The notes beneath the pieces are model-generated. The model was not told the origin of the DNA. It saw only the letters and a list, made by a program, of their open reading frames with translations, and ran no database searches. Positions 1 to 64,000 of a DNA stretch of 64,000 nt are shown here, piece by piece. Positions within the stretch are counted from its first letter, which is position 1; each line of letters starts with the position of its first letter. The stretch spans positions 62,001 to 126,000 of the forward strand of contig JACQPN010000022.1 of NCBI GenBank assembly GCA_016207515.1, written 5' to 3'. A program made the translations under genes and the position numbers. Source of the DNA: Euryarchaeota archaeon. GTDB taxonomy: Archaea > Thermoplasmatota > SW-10-69-26 > JACQPN01.

Positions 1-1572
1 CGGCGACTGCGCGAGAAGCTTGAAGGGGAACGATTGGCGCTCTCCTGGGAGGACGTTCACATCGGCCGTCCCGAGCAAGGTGTCGTTCACGTTCACGGCT
101 ATTTCCCGGATCACGGGCGACGAACCTGCGTTTGATACGGTGAGCGTGATCGTCAACTCGTCGCCGGGAAGGGCAGGCTCAGGAGAGACAGCGAGGTCCT
201 CGAGGACGAGCGTCTGGTTGGTGTTGATCGCGACATAAGGCGGGTAATCCTGCCCGTATACGAAGGAATTGAAGAACGAGCCGAACCCGCGTTGCGTCAT
301 GTTCTCCAGTTCCCTCCTCCCAATCTCGTTGGTGACCTTCTTCTCCGCGTACTTCTTGTTCATGACCCGCAGAAAGGCGTCGAGCGTCACCGCGCCATCG
401 GTGTTCTCCTTGAGGATGCTGTCGAGGTAATTGAGCGTCATGGCCCCCTTGTTGTACATCACGTCCTCGAGCGCGGTCCCGTACGCGGCCTTCGTCAGAG
501 GATAGTAAAGGCCGTTCTCGTCCTTCATCGCCTTCTTCTCCACGTCCTTGAAGTGGTCGTCGAGTTGCTTTCGCGTCCAGAAATTGGTGACGAAAAGCGA
601 TACGGGGCCATGATAGTCGGCGTCGCCCTCATTGAGCCAGAGGGACGTCCCGTTGACGATCTCGGCGCGGCCCCAATCGAGTTCGGGGGAGCGTGGCGTC
701 GCGTCTATCGTGAGGAACCGTTGCCAGACGTGGGCGTACTCGTGGGCGAGGGTCTTGAGCGAGACGTTGTCGTGCACGTAGAGCGAGTCTTCGCTTCCGA
801 GTCCGCCACGGAACATCGGATCCGGCGCGTTGATGAGCAGGATGTCCTCTCCTGTCACCGGCCCGTAGACGTCGAGATAGTATGGGGTAGCCGCCTCCAC
901 GTAATCGAAAAGCTCCTCGGACCCTCCCGCATAGCCCGCGCCAAGGACGACGTACGAGAAGGTCTTCCCGGCGCGCTCCGCCTCGACCGGCGAAAAGGGC
1001 CCTAGGGCGATGAAACCTCGCGGGTTCCCGTCATTTCCGGGCAGTTCGAAAGCGGTGATGCCGATCTTCTTCCAGGGGGCCGCGACCGTCCAACCCGTGG
1101 GAAGCGTGAACCGCACGGTGGTCTGGAACTCGGGAGGCCCGGCGGCCGTGTCAGCGTAACTGTAGCTGAAGGGCACCCCGATCGCGTCGCCCTTTAGAAC
1201 ACCCCAATCTGGGCCGAGGTAGGCGTTGTACTCGCCGGCGCGGGATGCGCCCTTGCGAGCCAGCACTTTCCAGACCACGGTCTCCGTCTCGTCGTCGACT
1301 TTCAACCGATAGCCGGCGTCGGTATCGTCGAACGTGAAGGGGTCGGACGTGGGCGATCGGACGTCGCTCACGGTGAAAGTGTGGTCCGCGGTGAGGAAAT
1401 CGATTTCGCGGAGAACGCCCGGGTTCTTGAGCGTGAGTGTGACCTCGAGGAGGCCTTTCGCGGCGTCGAGGACCTCGACCTCATACTCCGCTGCCACGGG
1501 CGCAGCGGACGCGAGGCCCGTGAGTGCCACGAGTAGCGCGCCAGCCAGAAACAAGGGGGTCCGCGAAAGCAT
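1..1572 (-). CDS. Secreted gluzincin metallopeptidase (M61/M1-like), 3' end outside window
   Basis: The minus-strand frame is open from an ATG at 1572 to the window edge, giving 524 visible residues. A signal peptide occupies about residues 1-25 (hydrophobic LFLAGALLVALTGLASA). The zinc site HEYAH lies at residues 277-281, and LNEGDADY follows with its Glu near residue 315. HExxH followed by NEGxADY is the gluzincin signature of M1/M61-type peptidases, so zinc-dependent peptidase activity outside the membrane is likely. From about residue 455 there is an Ig-like CARDB-type segment of the sort that binds or spaces cell-surface proteins. An A/T-rich TATA-like element sits about 28 nt upstream of the start. 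The C-terminus is missing, so total length and any membrane anchor are unknown. The exact family assignment is less certain than the peptidase class. Confidence 0.85.
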   Translation of the reverse strand, partial: MLSRTPLFLAGALLVALTGLASAAPVAAEYEVEVLDAAKGLLEVTLTLKNPGVLREIDFLTADHTFTVSDVRSPTSDPFTFDDTDAGYRLKVDDETETVVWKVLARKGASRAGEYNAYLGPDWGVLKGDAIGVPFSYSYADTAAGPPEFQTTVRFTLPTGWTVAAPWKKIGITAFELPGNDGNPRGFIALGPFSPVEAERAGKTFSYVVLGAGYAGGSEELFDYVEAATPYYLDVYGPVTGEDILLINAPDPMFRGGLGSEDSLYVHDNVSLKTLAHEYAHVWQRFLTIDATPRSPELDWGRAEIVNGTSLWLNEGDADYHGPVSLFVTNFWTRKQLDDHFKDVEKKAMKDENGLYYPLTKAAYGTALEDVMYNKGAMTLNYLDSILKENTDGAVTLDAFLRVMNKKYAEKKVTNEIGRRELENMTQRGFGSFFNSFVYGQDYPPYVAINTNQTLVLEDLAVSPEPALPGDELTITLTVSNAGSSPVIREIAVNVNDTLLGTADVNVLPGERQSFPFKLLAQSP

Positions 1573-1685
1573 TAACCCGTGGTCAACAAGACGCACCTAA
1601 AAACAAGTTTTGGTAAAGCCCACGGTGTTGCCCGGAAGTTGCGGCTCTCAGCCGCCGGATTTTCCCCTTCGACGAAGCCCGAGCG

Positions 1686-1694
1686 CTTAAATAG
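1686..1694 (+). promoter_or_regulatory. TATA-like element upstream of aglB
   Basis: A CTTAAATAG element is the only good TATA candidate between the divergent peptidase gene and aglB. It would start a transcript near 1712, about 125 nt before the aglB ATG, so aglB may have a long leader, unlike most genes here. A short out-of-frame ATG ORF begins at 1705 inside that leader. Confidence 0.45.
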
Positions 1695-1837
1695 GGGAAA
1701 TTTGATGCCCATGAGCCCGGCTCCGCGCGTGGAAACGCTGAGGCTTCGCATGGTCCCCAGGCCGATGGATGCCGTACCGGACCCATGCAAGGCCCGCAGG
1801 CTTTCCGAGAACGCCATTCGACGGGTTGTGATTTGCT

Positions 1838-4800
1838 ATGACCAACGACGCAAGCGCGACTTCCGCAAGGAAGACCAAGATGAGCTGGGCCATAATGCTC
1901 AGCGTCGCCGGCCTCGTACTCCTCGCGTTCTTCCTACGCGCGTACTTCAACGTCGGGCCCGCCACGCTCGATGGCCAAGGTTTCGTGCTTTCGGAATCTG
2001 ACGCTTATTACCACCATCATGCCGCCGAGTACGCGCAGGCCAACAACTGGCAGACCCTCAGGAGCGACCCGCTCTCCGCCTACCCTGACGGTGGGAACAA
2101 CGACAATCCGCCCCTGTGGGAATGGTCGATAGCGCTCTTCGGGGCGTGGCTCAAGCCCATCCTCGGGAGCCCGGCTTCCCCACAGTGCGGGATCGGCGCC
2201 TTGACGCCGGCAGACCTCTGCACGTCGACCTGGTGGGTCACGGTCACAAGCCCCGCGGTCTGGGGTGCCTTGACGATTGTACCGACCTTCCTCATCGCGC
2301 GCGAACTCTGGGGGAACAAGGCCGGCCTCATCGCCGCGTTCCTGCTTGCGACCATGACCGGGCACATCGAGAGGAGTGTCCTTGGATTCGCGGACCACGA
2401 CGCGTTCGCGCTCTTCTTCATCGTCCTGTGTTTCTATTTCTTCATCCGCGCGCTACGCACGGCCCACGACGGGGATTGGGTGCTCAAGTGGGGGAGGTCG
2501 GGCTCCGTGGTCGACGGCCTTTCGGCCTACTACCAGGCCAATGAAAGAAGCATCGGGTATGCGCTCCTGGCGGGCGTTTCGATCGGCGCCGTGAGCCTTG
2601 TCTGGAAGGGTTTCCCGTACGCGGTCGCCATGATCGCAGGTTACGCCGGGCTCCAGATGCTCGTGAACCACTGGCGCGGCCGTGACTCGACGGCGGTCTT
2701 CTTCACCGCCTTCTTCGCGCTCCTTCCCGGGATGTTCATCGGGCTCCCGTACTACTTCAGCGCAGGGTTCGGCATCCTCGCGACCGTGCATGCGCCCTTC
2801 TACATCTTCCTCGCCCTCATCGGCATCGGCCTCGTCTTCGTGCCGACGCGGGACTTCCCGACCGTCCTCGTCTTCCCCGCCTTCATCCTGCTGGCGGCGC
2901 TCGGCGTCGTGGGCGCCTTCTTCGTCGTACCAGAGGTCGTCTACTCGCTTCTTGGGCCCCTCATCTACTTCAAGCAGTCGAAGCTCTACACGACGATCGC
3001 CGAGGCCCACCCGGGCGACTTCAACCAGGTCGTCTTCGGTACGGGCGTCCTCGTCTTCTTCTTCACCATGATAGGTTTCGTCCTCATGGCGAACCAGGTG
3101 CGTAAGACCTGGAACAAGGAGATGCTCTTCGTCCTCATCTGGGGCGTCGTCGCCTACTACATGGTCACTGCGGCCGTGCGTTTCCTCTTCAACGCGACGC
3201 CGGCGTTCGCGATAATCGGCGGTTGGTTCGTCGCGCAGATGATCGACTTCCTCAAGTTCGAGGACATCAGGAAGACGATGGCCGGGTTCAAGGGCGACCT
3301 CGTGGGCGGCCTTCGCCGATCGGTGAGAGCGAGCCAAGTCGTCGGCACGCTCCTCATCACGGCGTTCCTGGTCCTGCCGAACGTCTGGCTCGCCGTCGAC
3401 GCCGCGATGCCGGGACAGTACGAAGACCAGCTCCAGAAGGGCATCCTCAACGGCGACCTGCGCGCTCGCGGGGTCGGCTTCTCCGACGAGGAGCTCAAGT
3501 CGAAATCCATCCAGGAATTGCGCATCGTCTACATGAAAGACGAGCTTCGCAAGCGCGGTTTCACAGATGAACAACTGGGTGCCAGGCCGACGCTCGACGC
3601 CCTCGTGGGCGAGTACACGAAGCATGAACTGGCGGCGCGAAACCTCGACGACACGGCGGAGAACCGGCAGGCGGTCGCGCCGAAGATCCCGGGCGACTTC
3701 ATCGATTCCCGCCTGCGAACGTTCGGCCAGGGATTCATTCCGGACTATTGGCGCGAACTCTATGTGTGGCTGTCGCAGCGCGACCTCGACAAGGCACCGG
3801 TGGACCGCCCGGCCTTCCTGTCGTGGTGGGACTACGGGCACTGGGCGATCTCGATCGGGAACCACCCGGCCGTCGCGGACAATTTCCAGTCAAATTTCGA
3901 GTTCGCGGGGCATTTCATCGCGGCGCAGAACGAGACGCACGCGGTGCAGCTTCTCGCGGCGAAGCAGGCTTCGCTCGTCGAGGCCCGCGAGCCTCTCCTC
4001 ACAAAGGCCCAGGTAGTCGCCGACCTCAAGGCGGTCGGTGTCTCCGACAAGGCCGCCGCCGATGTCGATTGCTCCGACCCCGCGGTCATGGAGACGAACC
4101 AGGAGAACGTCTTCTGCAGGTGGGTCGGCTTCAAGCGCTACCAGAAGAACGCGACGGGCGGGATCGTGACGGACGCGGCAGGTAACAACGTCGTCGAGAA
4201 CGTGCGCCCATTCGGGTTCGTCTCGGAAGCGGAACTGGACCTCGAGCGTAGCGTCACGCTACTCTCCTTGTTCGAGGCGAAGACGGGTAAGCACATCCGC
4301 TACTTCGCGGTGGACGTGAGGTTGTTCCCGTACGACAACCCGCAGACACCCTCGATCGACCAGACGTCGATCTTCTACGCGCCACTCACGTTGTCCGACC
4401 ACAACCCCGACGATTACGTCGAGGCCGTAGGGCTAGGGCCACGCGACGCCTTCCACCCCGACGGCGAGTACACGACCGAGGAGATCAACGCCATACGGCG
4501 AGACATCACTCGGGCCCAGGATTTCCAGCTCAGCGGTTTCAAGTACAAGTACAAGGAGCCGTTCTTCGGCAGCATGTTCTACAAGGCGTACATCGGCACT
4601 CCGCCGTCTCCCGCCCCGACGCCCGAGAAGCCCGTCGATGGATCCTCCTTGCCGGGCCTCATCTATCCGGGCTTCGGCCTCAAGCATTTCCGCCTGGTCT
4701 TCGCCAACAGCGGCGTCCGCATGCTCCAATATTACCCGGGTGCAATAGGTGAAGGCGCGGTCACTGTGAACGGCGGTAGGGCGCTCCCGGACACGGCCGT

Positions 4801-5671
4801 CTCGGTGGCCGATGATGCCGGTACGCTCACCTATGCGCTTCTCGGGGGCGATTCCCGCGACCGGATAACTGTGCGCGACCTCAACGTCTTCCACGATCGT
4901 TCCCAATCCGATGCGCAAGGACGCTTCAGGGTCATCATGCCCTTCGCGACGACGGATGCCGGCGTCGAGATGAGGTTGTCCCGTGGTTCGGTCATCCTTG
5001 GCCGCTTCAACGTCTCGGTGTCGGTGGAAGAGGCCGAGAGGTCCGTCACGATAGACCCGGCCAGGTTGGTCTTCGACTTCGCGAACGGGAGCCTCGCGGG
5101 TTTCGTCTTCTACGACCGGGACAAGAACGGGGTCTACGATGTCGGAACGGACGACCCGCTGACCAACTACTCGATGTCCGTGGGCGGGGTCGCGCCGAAC
5201 GTCACGGACGACGGGGCGTACTGGTACGACGACATGCTCCCGGGGACGGCCCAGATCTCGATCTTCCACTCTGCCTACATCGCCGTCGGGGAGCAGAGCG
5301 CGGACGTCGAGCCCGGAAAGCACGCCGTCCACAACGTCTCGATGGATCTGCGTTCTGTGACCTTCATCGGGAACCTCACGACACCAGACGGCACGAAGGT
5401 AGGGGACTCGACCATACAGTTCGCGCTCGATGCGAACGCGACGCGTAACACGGCGGAGAACCAGACCACCATCGTCCAGACGGACGGCTCCTACCAGACG
5501 TCGGTGAAGCCCGGCACGTACGTCGTGACCGCGAAGAAGACGCTCGAGGACGGGCGCAGGTTCGAACTTCGCGAGACGCTGGTCGTCGCCCCGGGCGAAG
5601 TCGGCCCGAACGGCGGCGCCGTGGTCCACGACTTCGTCATGACGCAATCCTTCGAATCGACCCCGCCTTAG
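1838..5671 (+). CDS. aglB: Oligosaccharyltransferase AglB (Stt3 family) with extra C-terminal beta domains
   Basis: This 1277-residue membrane protein transfers the lipid-linked glycan to Asn in N-x-S/T sequons on the outer face of the membrane. About a dozen hydrophobic segments fill residues 20-510. The first-loop acidic motif ESDAYY is at residues 53-58 and the second acidic motif DHDAF starts at residue 186. The diagnostic SWWDYGHW begins at residue 662 in the soluble domain. After about residue 1080 come two beta-sandwich modules: an SdrD/Cna-B-like part containing GFVFYDRDKNGVYD, then a carboxypeptidase-regulatory-like part. The protein is therefore longer than the usual 700-1000 residues. 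The gene is convergent with a GT4 glycosyltransferase and overlaps it by 4 bp, consistent with a glycosylation locus. The identification is very secure; the role of the C-terminal modules is unknown. Confidence 0.97.
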   Translation: MTNDASATSARKTKMSWAIMLSVAGLVLLAFFLRAYFNVGPATLDGQGFVLSESDAYYHHHAAEYAQANNWQTLRSDPLSAYPDGGNNDNPPLWEWSIALFGAWLKPILGSPASPQCGIGALTPADLCTSTWWVTVTSPAVWGALTIVPTFLIARELWGNKAGLIAAFLLATMTGHIERSVLGFADHDAFALFFIVLCFYFFIRALRTAHDGDWVLKWGRSGSVVDGLSAYYQANERSIGYALLAGVSIGAVSLVWKGFPYAVAMIAGYAGLQMLVNHWRGRDSTAVFFTAFFALLPGMFIGLPYYFSAGFGILATVHAPFYIFLALIGIGLVFVPTRDFPTVLVFPAFILLAALGVVGAFFVVPEVVYSLLGPLIYFKQSKLYTTIAEAHPGDFNQVVFGTGVLVFFFTMIGFVLMANQVRKTWNKEMLFVLIWGVVAYYMVTAAVRFLFNATPAFAIIGGWFVAQMIDFLKFEDIRKTMAGFKGDLVGGLRRSVRASQVVGTLLITAFLVLPNVWLAVDAAMPGQYEDQLQKGILNGDLRARGVGFSDEELKSKSIQELRIVYMKDELRKRGFTDEQLGARPTLDALVGEYTKHELAARNLDDTAENRQAVAPKIPGDFIDSRLRTFGQGFIPDYWRELYVWLSQRDLDKAPVDRPAFLSWWDYGHWAISIGNHPAVADNFQSNFEFAGHFIAAQNETHAVQLLAAKQASLVEAREPLLTKAQVVADLKAVGVSDKAAADVDCSDPAVMETNQENVFCRWVGFKRYQKNATGGIVTDAAGNNVVENVRPFGFVSEAELDLERSVTLLSLFEAKTGKHIRYFAVDVRLFPYDNPQTPSIDQTSIFYAPLTLSDHNPDDYVEAVGLGPRDAFHPDGEYTTEEINAIRRDITRAQDFQLSGFKYKYKEPFFGSMFYKAYIGTPPSPAPTPEKPVDGSSLPGLIYPGFGLKHFRLVFANSGVRMLQYYPGAIGEGAVTVNGGRALPDTAVSVADDAGTLTYALLGGDSRDRITVRDLNVFHDRSQSDAQGRFRVIMPFATTDAGVEMRLSRGSVILGRFNVSVSVEEAERSVTIDPARLVFDFANGSLAGFVFYDRDKNGVYDVGTDDPLTNYSMSVGGVAPNVTDDGAYWYDDMLPGTAQISIFHSAYIAVGEQSADVEPGKHAVHNVSMDLRSVTFIGNLTTPDGTKVGDSTIQFALDANATRNTAENQTTIVQTDGSYQTSVKPGTYVVTAKKTLEDGRRFELRETLVVAPGEVGPNGGAVVHDFVMTQSFESTPP

Positions 5672-6873
5672 GACCGGGGAAGACGTCGGGGCGGGCGCCG
5701 CCGCGACGCGATGGCGTCGCGGTACACGCGTAACGTCGAGTCGGCGATCGCGTCCCAATCGTAACGTTGCGACCGTTTCCTTCCCGCCTCGCCGAATCCC
5801 CTCGCCTTCGCTTCCGACAAGACGGTATCGATCGCCCTTGCGAGCCCGCCCACGTCGCCGTACTCGACGAGGAGACCCTCCACACCGTCGGTGACGACCT
5901 CGGGAATCCCCCCGACGCGCGTTGCCACCACCGGTTTTCCGGCGGCCATGGCCTCGAGGAGGACGATGCCGAACGCCTCGTACTCGGACGGGAGGACAAG
6001 TAGTTCGCACCCGGAAAGCGCCGATAGGAGGACATCCGCCTCGAGATGGCCCGGGATGTGGACGCGGTCGGCCGTCCCGAGTCTACTTGCCAGCGACAGG
6101 AGTTCCGGCGCGATGCCCTGGTCCTCGCCGGCGATGACGAGCGACACGCCGGCCGAGGCGATTCTCGAGTGCGCCTCGACCAGGGATCTGAGCCCTTTGT
6201 TGGAGGCGAGTCGCCCGATGTAAAGGACGTAGCGGCCCCCGACGGGAACGGTTTTTCGGAACAGGTTCCCCTCGGCGGGTCTACGAAACCGCGCGAGGTC
6301 GATGCCGTTTGGGACGCGGACAACGCGGTCGGAAAGAGACCGCGGGAAAGACATGAGCCGCTCCTCCTCGCCGGATACCGAGATTATCCGGTCGCAAGAG
6401 TTCCATACGAACGGGGCGACGAACCGGTCGAATACGGCCCTGAGCCTGCGACGGCGCGCCCCGAACTCCATGCTCCACGAAGGGTGGAAGTGTGGCGTGA
6501 ACACGAAAGCGCGATCGGCCAAGCGGCTCCCGAAGGCGCCGGCGACCGTGTGGAGGTAACCGTAGCTGTGCGCATGCATGACGTCGAAACGACCCGCCTC
6601 GGCGACGGCCCGCCGGACCAATCCGGGGGAGACGACGTAATGGGCGTCACCGCCGAAGGTCATCGCGGGAAAGCGCGTGACGCGCACCCCGGAAGGGGCC
6701 ACCTCCCCTGCCGCCGTCGGCCGACGCGTGAAGGGCACCTCCTTGTGAAGGTCCGTGGTGAGCACGCTCACCTCGTGGCCTCTTTCCAGAAAACGCTTCG
6801 AAAGCTCGGCGACGTGCGTCTCGACGCCGCCGGGGGCGGGAGGGAAACGGACGGCGAGTTGAAGGATCTTCAT
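5668..6873 (-). CDS. Glycosyltransferase family 4 (GT-B fold)
   Basis: A 401-residue cytoplasmic glycosyltransferase. The N-terminal lobe starts with MKILQLAVRFPPAPGGVETH, typical of GT4 enzymes with the Gly-rich acceptor loop. The C-terminal lobe carries YIGRLASNKGL and the nucleotide-sugar binding motif EYEAFGIVLLEAMAAGKPVV, which holds the E-x7-E pair. The donor and acceptor sugars cannot be read from the sequence. The gene ends 4 bp inside the end of aglB on the opposite strand and is followed on its own strand by an aminotransferase gene 4 bp past its start. The position beside aglB suggests a role in building the N-glycan or another surface glycan; this is inference from context. Confidence 0.93.
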   Translation of the reverse strand: MKILQLAVRFPPAPGGVETHVAELSKRFLERGHEVSVLTTDLHKEVPFTRRPTAAGEVAPSGVRVTRFPAMTFGGDAHYVVSPGLVRRAVAEAGRFDVMHAHSYGYLHTVAGAFGSRLADRAFVFTPHFHPSWSMEFGARRRRLRAVFDRFVAPFVWNSCDRIISVSGEEERLMSFPRSLSDRVVRVPNGIDLARFRRPAEGNLFRKTVPVGGRYVLYIGRLASNKGLRSLVEAHSRIASAGVSLVIAGEDQGIAPELLSLASRLGTADRVHIPGHLEADVLLSALSGCELLVLPSEYEAFGIVLLEAMAAGKPVVATRVGGIPEVVTDGVEGLLVEYGDVGGLARAIDTVLSEAKARGFGEAGRKRSQRYDWDAIADSTLRVYRDAIASRRRPPRRLPRS

Positions 6874-6877
6874 GCGC

Positions 6878-8086
6878 CTACTTGAGAGGTTTCACGGCCT
6901 TCTCAAGCTTATCCATCGCGAGTTCGATCTTTTCGACCGGCAGGGCATAGGAGAGGCGCAGGTGACCGGCCCCGTTCTTACCGAACGCGTTCCCCGGTGT
7001 CGTAACGACGCCCCCTTTGAGGATCGCGAGAGCGAGGTCCTTGTCGTCCATCTTGAAGCGGTGCTGGGGGAAGGCGTAGAACGCCCCCTGCGGCGTCAAC
7101 GTCGAGAACCCGTCTATCGCGTTGAGTCGTTTCACGATGGCGTCCCGCCGCTTCCTGAACTCGGAGCGCATACTCTTCGTGAAGTCCTGCGGGCCCGTGA
7201 GGGCCGCGAGCCCCGCGTACTGGGTCGGCGTCGGGGGGCAGGCGACCATATGGTAGTTCATGCGTTTCACTAGGTCGGCCACTTCGGGGCTCGCAACGAC
7301 GTAGCCAAGGCGCCAGCCGGTCATCGCGTAGGTCTTCGAGAAGGAGTTCACGTAGAGGACGTTTGGCAACCGGCCGAGCATCGTCTGGTGCCTCTCCTCG
7401 TAGACCAGGTGGTCGTAGGCCTCGTCGGTGATCACTAATATGTCGCGGTCCTCGAACAGGTCGATCAATTCGCGCGCGCACTTGTCCGTGAAAGCGCTTC
7501 CCGTCGGGTTCGAAGGCGAATTCAGGATGACCGCCTTCGTGCGCGGCGTGATTGCGCGTTCAAGTTCGGCCCGCTGCGGAAGGTAGCCGTTGGCGTGGCG
7601 CAACGCGTAACCGACGGGGATGCCCCCTGCTAGCCTCACGTGCGGGTCATAGAGCACGAAACCGGGGTCGGGGATCAAGACCTCGTCCCCGGGGTCGAGG
7701 ATGACCTGCATGGTCGCAAAGAGCGCGGCGGTCGACCCGGTGGTCACGACCACGTTCTCCCGCGTCGCTCCAGGAAGATCCTTGCGGTGCCTCTCGGCCA
7801 GGGCGTCGCGCAGTTCCGGGATCCCCGCCGTCATGGAGTACTTGTTCTTCCCATCGTGGAGCGCCTTGCTGTATGCCTCCAAGACGAAATCGGGCGGGTT
7901 GAAATCCGGTTCACCGAGGCCGAGGCTGATCGCGTCCTTGGGGGCAAGTTCGAACATCTGGCGGATGCCGGACATGGCGATCCCCGCCATCCGCGCCGAT
8001 GTCCAGTCGAGCGCGGCCCCGTGCCGGCGCCCCTCGGCCTCTGACGCGGCGCCCTTGTGGTCGCCCGTCTTTGAAACGCGCGTCAT
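6878..8086 (-). CDS. PLP-dependent class I/II aminotransferase (aspartate aminotransferase-like)
   Basis: A fold-type I aminotransferase of 402 residues with the chosen start. Visible motifs are the substrate-pocket GLGEPDFNPP, SPSNPTG, ITDEAYDHLVYE and the PLP-lysine segment NSFSKTYAMTGWRLGY, plus the C-terminal Arg in GHLRLSYA. These fit the aspartate/aromatic aminotransferase group (subgroup I-gamma); the exact amino acid substrate is not determined. The open frame extends to 8140, but a TTTAAT TATA-like element lies about 30 nt upstream of the ATG at 8086 and a GGAG precedes it, so I start there. The gene is divergent from pyrC across 119 bp and lies next to the GT4 gene on the same strand. 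Confidence 0.93.
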   Translation of the reverse strand: MTRVSKTGDHKGAASEAEGRRHGAALDWTSARMAGIAMSGIRQMFELAPKDAISLGLGEPDFNPPDFVLEAYSKALHDGKNKYSMTAGIPELRDALAERHRKDLPGATRENVVVTTGSTAALFATMQVILDPGDEVLIPDPGFVLYDPHVRLAGGIPVGYALRHANGYLPQRAELERAITPRTKAVILNSPSNPTGSAFTDKCARELIDLFEDRDILVITDEAYDHLVYEERHQTMLGRLPNVLYVNSFSKTYAMTGWRLGYVVASPEVADLVKRMNYHMVACPPTPTQYAGLAALTGPQDFTKSMRSEFRKRRDAIVKRLNAIDGFSTLTPQGAFYAFPQHRFKMDDKDLALAILKGGVVTTPGNAFGKNGAGHLRLSYALPVEKIELAMDKLEKAVKPLK

Positions 8087-8205
8087 CAGGAGAACTCCGC
8101 TCAAAAATGGGTTCCTCGCAATTAAACACTTGCGTGACACCTCTTGGCATTGACCGTCCGCCCTGCGGCCGCTTTGCTTTTAGCCCGCACGGCGTTTTGC
8201 CCGCC

Positions 8206-9543
8206 GTGAAGACACGCCCCGCCGCGGCCCGCATCCGAAGACAGAGGGCGGCCCCGGAGTTCGTCATTTCGGCGAGGGCGGTCCTTCCCGCGGGCCTTTC
8301 TCCTTGCGAGATCGGGATATCCGACGGCCGCATCGTCGCGGTGGGAAAGCGCCTCCGATCCACGGCGCCCCGCCTCTCGATCCGCCGCGGCATATTGATG
8401 CCCGGGGCCGTCGACATGCACGTGCACTTTCGCGACCCCGGCTCGACCCACAAGGAGGACTTCGTTTCGGGCACCACGGCGGCCGCCTTCGGTGGCGTGA
8501 CGTTCGTCGCCGACATGCCGAACAACGAAACGCCGGTGACAGATGCACGCGCCTACGCAAAGAAACAAGCGGCCGTCCGCGGCCGCGCAGCCGTCGACTA
8601 CGGCCTTGTTGCCGGGTTGGACGACGCGCTCGAAGCGCTGCGTCTCGGGGCGGCGCCCGTTGCGTACAAGGCCTACCTCGGGCGAAGCACCGGTGGGCTC
8701 CTGTTGGCTTCCACTCAAGCCCTTCGACGTGCGGTGAAGCGCAGCGAACGCTCCGGTCGGCCGCTTATCGTCCACGCCGAGGCGGACACGTGCCTAGCAA
8801 AGTCGGATGGGACCCAGGAAAACCTTCGTGGGCATTCGTCGGCTCGTTCTCCCCGTTGCGAGGTCGAGGCGATCCAGCGCGTCGTCGCCGCGAGGCCTTC
8901 GGGCGTACATGTGGCCCACGTGACTTCCAGGCTTGCCTTGGCGGCAACGCGGGGCGCTGGCCTCACCCGCGAGGTGACGCCCCACCACCTCCTCCTCGAC
9001 TTCAACTCCAAGAAGAGACCGGGTTCGCTTTGCAAGGTGAATCCGCCGCTACGCTCGCCGGCTGATCGCTCCGCCCTCATGTCGGCGTTACGCGGCGGCG
9101 GCGTGGAGGTGCTCGCCTCCGACCACGCCCCGCACACGCTCGCCGAGAAAGCTGCCGGGTTCAAGACGGCCCCGGCAGGCGTGCCCGGCGTGGAGACGAT
9201 GGTGCCGCTCATGATGTCGCTCGTGAAGCGGGGAGGCCTTTCCATCAGGCGCCTCGCAGAGGCGTCTGCTTCGAACCCGGGTCGGATCCTGGGCATCCCG
9301 AAGGGCGCGATTGCGCCTGGTTTTGACGCGGACCTTGTGCTCTACGATCTCGCAGAGGAGCGGCGTATCGAGGCATCAGTATTGCATTCGAAATGCGGGT
9401 GGACGCCCTTTCAGGGCCGGCAGGCCGTCTTCCCGACGCGCGTCTGGTTACGAGGCGAAGAGGTCGTGACCGGGCCGGGACGATCGTCGGGTGCCCTTCG
9501 CGGCCGTGACTGGAGCGAAGCGCAAGCGTCCGATCGCCGATGA
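8206..9543 (+). CDS. pyrC: Dihydroorotase (type I, PyrC)
   Basis: An amidohydrolase that cyclises N-carbamoyl-aspartate to dihydroorotate in pyrimidine synthesis. Metal-binding and catalytic motifs are visible: PGAVDMHVHFRDPGSTHKED (DxHxH plus the substrate Arg), a Lys in APVAYKAYLGR, HAEAD, HVAHVTSR, and ASDHAPHT. The C-terminus has the GFDADLVLYD strand of the small beta domain. The reading frame is open from 7999, but residues before about 8206 do not resemble the family. A GTG at 8206 lies about 26 nt after a GCTTTTAG element, and a TTG at 8197 is the alternative; the start is therefore moderately sure. The resulting 445 residues match the family. It stands alone rather than in a pyr operon. 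Confidence 0.95.
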   Translation: MKTRPAAARIRRQRAAPEFVISARAVLPAGLSPCEIGISDGRIVAVGKRLRSTAPRLSIRRGILMPGAVDMHVHFRDPGSTHKEDFVSGTTAAAFGGVTFVADMPNNETPVTDARAYAKKQAAVRGRAAVDYGLVAGLDDALEALRLGAAPVAYKAYLGRSTGGLLLASTQALRRAVKRSERSGRPLIVHAEADTCLAKSDGTQENLRGHSSARSPRCEVEAIQRVVAARPSGVHVAHVTSRLALAATRGAGLTREVTPHHLLLDFNSKKRPGSLCKVNPPLRSPADRSALMSALRGGGVEVLASDHAPHTLAEKAAGFKTAPAGVPGVETMVPLMMSLVKRGGLSIRRLAEASASNPGRILGIPKGAIAPGFDADLVLYDLAEERRIEASVLHSKCGWTPFQGRQAVFPTRVWLRGEEVVTGPGRSSGALRGRDWSEAQASDRR

Positions 9544-9805
9544 ATGGTTCACGGGACGAATGCTCGGGGCCCTGTCCTTCGAACGTGGGGGGCGCTCTTC
9601 CCGGAGCCGTGCCGGTTCGGCACGACATTCGAGGACGGGTGTTTTCTCTTCGGGGAAGGACAAGGAAAAACATAAGTAAACACAAGTTCTCGAGGCGCCG
9701 ATAATAATGCGGTCCGTCCCGTGTCGCGAGAGTGGTTTTTATCATCTCCAGCACGCTTCGGTCTTCCGTTTTGCCAGATAAAGCCGTAGCGAGGGGGGAC
9801 GGGCC
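9544..9805. other. Intergenic region between pyrC and the his operon
   Basis: No gene is recognised in these 262 bases. A perfect 6-bp hairpin GTGCCG-GTT-CGGCAC may act as the pyrC terminator. Several A/T-rich elements are candidates for the his promoter: ACATAAGTAAAC near 9670, TTTTTATC near 9738 and AGATAAAG near 9777. The GAGGGGGG just before the hisG TTG is a strong ribosome binding site, in contrast to the leaderless style of many neighbours. Confidence 0.5.
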
Positions 9806-10681
9806 TTGCAATTGAAGGTCGCAATACCGAACAAGGGCCGCCTATCCGAGGCGTCCGTGGCGCTTCTCAACGCCGCCGGCGTGAAAGTCGATTACGTCAA
9901 TGACCGGAGGCTCTTCGCCACGGCCCTGAACGAGGAGGTCATGGTCCTCTTCGTCCGCGCGGACGACATCCCCGAATTCGTGGCGGACGGGGTCGCCGAC
10001 CTCGGCATCACCGGCTTCGACATCATAAGTGAGACCGGAAGACCCGTGGAGGTGGCTTTGGACCTCCGTTTCGGACGCTGCAAGCTCGTCGTCGCGGTGC
10101 CGGAGGACTCCAAGTATTCGACGATCGAGGACGTGCCGCCCGGGGTCCGTGTGGCCACGTCCTTCCCCAACCTCACGGCTCGCTATTTCAAGTCCCACTC
10201 TAAGAGCGTGCAGATCGTGTCGGTCTCCGGTGCGGCCGAGATAACGCCGCACATAGGGGTCGCCGACATCATCGCCGACCTCGTCTCGACCGGAAGCACC
10301 CTCAAGATGAACCATATGCGCCCCATCGCGACCATCCTCGATTCGACTGCCCGCGTCGTCGTCCGTAAGGACGCGCTCTCGGGGAAGGACTCGGAGCGCC
10401 TGCGGGAACTCATCTGGGCCCTCGAAAGTGTCGTCCGGGCCCGGGGCAAACGATACCTGATGGCCAACGTCCCGCGAGACAGGCTCTCGGACGTGCGCAA
10501 GATCCTTCCCGGCATCTCCGGCCCCACGATCGTCGACATCCTCGTCGACGGCCGGCAGGGCCCCATGGTCGCGGCCCACGCGGTCGTCGACGAGGACGAA
10601 CTCTTCCGCGTCGTCTCGGACCTCAAGAAGATCGGGGCCGAGGGCATACTCGTCACGCCGATCGAGAGGCTGATGCCGTAG
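9806..10681 (+). CDS. hisG: ATP phosphoribosyltransferase, long form (HisG)
   Basis: First enzyme of histidine synthesis: it joins ATP and PRPP to make phosphoribosyl-ATP. The N-terminus LKVAIPNKGRLSE and the segments FVRADDIPEFV, DLGITGFD and RVATSFPNLTARYF are characteristic. The PRPP loop region DIIADLVSTGSTLKMNHMRP is present. At 291 residues it is the long form, whose C-terminal ACT-like domain (from about residue 215) is the site of histidine feedback inhibition in the family and does not need HisZ. The start is a TTG preceded by a strong GGGGGG-type ribosome binding site. It opens an eight-gene operon and its stop shares one base with the hisD GTG. Confidence 0.97.
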   Translation: MQLKVAIPNKGRLSEASVALLNAAGVKVDYVNDRRLFATALNEEVMVLFVRADDIPEFVADGVADLGITGFDIISETGRPVEVALDLRFGRCKLVVAVPEDSKYSTIEDVPPGVRVATSFPNLTARYFKSHSKSVQIVSVSGAAEITPHIGVADIIADLVSTGSTLKMNHMRPIATILDSTARVVVRKDALSGKDSERLRELIWALESVVRARGKRYLMANVPRDRLSDVRKILPGISGPTIVDILVDGRQGPMVAAHAVVDEDELFRVVSDLKKIGAEGILVTPIERLMP

Positions 10682-12033
10682 TGGGCCTTTTCAGCCGCAT
10701 GGGCCGCTTGGACGGCATCTCCGTCGACGAGCGCCAGCGTCTACTTGCAAGATCGAAGGGGGACCTCGGGTCCTACGAGGGGCCGGCCCGGGAGATAATC
10801 GCGGCGGTGAGGGCCCGAGGCGACGCGGCGTTGTACGACCTCACTGAACGCTTCGACGGGGTGCGCCCCAAGACGATCGAGGTGCCGAAGGCGGAATGGG
10901 CCGCCGCGGAAAGACGCGTCCCCGACGAGGTCCGCCGCGCGCTTCGCTACGCGGCCAGGAACATCGCCGTCTTCCACGAAGCGCTCCTTCCGCGGTCGAT
11001 GACGCTCCAGGTCGGGCAGGGGATTTCGGCTGGCCGAAGGGCCATGCCTCTTTCAAGCGTCGGTTGCTACGTTCCCGGTGGAAAGGCCGCCTACCCGTCC
11101 ACCCTCCTCATGACGGTGGTCCCGGCCCGTGTGGCCGGCGTCCCCATGCGCGTCGTCGTCACGCCGCCCGGAAGCGACGGGCGCGTCTCCGACGTGACGC
11201 TCGCCGCCGCGAAGGTCGCGGGGGCGACACGCCTCTTCTCCATCGGAGGCGTCCAGGCGATCGCCGCGCTCGCGTACGGGACGGAGTCGGTGCCGCGGGT
11301 CGCCAAGATAGTCGGTCCGGGGAACAATTACGTGAACGCCGCGAAGCGCCTCGTCTACGGCGACGTGGGCCTGGATTCCCTTGCGGGTCCAAGCGAAGTC
11401 GTCGTGATCTGCGACGACACGGCCGATGCCAGGCTCGTGGCGTTGGAGCTTCTTGCGCAGGCCGAGCACGACGAGGCGGCGGCTTGTGTCGCGCTCACCA
11501 CGAGCGCGCGCATGGCGAGCGCGGTGGAGGACGAGGTCGTAGCCCTCCTCAAAGAGCAGCCGCGGCGCGAGATCATCACGAAGGCACTGGAAAGGCACGG
11601 CGCGATACTGGTGGCAGCGAGCCTAACGGACGCGGTCTCCTTTGCCAACGAGTACGCGCCGGAACACGTGGTGATCTCCACCAAGGCGGCAAGAAAGGTG
11701 GCCGCGCGGCTCACCACAGCCGGTGCTATATTCCTCGGCGCCTCATGCGTCGCTTTCGGAGACTACGCGAGCGGGACAAACCACGTTCTCCCGACCGCCG
11801 GGTCGGCGCGGTTCGCCTCGGGCCTTTCCACAAGCGATTTCCTACGCTTCACCACGTGGCAGGACGTGCGTCCGCCGGGAAGCGCCGCGCTGGGAGCGGC
11901 CGCCGACACCCTTGCAAGCGTCGAGGGCCTCCACGCCCACGCGCAAGCCGCAAGGGCCCGGGCCGCGCCGGGGACGGCGTCCGCCCGCCCAAAGTCGCGC
12001 CCCACCCGCCGGGGCGGGAGCCGGCGACGATGA
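10681..12033 (+). CDS. hisD: Histidinol dehydrogenase (HisD)
   Basis: Catalyses the last two steps of histidine synthesis, oxidising L-histidinol to histidine with two NAD and a zinc ion. Family motifs are visible: GCYVPGGKAAYPSTLLMTVV, ARVAGV, KIVGPGNNYVNAAKRLV, LAGPSEVVVICD and the zinc/catalytic segment LLAQAEHDEAAA, followed by YAPEHV and ASGTNHVLPTAG. Length is 450 residues, slightly longer than usual because of a basic, low-complexity tail (RPKSRPTRRGGSRRR). It starts with GTG overlapping the hisG stop by one base and ends in an ATGA overlap with hisC, so translation is probably coupled. Confidence 0.97.
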   Translation: MGLFSRMGRLDGISVDERQRLLARSKGDLGSYEGPAREIIAAVRARGDAALYDLTERFDGVRPKTIEVPKAEWAAAERRVPDEVRRALRYAARNIAVFHEALLPRSMTLQVGQGISAGRRAMPLSSVGCYVPGGKAAYPSTLLMTVVPARVAGVPMRVVVTPPGSDGRVSDVTLAAAKVAGATRLFSIGGVQAIAALAYGTESVPRVAKIVGPGNNYVNAAKRLVYGDVGLDSLAGPSEVVVICDDTADARLVALELLAQAEHDEAAACVALTTSARMASAVEDEVVALLKEQPRREIITKALERHGAILVAASLTDAVSFANEYAPEHVVISTKAARKVAARLTTAGAIFLGASCVAFGDYASGTNHVLPTAGSARFASGLSTSDFLRFTTWQDVRPPGSAALGAAADTLASVEGLHAHAQAARARAAPGTASARPKSRPTRRGGSRRR

Positions 12034-13079
12034 GCGGGACGTGGCTCGCGAGGCGGTCTCTCGCGCTCGCCAAGGCGTACGCGGAGGAACCTGGAGGTGG
12101 CGTCATCCTCAACAACAATTCCAATATCTTCCCCCCGAACCCCGCGATCGAAAAAGCCCTGCGTCTTGCCGACCCTGTGAAGCTCGCCGGTTACCCCAGC
12201 ACCGATTCGCGTGACCTCAAGACGGCGCTTTCGAAGCGGTACGGCCTCTCGCCCGAAACGTTGGTCACGGCGAACGGCAGCAACGAGATAATAGACCTGG
12301 TCATCCGCGCCTTCACGGAGCCCGGCGACGCCGTCGTCTTCCACCCGCCGACTTTCGAGATGATAGAGGTCTTCGCCCGCGTGAACCTCGCAAGCCCCGT
12401 CGCCGTCCCGCTTTCTGCGGCATTCGACCTGGATGTCGAGGGACTCACGGCGGCGCAAGGAAAGGTCACCTTCATCCTGCGGCCGAACAACCCCACTGGC
12501 GCCGCGTTTCCCGCCCGCGAGGTCATGGAGATAGTGAAGGGGCTTGAAGGCCTCGTCGTCGTGGATGAGGCCTACATCGAATTCGCGGGACCGTCGCTCC
12601 TTGGCGACCTGGTCGACCGGGGAAACGCCCTTGTGCTTCGCACGTTCTCGAAGGCGTTCGGCCTTGCAGGTTTTCGTGTAGGTTGGGCCGCGGGGGCTCC
12701 ACCCCTCATCGAGGCCATCGCGAAGGTCCGCGGGCCCTTCAAACTGAACGCCGTCTCGGAGATGGTGGCCGTGGCCGCGCTCGAGGACACCTCCTACGTC
12801 GACGGCGTCGTCGCCGAGGTCCGACGCCAACGGGCGATCCTCTGCAGCGGTGTGCGGGACATAGGCATCGAGGCATTCGACAGCGACGCGAACTTCGTCT
12901 TGATGAGGCCGCCGATGGACGCGCACGCGTTCGCCCGGGGCCTTGGAGAGCGGGGCCTTTCCATCAGGCGCTTCGACGCGCGGTTACGCGACTTCGTGAG
13001 GGTCAGCGTGGGACCGGCCGAGGTGACCAAGCTTTTCTTGGAGAAAGCCGCGGAGACGGTATCGGAGGCGCCGCGATGA
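12030..13079 (+). CDS. hisC: Histidinol-phosphate aminotransferase (HisC)
   Basis: PLP enzyme that transaminates imidazole-acetol phosphate with glutamate. Motifs include LNNNSNIFPPNP at the N-terminus, TANGSNEIIDLV, RPNNPTGAAFP, VVDEAYIEFAG and the PLP-lysine segment RTFSKAFGLAGFRVGW, with the substrate Arg in DFVRVSVG. The start is the ATG in an ATGA overlap with hisD, giving 349 residues, the normal length. A much longer overlapping frame that begins inside hisD is in the same frame as this gene only by chance and has no family match before 12030. The gene ends in another ATGA overlap, with hisH. Confidence 0.96.
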   Translation: MSGTWLARRSLALAKAYAEEPGGGVILNNNSNIFPPNPAIEKALRLADPVKLAGYPSTDSRDLKTALSKRYGLSPETLVTANGSNEIIDLVIRAFTEPGDAVVFHPPTFEMIEVFARVNLASPVAVPLSAAFDLDVEGLTAAQGKVTFILRPNNPTGAAFPAREVMEIVKGLEGLVVVDEAYIEFAGPSLLGDLVDRGNALVLRTFSKAFGLAGFRVGWAAGAPPLIEAIAKVRGPFKLNAVSEMVAVAALEDTSYVDGVVAEVRRQRAILCSGVRDIGIEAFDSDANFVLMRPPMDAHAFARGLGERGLSIRRFDARLRDFVRVSVGPAEVTKLFLEKAAETVSEAPR

Positions 13080-13681
13080 CGGTGCAAGTCGATCTCGTGA
13101 ACTACGGCGTGGGTAACCTCCACAGTATCCGCAAGGCGCTCGAGACCGCCGGAGCCGTCGTCGACGTCCGCACACCCGACCAGGGGTTGACGGGGGACGC
13201 CGTCGTGCTTCCCGGTGTGGGGGCCTTTGGCGAGGCCGCAAGGCGGCTCGCCCCAATGCGAGACGAGCTCGTCGACCACGTACGAGTGGGCCGACCGCTC
13301 CTCGGGGTATGCCTCGGGCTCCAGCTCCTCTTCGAATCGAGCGACGAGTCGCCCGGGGCCGGCCTCGGTGTGATCAAGGGCCGTGTGCGCCGCCTCGAAA
13401 ACAGCCGGCTTCCCCAGATAGGCTGGAACGAGGTGGCCTTGCAGCCGGACCCGCTCTGGCAGGGGTTCGAAACACGCACCCACGTCTATTTTGTCAACAG
13501 TTTCGCCCCCGTGCCCGAGGAAGACGTGGAGATCGCGAGTGCCGTCTGCGGCAAGCGGTTCACGGCAGCAGTGAGAAAGGTTAACGCATGGGGCGTGCAA
13601 TTCCACCCCGAGAAGTCCTCCGTAAAGGGACTCTTGGTAGTGAAGAACTTCGTGCGACTCGCCGAGGGTATGAAGAAATGA
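13076..13681 (+). CDS. hisH: Imidazole glycerol phosphate synthase, glutaminase subunit (HisH)
   Basis: Class I glutamine amidotransferase that hydrolyses glutamine and channels ammonia to HisF. The oxyanion segment PGVGAF, the nucleophile elbow LGVCLGLQLLF with catalytic Cys, and the catalytic His and Glu in GVQFHPEKSS are all present, as is YGVGNLHS at the N-terminus. Length (201 residues) is typical. The gene overlaps hisC upstream and hisA downstream by ATGA junctions. In this operon hisA and hisB stand between hisH and hisF, so the two subunits of the synthase are not adjacent. Confidence 0.97.
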   Translation: MTVQVDLVNYGVGNLHSIRKALETAGAVVDVRTPDQGLTGDAVVLPGVGAFGEAARRLAPMRDELVDHVRVGRPLLGVCLGLQLLFESSDESPGAGLGVIKGRVRRLENSRLPQIGWNEVALQPDPLWQGFETRTHVYFVNSFAPVPEEDVEIASAVCGKRFTAAVRKVNAWGVQFHPEKSSVKGLLVVKNFVRLAEGMKK

Positions 13682-14391
13682 TGGTCATTCCAAGTATCGA
13701 CATCCGCCAGGGGCGTTGCGTGCAGCTCGTCGGCGGCGACCCGTCGAAGGTAAAAGTCTCCATAGACGACGTGGAGGGCCAGGTCGAAAGATGGGCATCG
13801 ACCGGCGCCAGCATGATCCACGTCATAGACCTCGACGCAGCGCTCGGGGCCGGGAGCAACTGGGACACTATCGCAAGGCTCGTGACGACGACCGATGTGC
13901 CGTTCCAGGTCGGCGGTGGGCTGCGCTCCGTGGAACTCATCCGGCGCGCTGTGGACGCGGGCGTCAAGCGCGTCATCGTGGGGACGAAGGCGATCAAGGA
14001 CCAGAAGTGGCTCGAAAACGTCGCCGCCGAGTTCGGCGACAAGGTCGTCGTGGCTGTGGACGCAAGAGGCGGCGAGGTCGTGGTCTCGGGTTGGACGGAG
14101 GGGTCTGGTCTTCGCCTCGTCGACTACGCGCGCTCCATCGACAAACTTGGCCTGGGGGCGCTCTTCTTCACCGACGTCGACGGCGAAGGCAAACTCACGG
14201 GGATCAACGAACGGCTCGTGAAGACCCTGGTCGAGGCCGTCGAGACGCCCGTCATCGCCTCCGGGGGCATCAGCACCATGGACGACCTCTACATGCTCAA
14301 AGACCTCGGCGTCGACGGGGCGGTCATCGGCATGGCGCTTTACACGGGACGCATCGACCTACGTCAGGCCGTGAAGGAGCTTGAGTCGTAG
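13678..14391 (+). CDS. hisA: ProFAR isomerase (HisA)
   Basis: A TIM-barrel phosphoribosyl isomerase that opens the ribose ring of ProFAR by an Amadori rearrangement. The N-terminus VIPSIDIRQGRCVQLVGGD holds the catalytic Asp. The phosphate-binding motifs QVGGGLRSVE and VIASGGIST are visible, and the second catalytic Asp is in FFTDVDGEGKLTG. The start is one of two tandem ATGs: 13678, which forms an ATGA overlap with the hisH stop, or 13681. The upstream open frame to 13588 only overlaps hisH. The stop is followed immediately by the hisB ATG. Confidence 0.97.
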   Translation: MMVIPSIDIRQGRCVQLVGGDPSKVKVSIDDVEGQVERWASTGASMIHVIDLDAALGAGSNWDTIARLVTTTDVPFQVGGGLRSVELIRRAVDAGVKRVIVGTKAIKDQKWLENVAAEFGDKVVVAVDARGGEVVVSGWTEGSGLRLVDYARSIDKLGLGALFFTDVDGEGKLTGINERLVKTLVEAVETPVIASGGISTMDDLYMLKDLGVDGAVIGMALYTGRIDLRQAVKELES

Positions 14392-14934
14392 ATGGCCCGC
14401 ATCGAACGCCGAACGCGCGAGACGACCATCGTGGCGAGCGTCAAGAAGGGGAAAGGCGTCGGGAAGGCGGACGTCCCGGAGGATTTCCTGAAGCACATGG
14501 TGGAGACGCTCGCCCGCTACAGCGGCTACGACATCGCTGTGACGGCCTCGGGCGATCTGCGCCACCACACGATCGAGGACGTGGCGATCTCGCTCGGGCG
14601 GGCCTTCCGCGAGGAGGTCGACGCGGACAACATCGAACGCATGGCCGCCGCGACCATCCCGATGGACGACGCGCTCGTCACCGTGGCCATCGACTTCGTC
14701 GACAGGCCGTTTTTCGTAGGCGAGCTTCCGGAGGACATCTACACGCACTTCTTCCGGAGCTTCGCGTTCGAGGCGAGGGTGACGCTTCACGTCGACGTGC
14801 GGCGCGGCACCGACAAGCACCACGTCATCGAGGCCGCGTTCAAGGGCCTTGGCAAGTGCATCGCCGCAGCGACCGCGAAGAGGCCGGGCGGGGTGTCGAC
14901 CAAGGGGAAAGTGGCCGTGAAGGCGAGGAAGTGA
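14392..14934 (+). CDS. hisB: Imidazoleglycerol-phosphate dehydratase (HisB)
   Basis: Manganese enzyme that dehydrates imidazole glycerol phosphate. The duplicated His/Glu metal motifs are recognisable: [29 protein letters not shown], and in the second half [17 protein letters not shown] and [14 protein letters not shown]. At 180 residues it is the stand-alone dehydratase and carries no fused histidinol-phosphatase domain. It begins on the base after the hisA stop and is followed by a 50-nt gap before hisF, the longest gap in the operon. Confidence 0.96.
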
Positions 14935-14984
14935 CCGCGCGATGCGTCCCCCCATGATGAAGCAACGCGTCGGGGGCCGCTGAC

Positions 14985-15740
14985 TTGCTCAAGAAACGGA
15001 TCATCCCCTGCCTCGATGTGAAGGACGGGGACGTCGTCAAAGGCGTACGGTTCGAGAAGTTGCAAAGCGTCGGCTCGCCCAAGGCGCTTGCGGTCGAGTA
15101 CGAAAGGCAAGGTGGAGACGAGGTCGTCTTCCTGGACATCTCCGCTTCCGTCGAAGGGCGTAAGGCGACGCTTGACGTGGTGCGTAAGACAGCCGAGGAT
15201 CTCTTCATCCCTCTCACCGTCGGCGGCGGGATCTCTACCGTCAACGACATCGAGGCCGCCCTCTCCGCTGGTGCCGACAAGGTGTCCATGAACACGGCAG
15301 CGGTGCGTAACCCTTCCATGATAACGGAGGCCGCCGAGCGTTTCGGGAGCCAATGCGTCGTCGTGGCGATAGACGCCAAACGGAAGGGCCGCTCGTGGGA
15401 CGTCTTCACGCACGGCGGGTCGCGTAAGACCGACTTGGATGCGGTAATGTGGGCCAAGCGCGCAGCGCAGCTTGGCGCCGGCGAGATCCTCCTCACATCG
15501 ATGGATCGGGACGGGACGACCGAAGGTTATGACCTGGACCTCACGCGCAAGGTCGTCGACGCCGTGCCGATCCCGGTGATCGCGTCCGGCGGCGCGGGGA
15601 CGAACGAGCACATCCTCGAGGCCTTGACGGAAGGGAAGGCGGATGCGGCGCTTGCCGCAAGCATCTTCCACTACGGAACCTACACGGTGGGACATGTCAA
15701 GGCGTTCTGCGAGGATAACGGGGTTCCCATGAGGCCGTGA
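14985..15740 (+). CDS. hisF: Imidazole glycerol phosphate synthase, cyclase subunit (HisF)
   Basis: TIM-barrel cyclase that uses ammonia from HisH to make imidazole glycerol phosphate and AICAR. The N-terminus [19 protein letters not shown] contains the catalytic Asp. Other family features are [28 protein letters not shown], the second catalytic Asp in [17 protein letters not shown], and [12 protein letters not shown]. Length is 251 residues, as expected. The likely start is a TTG at 14985. The stop is followed by a single base and then the hisIE ATG. Confidence 0.97.
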
Positions 15741-15741
15741 G

Positions 15742-16431
15742 ATGGCTACCGGGAGGAAACGCGCGCGGCGATCCGGTCCGCGTCGGAGAAAGACCAAAAC
15801 GACTTCGTCCTCCCCGCGGAGAATCGCCAAACCTTCTGACATCGACTTTGCCAAGGGCGATGGCCTCGTTCCCGTGGTGGTCCAGGACGTAACGACGCGC
15901 GAAGTACTCACTGTTGCGTACATGAACAAGGAGGCGCTGGCGAAGACCATCAAGACAGGCTTCATGCACTATTGGTCGCGTTCGCGCGGCGAACTTTGGA
16001 AGAAGGGCGAGACGTCCGGACACTACCAGCGCCTGAAGTCCTTGGCCCTTGACTGCGACGCCGACACATTGCTCGCGATCGTCGAGCAGGACGGTGTCGC
16101 CTGCCACGAAGGGACGTTCACGTGCTTCGAGCGGGAACTTCACGGAACTAAGGAATCGAGCCCGCTCATCGAACTGTGGGAGACGATCCTCGCCCGAAAG
16201 GAGGCGGATGCGTCCGAGTCGTACACGGCAAAACTGTACTCGGACCCGAACCTCATGTTGAAGAAGGTCGCGGAGGAGGCGAGCGAGGTGATCATGGCGT
16301 ACAAGGACGGCAAGCGCGACGAGATGGTGCACGAGCTCGTGGACCTCTTGTATCATTCGATGGTCGTGGCGGGGAAGGCGGGGATAACACCCAAGGAGGT
16401 CATAGCAGAGATCCGTAAGCGGCGCCGGTAG
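15742..16431 (+). CDS. hisIE: Bifunctional phosphoribosyl-AMP cyclohydrolase / phosphoribosyl-ATP pyrophosphatase (HisIE)
   Basis: Performs steps two and three of histidine synthesis. Residues 1-32 are a basic extension rich in Arg, Lys and Ser that is unusual for the family. The HisI domain follows, with [29 protein letters not shown] and metal-site segments DCDADTLL and [10 protein letters not shown]. From about residue 135 the MazG-fold HisE domain shows [21 protein letters not shown] and [12 protein letters not shown], whose Glu/Asp residues bind magnesium. The fusion order is the normal I-E. It closes the operon; no histidinol-phosphate phosphatase gene follows. Confidence 0.96.
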
Positions 16432-16526
16432 CACACTTTCATAGCGATTGCGTATTCTCAAGATTTCATGAAATCACGAGGTTGTACTCGAGCGCTTCCT
16501 CGAATCGGCCCAAGCTCAGCACAATC

Positions 16527-16534
16527 CTTATAAC
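16527..16534 (+). promoter_or_regulatory. TATA box of the kelch/FN3 gene
   Basis: CTTATAAC lies about 24 nt before the ATG at 16554, the spacing expected for a leaderless or near-leaderless archaeal transcript. It supports choosing 16554 over the upstream in-frame codon at 16482. Confidence 0.6.
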
Positions 16535-16553
16535 ACCGCAATCTCCCTGGCAC

Positions 16554-19500
16554 ATGGGGGCAATGAACCAACTGGGCGCCAGATGCGGACATCGCACCGT
16601 TCTGTTTGTTATCATTGTCCTACTAGCGGCACCGCTGCCAGGACTTCGGCCGGCCGCCGCCGAATCCGTCGCGGTCATGTCATCCAAATTGCCGCTCACT
16701 CTTCGAGACTCCACGACCGTCTTCACAGGCGATCGTTTTTGGCTCTTCGGAGGTTTCGGAGAAGGTTACCTGGGCGGGCTCGCAATGGACGGCGTCATAG
16801 AGTTCGACCCATTGACGAATTCGGCCATGAACCGGACCCCAAGGTTACCGTACCGCGTCTCCGCAGCCGGAAGCCTATGGGACGGAGAGGCCGCGTGGAT
16901 ATTCGGTGGCCGGAACCCGGATTCCCCTTACTACAATGAGAATAGGATCATCCATTATTCGGCCACCCAAGGGAGCTGGGCCATCGGCGCGCGGTTACCT
17001 TCGCGTGTTGCCGACATCACGGCCGTTTGGACTGGCTCGTACGGATTCCTGTTCGGCGGAAGCGGGGCGGGATCCAATTATCGAAGTATCTTGCGCTTCG
17101 ATGCAAGGACTGAAGCGATTTCTACCATGGCCGCGGTCCTGCCCACCTACATGGAGGCACCGGCGGCCGCTTGGGATGGGCGCTATGTATACATCTTTTC
17201 GGGCCACCAGAGCGCCGATGGAATCTACAGGCCTCTGCGCTACGATCCGGCGACCGATAGCATTGCGGTCCTTAACGCCTCCCTGCCAAGTGATATGAGC
17301 GGGTACGTTGCAATTTGGGATGGTCAATTCATCGACATTTTTGGGGATCGGGTCGTCCGCTATGATCCCGCCACTGACGAAGCGACTCTCACTGATGAGC
17401 GACTTCCTACCATAGCAATCGGCGCCTCTGGGTCGTGGGATGGTCGGCACGCCTACATATTCGGGGGTCACGACCGGAACTGGGCGCCCACCGGCGCCAT
17501 TGTGCGGTACACGCCGGCACAAAATGCCGCCGGCATCCTGGATGCACGGCTACCCATGGGTCGGGAGGACGCGGCCGCTCTTTGGGCGGGCGACCGGGCC
17601 CTGATTTTTGGGGGAAGGTGGAATTCATTCTTACTCAATGAGACCATTCAATACGACCCCGTGCGTAACATCGTGTCAAGTAAGATGCCAATCCCGCGTG
17701 AAGTGTATGGCGCGTCGGTCGTGTGGACGGGCGCCCACGCTTTCTTGTTTGCGGGGTCGCCAACCGGAACAAACGTTCTTCGGTACGAGCCCGAGACCGA
17801 TGCATATCGAGCCATGAATGCCTCATTGCCGCCCTGCCTTTATGGGTCAAGCGCGGTTTGGACGGGCTCCGCGGCGTATATATTCGGAGGGTCCTGCGGT
17901 TGGGCAAGCAGTGCCATCCTGAGATACGATCCAGTCGCGGACACGGTTACCAGCGCAGGTTCTTCTTTGCCAACGGAGCGTACGGGCACCACAGCCTGGT
18001 GGGACGGTCGCTTCGTCTATGTGTTTGGCGGACGCACATTGGATCCGGCCTTCGGGAAAGTCATCTACCTTGATCAAATTGTCAAGTTCGACCCCGTTTC
18101 GGAATCCGTGTCAGTCCTCACGACACGCCTCCCGTCGGCGCGCTCCGACATGGCAAGCGCTGGCCCTTTGGGCGCCGTGGCCATATTTGGCGGACGGGGG
18201 GACGCCGGTAATCTCGGTGACGTCTTGATTTTCAAGAGCGGCGCCGAGACCATTTCGACCCGTCTCCCTCGCATCCCTGCCGGCCACTCATATGCCGCGT
18301 TCTATGATGGAAGAGATTTCTTTGTGGCCGGCGGAACCGATGACGTCACCACCAACGGCGTGCGACGCGCGTTCGCGGATATCCGGAAGTACTATGCATC
18401 GCCGGATCCGCCTTCGATTCTTGCTTTCCGCGGTCCGGGCGCTGGCCAAATACAATTGTCGTGGGGTGCGACGCAGTCTCCGTTCCCCATCACGGGGTAC
18501 CGTGTCTTTCGAGGCAATTGGTCTGGCAACTACGCTCCAATCGCGGTGATTGGCGCAAACCTTTCATTCACTGATTCTAGTCTCCCGGAAAACACCACGT
18601 ATTTCTATCGCTTGGCGGCGATTGGAGGTGGCGAGAGTGTTCCGGGGCCCCCCGCGTCATCTTCCACGTTTGGGCGCCCCTTGCAACCCGTCGGCCTATC
18701 GGCGACCGCGGGGCCCGCCCGAGGCCAGATTCGCCTGACATGGGCGGCGCCTTTCTCCAATGGTGGGACACCCATCGTTGCGTATGACATCTATCGGGGC
18801 CAAGATACGGAGTCGATGGAGCTCGTGGGAAACGTCACGACTACATCATTTGTGGACGGAGTTTTCGCCGACAATGAGACATGGGCATATGGCGTCACCG
18901 CGCGGAACATGGTTGGCGCGGGCGACATGGCCACGGCGGTGGGAGCAACGTTTGGCGTCCTCGCATCTCCTAGTTGGACCTCCGCGGCGCCCGGACCGCT
19001 GGGGGGCCAGGTCACGGTCACTTGGGGACCGGCCACCGACATTGGAAGAAATCTTGCGACAGGGTACAAGGTCTATGCTGGCAATACCGCAGGAAACCTC
19101 TCGCTTCGGGCCACTGTTGGAAACGTTTCTTCGTACGTCGCGACGGGATTTGGCCCAGGGCAAACGATGCACTTTGCGGTGGCTGGCGTCAATCCGGTGG
19201 GGGACGGCCCATTGGGGCCGATTGCGCAAGGGACGACGTTTCGCCTTCCGGATCCACCGACCAACCTTTCCGTGACGGCCGGACCTTCCGATGGGGAGTT
19301 CCAACTTTCTTGGACGGCCCCCGTTGATTCGGGCGGCGCTCCGGTATTCCAGTACAGGATTTACCGTTCAGCGTCACCGAGCGGTCCATTCGCTCTCGTG
19401 GCCGTCGTCGGGAACCAGACCTCAACCGTCCAATCGAATCTCCCTTCGAATACCACCTTCTATTATGGTATCGTTACCGTCACTACCGCCGGCGCAGGCG

Positions 19501-19832
19501 CCAGGGGGCCGGCAACGGGCGCAACCACCTTCGTTTCCCTTCCCGGCCCGCCAACCAACCTCATCGCTCGCCCAGGCACGGCGGTCGGGGAAGCCATCCT
19601 GACATGGAACCCACCCGCATCGGCCGGCGGCGGCGTGGTCCACGCGTATCGGGTATATGGCGGATCTGCCCCTGGCGGTGAATCGTTCATCGCAGAAATC
19701 GGGAACGCTCTCACGTTCACTGACGTTGGAAGACGGCTCGGCGCGTACACGTATCATGTGACGGCCGTCAACGAACGGGGCGAGGGCGGGCCATCGGGAC
19801 AGGCACAAACCATAATCGTGGGTGAACCTTGA
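16554..19832 (+). CDS. Secreted kelch-repeat / fibronectin type III protein
   Basis: A large extracellular protein, 1092 residues from the chosen start. A signal peptide (TVLFVIIVLLAAPLPGLRPAAA) is followed by at least ten kelch-like blades up to about residue 610, each with a W-D/T-G-x-x-A/V-Y-I-F-G-G-type core such as AYIFGGHD and VYVFGGRT. About five fibronectin III repeats follow, each with a P-x-P-T-N-L-type start, a LSWxAP strand and a YxIYR strand. Kelch propellers and FN3 arrays usually mediate binding to carbohydrate or protein; no catalytic motif is visible. No C-terminal anchor is seen. Third codon positions are visibly less G/C-biased than in the his operon, which suggests a different history. 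A TATA box sits 24 nt upstream. Confidence 0.9.
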   Translation: MGAMNQLGARCGHRTVLFVIIVLLAAPLPGLRPAAAESVAVMSSKLPLTLRDSTTVFTGDRFWLFGGFGEGYLGGLAMDGVIEFDPLTNSAMNRTPRLPYRVSAAGSLWDGEAAWIFGGRNPDSPYYNENRIIHYSATQGSWAIGARLPSRVADITAVWTGSYGFLFGGSGAGSNYRSILRFDARTEAISTMAAVLPTYMEAPAAAWDGRYVYIFSGHQSADGIYRPLRYDPATDSIAVLNASLPSDMSGYVAIWDGQFIDIFGDRVVRYDPATDEATLTDERLPTIAIGASGSWDGRHAYIFGGHDRNWAPTGAIVRYTPAQNAAGILDARLPMGREDAAALWAGDRALIFGGRWNSFLLNETIQYDPVRNIVSSKMPIPREVYGASVVWTGAHAFLFAGSPTGTNVLRYEPETDAYRAMNASLPPCLYGSSAVWTGSAAYIFGGSCGWASSAILRYDPVADTVTSAGSSLPTERTGTTAWWDGRFVYVFGGRTLDPAFGKVIYLDQIVKFDPVSESVSVLTTRLPSARSDMASAGPLGAVAIFGGRGDAGNLGDVLIFKSGAETISTRLPRIPAGHSYAAFYDGRDFFVAGGTDDVTTNGVRRAFADIRKYYASPDPPSILAFRGPGAGQIQLSWGATQSPFPITGYRVFRGNWSGNYAPIAVIGANLSFTDSSLPENTTYFYRLAAIGGGESVPGPPASSSTFGRPLQPVGLSATAGPARGQIRLTWAAPFSNGGTPIVAYDIYRGQDTESMELVGNVTTTSFVDGVFADNETWAYGVTARNMVGAGDMATAVGATFGVLASPSWTSAAPGPLGGQVTVTWGPATDIGRNLATGYKVYAGNTAGNLSLRATVGNVSSYVATGFGPGQTMHFAVAGVNPVGDGPLGPIAQGTTFRLPDPPTNLSVTAGPSDGEFQLSWTAPVDSGGAPVFQYRIYRSASPSGPFALVAVVGNQTSTVQSNLPSNTTFYYGIVTVTTAGAGARGPATGATTFVSLPGPPTNLIARPGTAVGEAILTWNPPASAGGGVVHAYRVYGGSAPGGESFIAEIGNALTFTDVGRRLGAYTYHVTAVNERGEGGPSGQAQTIIVGEP

Positions 19833-19847
19833 CCGGTCACCGCCGGC

Positions 19848-20318
19848 CTAGAGCTTCTTCACAACGTCCTTTACTTCGTCGTAGTTCGGCTCGACGCCCG
19901 GGTCCTCGGTGACCCACTTGAAGCGGATGGTCCCGGTCTTGTCGATGACGAACACGCTGCGCTTGACCACGCCTTGGTGCCCGCCGACCAGGTTCTCGTA
20001 GATGCCAGCGTACTTGTGCGCGACCTCGCGGTTGTAATCGGAGAGGAGAGTGTGCTTGAGGTTGTTCTTCTCGGCGAAGCCTTTCAACGCGTGGAGGCTG
20101 TCTTGCGACATGCCGTAGACGACTGCATTGACTCCCTTGAAATCCGCCCAGCGGTCTGAAATCGCGCACATCTCCTTCGTGCAAGTCCCACTGAAAGCGA
20201 GCGGGAATATGGCGATGACCACCGGGTTCTTCCCGAAATTGCTTGAGAGCGTGTGGGCGGTCTTGTTCGAATCTGGCAGCGTGAAGTCGATGGCCTTCTG
20301 GTTCAGTTCGAGGGGCAT
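19848..20318 (-). CDS. Peroxiredoxin (AhpC/TSA, PrxQ/AhpE-like)
   Basis: A 156-residue thiol peroxidase that reduces hydrogen peroxide and organic peroxides. The peroxidatic site PLAFSGTCTKEMCAI has the Pro, Thr and Cys of PxxxT/SxxC, and a second Cys lies four residues later as a possible resolving residue. The thioredoxin fold continues through YGMSQDSLHALKGFA, LLSDYNREVAHKYAG and RSVFVIDKTGTIRFKWVTEDPGVEPNYDEV, which matches one-domain PrxQ/AhpE-type proteins. The electron donor is not shown by context. It is convergent with the kelch gene and divergent from a DUF309 gene. Confidence 0.95.
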   Translation of the reverse strand: MPLELNQKAIDFTLPDSNKTAHTLSSNFGKNPVVIAIFPLAFSGTCTKEMCAISDRWADFKGVNAVVYGMSQDSLHALKGFAEKNNLKHTLLSDYNREVAHKYAGIYENLVGGHQGVVKRSVFVIDKTGTIRFKWVTEDPGVEPNYDEVKDVVKKL

Positions 20319-20401
20319 GCTATCAGGTCCGATGAAGGCGGACGTCCCTTATCCCGGTTTCGTCGCAAAGGATACATCCGAAGGGCGCTTCCTCACACGT
20401 A

Positions 20402-20842
20402 ATGAACAGGGTGGACGTTCCCCCGGACGGGAAAGCCCGCGGCGCCGGAACGGTCTCGAACACGATCTACGACCCCCGCTACGTCGCCGGGATCGCCCAT
20501 TTCAACGCCCGCGAATTCTTCGAGTCGCATGAGGTGATCGAAGACTACTGGCGCGAGGTCAAGGGGAGCGAGAGGGTCTTTCTCCAAGGAGTCATACACG
20601 CGGCCGTGGCTCTCCTTCATTTCGAGCGCGGAAAACTTGGAAGCGCCATCAGCCAGTACGGGTTGAGCGTCAAGCGGCTGAGCCCCTATCGCCCGTCCTG
20701 CCTGGGCCTTGACGTCACCCGCTTCCAGCGCGAACTCGAAGCGGTCTTCTCGGAACTCCTTGAGAAAGGACCGGATTCGGGCGTGAAGCTCGATCGCGCG
20801 CGGATACCGACGATCCGGCTGGACCCGCCGCCCGCCCCATGA
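20402..20842 (+). CDS. DUF309 family protein
   Basis: A 146-residue all-helical protein. The DUF309 signature is clear: HFNAREFFESHEVIEDYWREV, then RVFLQGVIHAAVALLHFERGKLGSAISQYG. This family keeps a conserved His and acidic residues (FFESHEVIEDYW) but its biochemical role is unknown to me. Residues 1-25 and the last ten are low-complexity and may not belong to the core. It is divergent from the peroxiredoxin gene with an 83-bp gap and is followed by a cluster of three hairpins. Confidence 0.88.
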   Translation: MNRVDVPPDGKARGAGTVSNTIYDPRYVAGIAHFNAREFFESHEVIEDYWREVKGSERVFLQGVIHAAVALLHFERGKLGSAISQYGLSVKRLSPYRPSCLGLDVTRFQRELEAVFSELLEKGPDSGVKLDRARIPTIRLDPPPAP

Positions 20843-21189
20843 GGGACGGCGCTGTGGCTCTAACATGGGACAAGTTTTCCGTCCACGCTTTTGTGGGGCA
20901 GGGGCCCCACAAAAGGGTGGGAGGGAACGCCATCCCCCCAAAATAATTTTGGAGGCTATTAAGGGGCGAAGAAGTGGAGCGCCCCCTCCACTTCAATCTT
21001 GTGTGAAGCTCCGATAAACCTTGTCCCCGTGCAGCCGACCACGTGGGCGATCGCGTCCTTATCCGAAGTCGTCCACGTGTCTTGTGCGGTCCCCCATGGC
21101 CGTGTCGCGGCTTTCGCCCGTAGGACGCCCATCGGTTCGGATGCTGTTCAATACTCCTTTTATACCACGCTTTCGTTATATGCGGGCCG
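20843..21189. other. Intergenic region with three consecutive hairpins and the M20 promoter
   Basis: No coding potential is recognised. Three perfect inverted repeats follow each other: a 12-bp stem CTTTTGTGGGGC/GCCCCACAAAAG (20888-20915), the palindrome CCAAAAT-A-ATTTTGG (20938-20952), and an 8-bp stem AAGTGGAG/CTCCACTT (20972-20993). From 21000 to 21150 no structure is recognised. TTTTATAC at 21158-21165 is a good TATA box for the peptidase gene that starts at 21190. Confidence 0.7.
20888..20915 (+). terminator. Strong 12-bp hairpin after the DUF309 gene
   Basis: A perfect 12-bp stem with a 4-base loop lies 46 nt after the DUF309 stop. It lacks a long T-tract directly after it, so factor-independent termination is not certain; it may instead protect the mRNA 3' end. 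Confidence 0.5.
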
Positions 21190-22821
21190 GTGCGGCCAAT
21201 GGGGAAGGATAGCAAGCGTACGCTGACTCGCGAAGCGATCGTGGAACTGCTCGGCGGCCCGCAATCGTTCGAATTCTACGAGAAACTGGTGGAGCTCGAC
21301 ACCACCAACTATGAGGACCCAAAGACGGGGAAGGTCGAGAAGCGTAACCACGAAGAGGCGACGCACTACGTCGCCGAATACGCGAAGTCGCTCGGCCTTC
21401 CGGCCACGGTCTTCGACCCGATGAAGGACCCGGACATGAAGACCGAGGACTTCAAGGGGACCGCACGCCCGAACGTCGTCATCGACTACGAAGTGGGCGC
21501 CCGCGAGACCCTGCTCTTACTAGCCCACTACGACACGGTGCCCGTGCCGGCCCACCAAGCGAAGAAGTGGAGCTATCCGCCGCACAGACTCACTATCAAG
21601 AACGGGCGCATCTACGGCCGCGGCTCGAACGACGACAAGGGGAGCGGCGTGTGGGCGTCGATCCAGGCGCTGAAGGAGTTGAAGGCCCAGAACGTCCGCA
21701 ACGTCAACATCCGCCTTTTCATCTGCTGCGACGAGGAGACCGGTTCGACGGGGGGGCTTCTTGCCATCATGAAAAAGGACAAGGCCCTGGAGAAGCGCGG
21801 CGAGCGGCCGATGCTCTACGGGCACCTGGCGATGCTTCCCGATGCCTCCCCGACGGTCATCGCGGGTTCGAGCGGCGTCGTCTTCAGCGACGTCATCGCG
21901 TCAACGCCGTGCGCTCCCGCGGCCTTCTTCCGGCTCGCCGAGAGGATCGCCGCGTTCCACGCGGTACGGTCCGGGAAACACTCGGTCCTTGACGCCGAGG
22001 ACAGCGAGAAAGAGGGTGCGAAGAAGGTGCCGGGGCGGCTCACGGTCACCAAACTTGATTGGACGAGCAAGGCCGAAGGCCCGTTCACGCTCCTGTTGAT
22101 CCATGCGGAGACGGATTCGCACAACACCATCGCCGAGGTCGTCACGGTGGAATACTCCGCCACGAAGGAGGGGCTGGAGGCTGCAAGGGCCGCGATCAAG
22201 GGCACGGGCCTCGCCTCCAAAGTGAAGTGGTTGGAGGAGAACAAGCACGGAGAGCGTCGCCACGGCAAGTTCGAGGTAACCGGCCAAGGCGGTCACGGTG
22301 GTTACCCTCACCGCTTCGACAACCCCGTGAACCACGCGCTTCCCATCCTCAAGGCCATCGCGCTCCTTCCCGGGACACCCGAAGGGACGGGAAGCCTCGG
22401 CGTGGACATGAGACTCGTCCCGGAGGAGGATCTTGCCGGGGGGATCAAGGAATACCAGGATCACTTCGAGGCTGCGAGGGCGGCGACCGAACCAAGCGCC
22501 AGGCTCCTCATGCCGACCGACCGTCAGAGACCAGGTTACTTCCTCCCGGCCACACACCCCGATGTAGAGATGCTCAAGCGCGCCTTCGACGCCGTCACCG
22601 GCGGCTCGACGCGCGTCATCGGGGAGTACGGCGGGACGGACGCGAGTTTCTTCACGGCGTTGAAGACACCGCTCGGAAAGCCCCTGGTCGCCCTCATGTT
22701 CGGGTCGATGGACGATGAGTCGAACATCCATTCGATAGATGAGAACGCGAAGCCGGAGCTGCTTCGCCAGAACGTCGATCTGCTGTTGTGGATCGCGAAG
22801 AACTGGAAAAACCACGAATGA
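21190..22821 (+). CDS. M20 family metallopeptidase / deacylase
   Basis: A 543-residue two-zinc amidohydrolase. The family metal and catalytic residues appear in order: AHYDTVPVP (His and Asp), GRGSNDDKGSG (bridging Asp), CDEETGSTGG (catalytic Glu and zinc Glu), GQGGHGGYPHR in the dimerisation domain, and a terminal His region near FGSMDDESNIHS. The M20 family covers aminoacylases, dipeptidases and desuccinylases; the substrate cannot be read here. The protein is longer than most M20 members because of an enlarged lid domain (about residues 225-400). The start is GTG 21190 or ATG 21199; the TATA box at 21158 favours a near-leaderless start at either. Confidence 0.93.
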   Translation: MRPMGKDSKRTLTREAIVELLGGPQSFEFYEKLVELDTTNYEDPKTGKVEKRNHEEATHYVAEYAKSLGLPATVFDPMKDPDMKTEDFKGTARPNVVIDYEVGARETLLLLAHYDTVPVPAHQAKKWSYPPHRLTIKNGRIYGRGSNDDKGSGVWASIQALKELKAQNVRNVNIRLFICCDEETGSTGGLLAIMKKDKALEKRGERPMLYGHLAMLPDASPTVIAGSSGVVFSDVIASTPCAPAAFFRLAERIAAFHAVRSGKHSVLDAEDSEKEGAKKVPGRLTVTKLDWTSKAEGPFTLLLIHAETDSHNTIAEVVTVEYSATKEGLEAARAAIKGTGLASKVKWLEENKHGERRHGKFEVTGQGGHGGYPHRFDNPVNHALPILKAIALLPGTPEGTGSLGVDMRLVPEEDLAGGIKEYQDHFEAARAATEPSARLLMPTDRQRPGYFLPATHPDVEMLKRAFDAVTGGSTRVIGEYGGTDASFFTALKTPLGKPLVALMFGSMDDESNIHSIDENAKPELLRQNVDLLLWIAKNWKNHE

Positions 22822-22839
22822 GCGATCGACCCGCCTGGG

Positions 22840-23160
22840 TCAGTCCGTCCTTGATTTCGACAAGACGACGAGCGTCAGCATCGCAAGGCCCAGGATGATA
22901 AGGACGAGTCCTGCGCTTTGGAGCTCGACATAGACCTGATTGTCCGGCGGCAGGTCCGAGAGCCAGCGAAGCGCCGACGCCTCCGAGGTGATGGCTATCC
23001 CAACAAGAAGAGGCACGAAGCCGCGGCGGAACATGACGCGTTGCCTTCGCATGTGGACTATCGCTTGGCGCGTGGCGGTGGCGGAGCGGAAAGCGTAGCC
23101 GAACCCGAGTACGACAGCCACTATGACGAGGAATAGCGCGAAAAGCGTCGCCTCATCCAT
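22840..23160 (-). CDS. Small two-helix membrane protein
   Basis: A 106-residue protein with a hydrophobic N-terminal helix (LFALFLVIVAVVLGFGYAF), a basic middle rich in Arg (TRQAIVHMRRQRVMFRRG), and two further hydrophobic stretches, of which the C-terminal LVLIILGLAMLTLVVL is the strongest. No family is recognised. Its ATG overlaps the stop of the upstream membrane gene by one base (TAATG), so the two are probably co-translated. It is convergent with the M20 peptidase gene. Confidence 0.75.
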   Translation of the reverse strand: MDEATLFALFLVIVAVVLGFGYAFRSATATRQAIVHMRRQRVMFRRGFVPLLVGIAITSEASALRWLSDLPPDNQVYVELQSAGLVLIILGLAMLTLVVLSKSRTD

Positions 23161-23522
23161 TATTCATTGGCCTCCTCGGCCATTTCGGAGGGCCGGGGCC
23201 GCGGCCACGGCGGCGACCATGTGGCCGAGGCCATCATGAAGACACCCGCGTAGATCAACGGGTACCCCGCGATGTTCACGAGTTCCTTCAAGGGGCTTTC
23301 AAGAAGTCCCGGGACTTGCGACGGGAACATGATGAGCATGCCGATTATCGATAGCAGTATCCCGAAACGGAACCGGCCCGGGTAACGTTCGATCGCGGCG
23401 AGACTCGCCTCGGCACGCGAGTCGGTGGCGAACGGGAGGGCGAGCGCCAGCATGATCGCCGCCATCCCGATGTTGAGAAACGTCAGGACGGCCCGTACGG
23501 GCAACGGCTCAAAGGTCACCAT
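23160..23522 (-). CDS. Small multi-pass membrane protein
   Basis: A 120-residue protein with three likely transmembrane helices (about residues 10-28, 50-66 and 82-100) and a charged C-terminus. The frame is open to 23732, but the upstream part looks non-coding and an ATG at 23522 preceded by GGGAGTG gives a compact membrane protein, so I start there. No family is recognised. It is coupled with the next small membrane gene by a one-base stop/start overlap, suggesting a two-component membrane complex; that is inference from gene order only. Confidence 0.7.
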   Translation of the reverse strand: MVTFEPLPVRAVLTFLNIGMAAIMLALALPFATDSRAEASLAAIERYPGRFRFGILLSIIGMLIMFPSQVPGLLESPLKELVNIAGYPLIYAGVFMMASATWSPPWPRPRPSEMAEEANE

Positions 23523-23640
23523 CGAAACACTCCCAGGCCCACGTCGCGCCCTCTCATGCCCCGGCCTTGAAGCGTTGTTCTCATCTCTTGAACCCTTCGA
23601 AACCTGGTGCCAGGTTTCAACCTTGGGCGAGCGCCGAGGC

Positions 23641-25254
23641 TCACCGGAGTACGGTGGCCACGTAGACGTCGGCCCGTTGGTTACGCGTGTCGGTCCAGAG
23701 GAACGTGGCGCCCAGCGTCGACGATGCGCCATGCCTGTAGTCGCCTAGGAATATCATGCCATTCTGGTGGTGGCTGTATTGCTCGTCGCTTGCCACGTCC
23801 GTGACGCGGATGTTCTTCGTGAACGTTGCGCCGCCGTCGCCCGAGGTCGCGAAGTAAGTGTGGAAGAGATGGTTTCCGGGATCGTCGCGCCGATCGTACC
23901 AAGAGACGTCCACCTCTCCGCGCGGCGAGACTGATATCGCCGGCATGAACTGGTCCTTCTCATTTCCAGGCGTGTCGTCGTTGACTCGCGCTGGCGCCGA
24001 CCATGTTCCGCCGCCGTCGCGCGACACCGAGACGAAGACGTCCGATTCCCTGAACTCGCCGTCGGTGGCTGTGCCGTTTCCGTTCCACGCGACGTAGATC
24101 GAGCCCGCGAACGGTCCGGCGGTCCGGTCCACGGCCATGTTCGGCATCGGGAAGACGCGGAACGCGCTGCCGCGGAGGGCCCCCGGCACGGCATCGATCT
24201 TGAACATCTCGCGTGGCCTCGACCAGGTGCGGCCGGCGTCGGTGCTGCGGCTGATCCCGAATCCCAGGCCATCGTTGGTGAATGTGGTGCCTATCACGCT
24301 CACGCTGCCGTCGGCTCCGACGTCGACTTGCGGATAGTAGAGCGGCATGTTGTCGCCCGCGCCCGGCGCAGATTCCGTGTCGAGGAAGAAGTAGGGTTCC
24401 CACGTCTCGCCCGCGTCGCGGCTGACGGCCATCGCCGTGTGGCCTTGCGAAGCAGGCCCCTCGCCGGCGTTCCAGTCCCAAGTGAGGTAGAGCGTCTTGG
24501 CGTCGGGCGCCACCGTGAGCCACTGTTTGTCGTGCATGAGGCGCGGGCCGATGCGGCCCACCTCCTTGATGTCATCGCCAAGCCAGGTCTCGCCGCCGTC
24601 GCGGCTGATGGCCACGTACATGCCGGCGCACGTCCACGCGAAGTCGTTGATGCCGCCTTGCGGGAAGACGCCGCGGCCGGTCTTCGAGGCCGAGCCCGGG
24701 TCGCATTGGTAGCCCATCACCGAGTAGTAGGCCCTGCCGTCAGGGCCGAAGGCCACTACGGGGTCGGTCGCGCACCAATACTTTGAAAGGGGTGTGACGG
24801 GCTCGGTCGGGTCTTTGAGGCGCTTCCAGTTGGAGCCGGGCATGTTCCCGTTCTTCCAAGTGCGTCCACCGTCCTTTGTGACGTAGTACCCGTCCCACAC
24901 GCATTGGCCGCCCGTGGCGTCCGGGTTGTAGTCCTTGGCGCCGGCGAGGATGTTCAAGGGGTCTCGCGGGTTGACGGCGATCGTGACTTCGTTGCCTTCG
25001 GTGTTCGTGACGGTCGCCCTGAAGTTGCAGACCTCGACGCCGCCCTCGTCGACGTAGCAGTCGAGCCGTGGCTCGATCTCGCTTCCCGGGCGGACGAGTG
25101 GGAGGTTCGAGAGGTCCGGCGATAGGAGGTCGATGGCTTGCAAGTCGATAGGCTCGCTCGACTGGGAGACGCATCCCGCGAGGACGGGTGCTGCGAGAAG
25201 CAGCCAGACCGCCGAGAACGTGCCCTTCCGCGTCACCTGGTTCGACCTCACCAC
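23641..25254 (-). CDS. BNR-repeat (sialidase-fold) lipoprotein
   Basis: A 537-residue lipoprotein. The signal ends in a lipobox, APVLAGCVSQ, so the mature protein should be lipid-anchored outside the membrane. At least six Asp-box (BNR) repeats are visible: KDGGRTWKNG, SRDGGETWLG, SRDAGETWEP, STDAGRTWSR, SRDGGGTWSA and SGDGGATFTK. These mark a six-bladed sialidase-like propeller. The usual sialidase Arg triad and RIP motif are not obvious, so enzymatic sialidase activity is not supported; many archaeal and bacterial BNR proteins are of unknown function. Start GTG 25254 lies 27 nt after CTTATAAG (25281-25288), indicating a leaderless transcript independent of gyrA. Confidence 0.9.
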   Translation of the reverse strand: MVRSNQVTRKGTFSAVWLLLAAPVLAGCVSQSSEPIDLQAIDLLSPDLSNLPLVRPGSEIEPRLDCYVDEGGVEVCNFRATVTNTEGNEVTIAVNPRDPLNILAGAKDYNPDATGGQCVWDGYYVTKDGGRTWKNGNMPGSNWKRLKDPTEPVTPLSKYWCATDPVVAFGPDGRAYYSVMGYQCDPGSASKTGRGVFPQGGINDFAWTCAGMYVAISRDGGETWLGDDIKEVGRIGPRLMHDKQWLTVAPDAKTLYLTWDWNAGEGPASQGHTAMAVSRDAGETWEPYFFLDTESAPGAGDNMPLYYPQVDVGADGSVSVIGTTFTNDGLGFGISRSTDAGRTWSRPREMFKIDAVPGALRGSAFRVFPMPNMAVDRTAGPFAGSIYVAWNGNGTATDGEFRESDVFVSVSRDGGGTWSAPARVNDDTPGNEKDQFMPAISVSPRGEVDVSWYDRRDDPGNHLFHTYFATSGDGGATFTKNIRVTDVASDEQYSHHQNGMIFLGDYRHGASSTLGATFLWTDTRNQRADVYVATVLR

Positions 25255-25280
25255 GACCGTCGGATAAGTCGCCGGGACCT

Positions 25281-25288
25281 CTTATAAG
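25281..25288 (-). promoter_or_regulatory. TATA box of the BNR lipoprotein gene
   Basis: CTTATAAG lies 27 nt before the GTG start in the 50-bp gap after gyrA. It gives the downstream gene its own promoter and decides its start. Confidence 0.65.
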
Positions 25289-25304
25289 GCTTGTTGAACG
25301 GAGG

Positions 25305-30469
<5,165 letters not shown>

Positions 30470-30472
30470 GTA

Positions 30473-30506
30473 CAAGTGCGTACTTGCGCGTTCGACCGGT
30501 CGAACG
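30473..30506. promoter_or_regulatory. Two adjacent palindromes between nob1 and tRNA-Leu
   Basis: A 5-bp hairpin CAAGT-GCGT-ACTTG (30473-30486) is followed by a perfect 18-bp palindrome centred on ACCGGT (30489-30506). A TTATTT element starts directly after the palindrome and could be the TATA box of tRNA-Leu, 45 nt downstream. The pair may end nob1 transcription or be a protein-binding site. Confidence 0.5.
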
Positions 30507-30554
30507 TTATTTGAGGACCACGGACTTGTTTTTCCACATCCAGGGTAACCCTAA

Positions 30555-30638
30555 GCGGGGGTATCCGAGCCTGGAAAAGGAGCAGGGCTTAGGACCCTGT
30601 CGCGAAGGCGTTCGCAGGTTCAAATCCTGCCCCCCGCA
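30555..30638 (+). tRNA. tRNA-Leu (anticodon UAG)
   Basis: The cloverleaf is complete. The acceptor is GCGGGGG/CCCCCGC with discriminator A. The D arm has TCC/GGA, and the anticodon stem is CAGGG/CCCTG around loop CTTAGGA, giving anticodon TAG. A long class II variable arm follows, and the T arm is GCAGG-TTCAAAT-CCTGC. CCA is not encoded. The class II variable arm and discriminator A fit leucine. The 3' end is folded back upon by a trailer hairpin. Confidence 0.95.
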
Positions 30639-30675
30639 TTTTTCGACCGAGCGTCAGCGAGGGAGAAAAATGCGG
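30634..30675 (+). repeat. Trailer hairpin pairing with the tRNA-Leu 3' end
   Basis: CCGCATTTTTC (30634-30644), which begins inside the tRNA acceptor strand, is matched perfectly by GAAAAATGCGG (30665-30675). The enclosed part reads CC-GA-GC-GTCA-GC-GA-GG, a short hairpin with a GA/GA internal loop. The same design recurs after the other two tRNAs. Confidence 0.75.
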
Positions 30676-30798
30676 CAAGATGACGAAGGCCCAGGGGGCC
30701 GGAGTCATCGCGGCCGCATCCTTTCGACTCTTTGCATCGGTCGCTGACCGCCACCATTATGCCGCTCCGCGCTCTTCGATTTCACGGAGTCACGCAGA

Positions 30799-31014
30799 AT
30801 GGGCCCCTGGGGATTCAACTGGTTCGGCATGTTGCTAGTGATTGTCGGCGTCGCCTTCCTCCTGAGTAACCTCGGATACTTCCCCATCCGTTGGGACCTC
30901 ATCTGGCCCGTTTTCATCATCATGATCGGCCTCGGGATGCTCTTCGGCGGGCGCCGGCGCATGTGGATGTGGCGGGATTGGGACGAACGGCCGCGCAATC
31001 CGCCGCCGCCTTAG
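30799..31014 (+). CDS. Small membrane protein, LiaI/LiaF-like transmembrane region (DUF5668-like)
   Basis: A 71-residue protein with two hydrophobic helices, WFGMLLVIVGVAFLLSNLGYF and IWPVFIIMIGLGMLFGG, joined by PIRWD. The pattern of helix, short RWDLIWP turn and helix, then a charged tail, matches the LiaI-LiaF-like (DUF5668) transmembrane module, which is common in small envelope-stress membrane proteins. The tail is rich in Arg, Trp, Asp and Pro. It stands alone between tRNA-Leu and the initiator tRNA region. Function in archaea is not established. Confidence 0.75.
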   Translation: MGPWGFNWFGMLLVIVGVAFLLSNLGYFPIRWDLIWPVFIIMIGLGMLFGGRRRMWMWRDWDERPRNPPPP

Positions 31015-31363
31015 GGTCCACACAGCGATATGTTTCAGGGCACCCAAACTTTTATGAGGCGCGCCTTCATCCCCAAGACCCAGCAAGTCACTTCTTCTCG
31101 ACAAGTCCTGGATGAGAGGAAGCCACTCAATCGTTCGCGCGTGGGGAACGGCGCCGGGCGACGCGACGCCAACAGACCTTATTCCCAGCCGGGTGGGGTC
31201 TCGTGGACTCGTTGTCGCTCGTCCACTCGCCCCAAGCCGGCGAGAATGATTGGGTCAAGCACCAGTGGCGACGGACAAGTCGCGGGGTGGGGTCTCGTGG
31301 ACTCCGCCTTCGGCTACGTCCACTCACCCCTCCCCGCTGGTGGGAAAAGTTGGGGTGACCACC
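31015..31363. other. Non-coding leader region upstream of initiator tRNA-Met
   Basis: No gene is recognised. A TATA-like ACTTTTATG (31049-31057) has no ORF behind it. Two copies of a 20-bp repeat, at 31191-31210 and 31285-31304, each open a hairpin closed by GTGGAC/GTCCAC. A perfect 12-bp inverted repeat (31332-31343 with 31359-31370) has its right arm running into the first seven bases of the tRNA. No TATA box lies at the normal distance from the tRNA, so the tRNA may be cut from a longer transcript. Confidence 0.6.
31191..31304. repeat. Two direct 20-bp repeats carrying GTGGAC/GTCCAC hairpins
   Basis: The identical 20-mer containing GGGGTCTCGTGGACTC occurs at 31191-31210 and 31285-31304. 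Each is followed about 10-15 nt later by GTCCACTC, so both copies form similar hairpins with different loops. They may be part of a non-coding RNA. Confidence 0.6.
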
Positions 31364-31438
31364 AGCGGGGTGGGGTAGCCAGGAAATCCCGACGGGCTCA
31401 TAACCCGTAGATCAATGGTTCAAATCCATTCCCCGCTA
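31364..31438 (+). tRNA. Initiator tRNA-Met (anticodon CAU)
   Basis: The acceptor AGCGGGG/CCCCGCT begins with the A1:U72 pair typical of archaeal and eukaryotic initiators, with discriminator A. The anticodon stem is ACGGG/CCCGT around loop CTCATAA, giving the three consecutive G:C pairs diagnostic of initiators. The D arm is GGG/CCC and the T arm is AATGG-TTCAAAT-CCATT. CCA is not encoded. Its 3' end is duplicated downstream and appears to be the attachment site of a 3.3-kb element. Confidence 0.96.
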
Positions 31439-31470
31439 CTGAGCCGAAAGTCGGCGAAGTCAGGGGAATG
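31424..31470 (+). repeat. Left 47-bp direct repeat (attL candidate) including the tRNA 3' end
   Basis: These 47 bases cover the last 15 bases of tRNA-Met and its trailer hairpin (stem GCCGA-AAG-TCGGC flanked by ACT-GA and GA-AGT). They recur without mismatch at 34702-34748. CCATTCCCC at the start pairs with GGGGAATG at the end. A tRNA 3' end is the usual target of archaeal tyrosine recombinases. Confidence 0.85.
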
Positions 31471-31480
31471 TGTCGCGTTA

Positions 31481-31494
31481 TCCATTCCCCGCTA
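31481..31494 (+). repeat. Extra copy of the tRNA-Met 3' tail with its own hairpin
   Basis: TCCATTCCCCGCTA repeats the tRNA 3' tail. It is followed by ATC-GA-GCAAC-AAG-GTTGC-GA-GAT and then GGGGAAGG, the same architecture as the authentic trailer but with different stem sequences. The compensating changes suggest the fold is what is kept. Confidence 0.7.
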
Positions 31495-31537
31495 TCGAGC
31501 AACAAGGTTGCGAGATGAGGGGAAGGGCGCCTCAGCG

Positions 31538-31552
31538 CCATTCCCCGCTACT
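31538..31552 (+). repeat. Third copy of the tRNA-Met 3' tail
   Basis: CCATTCCCCGCTACT repeats the tail again, just after a small GGCGC-CTCA-GCGCC hairpin. From here to the antitoxin promoter at 31692 nothing further is recognised. Confidence 0.65.
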
Positions 31553-31691
31553 CAGAACGAAGATGCGCTTTGAACCATGGGCGCCGCTACGAACCATTGT
31601 TGTTGAGGGGGCGAGCAGAGAATTTGGACCTCCTTCAGTTCATAGCGAGACCGCGAAACGAATCACGAAGACGCCGGTCCCGGAGCGGAAG

Positions 31692-31736
31692 TTATAAGTA
31701 GATTGACAATTACATACAATTGCTGGCAATTGTATG
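31692..31736 (+). promoter_or_regulatory. Promoter and operator of the toxin-antitoxin pair
   Basis: TTATAAGT (31692-31699) is a TATA box. A perfect 11-bp inverted repeat, CATACAATTGC and GCAATTGTATG with a 2-bp spacer, covers 31713-31736; its last three bases are the antitoxin ATG. A dimeric antitoxin binding here would block transcription start or ribosome loading, the usual autoregulation of type II systems. The function is inferred; the palindrome is seen directly. Confidence 0.8.
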
Positions 31737-32009
31737 CCCACCACGATCACAGTCGAACCCGAAGTCAAGGAGGAACTCGATCAAATACGGCCCGAGACTC
31801 TGACGTGGGGCCAATTCCTTCATGCGCTCGGTCGCAGCGTAGACCCGGAGCGGTTGGAGCGCGAGTTTCAATCATTCTACGCGGCAGAGTATCAGGAAGC
31901 GGCCCGCCTCGCCAAGGAGCGCTACGAAGCCGCCCAGCGGGATCCTGATTCGTTGCTGAGCGCGACCGAAGCACGTAAGCGCGTGCGGGCGCTACGGGGC
32001 CGCAAGTGA
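31734..32009 (+). CDS. Antitoxin of a type II toxin-antitoxin system
   Basis: A 91-residue protein starting MPTTITVEPEVKEELDQIRP, the pattern of an archaeal ribbon-helix-helix type antitoxin: a short beta strand (TTITV) for operator binding, then a helix. The rest is strongly charged and helical (EFQSFYAAEYQEAARLAKER), typical of the toxin-wrapping part. It is followed after 4 nt by a RelE/ParE-like toxin gene, and its start codon is part of a perfect palindrome. The exact antitoxin family is not certain. It lies first in the cargo of the tRNA-Met element. Confidence 0.8.
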   Translation: MPTTITVEPEVKEELDQIRPETLTWGQFLHALGRSVDPERLEREFQSFYAAEYQEAARLAKERYEAAQRDPDSLLSATEARKRVRALRGRK

Positions 32010-32013
32010 AGCC

Positions 32014-32373
32014 TTGGTCAGGCAGTGCCCACTGACGCCGAAAGAACCACGCTACGAGGTCAAGTACACGCAAGAGGCGCTTCCTGAGTTCGCCGAACAC
32101 GCCGACTATGAGAGGCTCATGAACGAGATCGAGTCCGTCCTCGCCGTCGATCCATTCGATCCGCCAGGCCACCGCAGCGAGAAAGTGGAGGGGTCGCCAC
32201 CGTTGCGGCGGTATCGGCCACATGCGGACAATGATTCACGGGTGTTCTACGCGGTCGAGGGAAGCGAGGTTTGGATTCTAGGGTTTCATGCACGCAAGAC
32301 GGCGTATAGGCCGGCGAACTTCAGAGCGGCGTTGGGAAGGTTGAGGCGGGCGGGTGGGGAGTCCCGAGGCTAG
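32014..32373 (+). CDS. RelE/ParE-superfamily toxin
   Basis: A 119-residue protein with the RelE/ParE pattern. It has an early strand YEVKYTQEALPEF, a basic helix region, the central RSEKVEGSPPLRRYRPHADNDSRVFY in which the family usually places its basic RNA-cleaving residues, and the closing strand VWILGFHARKTAYR. RelE members cut mRNA on ribosomes and ParE members poison gyrase; sequence alone does not decide which. The start is probably TTG 32014, 4 nt after the antitoxin stop. In a genome with gyrase both targets are available. Confidence 0.82.
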   Translation: MVRQCPLTPKEPRYEVKYTQEALPEFAEHADYERLMNEIESVLAVDPFDPPGHRSEKVEGSPPLRRYRPHADNDSRVFYAVEGSEVWILGFHARKTAYRPANFRAALGRLRRAGGESRG

Positions 32374-32583
32374 AAACAGAGCTGGCACGACCCTTGGATT
32401 CTGGTGGAATCGGGAAACTCTTAGGTCCTCCGACGTCATACATACCAGCGCGGTACTGCCATGGCCCACGACGAACCTCCTCGGATAAACTGGCGCCTAC
32501 TCGGGCCGCAGCGACGCGTTCCATCAACTGCTGCTCAAAGGTCTAGTCAATGCCCGAAAACGTCCCGGCGCATTGTGGGCAAG

Positions 32584-33402
32584 ATGCGTTGTTCCATATG
32601 CGGTGGGGGTTTCAGGGGGAAACAAGATTTAGACGATCATGTGCTCGCTTGTCACGTTCGAATCGGACCGCCGGTTCTGGATACCGCGCCTCCCGCAGCC
32701 GGTACAGCCATCGCGATTCGAAACGTCACGGATGCCGCCATCCTGAGTCTGTACGAAATAGCTGAAACCCGGGCCGAGCTATCGACCAACGCGGTTCTCG
32801 AACGACTCGTCGCAACAATCGAAGGGGGCTGGGCCGTCCCCGTTCCGCTCGGCAAGAAGGTGATTTCAGCGACCATCGATCTTCCCCCCTGCGAAATCTT
32901 AGGTGTGACCGCATGCCACCAATTTCGTGCAACTCTAATCTTGGCTGGAGGGCGCGGCCCTGAGGTGACGCGGTCTCGTTCGGATCCTTGGAGCTTGGAC
33001 GGGGGCTACGCCATAGAGGGCGCGGTAGGGCGCCCAACGCCGGCCGCAAACCAAGCTCCCACGATTCCTGTGGAAACGTTGGGCCGCCTCGCGGAAAGCG
33101 GAGTGGTCGCGGCGCCCCTCCCGGACACGCTCCGGTTTCAGTGGCGCGGGGTCGCGTATTCTCCCGAGGTCTACGACGACCCGCCGCCCGAGGTGATGTG
33201 GGGCCAGCTGTTGCGGGCAATATCTAGCGGCTGGGCACCGCCGGATACAGCTGGAATCGGGAATGCCGCCGGCAAGATGGAAATCACTCGGTTTCCGACG
33301 AATGACGGTCGAAACCAGTACCACTTGCGGGCAACGGTCATTAGGAAAGGAGGAGGTTCCGGCAAGACCCTCTACAGTTTGACCGAACCGTGGGTCCACT
33401 GA
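32584..33402 (+). CDS. Zinc-finger protein with a duplicated uncharacterised domain
   Basis: A 272-residue protein from the ATG before the finger; an upstream ATG at 32461 adds 41 unlikely residues. MRCSICGGGFRGKQDLDDHVLACH is close to a C2H2 zinc finger. Two similar segments follow. The first contains LVATIEGGWAVP and ends FRATLILAGGRGPEVTRSRSDPW. The second contains LLRAISSGWAPP and ends YHLRATVIRKGGGSGKTLYSLTEPW. The shared G-W-A-x-P and R-A-T-x-I-x(3)-G-G elements show an internal duplication. No family is recognised. Its place in the tRNA-bounded element suggests an accessory nucleic-acid-binding role, which is inference. Confidence 0.65.
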   Translation: MRCSICGGGFRGKQDLDDHVLACHVRIGPPVLDTAPPAAGTAIAIRNVTDAAILSLYEIAETRAELSTNAVLERLVATIEGGWAVPVPLGKKVISATIDLPPCEILGVTACHQFRATLILAGGRGPEVTRSRSDPWSLDGGYAIEGAVGRPTPAANQAPTIPVETLGRLAESGVVAAPLPDTLRFQWRGVAYSPEVYDDPPPEVMWGQLLRAISSGWAPPDTAGIGNAAGKMEITRFPTNDGRNQYHLRATVIRKGGGSGKTLYSLTEPWVH

Positions 33403-33466
33403 CGAGTGCCGGGCGTGCGCCCAGAATCGAAAGATTGACTTACTACGCCTGGCTTGAAAATGCGGC

Positions 33467-33790
33467 TTGCCGACGACCAATCCCGAACCACCGCCTCGCG
33501 ACGCTGATTTGGTCCAGTTGAAGGAACATATGAAGAACCTGCTCTCCAGCTACGGTTCAGGATATGCTACGTCGCCTACCGCAGGTCCCGTGTACCTTGC
33601 GGCCATAGACACGACCGCTCAACTGATCGCCGCCGAGACAATCGCAGAAGCCGTCACCAGGGCCGACGAGAACGCGCAGGCGCTCCAGAAGCGGGCCGAA
33701 CGGGCGACGTGGGTTCTTGCGGTCGCTACAATCGTCCTGGCTGTTTCCACGATCGGGCTCTTCCTAGCGGCGCTCGTGCCACGCGCCTGA
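33467..33790 (+). CDS. Small tail-anchored protein
   Basis: A 107-residue protein with a soluble helical part (about residues 15-82, rich in Ala, Glu and Gln, possibly coiled coil around ADENAQALQKRAERA) and a single C-terminal membrane helix, WVLAVATIVLAVSTIGLFLAAL. The start is TTG 33467. No family is recognised. It sits between the zinc-finger gene and the HNH gene in the element. Confidence 0.55.
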   Translation: MPTTNPEPPPRDADLVQLKEHMKNLLSSYGSGYATSPTAGPVYLAAIDTTAQLIAAETIAEAVTRADENAQALQKRAERATWVLAVATIVLAVSTIGLFLAALVPRA

Positions 33791-33868
33791 AAGTCGCAAG
33801 CAGAACGCGTCACAAGAAGCCGTGTTTGTCCGCAACGTTCTTTTCGGGACTCTGCCTTCTCCGAGTTG

Positions 33869-34399
33869 ATGCTTCGCCGGGATCCCAAGGCCAGGCTCGT
33901 CACTAAAAGGATTCCCTTTGTCGGAGGAAACTACGCCTACATGTTTGAGTGCGGGAAAATCTTCCGTAAGATATCCAATATCGAAGGCGACAAGATTCTC
34001 GAAGACTCGGAACAGCGCGCCGTGCTCGTGGCCAGCTATGAAGGACGAACATGGTGGCTTTTGAAGGGTGCGTTCTTCGTAACGTCAGAACTGCTCACGG
34101 CCGACGAAGCCACCGTCCTTATCGTCGAGAGGCTTCTCAAGGCCCAACGCCGCATAGACCGGGCCGCCGCGTATGTGGCTACACAAGGTGAACCGGCCGA
34201 AAAACGTGAACCAATCCCGCAAGCCGTCAAGGAGGTCGTGTGGACCCGAGATCATGGTCGATGCGTCCAGTGTGGAAGCCAGGAGCGGATAGAATTCGAC
34301 CACATCATTCCGCTTTCCAAGGGGGGCGCGAACACGGCCCGTAATCTTCAACTTCTGTGTGAAGGGTGCAACAGGGAGAAAGGAGCCAATATTGCCTAA
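33869..34399 (+). CDS. HNH endonuclease with an uncharacterised N-terminal domain
   Basis: A 176-residue protein. The last 55 residues are a complete HNH nuclease domain: two CxxC zinc pairs (CVQCGS and CEGCNREKG), the catalytic DHIIPLSKGG with its His, and the Asn in ARNLQLLC. The preceding 110 residues (RLVTKRIPFVGGNYAYMFECGKI and on) form an unknown mixed alpha/beta domain. A TTG three bases upstream is an alternative start. HNH nucleases of this type occur in homing, restriction and defence roles; the position in the tRNA-bounded element fits defence or element maintenance, but no partner methylase is nearby. Confidence 0.88.
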   Translation: MLRRDPKARLVTKRIPFVGGNYAYMFECGKIFRKISNIEGDKILEDSEQRAVLVASYEGRTWWLLKGAFFVTSELLTADEATVLIVERLLKAQRRIDRAAAYVATQGEPAEKREPIPQAVKEVVWTRDHGRCVQCGSQERIEFDHIIPLSKGGANTARNLQLLCEGCNREKGANIA

Positions 34400-34701
34400 T
34401 TCACCACGGTAACGGATGAAACGGGTAGGGAGGTCGGACCAGCGATCCAGCTCAAAGGCATTGATTATTGACAACTTGGCCGGGGCCCATAAGACGAATT
34501 CGCTCGGGGTGCGTCGCTTGATCTCGTGACACCTTGTGGTGGCCTCCGGTGGACCGGGCGCGATGCCTTACTATCACGCGGCCGCTGAATAAATCTTGTC
34601 GACATACGAGATGCATTGGGGCAAAGGATGCAGCCAACCTCGGAAAAAGAGGGGAAGCCTCCCCCCGAGAAGGGCACCAAATGGAGGGAAGACCGCTCGT
34701 C
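34400..34701. other. Non-coding right part of the tRNA-Met element
   Basis: I see no convincing gene or RNA here. Short frames on the minus strand have no family features. The segment runs directly into the right 47-bp repeat. Confidence 0.5.
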
Positions 34702-34748
34702 ATCCATTCCCCGCTACTGAGCCGAAAGTCGGCGAAGTCAGGGGAATG
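34702..34748 (+). repeat. Right 47-bp direct repeat (attR candidate)
   Basis: Identical over 47 bases to 31424-31470, including the tRNA tail and trailer hairpin. It is followed by GGCGTAGCC, whose flanks form GAATGGC-GTA-GCCATTC, a degenerate tail copy, and a further GA/GA hairpin CGACCT-GA-GC-CCA-GC-GA-AGGTCG (about 34768-34790). Confidence 0.85.
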
Positions 34749-34763
34749 GCGTAGCCATTCCTC

Positions 34764-34880
34764 GCAATGCACGACCTGAGCCCAGCGAAGGTCGGGCACG
34801 AGATGACGAAAGCCACCGAGGTCGGCGACGGAAATCGCCGAACCGGGCGATTTGTTGTTTATCATCCATTCCCCGCTACT
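34764..34880 (+). repeat. Outer hairpins and last copy of the tRNA-Met tail
   Basis: Beyond attR lie a GA/GA hairpin with a CGACCT/AGGTCG stem, an 8-bp hairpin AAATCGCC/GGCGATTT (about 34830-34852) and a 17-bp copy of the tRNA tail at 34864-34880. The last copy contains the TAG stop of the Lrp-like gene on the opposite strand. Confidence 0.6.
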
Positions 34881-35787
34881 TTCCTTCCCCCCGTGCCCTC
34901 CTCTCCACTTCCTCGTCCATCCAATGCGTTATGCTTCGTCTGGCAAGTTGCACGTCCGCCCGCACCGCCTTGACGCCTTGCATCTTCGCGAAGTGGTCGC
35001 GCCTCTTGTCTAGTTCCAACATGCTTTCGATCACCCCGCTCACCCTCGAGGCGGGGCCTTCGAAGCTCGAGAACACTAGGCCGGGAAGTTCCTTGAGTTC
35101 TCCGTCCACGGCGGAGCGTGCCTTCGTGTCGCCGTACTCGACGCCCATGTGGAACATGACGCCCGAATCGACTTTCAATGGGCCCGTGATGACGCTGAGG
35201 ATCACTGCGCGTCCTGCCGTGAGCGCGTCCACGCGGCGTCGAAGGGTCCTCTCGGAGAGCCCTATCTCCTCTGCGATCTCGTCGTACGGTCGCCGCGCTC
35301 CACGGCGCAGGGCCGCGATTATCTTCCAATCGGTCTCGCTAGGTTCGATCGTCGCGGGCGGGCACGTGACGCTCGCACGGGACGCAGGGGGGCCGGTGAT
35401 GTTGGCGAGTAGGGCCAGTTGGCGCTCGAAGGCGGCGCCGGACGGGTTGAAGAAGACGACGGCGGGTCCAGCGACGTAGTACTCGAAGAGCCACTTGGCC
35501 CCATCGGCCATCATGAGCGCGTCGTGGACTTTCTCCTTGGAAGCGGGATCGGGGCGCGGGAATTCCACTCGCGTCATCAGCCGACCGAGGAGTCCCGGAT
35601 TCACGACCACCTCCCAACCCTCGATAAGGCCGCTCTCCTGCATCCGAAGGATCCTTGCCCGAACCGTCTCCTCGTCGACTCCCAGATCGCGGGCGATGTC
35701 GGCGAAGGATACCCGCACGTTCCACTGGAAGATGTTCGGGTGCCCCAGGGTTCGCATGATCCCGGCGTCGAGCGTGTCCACTTTCAC
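34876..35787 (-). CDS. Lrp/AsnC-type transcription regulator with two HTH domains
   Basis: A 303-residue protein made of two winged-helix units. The N-terminal HTH (residues 26-57, VSFADIARDLGVDEETVRARI) is followed by a ligand-binding-like part. A second HTH (about residues 155-185, RPYDEIAEEIGLSERTLRRRVDALTAG) is followed by another alpha/beta segment ending in the basic RSITHWMDEEVERRARGEGK. Both HTHs resemble the AsnC/Lrp family, so a transcriptional regulator is likely; the ligand is unknown. Such double regulators are common in Thermoplasmatota and haloarchaea. The stop codon lies in a copy of the tRNA-Met tail, which marks the outer edge of the integrated element. Confidence 0.85.
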   Translation of the reverse strand: MKVDTLDAGIMRTLGHPNIFQWNVRVSFADIARDLGVDEETVRARILRMQESGLIEGWEVVVNPGLLGRLMTRVEFPRPDPASKEKVHDALMMADGAKWLFEYYVAGPAVVFFNPSGAAFERQLALLANITGPPASRASVTCPPATIEPSETDWKIIAALRRGARRPYDEIAEEIGLSERTLRRRVDALTAGRAVILSVITGPLKVDSGVMFHMGVEYGDTKARSAVDGELKELPGLVFSSFEGPASRVSGVIESMLELDKRRDHFAKMQGVKAVRADVQLARRSITHWMDEEVERRARGEGK

Positions 35788-35963
35788 AGGGGCTCGAAGG
35801 AAAACCGGCCACGGACCGGATAAGATTGTCGCTTCCCGGGTAATGGCCAGGGGCGGCCTTACGTGAGGGCCGACCCTCGTAGGGTCATGCGCGTTGGTGC
35901 CTGGTCCGAGGATTCCCCGCTCGCCGACATGCTCGGCGACGGGAAGGCACGCCGCGCAAAAAA

Positions 35964-36464
35964 ATGGAGAAGACGCGAATGAAACAGGAGACGAGATTTG
36001 CCGTGGTCACGCTTGTGTTTGCGATCGTTGGGCTGGCGGTTGGCCCGAACACGCCGATCGGGGAAGCGATCTGGGGGAGTGCCGCTGAAGAGGCGGGCGC
36101 CGGGCCCACGGGTAACGAGTTGGCGTTCCTCATAGGCGTCTCGATCGTGCAGGCGATCGCCTTCGGCTTTGGGGTTGCCTTCCTTGCCTTCGGAGCTGGC
36201 GTGGTCCGGCAGCTCGGCGGTTCCCCGGGACTCGCGACGGCCGCGCACCTTGCGATTTCGTGGTCCCTCATTTCGTGGGTGCCCCACTCGGCGATGCACA
36301 TGACGACGGGGCCGGACATGTCGAAACTGATCTTGACCGAATACGTGTTCCACGTGACGTTGATCCTCGGTGGCGCGGTCCTGGCATGGTACTTCTGGTC
36401 GCTTTCCAGACTCGACACGACCACAAAGGTGGCGGGGCGAGCGGGTTCCTCGATCGAAGCGTGA
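35964..36464 (+). CDS. Four-helix membrane protein of unknown function
   Basis: A 166-residue protein with four hydrophobic helices: residues 11-28, about 50-78 (a long FLIGVSIVQAIAFGFGVAFLAF segment), 90-108 and 125-147. A His pair lies in WVPHSAMHMTTG between helices three and four, and another His in EYVFHVTLILGG, which might bind metal or haem; this is only suggestive. No family is recognised. An ATG at 35979 is an alternative start. It is divergent from the Lrp-like regulator across 176 bp and could be its target. Confidence 0.7.
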   Translation: MEKTRMKQETRFAVVTLVFAIVGLAVGPNTPIGEAIWGSAAEEAGAGPTGNELAFLIGVSIVQAIAFGFGVAFLAFGAGVVRQLGGSPGLATAAHLAISWSLISWVPHSAMHMTTGPDMSKLILTEYVFHVTLILGGAVLAWYFWSLSRLDTTTKVAGRAGSSIEA

Positions 36465-36604
36465 GCCGGGCCACGGAGGTCGTCCCCGCAAGCCTCCGAC
36501 CCCGCTGTCTCCGTGGGGGATCCGAGGCCCCTGAATCTCGCGCCTTCCTCACGGCGGCATCCACATTCGCCAGCGTCAAATATGACGCTGTCGATCGACA
36601 AGGC

Positions 36605-38014
36605 GTGAAGGACTGGTTCGGCCCGCTTGTTAGCTTTTTGTTTTTGACGTCCGGGTGCGTCCAGATGGGGCCAGACAGTCCTTACGAAGGCAGCTCCCCG
36701 TCTGGAGACCCGACGGATCGCGGCCCTTCCACGGGTGGACCCGATAACGGCTCAGGCGGGTTCCAGAATGGGTCCAAGAACCTCTCGGGGGGCCTGGGAG
36801 ACGACGCGTCCGACGCTACGGGCGATGGCAGCGGTTCGACAGACGGCTCCGGCACAGGTGACGCTGGCGCGAACGCCACAGGGGATGACGAAGTCGACCA
36901 TGGAAACGTGCCGCATGCTGGAAACGCATCCGACGAGGGCAACGTGTCAGGCGGTGGCGGCGGCCCCCGCCTGATTCCGCTAAACGATTTCCGCAACGAA
37001 CCCGAGATCCCGTCGACACTGGAGCGGGCACGTCTTCCGGATTGCGCCGGTCGCCGGTTCTTGACCACACCGGTCGACCTCGCCGTGCTCATCGACATCA
37101 CGCCGCGTGGCGAGATATCGCCTCCCGGCCACACGTTCCCCACCGACCACGCGTTCCTTCACCTCTCGCCGGGCGGAGCGACGACGGCGACACAACCGCT
37201 TTTCGCGCCCGCCAACGTGACGCTCACCCTCATCACGTTCTCACACGGCATCACGCAAGACCCGGTCGACTACACGCTCTGGTTCGCGCTATGCAAGGAC
37301 GTGATCGGTTACTACAACCACGTGAAGGAGATCAGCTCCGACTTGCAGAAAATCGTCGACGGCGGCGAATGCATGTTCCAGGGCGAGGAGAAGACGGGCC
37401 GTTGCAACATCCGCGCGTTCGAAAACATCACCGACGCGACGACGCTTGGCCGCGTGGGCCGGCTCCAGGGGAACTTCGATTTCGGGCTGTTCGACCTCAG
37501 GAGGCCGCTCACGTTCGCTAACGCGTCTCGTTACAGCACCCGGACACTTTTTATCCAGTGCGCTTTCGAGTATTACGACGACGCGACGAGAGATCGTTTC
37601 TTCGCCCTGATCGACCGGGACGATGAGGCGCAGTGCGGAAAGACCGACTTCGACCTCATGGGCACGCTTCGTGGCAATTGGTTCCATGAGAACGCGACCG
37701 ATTCCATTGTCCAGTGGGACCGCCACCTCGCCTTCGTCCCTGACAACGAGGCTCCATCGACTCAAATCGTCTCGATAGCCGGTGTGTTCCGCTCTTTTGC
37801 AAAGCTCGAATTCTCACCCGTCCCCACGGGGCTTATAAACCAACGTTTCGAGGATGTGAGGCAGGATGGTCTGGTCCGCTGCTACCACGGACCCGATTAC
37901 GCGGGAAAGATCCTGGTCGAGCTTCTTGGACCATCGCGGCTACGCATCGAACACAATGATGGTTCCTGCGGTGGATCCGAGACCTTCCAAGCGCCCGCGT
38001 TCTACGTTCGGTGA
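36605..38014 (+). CDS. Lipoprotein with Gly/Ser/Asp/Asn-rich linker and unknown beta domain
   Basis: A 469-residue lipoprotein. The GTG start lies about 25 nt after an AAATATGA element and gives the signal VKDWFGPLVSFLFLTSGCVQ with a lipobox Cys. Residues 20-120 are a low-complexity linker rich in Gly, Ser, Asp, Asn and Thr, likely to lift the domain off the membrane. The remaining 350 residues are a globular domain with six or more Cys (for example GECMFQGEEKTGRCN, FIQCAFEY, DEAQCGK) that could form disulfides. No family is recognised. It is convergent with a MFS transporter gene. Confidence 0.75.
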   Translation: MKDWFGPLVSFLFLTSGCVQMGPDSPYEGSSPSGDPTDRGPSTGGPDNGSGGFQNGSKNLSGGLGDDASDATGDGSGSTDGSGTGDAGANATGDDEVDHGNVPHAGNASDEGNVSGGGGGPRLIPLNDFRNEPEIPSTLERARLPDCAGRRFLTTPVDLAVLIDITPRGEISPPGHTFPTDHAFLHLSPGGATTATQPLFAPANVTLTLITFSHGITQDPVDYTLWFALCKDVIGYYNHVKEISSDLQKIVDGGECMFQGEEKTGRCNIRAFENITDATTLGRVGRLQGNFDFGLFDLRRPLTFANASRYSTRTLFIQCAFEYYDDATRDRFFALIDRDDEAQCGKTDFDLMGTLRGNWFHENATDSIVQWDRHLAFVPDNEAPSTQIVSIAGVFRSFAKLEFSPVPTGLINQRFEDVRQDGLVRCYHGPDYAGKILVELLGPSRLRIEHNDGSCGGSETFQAPAFYVR

Positions 38015-38039
38015 GCGTTTGTGGGGCGGGGCGCACCGT

Positions 38040-39338
38040 TCACTTCCCCGGGTCGGGGGCCGCGCCGGGTCGCATTTCCAGGTGGAGTCCCTCTTTGGAC
38101 GGCGTCGTATCCTTGGCCGACGTTTTTTGTCGCGCCCCCAAGAAAACCATTACGGCAGCCAAAGTCAAGACGCTCGCGACGAAGAATGCTGCTCCCGGGA
38201 AATGGAAGGGCGCATCGCTTCTTGAGAAAGTCCCGAACAATTCGGCCATGACCAATGGGCCGACTATCGCCGCGAGGCTGAAAAGGCTCGCGTTGGCGCC
38301 TTGTAACTCACCTTGCGACGTTGGCGGGATCTCCTTCGACATCATCGCGTTCATGCCTGGCATCACCAACCCTGCGAGAAACCACGTCGAGAGCCAGGCG
38401 AACATCATCCACCCGGCGGTCGCGAAAGCGAAACCCATGAATCCGATGGAGCCGGCGATGAGGCCGATGAGGACGGTGCGCCGTTCACCCAAGCGCGGCA
38501 TGAGCGCCTTGGGAAGCGTCGCCTGGCTCACGGCCATTATCACTCCGACGAACGCCAGCGAGTAGCCGACGAGTGTCACCGACCATTCGAAGCGTTGCAT
38601 CGTGTAGAATGCCCACGTAGCAGGATACACTTGTCCGGCGAGGGCCCAGAGGAAAAGCGCTGCGGCGAGGCCGAAGACCTGGGGGAACCTACGCAGTTGG
38701 ATGAGAGCTCCAAGGGGGTTCGCTCTTTTCCAGGAGAAAAGTCGCCGTCTGTCCTTCGGCAGGCTCTCTCTTAGCACCAAGAACCCGAAGGCACAATTGG
38801 CAAACGCAAGCGCCGCCGCGGCAAAGAACGGCGCCCGTGTCCCGAACTGGCCGAGGAGCCCACCCAACGCCGGGCCCAGGATGAACCCTATGCCGAAGGC
38901 CGCCCCGACCATGCCGAAGTTCTGCGTCCGTTTCTTCGGTGGGCTCGAATCAGCGATGTACGCGTACGCCGTTGTGTAGGCGGCGCCAGGAATCCCGGCG
39001 AGGATGCGACCGAGGAACAACCACAAGAGGCTCGGCGCGACACCCATGATGAGGTAGTCGATCCCGAAAGCAAGAAGTGAGACGAGAAGCACGGGCCGCC
39101 GTCCGAACCGGTCGCTAAGGTTCCCGAGTACTGGAGCGCAGACGAATTGGACCGCCGCGAAGGAGAAGAAGAGCCAACCCCCGTAGATCGCCGCCTGGCT
39201 CAGGCCCTCCCCGGTGAGTTCGAGGATGAGGCCGGGGGTCACCGGGATGATGATGCCGAAGCCGATGGCATCGATGAGGACGGTGAGGACGACGAAGGTG
39301 ATGGCGGCATTGCCTTCCCCAGGTGGTCTTGAAGCCAC
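38040..39338 (-). CDS. MFS transporter (TetA-like drug/H+ antiporter family)
   Basis: A 432-residue, 12-helix major facilitator. Helix 1 shows LIDAIGFGIIIPVTPGLILEL, and the loop 2-3 motif A is GNLSDRFGRRPVLL. Motif C-like GIGFILGPALGGLLG in helix 5 marks the antiporter group. These features match TetA/Bcr-type exporters. The open frame continues upstream to 40202, but that part is a shadow of the ABC permease; GTG 39338 lies 27 nt after a TATAAT element at 39363-39368. The cargo is unknown. It sits downstream of a DrrAB-type ABC exporter. Confidence 0.93.
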   Translation of the reverse strand: MASRPPGEGNAAITFVVLTVLIDAIGFGIIIPVTPGLILELTGEGLSQAAIYGGWLFFSFAAVQFVCAPVLGNLSDRFGRRPVLLVSLLAFGIDYLIMGVAPSLLWLFLGRILAGIPGAAYTTAYAYIADSSPPKKRTQNFGMVGAAFGIGFILGPALGGLLGQFGTRAPFFAAAALAFANCAFGFLVLRESLPKDRRRLFSWKRANPLGALIQLRRFPQVFGLAAALFLWALAGQVYPATWAFYTMQRFEWSVTLVGYSLAFVGVIMAVSQATLPKALMPRLGERRTVLIGLIAGSIGFMGFAFATAGWMMFAWLSTWFLAGLVMPGMNAMMSKEIPPTSQGELQGANASLFSLAAIVGPLVMAELFGTFSRSDAPFHFPGAAFFVASVLTLAAVMVFLGARQKTSAKDTTPSKEGLHLEMRPGAAPDPGK

Positions 39339-39448
39339 GGTCGGGGCGATTGCCTCCCTCGATATAATAGCATCGCGCGGCCCCCCGCGACCTGGGCCGC
39401 GTCGCGGGCACAGGGTTTCATCGTCGTCGACCGGCCGTTCAACCGTTC

Positions 39449-40249
39449 CTATGTCAGCTTCTTGAACTTCCAGACGGCGATCGTCCCGAAGACGGCGATT
39501 ATCCCGACGCCCCAAAGGACCGTGAACATGGGAGCGCCACCCACCGGGGTCCCGAGCGAGTAGGCCCGCACCGCGTTGGCGGCGAGCGTGATGGGGTTGT
39601 TCCCGGCAAAGGCCTGCAACCACGCCGGCATGGACTCGACGGGGACGAAGACGCTGCTTGCGAAGATCACCGGAAACAGCGCCGTGAACCCGGCGGCCTC
39701 GGTGGCCTGCGGACTCCGGACGAAGAGCCCTATCGTCGCCGCCACCCATGAGAATGCGAACGCAAGGAGGATCGTGAGCCCGATCGCCGGTGCCACGTCC
39801 CCCGGAGCGCCCTGGAAGCGGTAGCCTATGAGGTAACCGACGCCGGCCATGATGAATATCGCGAGCGTGTTCCAGAGCGTGTCCGTGAGGGTGCGCGCCG
39901 CGAGGACCGTCGCTCGCGAGATCGGAAGCGATCGGTAGCGGTCCATGATCCCGGTCTGTAGGTCCTCGGCAAGTTTGATCCCCGTGCCCATCGCCCCGAA
40001 GACCACTGTCTGGACGACTATTCCGGGGATGAGGAAATTGATGTAATCGCCGTTCGGCGTGTCTATGGCGCCGCCGAAGACATACGCGAAGAGCAACGTG
40101 AACATGATCGGTTGAATCACAGTGTAAAGGATGAGCTGGGGGACGCGAACGTAATGGCGGAGGTTGCGTTGCGTCATGAGCAGCGTGTCGGTCACCGGCC
40201 AAAACGGGGAGCGGAGAGCGTGCGCGGGAGGACCTTGGGAGGCGCTCAC
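39449..40249 (-). CDS. ABC-2 type exporter permease (DrrB-like)
   Basis: A 266-residue permease with six hydrophobic helices. The N-terminal LLMTQRNLRHYVRVPQLILYTVIQPIMFTLLFAYVFGG and the segment LAEDLQTGIMDRYRSLPISRATVLAARTL are typical of the DrrB/ABC-2 family, which exports drugs, polysaccharides or lipids. It overlaps the ATPase gene by 4 bp (ATGA), so the two form one transporter. The substrate is not indicated. Confidence 0.94.
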   Translation of the reverse strand: MSASQGPPAHALRSPFWPVTDTLLMTQRNLRHYVRVPQLILYTVIQPIMFTLLFAYVFGGAIDTPNGDYINFLIPGIVVQTVVFGAMGTGIKLAEDLQTGIMDRYRSLPISRATVLAARTLTDTLWNTLAIFIMAGVGYLIGYRFQGAPGDVAPAIGLTILLAFAFSWVAATIGLFVRSPQATEAAGFTALFPVIFASSVFVPVESMPAWLQAFAGNNPITLAANAVRAYSLGTPVGGAPMFTVLWGVGIIAVFGTIAVWKFKKLT

Positions 40250-41196
40250 TTCTTCGCCTCGGCTTCCTCTACGCGTTTTCCGGTGAGGCGCAGGAATGCG
40301 TCGTCGAGTGTCGGGCGCCTTAGCGTGATGTCGGCGGGTTCCAGGCCCGCGGCGTCAAGCCGTCGGATCGCCTCGGTCATGCTTTTCACGCCGTTTGCCG
40401 CCGGCACAACGACTTTGAGCCGCGATCCATCGTTCTCGGCGCCAAGAGCCGAAAGCGCCTTCGCGGCGCCGTCGAAGTCGCCTTCATTCGACATGGTGAC
40501 CTCGACCACGTCGCCGCCGACCTTTGCCTTCAATTCGCTTGACGTCCCCTCGGCGATGATGAGGCCGTGATCGACGACGGCGATGCGGTCGGCGAGTCGA
40601 TCGGCCTCTTCAAGGTACTGGGTGGTGAGGAGGATCGTCTTCCCGTCGCGTCGAAGTTGTTCGATGATGTTCCAAAGTGCGAGGCGTGAGCGGGGATCGA
40701 GACCGGCCGTGGGCTCGTCCATGAAGAGGATCTGCGGGTCTCCGATGAGGCTCGCCGCAAGGTCGAGACGTCGCCGCATGCCTCCCGAATAGGTCTTCGC
40801 CGTACGGTCCGCTGCCTCGACCAGGTCGAAACGCCGGATCAGGTCCTCGGCGCGCTCGCGGGCAAGTTTCGCGTTGACGTGGTAGAGCCTGGCCACGAGG
40901 ACAAGGTTCTCGCGCCCGGTGAGGTTCTCGTCGACGGCCGCGGCCTGACCGGCGAGTCCTATCACTTCCCGCAACCGTTGTGCGTCGCGAACGACATCGA
41001 GGCCGGCCACCGACGCAACACCCGCGTCCGGCGGCAGAAGCGTTGCAAGCACGCGTACAAGCGTGGTCTTTCCCGCCCCGTTGGGTCCGAGGAGGCCGAC
41101 GATGGTGCCGCGCTCCACGGACAGGTCGACGCCTCGCAGCGCCTCGACCTTTCCAAAGGACTTGTGGATGCCCTTCGCTTCGATGACCGCGGTCAT
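40246..41196 (-). CDS. ABC transporter ATP-binding protein (DrrA-like)
   Basis: A 316-residue ATPase from ATG 41196. Walker A is GPNGAGKTT, the signature is YSGGMRRRLDLA, Walker B is ILFMDEPTAGLD, and the H-loop is replaced by Gln in LLTTQYLEEAD, normal for the DrrA group. A C-terminal domain after about residue 220 is the DrrA-type extension. The ORF runs to 41256, but a TTTTTATC element at 41223-41231 places the transcript start close to 41196-41211. It forms an exporter with the overlapping DrrB-like permease. Confidence 0.94.
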   Translation of the reverse strand: MTAVIEAKGIHKSFGKVEALRGVDLSVERGTIVGLLGPNGAGKTTLVRVLATLLPPDAGVASVAGLDVVRDAQRLREVIGLAGQAAAVDENLTGRENLVLVARLYHVNAKLARERAEDLIRRFDLVEAADRTAKTYSGGMRRRLDLAASLIGDPQILFMDEPTAGLDPRSRLALWNIIEQLRRDGKTILLTTQYLEEADRLADRIAVVDHGLIIAEGTSSELKAKVGGDVVEVTMSNEGDFDGAAKALSALGAENDGSRLKVVVPAANGVKSMTEAIRRLDAAGLEPADITLRRPTLDDAFLRLTGKRVEEAEAKK

Positions 41197-41307
41197 TTGC
41201 GTGGTCGCCACCGTGTTCTCCGATAAAAAGGAATCGGAGGGATCGCCGCAACGCATCAGGCGCTTTCAAGTCGATCTTCGTGCGAGAACCTTCGGTACGG
41301 TGCCGGT

Positions 41308-41922
41308 TCACGAATCGGCCGTCGACCGTCCCTTGAGGCGCCGGGCCGTCGAGTGCAGCCAAAGACTCGCTTCCGGGCGAAGCGGTATGAGAAGGAGTGC
41401 CGGGAGAAGCGCCACCGTCATATTGAACGCGAAGTGCAAGTAGACGCCGTCGAACCCGCCCATCCCTAGAAGGATACCGCCTTTCGCAAGCGTTCCAGGG
41501 CATGGTTCGCAACCGAGCGTCAGGTGCTGGTACATCCGGACCGTGTGCTCGACGACGTGGTAGAGTTGTACCCCCACGCCGACGGCGAAGAGGGGGATCG
41601 CGGTCGCGCCGAAGGGCCGCGACCGTAGGACTTGGCGAACGCCGGGCCGCCTGAGAAGCCACCCGACGATGAGGAGCGCGACGAGATACGCGACGTTGAA
41701 GATCCAGTGGTTCCACTCGAGGTCGAGAAAGAAGAGTATCCCGTGCGAAGCGGCGGCGGGAAGCCCTTGCACCGCGTGTTGCCACACCTGGGCGAAGTGC
41801 TCGACGAGATGGAACGCCTGGACGACGACGGCGATGACCATGATCGCGGTGAGGTTGCGGATCGTGCCGGAGGCGCCGATCATCGGATTGGGTGGTTTCG
41901 CGCCGGTTCCCGTCGCGGCCAT
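41308..41922 (-). CDS. Membrane protein with duplicated HxVEH-x5-QH metal-binding-like motif
   Basis: A 204-residue protein with five or six hydrophobic segments. It is built from two similar halves. The first has FHLVEHFAQVWQH followed by a GILFF...HWIFN segment; the second has YHVVEHTVRMYQH followed by GGILLGM...HFAFN. The exact shared pattern H-x-V-E-H-x5-Q-H within membrane helices suggests a bound metal or haem. A CEPCPG pair precedes the second segment. No family is recognised. The start at 41922 is chosen over 41943 because a TTCTAAAT element lies about 27 nt upstream. Confidence 0.75.
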   Translation of the reverse strand: MAATGTGAKPPNPMIGASGTIRNLTAIMVIAVVVQAFHLVEHFAQVWQHAVQGLPAAASHGILFFLDLEWNHWIFNVAYLVALLIVGWLLRRPGVRQVLRSRPFGATAIPLFAVGVGVQLYHVVEHTVRMYQHLTLGCEPCPGTLAKGGILLGMGGFDGVYLHFAFNMTVALLPALLLIPLRPEASLWLHSTARRLKGRSTADS

Positions 41923-42031
41923 GTGGGACCAACGGCCTCCCATTTAGAACCGTTTTGCTTTCGTCCCCCACCCACGGCGAGGTGGTGCGTGAGGGCCTTG
42001 CCCTTCCTGTCCTGTCGCCCGGGGGTGTTAC

Positions 42032-43540
42032 CTATTCCCAACCGCGCGGCTTGGATCGTCCCCTTCGCCCTTGCGGGCGACCGGCCTGTTGGTGGCCTTG
42101 CCCGAACGAAGGACGATTCTCCGGAGGTCTTCCGCCCGGAGGACGCCCCGAGTGGGGCCCGCGCTGTTCCCGACGAGAGTCACTCCCGAATCGCCTCGCC
42201 GGAGCGGCGCTGGGTCCGCGCTGCGAGGTGTGGCCAGGATTCGGCCGCTGGCCTCCACCGCGGAAAGTCCGGTGCTCGTTTCCGCCGGGCCCCGGTCGGA
42301 ACGAACCCGGGCGACCCGGCTCGCTCCGGAACGGAGCCCTGTGCGGCGTGTCCCGTTCGCCCGCCCGGAAGGGCGTTGCGGGCGCTCCCGGTGAGGGGCC
42401 GCGGGGTTGGGGACCCTCTTCCGGCAGTTCCCCGAGCGGATACATCTCAAGCCGTAGACCCGCGGCGTGTTCGACGTCGCGTAGATCGCGCTGTTGGTCG
42501 GGTTGGACGAAGGTGAATGCCTTTCCGGTCCTTCCCATGCGTCCTGTCCTTCCAGCCCTATGGACGTACACGTCGGGCTCCATCGGGATGTCGTAATTGA
42601 CGACGTGGCTCACTTCCGGGATGTCGATGCCACGGCTCACGATGTCGGTGGCGACGAGCACTTGGACGTAGCCGGCTCGGAACGATTGCATCGCTCTTTC
42701 GCGCTGCGACTGGCTCATGTTGCCCTGGAAGGCGACCGATTCCCAGCCGCCTCGGCTCAAGTGCTCCGCGACGCGGCGCGCGAGGTGCTTGGTCCGGGTG
42801 AAGATTATCGTTCGCTCCGGCCTCTCCTTTTCGAGCAAGGCCCTCAAGGCCCGGCCCTTCTGTTCCTTGGAGACGTCTATGCGATAGTGGGTAGCCAGCG
42901 GTGACGCCTGCGGCCCTTCCTCGACCCGTACGCCGGCCGGGTTCTGGAGGAACCGGGAGCTTAGCTTCCTGATAGGCTCCGGCAAGGTCGCGCTGAAAAG
43001 CGACGTCTGGCGCTTTCTCGGAAGCGATTGCAGGATGCGTTCCACGTCGGGAAGGAAGCCCATGTCGAGCATCCGGTCTGCCTCGTCGAGGACGAGGACC
43101 TGGACGCGTTCGAGGTTGATCGTGCGTTGCTTGAGATGGTCCAGCAACCGCCCGGGCGTTGCGACGACCACCATGCTCTCCAGGCGGCGGAGCTTGTCCG
43201 CTTGGCCGCTGAAGCCTACGCCGCCGTAGACGGCGAGGATGCGGAGGTTCGCGCCCTTGGCAAGAAGCGTCAATTCGTCCGTGACCTGTATCGCGAGTTC
43301 GCGTGTCGGGACGAGGACGAGGGCTTGGACGCCGTTGGTTCGCGTCTTGAGGTGGTGTTCGATGATTGGGATGCCGAAGGCGGCGGTCTTTCCTGTGCCC
43401 GTTCTTGCCTGCGCGACGAGGTCGCGGCCTGCAAGAAGAAGCGGGATGGATTGGCCCTGCACGGGGGTCGGGTCCTCGAATCCCATTGCGGCTAGAGCGT
43501 TCAACGTGGTCGGACTGAGGTTCAGTTTTTCAAATGTCAT
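42032..43540 (-). CDS. DEAD-box ATP-dependent RNA helicase with RG-rich tail
   Basis: A 502-residue RNA helicase. The Q motif region GFEDPTPVQGQSIP, motif I ARTGTGKTAAF, PTRELAIQ, TPGRL, motif II DEAD, motif III SAT, motif V ATDIVSRGIDI and motif VI HRAGRTGRMG are all present. After about residue 370 comes a long low-complexity tail rich in Arg, Gly, Pro and Gln, which in this family binds RNA non-specifically, as in cold-shock helicases. The frame is open far upstream to 44230, but only the part from ATG 43540 resembles the family. Likely roles are rRNA or mRNA unfolding; context adds nothing. Confidence 0.95.
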   Translation of the reverse strand: MTFEKLNLSPTTLNALAAMGFEDPTPVQGQSIPLLLAGRDLVAQARTGTGKTAAFGIPIIEHHLKTRTNGVQALVLVPTRELAIQVTDELTLLAKGANLRILAVYGGVGFSGQADKLRRLESMVVVATPGRLLDHLKQRTINLERVQVLVLDEADRMLDMGFLPDVERILQSLPRKRQTSLFSATLPEPIRKLSSRFLQNPAGVRVEEGPQASPLATHYRIDVSKEQKGRALRALLEKERPERTIIFTRTKHLARRVAEHLSRGGWESVAFQGNMSQSQRERAMQSFRAGYVQVLVATDIVSRGIDIPEVSHVVNYDIPMEPDVYVHRAGRTGRMGRTGKAFTFVQPDQQRDLRDVEHAAGLRLEMYPLGELPEEGPQPRGPSPGAPATPFRAGERDTPHRAPFRSEPGRPGSFRPGPGGNEHRTFRGGGQRPNPGHTSQRGPSAAPARRFGSDSRREQRGPHSGRPPGGRPPENRPSFGQGHQQAGRPQGRRGRSKPRGWE

Positions 43541-44220
43541 TCTATATCTTGTTCCTGTCTTTTGGGACGTGTTCGGCGAAAAACACAAGCGTCGCCGGTC
43601 CCGCGCACATCGGTGCGCGTCAGAAGCGAAGCGGATTGTTAGGCGACCACGCTTCGCGGACTTCAGCCCGTTCTCGCATCCCCCCAGATGGGCGGGCGCG
43701 TTCCACGGGCATGACTGCGTTCTTACCGGCCACAAGTAGACGAGTCTGGTATTTAGCATCTTGCCCGTTTGGCGGGGAAACGGGCGTGCGTTGGGCGGAC
43801 GGACGGGACGTGGATCCCTCAAGGCCTCCGTCGCTAGCGTCCTCGACATCGTGGCGATATCTGGGCCCGGATCGACGACGCCGACGCAAGCCCGTGGCTC
43901 GTCGCCCTTCTTGAGGGTCAAGAATCTGCCGGCGCGGGTCCGAAGACGATTGTGTGCCGGGCCGGGGGCGGTCTTCGGGTCGGCCCGTGGGACGAATCCG
44001 ATCTCCTCACGCGCCGACTCCACAGGGGCGATCCCGACGTCTAGCGGGACCCCCGTGGACTTTGATGAGCCGGTTCCCGCGGGAATACGCCTTCCAAGAT
44101 CCCGCGACGGTGATCCGGAGCGACGCATCCACGCATCCGTTGGGGCTCCACCATGATATGCCTGGCGCACGGACGCATGGTAGAGGTTTTCTCCCCCGGG
44201 ACTCTTACCCGAACGAGACC
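43541..44220. other. Long intergenic region without recognised gene
   Basis: These 680 bases are open in several frames on both strands because of high G+C, but none has family motifs or normal amino-acid make-up. A GGTATTTAGC element near 43749-43758 could be a promoter reading to the right with no clear ORF behind it, so an RNA gene is possible. Nothing more can be supported. Confidence 0.4.
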
Positions 44221-44535
44221 ATGCCGGCAATCAAGTCAGGGCAAGGGCGCGTGGAAGTGCGAACACCGAACGTACCCGGGTACACCGGCAGGGTGGACGC
44301 CGTCAAATACGAAGCGACCCGGAAGCCCCTATTCAAGATAATGCCGCGAAAAGGAGCCGGGATCACCCAGGTCGAGATGATGGCGAAGGTCAAGGCACAT
44401 CTTCCCGAGAGCCTCTTTCCGAAGGGCGCGAAATCGGAGTGGTGGACCAAACGCGTCCAGCTCGATCTCGAGGCGCGCAAGGTCTTGGCGCACGACCCTG
44501 ACGCGAAGCCGCTTCGATGGCGCCGCATCAAGTAG
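44221..44535 (+). CDS. Small conserved protein (DUF6958-like)
   Basis: A 104-residue protein. The pattern VRTPNVPGYTGRVDAVKYEATRKPL, then GITQVEMMAKVKAHLPESLFPKGAKSEWWTKRVQLDLEAR and a final PLRWRR, resembles the DUF6958 family as I remember it, with its conserved P-x-G-x(4)-D/N-x-x-K-Y start and W-W-x(2)-x-V-Q-L-D-L-E-A core. The second half looks like a winged helix. Function is unknown. The ORF continues upstream to 43954, but the family match begins at ATG 44221. Confidence 0.75.
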   Translation: MPAIKSGQGRVEVRTPNVPGYTGRVDAVKYEATRKPLFKIMPRKGAGITQVEMMAKVKAHLPESLFPKGAKSEWWTKRVQLDLEARKVLAHDPDAKPLRWRRIK

Positions 44536-44620
44536 GCCGATCGCCGCACGCCCGCGTCCTCCCGGGGTGTGGCTGCGGCGAGGGCCAATCTTTTTCTTCC
44601 TACCATCGCATCGTCCCCCG

Positions 44621-45625
44621 TTGACGGAGTTCGCGTGGCCAACGGGGTTTCCTCGTATACCTACGGACAAATGGATCGCGACGCCCATAGACCGGCTTGC
44701 ACTGGAATACGATGCCGTTGGAGGGCACGGATGGTACGCGAACCTCGACCACACGCTCGCGGAACTCAATGGTTTCCTCGAAGATGGCGACATACTCATC
44801 GACTACTCTGGGGGGACCGGCATCTTGATCGACCGTCTCTTGAAACGATTGCCCCAGGTGCGCTTCGGAGTCATCAACGTCGACGCCTCGCCCAAGTTCC
44901 TGCGGTTGAGCCTTGAGAAGTTCCGCGATGAGCCGCGCGTGGCATTGCGGCTCCTTCGCTACATCCGGGAAGAGGAACGCATCCAACATCTTGACGAGGT
45001 CCTCGAGGGGCCCGTGCGCGGCCGCGGCGTCGACGCGATCGTCTGCGCGAACGCCATCCACCTCTACTACGAGCTCGCTCCTACGCTAAGGTCGTGGGCG
45101 GGGATCCTCAACGGCGATGGCCGGATCTTCATCCAATCGGGCAACATCCGCCACCACGCCCTGGCCTCTTCGACCATGATAATCGATGACAGCGTGTCCG
45201 CCGTGAACGAGGCCGCCGCCGAGATAGTCGCTGAGGACGAGCGCTTCAAGGTGTACCGGGCGAGCCTTTCCGACCAAGCCAGGATGAAAAGCTACGAGAC
45301 GTTCAGGGAACGCATCTTCCTTCCCCCGAGGCCCGTGGAATCCTACGTCGATTCGTTGCGATCGGCGGGTCTCGAGGTGCTCGGGCTCCACACTAGCGGG
45401 ATCGACGTCGACGTGGCGGAATGGACGAGGTTCCTTCAAGTCTACCATGAGGGCGTCCTTGGCTGGGTCGGCGGCGTCGAGCGCATCGAAGGGCGACCGA
45501 TCCCGCCAGAAGCGGTGACCGCAAGGCTCGAATTGATTTCCCTTGCGATGGCGAGGGCGTTCTCCGGGCGGGCCCGTTTCCCGGCCCTCTGGACCTACCT
45601 CACATGCGGCAAGACCCCCCATTGA
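44621..45625 (+). CDS. SAM-dependent methyltransferase (class I)
   Basis: A Rossmann-fold methyltransferase of about 334 residues. Motif I is ILIDYSGGTGILIDRLL; the acidic strand end of motif II is in FGVINVDASPKFL; AIVCANAIHLYYELAPTL corresponds to the motif IV-V region, and GDGRIFIQSGNIR to the following strand. The C-terminal half (YVDSLRSAGLEVLGLHTSG and on) is a typical cap. The substrate is not evident. The open frame begins at GTG 44567, but a TTG at 44621 lies about 28 nt after a T-rich TCTTTTTC element, so I start there with moderate trust. Confidence 0.8.
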   Translation: MTEFAWPTGFPRIPTDKWIATPIDRLALEYDAVGGHGWYANLDHTLAELNGFLEDGDILIDYSGGTGILIDRLLKRLPQVRFGVINVDASPKFLRLSLEKFRDEPRVALRLLRYIREEERIQHLDEVLEGPVRGRGVDAIVCANAIHLYYELAPTLRSWAGILNGDGRIFIQSGNIRHHALASSTMIIDDSVSAVNEAAAEIVAEDERFKVYRASLSDQARMKSYETFRERIFLPPRPVESYVDSLRSAGLEVLGLHTSGIDVDVAEWTRFLQVYHEGVLGWVGGVERIEGRPIPPEAVTARLELISLAMARAFSGRARFPALWTYLTCGKTPH

Positions 45626-45873
45626 CGCCCGCTATCTACGGCGCGATATCGCCCGGTGACTCCGGCTCGGGAAGCAACACGCTTCTTGGAGGCTCGGTCG
45701 GCGCTCAACGACAGGCCGCCGGCATCAACACCCATATCGTCCTCGTGGACCCGTCGGAGATCGCGAAGGACATGGGCGCTCTGATGATCGGGACGCGCTC
45801 GACTGTCGTGACGGCGAGCCTCGCCAATGGACAACTCGTCCCATGCCCGGCGCCAGCGCCGGGATTACCGTGA
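45604..45873 (+). CDS. Possible small protein, unsupported by family
   Basis: An 89-residue ATG ORF overlaps the methyltransferase end by 22 bp. Its middle (GINTHIVLVDPSEIAKDMGALMIGTRSTVV) looks protein-like, but competing frames on the opposite strand are equally long and no family is recognised. No TATA box or strong ribosome site precedes it. From 45874 to the next gene end at 45998 nothing is recognised. Confidence 0.3.
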   Translation: MRQDPPLTPAIYGAISPGDSGSGSNTLLGGSVGAQRQAAGINTHIVLVDPSEIAKDMGALMIGTRSTVVTASLANGQLVPCPAPAPGLP

Positions 45874-45997
45874 CACCAGCCTGATGCGGTCACGCGGCAA
45901 GGGATTCGGCCCATAGACCGGTACGCGCCCAGCAGGCCGGAATCTGACTTTGAGGGTGGGCAAGGGGCCGGGGTAGCGCCAACCCCGACTCTTCTTC

Positions 45998-46957
45998 TTA
46001 CCTTGAGAGCAGGTCGGCGATGAGCGCCGGGTCCGCGTTTCCCCCACTCACGACGCACGCGACCGGCTCCGCAAGCTTCCCCTTGTGCTTCAAGGCCGCT
46101 GCGAGCGACGAAGCTCCCGCCGGTTCCGGCATCACATGGCACTCCTTCATCAACTGTCTCATGGCGTTCTTTATCTCGTCGTCCGTAACCACGAGTGCCG
46201 CCGTGAGGTTCTCCTTGAACAAGGGAAGCATGTAGTCAAATACCATGGAAGCGGCGATGCCGTCGGCGATGGTCTTCGGCGCCCCAACATGCTCCGCTTG
46301 GCCGGTGGAGAGCGATATCGGGAGGGGTGCTGCGCCTTCCGCCTGCACGCCGTAGATCTCCACACCCGGCCTTTTCGCGTGTATCGCGTAGGCGATGCCG
46401 TTCACGAGGCCGCCGCCGCCGACAGGGACGATGACGGTCCGTACGTCGGGAAGGTCTTCAAGGATCTCAAGGCCGGTCGTTCCTTGGCCCGCGATGATGT
46501 GCTTGTCGGCGAACGGGTGGATGTAGGTCATGCCGAGTCTCTCCATCCGGTCGTCGGTCATGGATTGCATTATCTCCTCGTGGGGGCGGCGGATGATCTT
46601 AGCACCCATCGCCTCCATGGACTTGACCTTCCGCTCCACCGCCTTATCTGGGACGTAGACCGTGCAGGACGCGCCGAGCTTCTGCGCCGACCACGCGACG
46701 GCCTGACCGTGATTACCCGCCGACACGGTCACGAAGCCACGCTTCAACTCGTCCTTCGTCGCCCGGCTCATGCGGTTCCAAGCACCACGGAGCTTGAAAC
46801 TGCCAGTGCGCTGGAGGCATTCGAGTTTCACGTATGCCTTGCCATCGTCATGCCGGGAAGCGGGCAGAAGCGGTGTCCGCCACGCGACGCCTTCGATGCG
46901 TTTTCGGGCGTCCTCGATGTCTGCGAGGCTTACGCGGAGGTCTTCGGCGCGTGGCAT
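45998..46957 (-). CDS. Threonine/serine dehydratase (PLP fold type II)
   Basis: A 319-residue enzyme of the catabolic-type threonine dehydratase / serine racemase group. The PLP lysine is in LQRTGSFKLRGAWN, the substrate loop is SAGNHGQ, and the phosphate-binding glycine loop is PVGGGGLVNG. The end PVACVVSGGNAD is characteristic. No ACT regulatory domain is present, so it is the short form. It would deaminate threonine to 2-oxobutanoate through an enamine. The ATG at 46957 is preferred because a TTAATA element lies 27 nt upstream. It is divergent from a ridA gene, whose product hydrolyses such enamines. Confidence 0.93.
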   Translation of the reverse strand: MPRAEDLRVSLADIEDARKRIEGVAWRTPLLPASRHDDGKAYVKLECLQRTGSFKLRGAWNRMSRATKDELKRGFVTVSAGNHGQAVAWSAQKLGASCTVYVPDKAVERKVKSMEAMGAKIIRRPHEEIMQSMTDDRMERLGMTYIHPFADKHIIAGQGTTGLEILEDLPDVRTVIVPVGGGGLVNGIAYAIHAKRPGVEIYGVQAEGAAPLPISLSTGQAEHVGAPKTIADGIAASMVFDYMLPLFKENLTAALVVTDDEIKNAMRQLMKECHVMPEPAGASSLAAALKHKGKLAEPVACVVSGGNADPALIADLLSR

Positions 46958-47044
46958 GCACTTGCGAGGCATCGTGCGCTATTAACTGTTTTCGAGCGGC
47001 GGAAAAGGCCATTAGCCGTGTCCCCCATCCACGCGTCGATACCC

Positions 47045-47503
47045 ATGGAATACGAAGCGCGCGTCAAGCAACTCGGGATAGAACTCCCGGCACCCCAGAA
47101 ACCGTTCGCCACCTACAGCCAGTTCACGCGAAGCGGCAACCTGATATTCGTCGCGGGCACGGGCCCGACGAAGGACGGGAAGATCCTGATGACGGGAAAA
47201 CTGGGCGCGGGCGTCACAGTCGAACAGGGCTACGAGGCCGCGAAAATCTCGTGCCTCAATTCTCTCGCGGTGGTTCGGGCCGCCGCGGGAAGCCTGGACA
47301 GAGTGAGACGCATCCTGAAGGCGAACGTCTACGTCGCGAGCGCGAACGATTTCTACGAACAACCGAAGGTCGCGAACGGCGCGACGGACCTGTTAAGGGA
47401 CATCTTCGGGGAGCATGGGCTTCCGGCGAGGGCGGCGGTCGGCGTCAACGTCTTGCCGATGGACATTCCGGTGGAGTTGGAGCTGGTGGTGGAGGTCGGG
47501 TAG
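47045..47503 (+). CDS. ridA: RidA/YjgF family enamine/imine deaminase
   Basis: A 152-residue protein of the RidA family, which hydrolyses reactive enamine/imine intermediates released by PLP dehydratases. The segments FATYSQFTRSGNLIFVAGTGP, VEQGYEAAKISCLNSLAVVRAAAGSLDRV and LPARAAVGVNVLPMDIPVELELVVEV match the longer RidA subgroup (about 150 residues). The key Arg that binds the carboxylate would be the Arg in LPARAAVGV. An alternative GTG start lies at about 47018. The divergent neighbour is a threonine dehydratase, so the pair makes metabolic sense. Confidence 0.92.
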   Translation: MEYEARVKQLGIELPAPQKPFATYSQFTRSGNLIFVAGTGPTKDGKILMTGKLGAGVTVEQGYEAAKISCLNSLAVVRAAAGSLDRVRRILKANVYVASANDFYEQPKVANGATDLLRDIFGEHGLPARAAVGVNVLPMDIPVELELVVEVG

Positions 47504-47687
47504 GCCTCCGAAGCGGGGGCGCGCAACAGCTGCCTCTTGATGCCCTCGCCCGCCTCGCCTGAGTCCGCGTCGGCGAGGAGGTCGCGACAAAGGTCATGCA
47601 CTATGGTTCCACGTACACGGATAACCCAGGTAGCGACAGGAACGACCTGCGCCGTGATCGGGACCACTTTCCAACGCATCGCGCACC

Positions 47688-48023
47688 CTACGACACCACG
47701 TGGCTCGACATGAGTTGAAAATAGTCTCCCTTGTAGGTCAAGTAGACGAGTCCGTTTGTCGTCCACCACGGGCCCGGATCACGGCTTTGGAATGACCTGA
47801 TGAGTTTTCCTATGTCTTCGCGCGGGTAATCCTCTCTCGCTCCAGCGGCGCCTGCCTCGATTTTCTGAAACATCCGGTTCAGGACGGCGTTCTCATCTAG
47901 GTCAGATTGGGTGACGTTAATGACGTGATTCGGAGCCTTTTCCAATTTCGTCAAAACGAGTCTCCAGTCGCCATCCGTGTCGGTCGTCGTACAGCCAGTT
48001 GACGCAGCTAGAAGTAAGATCAC
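47688..48023 (-). CDS. Short lipoprotein of the NVT/PGPWW paralogous family, copy E
   Basis: A 111-residue lipoprotein. The signal is short from the GTG at 48023 (VILLLAASTGC with lipobox Cys); the frame is open further upstream but lacks a good start, so the N-terminus may have been damaged by the event that left the adjacent protease remnant. The mature part has the family core PNHVINVTQSDLDENAVL, then LIRSFQSRDPGPWW and VYLTYKGDYFQL. Four paralogues lie within the next 6 kb on the same strand. Function is unknown. It is convergent with ridA. Confidence 0.7.
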   Translation of the reverse strand: MILLLAASTGCTTTDTDGDWRLVLTKLEKAPNHVINVTQSDLDENAVLNRMFQKIEAGAAGAREDYPREDIGKLIRSFQSRDPGPWWTTNGLVYLTYKGDYFQLMSSHVVS

Positions 48024-48084
48024 GGTGAAAACCCACAGGCGATGAGCCGGAACGAGAGGCCTTTTGCGACCGTATGCCAGATGC

Positions 48085-48138
48085 TTACGCAGTGTTGATC
48101 ACGATCCAGCTCCTTATCCTTGCGGCGTTGTCGTGGCC
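48085..48138 (-). pseudogene. Remnant of the C-terminus of a metzincin protease
   Basis: The last 16 codons before a TAA read HDNAARIRSWIVINTA, nearly identical to the C-terminus of the two protease copies upstream (HNNAARIRNWIVSNNA and HNNAARIRGWIVANGA). Nothing else of the protease is left here. It lies between lipoprotein copies D and E, exactly where a protease gene would be in the ancestral repeat unit. Confidence 0.75.
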
Positions 48139-48191
48139 ACCGGTTCTTCGCTCGCGTCGAACCCGAAAGCTGCGGAGATGGAGCCGCGACG

Positions 48192-48623
48192 TCAGCCGTC
48201 GACCGCCGTGCGGGCGTAGCTCAACCCGAAAAAGTGGTCGGCGTATGTGATGTTTACGGTGCCCGGACTCTGCCACCAAGGGCCGGGCAAGCGTTCTTGC
48301 AGGTCGTGGATGAGGGCCAAACTGTTTTCTTTCAGATTCGGCTCCGACAGGACCCCCGGGGGTCTCCTGGCTTCCCAATCCTCCAGCAGACGTTTCAGGG
48401 CAACGTTTCCTTCAAGGTCTTGTGTCGTGACGTTGACGTAGTACGGGGGTCGCGCCGGGAGTTCGCGCAATCTTAGGCTTTCATCGTATCGGTCTTCTGC
48501 AGTCACACAACCCGCGAGCGCGAGGTTCGCTAAGACCAACACAACAAGAGGAAACCTGGTGGCTCCAGGCGGTGCGCTCCAACGACGAGAGTCAATCAGA
48601 ACCTTGATTCGCGCCGCCGGCAC
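48192..48623 (-). CDS. Short lipoprotein of the NVT/PGPWW family, copy D
   Basis: A 143-residue lipoprotein. The frame is open to 48695, but a GTG at 48623, just after the copy C stop, gives a plausible start; the signal TRFPLVVLVLANLALAGC ends in a lipobox. The family core is PPYYVNVTTQDLEGNVALKR, a variable stretch, then LIHDLQERLPGPWW and INITYADHFFGL-like strands. It follows copy C directly with no protease between them. It is followed by a 50-bp protease remnant. Confidence 0.75.
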   Translation of the reverse strand: MPAARIKVLIDSRRWSAPPGATRFPLVVLVLANLALAGCVTAEDRYDESLRLRELPARPPYYVNVTTQDLEGNVALKRLLEDWEARRPPGVLSEPNLKENSLALIHDLQERLPGPWWQSPGTVNITYADHFFGLSYARTAVDG

Positions 48624-48630
48624 GGCGCCG

Positions 48631-49047
48631 CTACGCGACTGGCGCTTTCTTGGCCGTGAGATCATAAAACCCATCGTCATGAGAAACGTACGCATAACTT
48701 GGCCCCTTCCACCAAGGTCCTGGGTCCCGATCTTGAAAAACCTTGGTCAAACGAACGCTGTCTTCGTACGGATTACTTTCTCGGGCCGTTACGCCGGGTT
48801 GCACCTTTTCGAACAGTCGCTCAAGAATGGGATACGTCGCAAGATCTTCGGCGGTCACGTTCGCGTAGTGATCAGGTGGTGTCGCCAGTTGGCGAAGCAA
48901 TAACTCCTCATATTCGCGGCCGCCCGTGGAAGCGCAGCCGCTGATCGAGCCAAACAAAACAAGGGCGACCATGACCCATCCGCGACTTCGTATGCTTTCC
49001 CTCAGTCCAGGCTCCGCGCGTCGGCGTTTAGGCCCCGTTAGCAACAA
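48631..49047 (-). CDS. Short lipoprotein of the NVT/PGPWW family, copy C
   Basis: A 138-residue lipoprotein starting at TTG 49047, 20 bp inside the end of the truncated protease gene. A basic N-terminus precedes the signal VMVALVLFGSISGCAS with lipobox Cys. The mature part carries PPDHYANVTAEDLATYPILERLFEKV, YEDSVRLTKVFQDRDPGPWW and AYVSHDDGFYDL. It is closest to copy B. The overlaps along this strand indicate one transcript for the array. Confidence 0.78.
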   Translation of the reverse strand: MLLTGPKRRRAEPGLRESIRSRGWVMVALVLFGSISGCASTGGREYEELLLRQLATPPDHYANVTAEDLATYPILERLFEKVQPGVTARESNPYEDSVRLTKVFQDRDPGPWWKGPSYAYVSHDDGFYDLTAKKAPVA

Positions 49048-49813
49048 TCCACCCCCTAATTCTTGCTGCGTTGTTGTGATTGATGTTGCGGTCGCCGTCG
49101 GAGAACGCGTCGACGAAACTCAGCCAGAAAGGCCCATACATGATGGTCCTGCACCAAGATGGTTGACCCAGCGCGATGCAGGCGTAGTCATCCGCGAACG
49201 GGTGATCCCCATTATGATTATGGCCAAGTTCGTGTTTGATGGCATACGCGCGCTCCGCGGCGTTGATTGGCCGCTGGGCATGACAGGCGTCGTTCCTTTG
49301 CTGTATGAAAGAAAAGACAAAATCTGGAGAGTACCCCGCCTTCGGCGGGCTCTCCGAAAGCCCGATGAGGCAAGCTCTGGGGGTGCCAAAGTAGTCATCG
49401 GTCCCTTCGAAGTCCTTGCCGGAGAGGAAAGCCGCCCATCGTGTGGGCGGCACCAATTCCTTCGTGACGCCGAATGACGTCTCGAATTGGTGGAATGAGG
49501 CAGGCATATCGTAACTCGTCTGGCTTCCATCCAGCATCATCCCCGTGATAGCGTATGTCAAGCCGACCTGTGGAACGTAGACGTCGTTGACCAATGAGAT
49601 CATGTATTCCGCTTGCTCAAACCACGTGCTTCCGCCGTAGACGGCCAAATACTCGGAATCTACGTAAATGTCGATGTAGGTCTGGTACAGCGCGTTCGAT
49701 ATCCAGACGATTTGAGTGACCTCGGAGGACAGGCCCCGGTCATCAGTGACGTTCAACGTGACCTCGTGGTCGCCCGAGTATTCGTATTCGTGGGATGCGG
49801 GGACGCCGGCCAC
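49028..49813 (-). CDS. Truncated PKD-metzincin protease, copy B (probably non-functional)
   Basis: A 261-residue open frame that matches only the last 260 residues of the intact protease copy A. It starts in the middle of the PKD domain (ASHEYEYSGDHEVTLNVTDDRG) and keeps the whole metzincin domain with HELGHNHNGDH and the Met-turn CRTIMYGPFW. The signal peptide, N-terminal domain and LamG domain are lost, and the homology begins 11 nt after the stop of lipoprotein B, so a deletion joined the two. Without a signal it should not reach the cell surface. The frame itself is intact, which suggests the loss is recent. Confidence 0.85.
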   Translation of the reverse strand: MAGVPASHEYEYSGDHEVTLNVTDDRGLSSEVTQIVWISNALYQTYIDIYVDSEYLAVYGGSTWFEQAEYMISLVNDVYVPQVGLTYAITGMMLDGSQTSYDMPASFHQFETSFGVTKELVPPTRWAAFLSGKDFEGTDDYFGTPRACLIGLSESPPKAGYSPDFVFSFIQQRNDACHAQRPINAAERAYAIKHELGHNHNGDHPFADDYACIALGQPSWCRTIMYGPFWLSFVDAFSDGDRNINHNNAARIRGWIVANGA

Positions 49814-49823
49814 GTAACGCGCG

Positions 49824-50228
49824 CTACTGCACCACCTTGGTGATAAGTAGCCTCAGGAAGGTGGCGTTGTGAAGAAGATAGACCTCCTCAGCGCTGACCC
49901 ACCACGGTCCGGGATCGCGTGCCTGGAACGATCGGATCAAGCGCACACTATCCTCATAGGAATACTCTTCCTTAGCCGCGATAGATCCGCCTTCAACCTT
50001 TTCAACCAGTTTCTTGAGAACCGGGTTGTTATCCAAATCAGATTCAGTCACGTTAACGAAGTGCTCCGGGGGGTTCGCCTGTTTCGATAGTGCAAGTCGA
50101 TAGTGTGCCGGTGTGTCGTTTGATAGACAGCCACCAGACATTACGAGCATGAGAATCAGGGCAACACCCCATGCGACAAAACCGACGACACGAGATGATC
50201 GCCGTGGCGGACAACCCTTCTCATGCAT
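49824..50228 (-). CDS. Short lipoprotein of the NVT/PGPWW family, copy B
   Basis: A 134-residue lipoprotein whose ATG lies 8 bp inside the end of the intact protease gene. The signal GFVAWGVALILMLVMSGGCLS ends in a lipobox. The mature part has PPEHFVNVTESDLDNNPVLKKLVEKVEGG, then YEDSVRLIRSFQARDPGPWW and VYLLHNATFLRL. Every paralogue keeps the N-x-T sequon in the same place (NVT here), a target for the AglB enzyme encoded in this window if exported. The function is unknown. Confidence 0.8.
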   Translation of the reverse strand: MHEKGCPPRRSSRVVGFVAWGVALILMLVMSGGCLSNDTPAHYRLALSKQANPPEHFVNVTESDLDNNPVLKKLVEKVEGGSIAAKEEYSYEDSVRLIRSFQARDPGPWWVSAEEVYLLHNATFLRLLITKVVQ

Positions 50229-53169
50229 TGTTGCTCACAATCCAATTTCGGATTCTCGCCGCGTTGTTATGGCTCGCGTCGCGCGTTCCGTCGGAGAATT
50301 GATCGACGAATGTAAGATGGAATGGCCCGTACATGATGGTTCGGCACCATGATGGCGTTCCCATCGAGACACACGGGAAATCGTCGGCGTAGGTGTGATT
50401 GCCGAAATGGTTGTGACCAAATTCATGTTTTACAGCATATGCTCGTTCAAAGGTGTTCACCGGATGTCCCGTGTGGCAAACGTCACCCGTCTGTTGTACG
50501 ATGGAAAAAATTAGGCTGGGGTCGTATGGTATCATGCTTCCATCTGCTCTGCTCGGTTCTTCCCCGAGCCCAATTAGACAAGCTCTCGGGGTTCCTCCGT
50601 AGTCGGCCGCGCCCGTGAAATCCTTTCCTGAAAGGAACGTTGCCCACTTCGTCGGCTCTACCAGTTCTTTGATTCCAGAAAAGAAGGAATCCTCGAATTG
50701 GTCAAATGCCGCCGGCATGTCGAAGCTCGTTTGGCCTCCGTCCTGCGCCATTCCAGTAATCCCGTATTGCAGGCCAACCTGGGGCACATAGACGTCGTTA
50801 ACGAGGCCAATCGTGTACTCGGCCTCTTGGAACCACGATGATGTGCCGTACAGGCCCATGTATTGCGTGTCCACGTAGATGTCGACATAAGTCTCATAGA
50901 GCGCGTTCGAGATCCACACGTGGTAAGTGACCTCGGCCGACGCGCCCCGGTCGTCCGTGACGTTCAACGTGACCTCGTGGTCTCCGGAGTATTCGTATTC
51001 GTGGCTTGCCGTGGGGCCGGTCGAGGTGGTTCCGTCGTGCCAATCCCAACGGTAGGAAGCAATGTAGCCGTCCTCGTCATTGCTCCGGCTTCCGTCGACG
51101 TTTACAATCGGATCGTTATTGAAGACCATCATATCTGGGAACGGGATGAAATTGTTTGCCGGGGCAAGGCGTTCCACTTTGCTCACCCTGACCTCATCGA
51201 TGTACCCATAGAATTGATCGTCTCCATTGGACCCCGAGCCTATGTAGGCGTCGGAATAATCGGAGTCGAGGCACCCAAGGCTTGGGTAGGTCTGGGTAAT
51301 TCCATCGACCGACAGCCTCCAATATCCGCCATCGAACGAAAAGGCGATGTGGTGCCATTCGTCCAAGGAAAAATATGTTGGGTGCCAAAACTCGTGCCAG
51401 TGTGGATGATTGTCGTTGTAACTGAAACGTAATTGCCATTTCGGCTTTGGTTGGCCTGTCGTGTAGTCTGTGTCGCCGTGCGCATAAAGCGAGAAGTAGT
51501 ATGGTTCGTCGAAGATGATGCCGCCGCTCGCCTCGCCTTGGCCGGCGCTCATCGGAAAAATTGCCGCCTCGATGGTTCCCTGGCACGACGAACCCCAGGT
51601 CGCCGGTCCCATGGCGATGTCGCATGGAATTACGTGGAGCCACGTTCCAGAATAGAAGCCAAGTGGAAAATATCCGGAAAACCCGGGCGTCGGCTCGTGG
51701 TTCAGTGGTCCCCAAGAGCCAGTCGCGGTATTCCACCTAGCATCGTTGGTATTCCCGGGACTGACAGGCTCGTCACAGTAAGTGGAATCGTGGACCGTTC
51801 GGCCGGAACCCTCGTCAAAATGCCATAGCGCTTTTGTTTTCTGATCCACGATGAAAGTGCTAAAATGCGGCGCGTGGATGGCGTATGCTTCGCCTTGGTC
51901 GCCGCTTGGAATGTCCGTGCCGTCCGCATATCGAAAGGAGGCATCGTAGAACCCCAACGAGTGAAGCCAAGTCTTGTTGACCCGGAGAGTTTGCCCCGAC
52001 GTGTCGGGTCCCGTTATTTCCATCACCAGTGGACGGAAATGTCGCGTTGGCATCGAACGCGTGCCGTTGATGTCGGTGACCGTCACGCTCGATTCTTCCA
52101 TTCCTGGCCATTGTGTGACCCTGATCGCCATGGGTCGGCGCGACATCGAGGCCGTCGATGAGGCGCCCATCGAGAACCCTTCGTCGGCGGAAATGTCGAA
52201 GGGAACGCCGATGATCGTGACGCTTGTCGTGGGATCGGCGACTTCGAACTTCAGCCATTTGCCTCCTCGGACCAGCTCGAACGGCACGTTGAACGACGCT
52301 TCCGGGACCGTTTGGTCAACGTAGGCCCTTTTCACCAGGACTTTCATCGGCGAAGGGTCAGTGTCGGTGATCCGAAGTTCCAACCTCTTATGGGCCGCAT
52401 CTGACATTTTTGCGATCGTCGTGGTCATTCTCGGGGAACCGTCGCGCGATTCCGCGGCTACATCCGGGTCATCCTTTGGTGCCCCTGGGGAGGCGCTTCC
52501 TCCCGAAGACGAGGTTCCAGTGTTCGCGCCGTCAGTTTGCTTCTGGGCGATGGGCGCGGGGGCGAGAACGACGCTCGCGGGACGCGCGGAGTCGGTCGTT
52601 GTCGGTTCAAGCGACGGTTGCCCGCGTGAATCGTATGTGACCGTCGGCACGCAGCCGACGCCACCCTTCGGATCCTGCGACTCGATGTAGATGTCGCGCT
52701 CGCCGTCCATTATGTGCGCGTCCACCCAGACGCCGTTGAGGCTCATGGTCGCGCGTATGTCCGTTCCAGGGACCTTGCCTCGGAACATGTGTTGACGGTA
52801 CGGGATCGTGACAGGCTGTCCGGATTCGTCAAGGCTCTGGATCGTGGCCCCAGGCGCCATCAAGGAATACGGCTTGACCTCGAAGGTGTAGATCCGCCCC
52901 TGCGCAGAAAGGGTCACGATGCCCGTGTCGAGGGCTTGGCGCCGGATCTCCATGGCGTCCATGCACGTGCGTTCCCCGCCGAGATAACCCGCAATCGGAT
53001 CGGGCAATCTGATTTCGGGAATGGGCGGCATGAGATTAGGGATTGAAACGTCCCAACCAATCCCGCTTCCCGTTTCAAGGGTCGGCGGCGCCATCATGAT
53101 CAGGAAAACGGCGAACGCGTGGTGGCCACGTCTGGCTCTCTCTCTCTCTCTCTCTCTCCCTCGCCTCAT
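50221..53169 (-). CDS. Secreted LamG-PKD-metzincin metalloprotease, copy A (intact)
   Basis: A 982-residue protein. The N-terminus MRRGRERERERARRGHH is encoded by an AG dinucleotide tract and precedes a short hydrophobic segment (AFAVFLIMMAPPTL) that may be the signal. Residues 60-200 form an unknown beta domain, followed by a Thr/Ser/Gly-rich linker and a second beta domain. A concanavalin/LamG-like domain (ALWHFDEGSG ... EWHHIAFSFDGG ... GYIDEVRVSK) spans about 440-640 and a PKD domain about 650-740. The C-terminal zincin has HEFGHNHFGNH and the Met-turn CRTIMYGPF, the reprolysin-like metzincin pattern. A CTTATAG-type TATA box lies near 53200-53207. Confidence 0.88.
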   Translation of the reverse strand: MRRGRERERERARRGHHAFAVFLIMMAPPTLETGSGIGWDVSIPNLMPPIPEIRLPDPIAGYLGGERTCMDAMEIRRQALDTGIVTLSAQGRIYTFEVKPYSLMAPGATIQSLDESGQPVTIPYRQHMFRGKVPGTDIRATMSLNGVWVDAHIMDGERDIYIESQDPKGGVGCVPTVTYDSRGQPSLEPTTTDSARPASVVLAPAPIAQKQTDGANTGTSSSGGSASPGAPKDDPDVAAESRDGSPRMTTTIAKMSDAAHKRLELRITDTDPSPMKVLVKRAYVDQTVPEASFNVPFELVRGGKWLKFEVADPTTSVTIIGVPFDISADEGFSMGASSTASMSRRPMAIRVTQWPGMEESSVTVTDINGTRSMPTRHFRPLVMEITGPDTSGQTLRVNKTWLHSLGFYDASFRYADGTDIPSGDQGEAYAIHAPHFSTFIVDQKTKALWHFDEGSGRTVHDSTYCDEPVSPGNTNDARWNTATGSWGPLNHEPTPGFSGYFPLGFYSGTWLHVIPCDIAMGPATWGSSCQGTIEAAIFPMSAGQGEASGGIIFDEPYYFSLYAHGDTDYTTGQPKPKWQLRFSYNDNHPHWHEFWHPTYFSLDEWHHIAFSFDGGYWRLSVDGITQTYPSLGCLDSDYSDAYIGSGSNGDDQFYGYIDEVRVSKVERLAPANNFIPFPDMMVFNNDPIVNVDGSRSNDEDGYIASYRWDWHDGTTSTGPTASHEYEYSGDHEVTLNVTDDRGASAEVTYHVWISNALYETYVDIYVDTQYMGLYGTSSWFQEAEYTIGLVNDVYVPQVGLQYGITGMAQDGGQTSFDMPAAFDQFEDSFFSGIKELVEPTKWATFLSGKDFTGAADYGGTPRACLIGLGEEPSRADGSMIPYDPSLIFSIVQQTGDVCHTGHPVNTFERAYAVKHEFGHNHFGNHTYADDFPCVSMGTPSWCRTIMYGPFHLTFVDQFSDGTRDASHNNAARIRNWIVSNNA
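53136..53158. repeat. CT/AG dinucleotide microsatellite inside the protease start
   Basis: Twenty-three bases of pure CT repeat (eleven units plus one base) lie 12 nt inside the coding region of the protease. On the coding strand the AG repeat encodes alternating Arg and Glu. Gain or loss of one unit shifts the frame, so the tract could switch the gene on and off by slipped-strand replication. Confidence 0.9.
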
Positions 53170-53326
53170 GCTAACCCCGATAGGCGATGCCCGTGCCAGC
53201 TATAAGAACGTTGGTCCGGAAGCTTCGAGGGGGACGGTGAAGCGGCAAGGCGCCGTCAGGCACCGTCCACCGTTCATGGCAAGCGGGTCGTCCTCGGCCG
53301 TCGCATCCCGGGATGTCCGCGCGGCT

Positions 53327-53692
53327 TCATAGGATCGGTCTATGGGCCGAAAGCTCAAAAAACTCGCGTCCGTAGAAGATGTGCACAACGCCTTCTCCGG
53401 GCCACGGTGGCTGCGGTGAAATGTCTTGCAGTTTCTTGATAACGGCCAGCCCCTCGGCGTATGGCGTTTCGACTTCCGCCTCGTCGCCGCCATTCGCGAG
53501 CCATTTCTGGTGGACGTTTTGAAGAGCCGGTGTCGGGAACGCGACCCCTGTGGCGTTCACGAAGTGCCCGGGTTCGGTCGCGAGAAGGTGGAGTCGCAGC
53601 ACGGGTCCGTTGTTTGAACCGGGGGTGATGCAGCCTGCGATGGAAATGGCGACGAGGGCGAGAGCAGTGAAGATGCGCGCTTTTTCCCTCAC
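53327..53692 (-). CDS. Short lipoprotein of the NVT/PGPWW family, copy A (divergent)
   Basis: A 121-residue lipoprotein. Start GTG 53692 overlaps the gltX stop (GTGA), giving the signal REKARIFTALALVAISIAGC with lipobox. The core is EPGHFVNATGVAFPTPALQNV, then VIKKLQDISPQPPWPGEGVVHIFYGREFFEL. It keeps the N-x-T sequon (NAT) and the closing FFEL but has PPW in place of PGPWW, so it is the most diverged copy. The longer open frame to 53866 is a shadow of gltX. It precedes the intact protease by 158 bp and opens the array. Confidence 0.78.
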   Translation of the reverse strand: MREKARIFTALALVAISIAGCITPGSNNGPVLRLHLLATEPGHFVNATGVAFPTPALQNVHQKWLANGGDEAEVETPYAEGLAVIKKLQDISPQPPWPGEGVVHIFYGREFFELSAHRPIL

Positions 53693-55401
53693 GGATGCGC
53701 GTAATAACACAACAACTCCGTCCCCGGCATGTCTATCCTGACAAACCCGAATCTCTCGAACTGCACGACCTTTCCGACCTCTTTCCACGCTTCTGCCTCG
53801 ACGACTCCTGTGATCTCCGTGCCGTCCGGCATGATGACCCTGCAAGGTCTCGCGTCCGGCGGGCACCAGTGGATGATGCGCGCCCCTTGTTTGAGTATCC
53901 CGATGTCGTTTCCGATGTAATGGGCCGTGGGCCCCGTCGGGGTGGTCTTGATGAGGAAGTTCCCGAGGTCCTTGAGCCGGATCTTAACGTCGTTTTGGAG
54001 GAGGGGAAGGTCCTTTGGCGTGATGCTTACGGTCAGTTTGCCGCCCTTCGGCGCCAGGTGATGCGTCCTCGTTCCCCGCTCCGGGTGGTCTGGGTGGCGC
54101 GGCGGGTGGGCGTTCATCTGCGAGTCGTTGTGTATCTCAAGCGGTTGCGGGTCTTCCACGAAGAAGTAACGGTTCGCGTCGTCGTCAACGAGTTTCCTAT
54201 TCTCCGCGTAGAGGTTCTCCGCCGGCACTTCGATGTCCTGCATGGACATCCCAAAACTTAGGATGAAGCGGCGAAGTGCTTCCGGCCGGATGCCACGCTT
54301 TTCGAGCGATTGGATCGACCATGTGCGGGGATCATGCCAACCCTTGTACTGGCCCGACATTACGTCGGAGCGGGACTTGCTCTTGGAAAGTTTCGCCTCG
54401 GCCACGCGAAGAATGCCGAAGTGACTGAAGTGGACGTCACGCTTCGCTCCTTCAAGGGCCCAGATGAAACGCTCCATCTCGTCCTCTATTACGAGGTCCT
54501 TTCCCCGAACGACATGCGTGATGCCGAGTTCCTGGTCGTCGACGGCCCAGGAGAATTCGAGCATCGGCCAGACGCGGTACTTCGTCCCGACGCGCGGGTG
54601 AGCGCGTGTGCTGATTCGAAGAAGCACGCGGTCGCGAAACGCCGGGTTCTTGTGGCGCATGTCGGTCTTCAACCGCACGATGGCGGACCCTTCGGCGTAC
54701 TCGCCTGAGAGCATCTTCTCCCAGTCCGAGAGGTTCTCTTCGACAGATTGGGCGCGGTGGGCGCACTCCTCGCCAGCGTCGCGGCGCCGTTTCACCTCGT
54801 CGCCCGGGCATTTGCACACGTACGCGTTGCCGGCTGTCAGGATCTTTCGAGCATGCTCGTAGAAGAGCTTCAGCCGGTCGGACTTGTAGACCTCGTCGGC
54901 GATTTTGACGCCCATCCATTTCAACGCGCCCCGGATGAGGTCGTACGCCTCGAGAACAGGGAACTTCTCCTCGCTTCCCGCGGTGTCGTCGAAGACGAGA
55001 AGCATCTTCCCCGAGTGGCGTCTCACGTACTCGTCGTTCAAGATCACCATGCGGGCGTTCCCGATGTGAAGCGGGCCGGACGGGTATGGGGCAAGGCGCA
55101 TCACGACCTGTCCGTCCACCGCGCCCGGCAATGGTGGCAGGACGTGGGTCTCGTCTTTCTTTTCGACGACAAGGAGTTCGGGCGCTTCTTTTTCGAGAGC
55201 AGCACGTCTCGACGCCGTGTCCATCGCCTTCACGCCCGCGATCGCCTCGCGAACTACTTGGTTGACTTCCTTCGCCCGGGATCGAAGGTCGGGTCGGTCG
55301 GCCATTATCCTGCCCATGACCGGCCCGGGCTCCGGTTCGGACCCGTGGAGGACCGCGTTCTGGAGAGCGAAAAGCCGTGCCTTCCGGCGCACTTCCTCCA
55401 T
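53689..55401 (-). CDS. gltX: Glutamyl-tRNA synthetase, archaeal type (GluRS/GlnRS)
   Basis: A 570-residue class I synthetase. The HIGH motif is APYPSGPLHIGNARM and the KMSKS equivalent is KLSKSKSRSD. The catalytic domain includes LLVFDDTAGSEEKF, and the C-terminus is the beta-barrel anticodon domain of the archaeal/eukaryotic (GlnRS-like) type, with DIEVPAENLYAENRKLVDDDANRYFFV. The archaeal enzyme charges tRNA-Glu and, non-discriminating, tRNA-Gln before amidation by GatDE. It lies one base after idsA in a gene string with rnj, and its stop overlaps the start of a short lipoprotein. Confidence 0.96.
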   Translation of the reverse strand: MEEVRRKARLFALQNAVLHGSEPEPGPVMGRIMADRPDLRSRAKEVNQVVREAIAGVKAMDTASRRAALEKEAPELLVVEKKDETHVLPPLPGAVDGQVVMRLAPYPSGPLHIGNARMVILNDEYVRRHSGKMLLVFDDTAGSEEKFPVLEAYDLIRGALKWMGVKIADEVYKSDRLKLFYEHARKILTAGNAYVCKCPGDEVKRRRDAGEECAHRAQSVEENLSDWEKMLSGEYAEGSAIVRLKTDMRHKNPAFRDRVLLRISTRAHPRVGTKYRVWPMLEFSWAVDDQELGITHVVRGKDLVIEDEMERFIWALEGAKRDVHFSHFGILRVAEAKLSKSKSRSDVMSGQYKGWHDPRTWSIQSLEKRGIRPEALRRFILSFGMSMQDIEVPAENLYAENRKLVDDDANRYFFVEDPQPLEIHNDSQMNAHPPRHPDHPERGTRTHHLAPKGGKLTVSITPKDLPLLQNDVKIRLKDLGNFLIKTTPTGPTAHYIGNDIGILKQGARIIHWCPPDARPCRVIMPDGTEITGVVEAEAWKEVGKVVQFERFGFVRIDMPGTELLCYYAHP

Positions 55402-55402
55402 C

Positions 55403-56404
55403 CTAGGCGTCCCTCTTGCACGAATAATCGGACAACGAAAGGAGGAGGCGACGAGCGTCCGATTGCGGCAACGTCATGAGGCCTTTGCGGCCCTCGGCCG
55501 CATACTCGTCGACCATCTTCTGCGCGGCCTCCAGGGCACCGGTGGAGCGGAAAATGCCGACGACCTCCTGCACCTCCTTGTCGGAGGCCTTGGCGTTGCC
55601 GACTATCGCATCCAAGCGCTTACGCCCCGCGGCACTTGACCGGGCCCGCGCGGTGATGAAGATTATCGTGCGCTTCCCCTTACGGATGTCGGAGCCGACG
55701 GGCTTTCCGATCTTCTTCTCGTCTCCGAGAATGTCGATGAGGTCGTCTTTTATCTGGAAGGCGATGCCGAAATCCTTCCCGAACGTCCCGAGGGCCTGCG
55801 CTTGGTCGCGCGAGGCGCCTCCGACGAGGCCCCCCGCGTAAGCCGCGCACTCGTAGAGGCGCGCGGTCTTCCTGTAGACCATCTCGATGTACTCGTCCTC
55901 GTCCACGTCCTTCGACTCGGCGGCCGCGGCGCGGGCCTCGAACTCCATGTCCATCTGCTGGCCCTCGCAGATGACGCGGGCGGCCGCGGCCACGTCGGCG
56001 AGGATCGCGACGAGCGTGTCGGAACCGGCGCGCACGCGCGCGAGCTCCTCGAACGCCTTCGCGTAGAGCGTGTCGCCCGCGAGGATAGCGGTGGGCTCGT
56101 CGAACGCGACGTGCACGGCCTTGATGCCGCGCCGGAGTTCGTCGCGGTCCATGATGTCGTCATGGACGAGGCTGAAATTGTGGATGAGTTCGAGCGATAT
56201 CCCGACCGGAAGTGCATCGTCCTGGTTTCCCCCGACGGATTCGGCCGCGAGCATCGCGACTATCGGGCGCAGGCGTTTTCCGCCGGCCGAAGGGTAATGC
56301 ATGCTGGCCTTTCGAAGCCTCTCGGGAACGATGTCCGAAAGCACTTCGGAGAGCTCACGGTCGACTTTCGCCCTGAGCGGTTTGAATTCGCCGTCGAGTT
56401 CCAC
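55403..56404 (-). CDS. idsA: Polyprenyl diphosphate synthase (GGPP/FPP synthase)
   Basis: A 333-residue all-helical prenyltransferase making the C15-C20 chains of archaeal membrane lipids. The first Asp-rich motif is LVHDDIMDRDELRRG (DDIMD, no insertion, the archaeal short-chain type), and the second is FQIKDDLIDILGDEKKIGK. GGKRLRP at the N-terminus binds pyrophosphate. Chain length cannot be fixed from sequence. The GTG start at 56404 lies one base after the rnj stop; gltX follows one base after its own stop. The order rnj-idsA-gltX occurs in other euryarchaeota as far as I recall. Confidence 0.95.
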   Translation of the reverse strand: MELDGEFKPLRAKVDRELSEVLSDIVPERLRKASMHYPSAGGKRLRPIVAMLAAESVGGNQDDALPVGISLELIHNFSLVHDDIMDRDELRRGIKAVHVAFDEPTAILAGDTLYAKAFEELARVRAGSDTLVAILADVAAAARVICEGQQMDMEFEARAAAAESKDVDEDEYIEMVYRKTARLYECAAYAGGLVGGASRDQAQALGTFGKDFGIAFQIKDDLIDILGDEKKIGKPVGSDIRKGKRTIIFITARARSSAAGRKRLDAIVGNAKASDKEVQEVVGIFRSTGALEAAQKMVDEYAAEGRKGLMTLPQSDARRLLLSLSDYSCKRDA

Positions 56405-56405
56405 T

Positions 56406-57752
56406 TCAGGGCCTCCCGAGAGTCACCTTCTGTCCGTTCCTGATGAAGTGGAGATTACGCCCGAGTTCGTACCCGAAGTCCTCGGCCATCTCGACGTAGT
56501 GGGCCTGCATGATGACGGTCCCGTGGTTCGGGATCACGTGCTGGGGTTCGAGCATTCGAAGGAGTTCCCTGTGGTCCTCGCGGCTCCCGTGGCCTGAGAC
56601 GTGCGCCCCACGAGTGATGCGGGCACCTTGGATCTTGAGCTTCGTCTCCAGCACATGCCGGTTCGCGACGTTGACAGGGTTCGGGATGACGTTGGCCGAG
56701 AAGATCACCTGCGTCTTCTTGCCCACCCTGTACGGCGTCTCCTCGTCGGCGATCCTCGACATGAGGCTGTTCGGTTCGCCTTGGTGGCCCGTGGCGACGA
56801 TGAGGTACTTCTCCGGGCCTTTTCGCATCACGTCCCCGAGGGCCTTGTTTATGGAGTGGGCGTCGCCGATGATGCGGGCCCGCCGCGGAAGATGCAGGTG
56901 CTTTCCCTGCACGGAGAGGTTCACGTACTTCTCCATGCTCCGCCCGACGAACATCACCTCACGGTCGAGTCTTTCAGCGAACTCCGAGATGGATTTCATC
57001 CGCGCCGTGTGGCTGGAGAAGGTGCTGACGATGATGCCGGAATCCCCGTTGTCCACACCGAAGAGGAAATCCTTGAGAAGGTCCCGGGCGATCGTCTCGC
57101 TCGGTGTCTTCGTGTCGTCGCCCGCGTTGGTCGATTCCACGATGAGCGCCAGCACGCCCTCGATGGCGAGTTCATGCATGCGGTCGTAATCGGATTTCGG
57201 GCCGATCACGGGGTTGTTGTCGAGCTTGAAATCGCTCGCATAGACGACGGCGCCTCGGGCCGTGTGGATGACCGGCATCGTCGCGTCGCAGATCGAGTGC
57301 GTCACGTGCACGAACTCGATGCGGATGTTCTTCGAGAGCTCGATTATCTTCCCCGGCTCCACCTTGTGGATGGGGTTACGGATGAGGCGCCGTCCCCCGC
57401 GCGTCGTCACCTCGTCCTCGGCCAGGGCCGCCGCGAAGGGTGCCGCGTAGATGGGGCACCTGTACTTGTCCGCAAGCTTCGAGATGGCCCCGATGTGGTC
57501 CAGGTGGCCGTGTGAAAGGAGGATCGCCTTCACCTTGGCGTTCAGTTTCTTCACGGGCTCGTCGTTCGGGATGGCGCCGAGTTTCACGAGAACGGGGCTG
57601 TTGGTGTCCTCGAACACCATGTCCTCATGGATCGTTATCCGGTCGAGCCGGATGCCCATGTCTATGATGACAGCTTCATTTCCAACGCGCACGGCCGTCA
57701 TGTTGCGGCCCATTTCGCCGTAGCCGCCTACGGCCATAACTTCAACTTCCAT
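56406..57752 (-). CDS. rnj: Archaeal RNase J (beta-CASP 5'-3' exoribonuclease)
   Basis: A 448-residue metallo-beta-lactamase/beta-CASP nuclease that degrades RNA from the 5' end. Zinc ligands are in SHGHLDHIG (HxHxDH), HVTHSICDA, and VYASDFKLD. The beta-CASP part includes STFSSHTARMKSI, VATGHQGEPNSLMSR and HVSGHGSREDHREL, with the last ligand in IPNHGT. The size and the start EVEVMAVGGYGEMGRNMTAV match archaeal RNase J. The ATG lies about 30 nt after CTATTTATAA (57781-57790), so it heads the operon. Confidence 0.96.
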   Translation of the reverse strand: MEVEVMAVGGYGEMGRNMTAVRVGNEAVIIDMGIRLDRITIHEDMVFEDTNSPVLVKLGAIPNDEPVKKLNAKVKAILLSHGHLDHIGAISKLADKYRCPIYAAPFAAALAEDEVTTRGGRRLIRNPIHKVEPGKIIELSKNIRIEFVHVTHSICDATMPVIHTARGAVVYASDFKLDNNPVIGPKSDYDRMHELAIEGVLALIVESTNAGDDTKTPSETIARDLLKDFLFGVDNGDSGIIVSTFSSHTARMKSISEFAERLDREVMFVGRSMEKYVNLSVQGKHLHLPRRARIIGDAHSINKALGDVMRKGPEKYLIVATGHQGEPNSLMSRIADEETPYRVGKKTQVIFSANVIPNPVNVANRHVLETKLKIQGARITRGAHVSGHGSREDHRELLRMLEPQHVIPNHGTVIMQAHYVEMAEDFGYELGRNLHFIRNGQKVTLGRP

Positions 57753-57780
57753 TCTTGGTCGAGTTCAGAAAGGGAGACGG

Positions 57781-57790
57781 TTATAAATAG
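57781..57790 (-). promoter_or_regulatory. rnj: TATA box of the rnj-idsA-gltX operon
   Basis: CTATTTATAA on the minus strand, about 30 nt before the rnj ATG. It is the only clear promoter for the operon. Confidence 0.65.
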
Positions 57791-57869
57791 TGGCGGTAGC
57801 GCGACGAATGGAAATCACACGCGAGAACACAGCTGAAAAAAGAAGAAAATGTGAGCGTGCGCCGGCCGT

Positions 57870-57888
57870 CGCGGAGTCTGACTCCGCG
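57870..57888 (-). terminator. Hairpin between the lipoprotein gene and rnj
   Basis: A perfect 9-bp stem CGCGGAGTC-T-GACTCCGCG, followed on the minus strand by the A/T-rich CATTTTCTTCTTTTTTC. The hairpin plus T-rich tail looks like a transcription terminator for the lipoprotein gene upstream. A second GCGCGC/GCGCGC hairpin lies at about 57897-57917. Confidence 0.65.
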
Positions 57889-57956
57889 CGGCCTTCGCGC
57901 GCCCGCAGGTGCGCGCCGGAGGCAGGGCCGGCGCTACCCGCATGAGTCGGATGGCT

Positions 57957-58673
57957 TCAGGCCTGCGCGGTCGCGAAACTCCACGCCTCGGACCAGGCGC
58001 CCTGGTTTCCGGCTCCGTCGGTCGCTGCGACCCGCCAGTAGTAGGTCTGACCGTCACGCAGTTTCTCACTAGGTTCCGTGTCGGACGTGGGCGCCGTAAG
58101 GCGCGACTTCGAGGTCGTAAGCGGGATGGTGAATAGCGGGTCGAGCGACCATTCGAGAGTGTAGCTCACGCCACTCGGGTCGGCGACTTGAGTCCATTGC
58201 CACGCTGGCGTCAGCGAGACGCCCGAAGCACCGTTCGCCGGTTCGACCGGCACCGGCGCGAGAGGCTTCTTGTTGTCGGGGATCATCGTCTCATAGCTTG
58301 CGATGACACGGTTGGAGTTCGCCTCCATGAATTGAACTGTGCCAAGTCCGGCGGCGAGGATCGCTACTTTGTCGCCGTTCTCGATCGGCGCACTCGCATC
58401 CTTGCGGCCTTCGACCTGGAACCAGCGTTCAGTGTAGCTCGCCACGGCTCCGAATTTGTAGACCTTCCCGTTCCAGAGGATGTTCACGTCCGCCCACGTG
58501 GCCTCGCCCGTCACGCCCGATAACGTGGCGATGGTCCTTTCCGATTCCTCGACGTGGGTCAGCGCGAAGCCGATGTCCTTCGCGGCGTTTCCGACGTTTC
58601 CCGCAGGCGACACGCAACCGCCAAGAACGACCAGAAGCCCTATGCACGGTCCAGCGATACGGGTAAGGCCCAT
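57957..58673 (-). CDS. Lipoprotein with FN3-like domain
   Basis: A 238-residue lipoprotein. From ATG 58673 the signal TRIAGPCIGLLVVLGGCVSP ends in a lipobox. Residues 20-130 are a beta-rich domain of unknown type. Residues 140-238 resemble a fibronectin III domain: PVEPANGASGVSLTPAWQW, SYTLEWSLDPLF and YYWRVAATDGAGNQGAWSEAWSF. The frame runs on to 58766, but a CTTATACG element at about 58706-58714 fits a start at 58673. No catalytic motif is visible, so a binding or structural surface role is likely. Confidence 0.8.
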   Translation of the reverse strand: MGLTRIAGPCIGLLVVLGGCVSPAGNVGNAAKDIGFALTHVEESERTIATLSGVTGEATWADVNILWNGKVYKFGAVASYTERWFQVEGRKDASAPIENGDKVAILAAGLGTVQFMEANSNRVIASYETMIPDNKKPLAPVPVEPANGASGVSLTPAWQWTQVADPSGVSYTLEWSLDPLFTIPLTTSKSRLTAPTSDTEPSEKLRDGQTYYWRVAATDGAGNQGAWSEAWSFATAQA

Positions 58674-58820
58674 CGATACACCGCCCCCCAATCTGTTGGC
58701 AAACCCCGTATAAGGGTTCACCAAAATCCCTAAGTATCGAGGGGAAGAGGCGCCGCCGTTCCCCACGTGGCCCGTGGGGCCGCCGGGACAGTTCTATGCA
58801 CTGGCGCTCGATGACGAACA

Positions 58821-58829
58821 ATATAATGT
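58821..58829 (+). promoter_or_regulatory. TATA-like element upstream of tRNA-Ser
   Basis: ATATAATGT lies 88 nt before the tRNA, implying a leader of about 65 nt that must be removed. The leader is GC-rich and contains small inverted repeats. Confidence 0.45.
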
Positions 58830-58916
58830 AGGGGGGTGCATTTGGCGGCCGCGGAGGGTGGATACGGTGGTCGCGCGTGCGCGCTCGCGAGGCCGATTCC
58901 CGAAAAATCGCCGCTT

Positions 58917-59000
58917 GCCGAGGTCGCCTAGTCCGGTAGGGCGCAAGCCTGGAAAGCTTGTGGTCGCAAGGCCTCAGGAGTTCAAATCTCCTCCTCGGCG
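58917..59000 (+). tRNA. tRNA-Ser (anticodon GGA)
   Basis: The acceptor GCCGAGG/CCTCGGC has discriminator G, as expected for serine. The anticodon stem CAAGC/GCTTG encloses CTGGAAA, giving anticodon GGA. A class II variable arm (GTCGCAAGGCC region) and T arm AGGAG-TTCAAAT-CTCCT follow. CCA is not encoded. The last 24 bases are repeated directly at 59091 and inverted twice downstream. Confidence 0.94.
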
Positions 59001-59264
59001 TTCGCGTTTCCAAAGGTTTTCCGAGCGAACGCCGACTCCAAAGGTCTAGGAGGAGTTTGAACGAGACGGACGAGCCGCAGCGAGTCCGGCGGAGTTCAAA
59101 TCTCCTCCTCGGCGTCCGAGCGTTGGCCCGCAGGCCAGGGCGAGGATGAGCGGACGAGCGGAACGAGTCCGCGAAGTCGACGATTTTCCGTTGAGAATCG
59201 CCGCTGACATTTTCGCCCACATTCAGGCGGCGCCGACTCCAAAGGTCTAGGGGATTTGAACGAG
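58977..59264. repeat. Direct and inverted copies of the tRNA-Ser 3' end
   Basis: The last 24 bases of the tRNA (58977-59000) recur perfectly at 59091-59114. Inverted copies lie at 59025-59065 and 59231-59264; they share the 22-mer starting CGCCGACTCCAAAGG and end in TTTGAACGAG, the complement of a T arm. The tRNA 3' half plus GCGTTCGC can therefore fold onto GCGAACGC and what follows. A GA/GA hairpin, CGGAC-GA-GC-CGCA-GC-GA-GTCCG, lies at about 59067-59088. No gene is seen between the tRNA and the metF-like gene. Confidence 0.75.
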
Positions 59265-59275
59265 GCGGGACAACG

Positions 59276-60163
59276 TCACTTCTTCCTTATCCCGACCTCT
59301 TCCGCGATCTCCCGCACCCTTGTGGCGATCTCGGCGCACGTCTTGATGTTCCCCTTGAGGATGGGTTCGATAGTCGCCCCGATCGGGACGTCGGGCACGT
59401 GCTCCTTCTTGAATTCGGCGATCTCCTGCCAGACGCGTAGTGTCGTCTCCATCGAGCGTTCCTCGACGCCTTCGCTTCGACGCAGAAGATAAGAATCGAT
59501 CTCGGCCGGGATGTTCACGCCTAGGATTCGAAGGAACTCGATGTCGCGTTTCGAGCCCACGTGCGACAGGCCGAAGATTATCGTCGCGGGCTTCACCGAA
59601 AAGAGCCTGCAGAGGTCTTGGTACCTGCGAAGCACCCGCTTCGGGGATTCGGACTCGTAAGTCACCTGGCTTGTGAAAAAGTTTGTCCCGATGAGGGTCT
59701 TGTCGAGGAGCTTGCGTTCCTCTTCGCGCCGCGTCTGGATCGTGATGTTCCCAAGGAGCAGGTTCGGAGCGTGCGCTTTCAACGCCTTGTTCGCCTCGAG
59801 GACGGTCGGGCCGGGATAGTGGATGTTGCTCCGCTCGCCGCCGACGGCGACCACCGCATCGATGCCGGAACGTTTGGCGGCGTCCACCCAATGCTCGAAT
59901 TCCTTCCCTCGTAGATGTACCACTACCTTGTTGGCGACGTACCCGGAGGATACGGATTTTCGAAGGAGCGCGGCGTACTCGAGGGGCTCGAGCCTGTCCG
60001 GCCCGCCGCCTTTTATCTCCGGGATGTTCACGGCGTCCACTCGGGCGCTTTCGACGATCTCCGCGATCTCCTTCACGTCCGCGAGGTGGTCGTCGGTCCG
60101 TTTCACCGGGGGCACCACTTCGAAGACTATGGGGCACTCGGCGAGTCGTTCCCGGAAGGACAT
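59276..60163 (-). CDS. Methylenetetrahydrofolate reductase family protein (MetF-like)
   Basis: A 295-residue TIM-barrel protein of the MetF family. The start IVFEVVPPVKRTDDHLADV has the family FE-x-x-PP motif with its Glu. AVVAVGGERSNIHYPG corresponds to the FAD-binding VxxLxGD region, and a later TNFFTSQVTYES corresponds to the (D/N)FFxTQ segment. It would handle the one-carbon carrier with FAD, reducing methylene- to methyl-H4folate or an archaeal pterin. The ATG lies 26 nt after CTATTTATC (60187-60195), a leaderless arrangement. No partner metabolic gene is adjacent, so the exact substrate is uncertain. Confidence 0.85.
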   Translation of the reverse strand: MSFRERLAECPIVFEVVPPVKRTDDHLADVKEIAEIVESARVDAVNIPEIKGGGPDRLEPLEYAALLRKSVSSGYVANKVVVHLRGKEFEHWVDAAKRSGIDAVVAVGGERSNIHYPGPTVLEANKALKAHAPNLLLGNITIQTRREEERKLLDKTLIGTNFFTSQVTYESESPKRVLRRYQDLCRLFSVKPATIIFGLSHVGSKRDIEFLRILGVNIPAEIDSYLLRRSEGVEERSMETTLRVWQEIAEFKKEHVPDVPIGATIEPILKGNIKTCAEIATRVREIAEEVGIRKK

Positions 60164-60186
60164 CGGCGCAAAAAGGCATCATCCGG

Positions 60187-60195
60187 GATAAATAG
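60187..60195 (-). promoter_or_regulatory. TATA box of the metF-like gene
   Basis: CTATTTATC on the minus strand, about 26 nt before the ATG at 60163. Confidence 0.65.
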
Positions 60196-60260
60196 CCGTC
60201 TGACGAAAAATGCGCCGCGGTAATCACGAGAGGTTCGCTCGATGGGGCGTCGGATGGAAT

Positions 60261-60708
60261 GGGAGGCCTGGTCCCGGCCGTACGCCCCTTTCTGTTCACT
60301 CGCCGCCGTCACCGGCGGCGGGCTGACGGCATTCGCCTTAGCACCCTACTCGGTGGCGTCCGGCGAAGGTCCGCCACGGGGGCGGGCCTCGCGCGGGCTC
60401 GGAGCGGACGCCTTGACCACCAGTTTGGGCTTGCTCCGGGAAGGATCGGCCGTTTCAGCTCCTTGTCGCGCGTCGTCAGGACGATGTCCGTCATCCCCCA
60501 GAGGGGAGTGGATCTCACTCCGGTGGCATTGAAGCCACTCGTGTGCGCAGGGGAGTATCGTTTCTGCTCCTCCTTCGGGGCTCTCGCCCCGTCCGTGCCG
60601 CACCGTGAAGCGCGGCCCGGAATCCCTTTCCGCTTGGAGAGGGGACGTTCCTCCGTTGAAAGAAAGCGTTCTTTCCCAACGGTTGGCCGTCCACCGGGTC
60701 CAGGCCCT
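60261..60708 (-). ncRNA. rnpB: RNase P RNA (rnpB)
   Basis: The catalytic RNA of RNase P, which trims tRNA 5' ends. Read on the minus strand, conserved elements appear in the right order. The 5' arm of P1 (GGCCTGG-A-CCCGG, about 60695-60706) pairs with the 3' arm CCGGG-A-CCAGGCC (about 60263-60275). CR-I GGAGGAACGTCC is at 60643-60654. The strongly conserved CGGAGCAAGCCCAAACTGG is at 60420-60438. CR-V GTGAACAGAAAGGGGC, which forms P4 with CR-I, is at 60284-60299. The length of about 448 nt is at the upper end for archaea. A TATA element at 60729-60736 puts the transcript start near 60707. The open frames across this region on the plus strand are spurious. Confidence 0.9.
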
Positions 60709-60728
60709 TCGCCGCCTACCGCGGGGCG

Positions 60729-60736
60729 CTTAATAA
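60729..60736 (-). promoter_or_regulatory. rnpB: TATA box of RNase P RNA
   Basis: TTATTAAG on the minus strand lies about 26 nt before the P1 5' arm, in the gap after the helicase gene, and fixes the RNA 5' end near 60707. Confidence 0.65.
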
Positions 60737-60761
60737 CCTTTGCGGGAGAAACGGCGGTGGC

Positions 60762-63323
60762 TTAAAGGAACCGGCTGGAGGAGGCGTTCCTGTCCAGTAG
60801 CGCCGCCGCGAACGGCGACGGGTCCTCGCGGCCAGCGTGGAATTCCAGCGGCATCTTCCCGTGGTAGATCTCGGCGGCGACGTTGGTCGCGGTTTCGAGG
60901 TCATAGAGGTCCGTGAACACCTCGCGTTCGAGTTCCTTCATCGGCGGGAAAGCGTTGCCGCGGTGGATGACGGCGGAAAGGAGCGCCTCGCCGCTTCTTG
61001 CGACGCGCGAGAGCGGCGTCTGGCGGCCCAGGTAGTTCTTGAGGATTAGCAGTGATCGCGTCGCGACCCGCTTCCAACGCCGCTTCAGAAGCTCGGAATA
61101 CCGGAGCGAGTCCCACAGGTCCTCGGCGAACCCGTCGGGGTCGAAGAGGTCGCGCACCTGCTCTTTTGAGAACCGGCCGCGCCCTTCGCGCCGGTATTCG
61201 CGAAAAGGCACCGTCACGATGAAGCCGAAATCGCCGACCGCGGATGTGGCGGCGCGGCCCCGGAAGCGCGAAAGGCGGTGGGAAAGGACGCGGGCGAGCG
61301 GCTCGTTGACGCGCTTGCCGCCGACGTGGTGCACCGTGTACTTGAGTTCGTCCTCGTGGCGCCACTCCTCGATGGTGACACTATCCGAGCGGGGGACTAC
61401 ACCGGTCTCCCGTTGTGCGTCGAAGCGTTCGACGAGCTCCGCCACGTGTCGAGCCGATATGCCGAGGCGGCGCGTCAAGGAGGCTAGCTTCGTCGCGTGT
61501 GGGGCGAGCGCCATGTCCATGAGCTGGTCCCGGGCGAGGCCAACGCGTTCGGCCACAAGGGGCGTGAGCGGCATCTCCTCAGAGTACCACGACGGGATGT
61601 TCGGCACACGCCCTCCGGCAGGCTCCACCATTATGCCGTTGCCCCGGGCGCCACGGTATTCGAGGCTCTGGCCCGAAAGCGCGAACACGTCGCCGGGTTT
61701 CAGCGCCTCGACGAAGCCTTCCGCGAGCGTTCCGACGAAGCGGTTGCCTGTGGTGAAGACCTTCACGTCGGCCTCCTCGCTGATGACGCCGCTGTTAAGG
61801 AAATAGATCGGACGCGCCATCCTTCCGCGTCGCCCGAACACGCCCTCGGTCTCGTCGAACCAGAGCTTGGCGTAGACCTTGTGCGCCGCGAGTTCCGGGA
61901 TGTGGCCGCCGAGGTACGCAAGCGCCCCGGCCAAGTCGTCTTCCGAGAGGTCGCGGTACGGGTACGCCCCGCGGATGAGTTCCAAGGCCTCGTCGAAGCG
62001 CCAGCGCTTCTCGATCGATAGGCCCAGGAGGTGTTGTGCGAGCACGTCGAGAGGGGCTTCCGGGATCCGGATCTCGTCCAACTCGCCGTGTTTTGCGGCT
62101 TCTGCGACCACGGCGCATTCCAATAGATCGTCGAGGTCCGTCGGGACGAGCCTTCCGACGCTTCTTTTCCCGAGGGAATGGCCGCTCCTGCCTATGCGCT
62201 GGATGGCCCTTGTCGGGCTTTTCGGGCTCCCAAGGAGCACCACGAGGTCGACGTAACCGATGTCTATCCCGAGCTCAAGGCTCGTCGAGGTCACGACGCA
62301 CTTGAGCTTGCCTTTCTTCAACCGCTCTTCAAGGTCGGTGCGCTCTTCGCGGGAGAGCGAACCATGGTGGGCGCCGACGACGTCCACGTAGCGTTTCCCG
62401 AAGCGGCGTTTCAACTGGTCGACGACGCGTTCGGTGCCGCTTCTCGTGTTGGTGAAGACCAACGTCGTCCGGTGCTGCCTGATGAGTTTGTCGAGGCACT
62501 TGTAGAGGTCGTCGGACGAGACGCGTCCGTCCTCGCCGAGTGTCTTCCACGGGACCTCGACGCGCACGTCCTTGGGGCGGGAGAAATCGGGGGCGGCGAT
62601 GAGGCAGCGGCGGGGCTCGCCGTTCGGTTCCATCCCCACGAGGAACTTCGCAACACTCTCGACGGGGCTCACGGTCGCCGAAAGGCCCACTCGCACGGGT
62701 CGCTTCTTCATCCCATGTTCGAGCCGTTCGAGCGAGAGCGACAGGTGGGAGCCGCGCTTGCCTTCGGCGAGGCTGTGGATCTCGTCGATGATTATCCATC
62801 GGACGGTCCTCAACGCCTCGCGGAACTTCGGGGCCGCAAGGAGTATGCCGGCGGTCTCGGGTGTCGTGATGAGGATGTGCGGTGGGCGCTTCGACTGCCG
62901 CTGACGCTCGGAGGACGGCGTGTCGCCCGTGCGCACCGCGACTCGAAGCTCCTGGCCCTTGGTCTTTCGTTTCTCGGCTAGCTCCATTATCCCTTGGAGC
63001 GGTTCTTGCAGGTTCTTCTCCACGTCGCGGCCCAAGGCCTTGAGCGGCGAGATGTAGAGGACGTAGACGGAGTCCTTGAGTCTCCCCGCCTTCGAGAGCC
63101 GGAAGAGCTCGTTGATGCTCGCAAGGAAAGCGCTCAACGTCTTTCCGGAGCCCGTGGGGGCGCTGATGAGGACGCTTTCGCCTTCGTGGATCTCTTTCAC
63201 GGCGTAGCGCTGGGGCGGCGTGAACTTGCCGAACGTCTTCTTGAACCAATCGCGCACCTCGGGTTCGAGGAGCCTGAATATCTCCGCGTCGGTCGCGGGC
63301 TCGGTTATCTTAGTAACGGGCAT
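60762..63323 (-). CDS. lhr: Lhr-type superfamily 2 helicase (Lhr-core)
   Basis: An 853-residue helicase. The Q-like segment FGKFTPPQRYAVKEI precedes Walker A APTGSGKT (residues 55-62). LYISPLKALGRD, TPETAG, the DEIH box (IIIDEIHSLAEGKRG), LSATVSP, FTNTRSGTE, SLELGIDIG and QRIGRSGHSLG follow, diagnostic of Lhr. The C-terminal half holds a winged helix and the Lhr-specific beta-barrel and helical domain. Lhr-core enzymes unwind branched DNA and RNA-DNA hybrids with 3'-5' polarity and act in repair or recombination. The ORF begins at 63374, but ATG 63323 is preferred because a CTTAATAAC element at about 63356-63364 fits it. It precedes rnpB. Confidence 0.94.
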   Translation of the reverse strand: MPVTKITEPATDAEIFRLLEPEVRDWFKKTFGKFTPPQRYAVKEIHEGESVLISAPTGSGKTLSAFLASINELFRLSKAGRLKDSVYVLYISPLKALGRDVEKNLQEPLQGIMELAEKRKTKGQELRVAVRTGDTPSSERQRQSKRPPHILITTPETAGILLAAPKFREALRTVRWIIIDEIHSLAEGKRGSHLSLSLERLEHGMKKRPVRVGLSATVSPVESVAKFLVGMEPNGEPRRCLIAAPDFSRPKDVRVEVPWKTLGEDGRVSSDDLYKCLDKLIRQHRTTLVFTNTRSGTERVVDQLKRRFGKRYVDVVGAHHGSLSREERTDLEERLKKGKLKCVVTSTSLELGIDIGYVDLVVLLGSPKSPTRAIQRIGRSGHSLGKRSVGRLVPTDLDDLLECAVVAEAAKHGELDEIRIPEAPLDVLAQHLLGLSIEKRWRFDEALELIRGAYPYRDLSEDDLAGALAYLGGHIPELAAHKVYAKLWFDETEGVFGRRGRMARPIYFLNSGVISEEADVKVFTTGNRFVGTLAEGFVEALKPGDVFALSGQSLEYRGARGNGIMVEPAGGRVPNIPSWYSEEMPLTPLVAERVGLARDQLMDMALAPHATKLASLTRRLGISARHVAELVERFDAQRETGVVPRSDSVTIEEWRHEDELKYTVHHVGGKRVNEPLARVLSHRLSRFRGRAATSAVGDFGFIVTVPFREYRREGRGRFSKEQVRDLFDPDGFAEDLWDSLRYSELLKRRWKRVATRSLLILKNYLGRQTPLSRVARSGEALLSAVIHRGNAFPPMKELEREVFTDLYDLETATNVAAEIYHGKMPLEFHAGREDPSPFAAALLDRNASSSRFL

Positions 63324-63471
63324 GGCCGTCCGATTCCCACTGCCATGCACCACCGGCGTTATTAAGGCTAGCACGGGACACCCCCAAAGTACCTACTCAT
63401 ACGTACATTCTTTTGGGGGTGCGTAGGGCACCTTGGCGCACGGTTAAGGCGAAAAAAAGCCATCGAGGGCC

Positions 63472-64000
63472 GTGGACCGTCGTTTCGACCTCATCGTCTT
63501 CGACATGGACGGCACCCTTGTCGATGAGCTCTCCAGCTGGGAATGGGTCCACCGCTCGTTCGGAACGGACAACACAGACTCGTGGCTCGCGTACCAACGC
63601 GGCGACATCGACGACATGGAGTTCATGCGCCGCGACATCGACATGTGGCTCGAGAAACGGGGCCGGGTCCACGTGGACGACGTTCGCGCGGTCCTTGACA
63701 AGGTGCCGCTCATGCCGGGAGCAGGCGAGCTCTTCTCGGAGATCCGGCGTAGCGGAGCGAGGACGGCGCTCATCACGGGCGGGATCGACATCCTGGCCGA
63801 ACGCGTCTGCCACGAACTGGGGATCGACCACTTCCTCGCGAACGCAATCGAGGTCGACCACGAGGGTTACCTCAACGGCCGAGCCGCGATGAACGTCCCA
63901 ATACGTGGGAAAAGCGGCCCCACGAGAAGCGTCCTGGAGCGGTTCAAGGCCACGCGTGAGCGCTCGGCCGCCGTCGGCAACTCCCGCTTCGACGCGGAGA
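63472..64000 (+). CDS. HAD-superfamily phosphatase (SerB-like), 3' end outside window
   Basis: The frame is open from GTG 63472 to the window edge, giving 176 residues. Motif I is IVFDMDGTLVDELSSW with the nucleophile and acid/base Asp. Motif II is TALITGGIDILAE (Thr in place of Ser), and a Lys in IRGKSG would be motif III; motif IV with NSRFD is just starting. The order and helical cap match phosphoserine-phosphatase-like HADs. The substrate is not certain: this subgroup also includes other phosphate-ester hydrolases, and the window lacks a histidinol-phosphatase. It is divergent from the lhr gene. Confidence 0.85.
   Translation, partial: MDRRFDLIVFDMDGTLVDELSSWEWVHRSFGTDNTDSWLAYQRGDIDDMEFMRRDIDMWLEKRGRVHVDDVRAVLDKVPLMPGAGELFSEIRRSGARTALITGGIDILAERVCHELGIDHFLANAIEVDHEGYLNGRAAMNVPIRGKSGPTRSVLERFKATRERSAAVGNSRFDAE

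What the first reader, a model, noticed from the sequence alone, without database searches (positions are those of the whole stretch)
47688..53692. Array of five paralogous short lipoproteins interleaved with metzincin protease copies
Five lipoproteins (starts near 53692, 50228, 49047, 48623, 48023) share an order of motifs: P-x-H/Y-[FYV]-x-N-[VA]-T, a variable helix, a P-G-P-W-W-like core and a closing F/Y-x-x-L. Between them lie an intact secreted LamG-PKD-metzincin, a truncated copy and a 50-bp remnant. The simplest reading is an amplified two-gene unit (lipoprotein + protease) with serial loss of proteases. Gene coupling and alternation suggest the lipoprotein acts with the protease, for instance as a membrane-bound partner, inhibitor or immunity-like factor. 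I do not recognise the lipoprotein family, so this may be an undescribed surface system.
Basis: partly seen in the sequence, partly recalled or inferred. Interest (0 to 1): 0.85.

Follow-up and report, generated by a model that had tools for sequence, protein, structure and literature searches.

The report
Archaeal protease–lipoprotein array with repeat switch
An archaeon carries a secreted protease gene followed by a row of leftover protease ends and small membrane-anchored proteins, laid out like the toxin-plus-antidote arrays of bacteria, and the protease gene starts with a stutter repeat that probably flips it on and off, a kind of switch for which I found no report in archaea.

Summary
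Five paralogous lipoproteins (mature length 101, one 105 aa) surround one full LamG-PKD-metzincin gene, one 5'-truncated copy and a 17-codon remnant, all on the minus strand. The lipoprotein start overlaps the protease stop in three of five cases. Simple amplification then loss fits poorly: the truncated copy shares its first ~40 codons (end of the PKD domain) with the full gene much more closely than the rest (third-position identity 31/40 versus 93/220, p=5e-5), and it stayed open without a signal peptide. Insertion of successive 'protease tip + lipoprotein' modules leaves such scars in bacterial CDI, Rhs and T6SS effector-immunity arrays. Best reading: an effector-immunity-like array whose lipoproteins restrain the protease at the cell surface; binding is inferred. 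The lipoprotein has no Pfam or NCBIfam family but is a branch of a wider archaeal family of small surface domains found elsewhere without proteases. New: the protease ORF starts with the genome's only GA tract of seven or more units, (GA)11. Only 7 of 390 genomes of the phylum carry (GA)10+, mostly at secreted-protein, glycosyltransferase and restriction-enzyme genes, which suggests repeat-driven phase variation in archaea.

The parts
50221..53169 (-). full-length secreted protease: basic N-terminus with GA tract, unannotated N-terminal half, LamG-like domain, PKD domain, C-terminal metzincin catalytic domain
   Evidence: ORF; Pfam Laminin_G_3 1.5e-12 and PKD_4 5.4e-16; HEFGHNHFGNH and CRTIMYG seen in the sequence
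53136..53158 (-). (GA)11 tract, codons 5-11 of the protease ORF, between start codon and hydrophobic segment; candidate phase-variation switch
   Evidence: a change by 1 or 2 units gives a stop after 21-32 aa; only GA tract of 7 or more units in the genome
53199..53206 (-). TATA-like TTCTTATA upstream of the protease ATG (approximate position)
   Evidence: read from the sequence; promoter not tested
49028..49813 (-). orphan protease tip: end of PKD domain plus metzincin domain, no signal peptide, starts 10 bases behind lipoprotein B
   Evidence: 69% identical to the full copy; Reprolysin_5 E 2.7e-4, below cutoff; breakpoint near codon 41
48085..48135 (-). remnant of a third protease copy: last 16 codons and stop
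   Evidence: score 69 vs 45 maximum in 2000 shuffles
53327..53692 (-). lipoprotein A (upstream of the protease; start overlaps the gltX stop)
49824..50228 (-). lipoprotein B (start overlaps the full protease stop)
   Evidence: AlphaFold2 model pLDDT 89.9
48631..49047 (-). lipoprotein C (start overlaps the end of the truncated protease)
48192..48623 (-). lipoprotein D (directly behind C, no protease trace before it)
47688..48023 (-). lipoprotein E (behind the remnant; start GTG 48023 or CTG 48092)
53689..55401 (-). gltX, archaeal glutamyl-tRNA synthetase, upstream neighbour; gltX-GGPP synthase-RNase J order is kept in relatives, the array is not
   Evidence: TIGR00463 gltX_arch; relatives

Best explanation
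This is an effector-immunity-like array built around a secreted metalloprotease. The long protein is exported by its N-terminal signal, its LamG and PKD domains bind surfaces, and its C-terminal metzincin domain is the exchangeable 'tip'. Each tip carries its own small lipoprotein directly behind it, with overlapping stop and start, so tip and lipoprotein travel as one module. New modules enter by recombination in the conserved PKD end and push the older tip and lipoprotein downstream, where tips are cut off at the 5' end and erode while the lipoproteins are kept. The lipoproteins sit on the outer face of the cell membrane and most likely bind the protease there, protecting the producer from its own and sister cells' protease; the PGPWW loop that this subfamily adds to the wider family is the candidate contact. 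A (GA)11 tract directly after the start codon probably lets slippage switch the protease on and off, while lipoprotein A, coupled to the essential gltX upstream of the tract, would be made in both states. Shown: anatomy, homology, tract, breakpoint signal. Inferred: module insertion, binding, protection, switching.
For: Tip + lipoprotein order with overlapping stop and start in three cases. The truncated tip begins in PKD, 10 bases behind lipoprotein B. Breakpoint: third positions match 31/40 in the first 40 codons vs 93/220 after (Fisher p 5e-5), MaxChi break at codon ~41, permutation p 0.004. The catalytic parts are saturated at synonymous sites with dN 0.25, so the tips are old and constrained. 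If the PKD ends (dS about 0.45 or more) diverged since truncation, a neutral 261-codon frame would stay open with P about 0.005. Remnant real. GC is 0.53-0.58 in the array vs 0.61-0.64 in the flanks, and there is no array behind gltX in the nearest relative. The same scars (downstream orphan tips without start signals, kept immunity genes, leftover effector ends) are described for CDI/Rhs (PMC3150448) and T6SS arrays (PMC5361080). Secreted metzincins with a small adjacent inhibitor gene exist: serralysin/Inh (PMC3034196). GA tract.
Against: No binding or inhibition was tested; the protease model failed (pLDDT 29) and complexes could not be predicted. The two tips are the same family (69% identical), not unrelated tips as in typical polymorphic toxins, and no delivery machinery was recognised. 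Distant lipoprotein homologues live without metzincins, so the domain itself is not a dedicated protease inhibitor. Close homologues exist in one genome only, so coupling cannot be tested by comparison. Gene conversion of the PKD end after a plain duplication would leave a similar breakpoint. The gene overlap means an off-switch might also lower lipoprotein B.
Confidence: 0.45

Rival explanations
1. Plain tandem duplication of a protease + lipoprotein pair followed by decay of the extra proteases; the PKD similarity is later gene conversion. The lipoprotein is a surface partner or anchor of the protease.
For: All copies lie head to tail in one locus and nowhere else in the genome; the unit overlap is conserved.
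Against: The truncated copy begins directly behind lipoprotein B; the breakpoint at codon ~41 needs an extra conversion event; lipoproteins A and D have no protease trace before them.
Confidence: 0.25
2. The lipoproteins are a locally expanded, functionally independent surface family (the wider archaeal family is usually alone); the protease is a chance neighbour or shares only the transcript.
For: 12 distant homologues in 11 genomes have no metzincin nearby and no common neighbour.
Against: Start/stop overlap with the protease end in three copies, including the remnant, shows linked descent; the close subfamily with the PGPWW insertion is found only here.
Confidence: 0.2
3. The lipoproteins are substrates or tethers: the protease is held at the membrane by them, or cleaves them to release a signal.
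For: Membrane anchor plus constant mature length; one confident compact fold.
Against: No direct evidence; a compact, confident fold is not what a cleavable substrate needs, and retention of several orphan lipoproteins is harder to explain.
Confidence: 0.1

Closest known systems
CDI and Rhs orphan toxin/immunity modules (PMC3150448)
   Same: long secreted gene, small partner gene directly behind, downstream 5'-truncated tips that mostly lack start signals and share a block with the main gene, each followed by its partner gene
   Different: tips here are the same protease family, the partner is a lipoprotein outside the membrane, no CdiB or Rhs shell, archaeal, toxicity unknown
T6SS immunity gene arrays of Vibrio (PMC5361080)
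   Same: sequential displacement model: kept partner genes with leftover 3' ends of effectors
   Different: no T6SS genes recognised here; here the paralogues are known from one genome only, so duplication cannot be excluded by phylogeny as it was there
Serralysin protease with Inh inhibitor (PMC3034196)
   Same: secreted metzincin with a small exported inhibitor encoded next to it, about 10 kDa, presumed to protect the producer
   Different: no RTX repeats found; the lipoprotein has no Pfam hit and a predicted alpha/beta model, whereas Inh is a beta-barrel (own knowledge)
Protealysin and emfourin (PMC9505478)
   Same: metalloprotease and inhibitor in one operon, proposed as effector and immunity
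   Different: protealysin is a thermolysin-type intracellular enzyme, not a metzincin; the lipoprotein matches no Pfam or NCBIfam model
VARTIG modules of Thermococcales (PMC8416519)
   Same: archaeal, long secreted protein with recombining C-terminus, followed by small membrane proteins, compared by its authors with polymorphic toxins
   Different: Ig-domain C-terminus there, metzincin here; no sequence link tested
Simple-sequence-repeat phase variation in bacteria (PMC11868660)
   Same: repeat tract at the 5' end of a surface or secreted protein gene, unit change shifts the frame
   Different: archaeal; the review names archaea only as a future area

Membership tests
CDI/Rhs/T6SS-type effector-immunity orphan array | long exported protein with C-terminal effector domain | tested here: met
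   982-aa ORF, C-terminal metzincin motif
CDI/Rhs/T6SS-type effector-immunity orphan array | small partner gene directly behind each tip | tested here: met
   overlap of protease end and lipoprotein start at B, C and E
CDI/Rhs/T6SS-type effector-immunity orphan array | orphan tips without signal peptide that share a block with the main gene | tested here: met
   truncated copy and breakpoint
CDI/Rhs/T6SS-type effector-immunity orphan array | tips of unrelated families (polymorphism) | tested here: not met
   the two tips are 69% identical
CDI/Rhs/T6SS-type effector-immunity orphan array | known delivery machinery | tested here: inconclusive
   no Pfam delivery domain in the protein; genome not searched for machinery
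CDI/Rhs/T6SS-type effector-immunity orphan array | tip is toxic and partner neutralises it | not testable with these tools
   needs biochemistry
Serralysin-Inh pair | metzincin catalytic motif and Met-turn | tested here: met
   HEFGHNHFGNH / HELGHNHNGDH and CRTIMYG
Serralysin-Inh pair | RTX repeats in the protease; Inh family partner | tested here: not met
   no such Pfam hit in protease or lipoproteins
Reprolysin (M12) Pfam family | score above the curated cutoff | tested here: not met
   Reprolysin_5 21.7 bits vs cutoff 27
Protealysin-emfourin pair | emfourin family inhibitor | tested here: not met
   no Pfam or NCBIfam hit for any lipoprotein
VARTIG module | hypervariable C-terminal Ig domain | tested here: not met
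   C-terminus is a metzincin domain
SSR phase-variable gene | repeat tract in the 5' part of the ORF, unit change gives early stop | tested here: met
SSR phase-variable gene | tract length differs between cells, isolates or reads | not testable with these tools
   one assembly per species; no reads

The most novel reading that the evidence does not exclude
Members of this archaeal phylum use long GA tracts as contingency switches for surface and defence genes. Seven of 390 genomes carry a (GA)10+ tract, one tract each: three lie within the first ~15 codons of an ORF (secreted metzincin, glycosyltransferase, secreted surface protein), one splits an Mrr/ResIII restriction gene, two lie just upstream of genes (a secreted C25 peptidase and an unknown gene), one has no clear gene. 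In this genome the switch turns a secreted protease on and off inside an archaeal effector-immunity-like array.
Probability: 0.5. Interest if true: 0.82.

Novelty: new variant of a known kind. Interest (0 to 1): 0.68.

Why it matters
Weapons-with-antidote arrays and repeat-driven on/off switching are well described in bacteria, but the reviews and papers I could search show very little of either in archaea. If right, the locus offers an archaeal metzincin with candidate protein inhibitors, an unnamed archaeal surface-domain family with a confident predicted fold, and a directly checkable case of phase variation: raw reads over a 22-base tract would settle it.

Tried and rejected
Genome-collection pattern search with the lipoprotein profile gave one locus (L024, Proteobacteria MAG) that is a pattern artefact: the match lies antisense inside a chain-length-determinant-like gene. 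Weak hits L025 and L027 share little more than signal peptides. Viral contigs and plasmids gave nothing. The protease search in 390 genomes gave one other, spurious hit. AlphaFold2 on the two metzincin copies failed (pLDDT 29), so no fold search was run on it. Foldseek of the lipoprotein against PDB gave no match; against viral models the best were weak, among them a DUF7979 protein of Halogranum tailed virus 1 (TM 0.39), which I could not confirm and keep only as a lead. No solved structure matches the family by sequence. Considered and not preferred: GA tract as neutral low-complexity sequence (possible, but its uniqueness in the genome and the positions of the other tracts argue against it).

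Full report
WHAT IS THERE. The window lies in a 2.67-Mb, 25-contig archaeal genome (98% complete); its gltX is of the archaeal type (TIGR00463, 524 bits). Behind gltX, on the minus strand, lie lipoprotein A, a 982-aa protease gene, lipoprotein B, a truncated protease copy, lipoproteins C and D, a 16-codon protease remnant and lipoprotein E. The five lipoproteins align over their whole length (25-46% identity to B, 12 invariant columns) and have the same mature length, 101 aa (105 in D). The remnant is not chance (score 69 against at most 45 in 2000 shuffles). Lipoprotein B starts inside the protease stop region (aacaATGcatga), C starts upstream of the truncated copy's stop, and the remnant has CTG at the position of B's ATG.

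WHAT THE PROTEASE IS. Pfam finds Laminin_G_3 (1.5e-12) and PKD (5e-16) in the full copy, and only a sub-threshold Reprolysin_5 hit in the truncated copy. HExxHxxGxxH and a Met-turn are present in both, so a metzincin is well supported by motif, but no curated family cutoff is met. A single-sequence search of 390 genomes of the phylum with the catalytic part found only these two copies and one spurious hit.

WHAT THE LIPOPROTEIN IS. No Pfam or NCBIfam family, no solved relative and no PDB fold match. AlphaFold2 gives a confident model (mean pLDDT 89.9, pTM 0.80, order beta, helix, helix, beta, helix, beta, beta). Profile searches of the phylum found two distant relatives (L026, L028), and with these added, about ten more: small membrane-anchored or lipoprotein domains with the pattern P..Y.N.T..el..fP.L..AI ... 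E ... YY.i. A profile of the window's five against a profile of the others alone gives hhalign probability 97% and E 1.2e-10 over the whole domain; the second profile was collected with the help of the first, so this number is somewhat flattered. None of the 12 loci has a metzincin in the fetched flanks and there is no common neighbour. The window's subfamily differs by an insertion of about nine residues carrying PGPWW. No homologue occurs in the six other genomes of the class.

HOW THE ARRAY AROSE. The truncated copy begins in mid-PKD, 10 bases behind the stop of lipoprotein B. Over its first 40 codons its third positions agree with the full copy at 31 of 40, afterwards at 93 of 220 (Fisher p 5e-5; MaxChi break at codon ~41, permutation p 0.004). 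The catalytic parts are saturated at synonymous sites with dN 0.25. A plain tandem duplication should leave even divergence. The pattern is what insertion of a new 'tip + lipoprotein' module by recombination in the PKD end would leave: a short duplicated PKD block, a 5'-truncated old tip, and kept older lipoproteins. Gene conversion is the remaining alternative. The orphan tip lacks a signal peptide but is intact; if the PKD block (dS about 0.45 by NG86, about 1 by YN00) dates the truncation, a neutral frame would have stayed open with probability about 0.005. The array is poorer in GC than its flanks. gltX, GGPP synthase and RNase J are conserved in order in relatives, and in the nearest one gltX is followed by gyrA instead.

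THE GA TRACT. The protease ORF carries (GA)11 at codons 5-11, between its ATG and the hydrophobic segment. One or two units more or fewer end the protein after 21-32 residues. It is the only GA tract of seven or more units in the genome, and there is no CA tract of six or more. In 390 genomes of the phylum only seven carry (GA)10 or more, one tract each. The other six: (GA)15 at codons 4-13 of a family-2 glycosyltransferase, in frame; (GA)11 seven codons behind an ATG and before a signal peptide of a secreted protein, ATG out of frame as assembled (an in-frame TTG exists); (GA)18 inside an Mrr/ResIII restriction gene split into two frames at the tract; (GA)17 in the gap before a secreted C25 peptidase; (GA)16 just before the likely ribosome-binding site of an unknown gene; (GA)13 without a clear gene. 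Three of seven in the first ~15 codons has P about 0.003 under random placement (rough assumptions: 88% coding, 900-base genes). These gene classes are the ones known as phase-variable in bacteria. Mono- and dinucleotide repeats are generally suppressed in prokaryotes (PMC4060949), and the 2025 review of phase variation names archaea only as a future area (PMC11868660). Length variation itself could not be tested.

MECHANISM. Shown: anatomy, paralogy, breakpoint, tract. Inferred from position and analogy: tip and lipoprotein form an effector-immunity-like module; the lipoprotein binds the protease at the cell surface; old lipoproteins are kept because sister cells may still make the old tip, as argued for T6SS arrays (PMC5361080); the tract switches the protease. 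Lipoprotein A, overlapping the gltX stop, would be made regardless of the switch.

KNOWN SYSTEMS. Architecture: CDI/Rhs orphan modules (PMC3150448) and T6SS immunity arrays. Biochemistry: serralysin and Inh (PMC3034196), protealysin and emfourin (PMC9505478). Archaeal parallel: VARTIG (PMC8416519). It works like the first group if the inference holds, but is not filed as a member: tips are not polymorphic in kind and no delivery system was recognised.

SCORES. The array alone would be about 0.55; the repeat switch with its phylum-wide pattern raises it to 0.68.

Noticed in passing
window 53136-53158: (GA)11 tract at codons 5-11 of the secreted protease, the only GA tract of seven or more units in the genome; candidate phase-variation switch.
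   Followed up: yes
L088 (G087), tract 1491-1520 in GA orientation: (GA)15 directly behind the start codon of a family-2 glycosyltransferase in another genome of the phylum, in frame as assembled.
   Followed up: partly
L091 (G317), tract 1501-1536: (GA)18 inside an Mrr_cat_2/ResIII restriction gene, reading frame split at the tract as assembled.
   Followed up: partly
L092 (G206), tract 1501-1522: (GA)11 between an ATG and the signal peptide of a large secreted protein; the ATG is out of frame as assembled, an in-frame TTG exists.
   Followed up: partly
L087 (G171), tract 1501-1534: (GA)17, written TC on the gene's strand, in the gap before a secreted C25-type peptidase.
   Followed up: partly
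L075-L086: Unnamed archaeal family of ~80-aa surface-anchored domains, some as lipoproteins, some behind several membrane helices; no Pfam or NCBIfam model.
   Followed up: partly
L074 15610-16089: DUF7979 protein of Halogranum tailed virus 1 is a weak structural match to the lipoprotein model (TM 0.39); possible haloarchaeal branch of the family. The assignment of the model hit to this ORF rests on its length of 160 aa.
   Followed up: partly
window 50221-53169: GC of the protease gene falls from about 0.60 in the N-terminal half to 0.54 in the LamG-PKD-metzincin half, as if the gene were a mosaic.
   Followed up: partly
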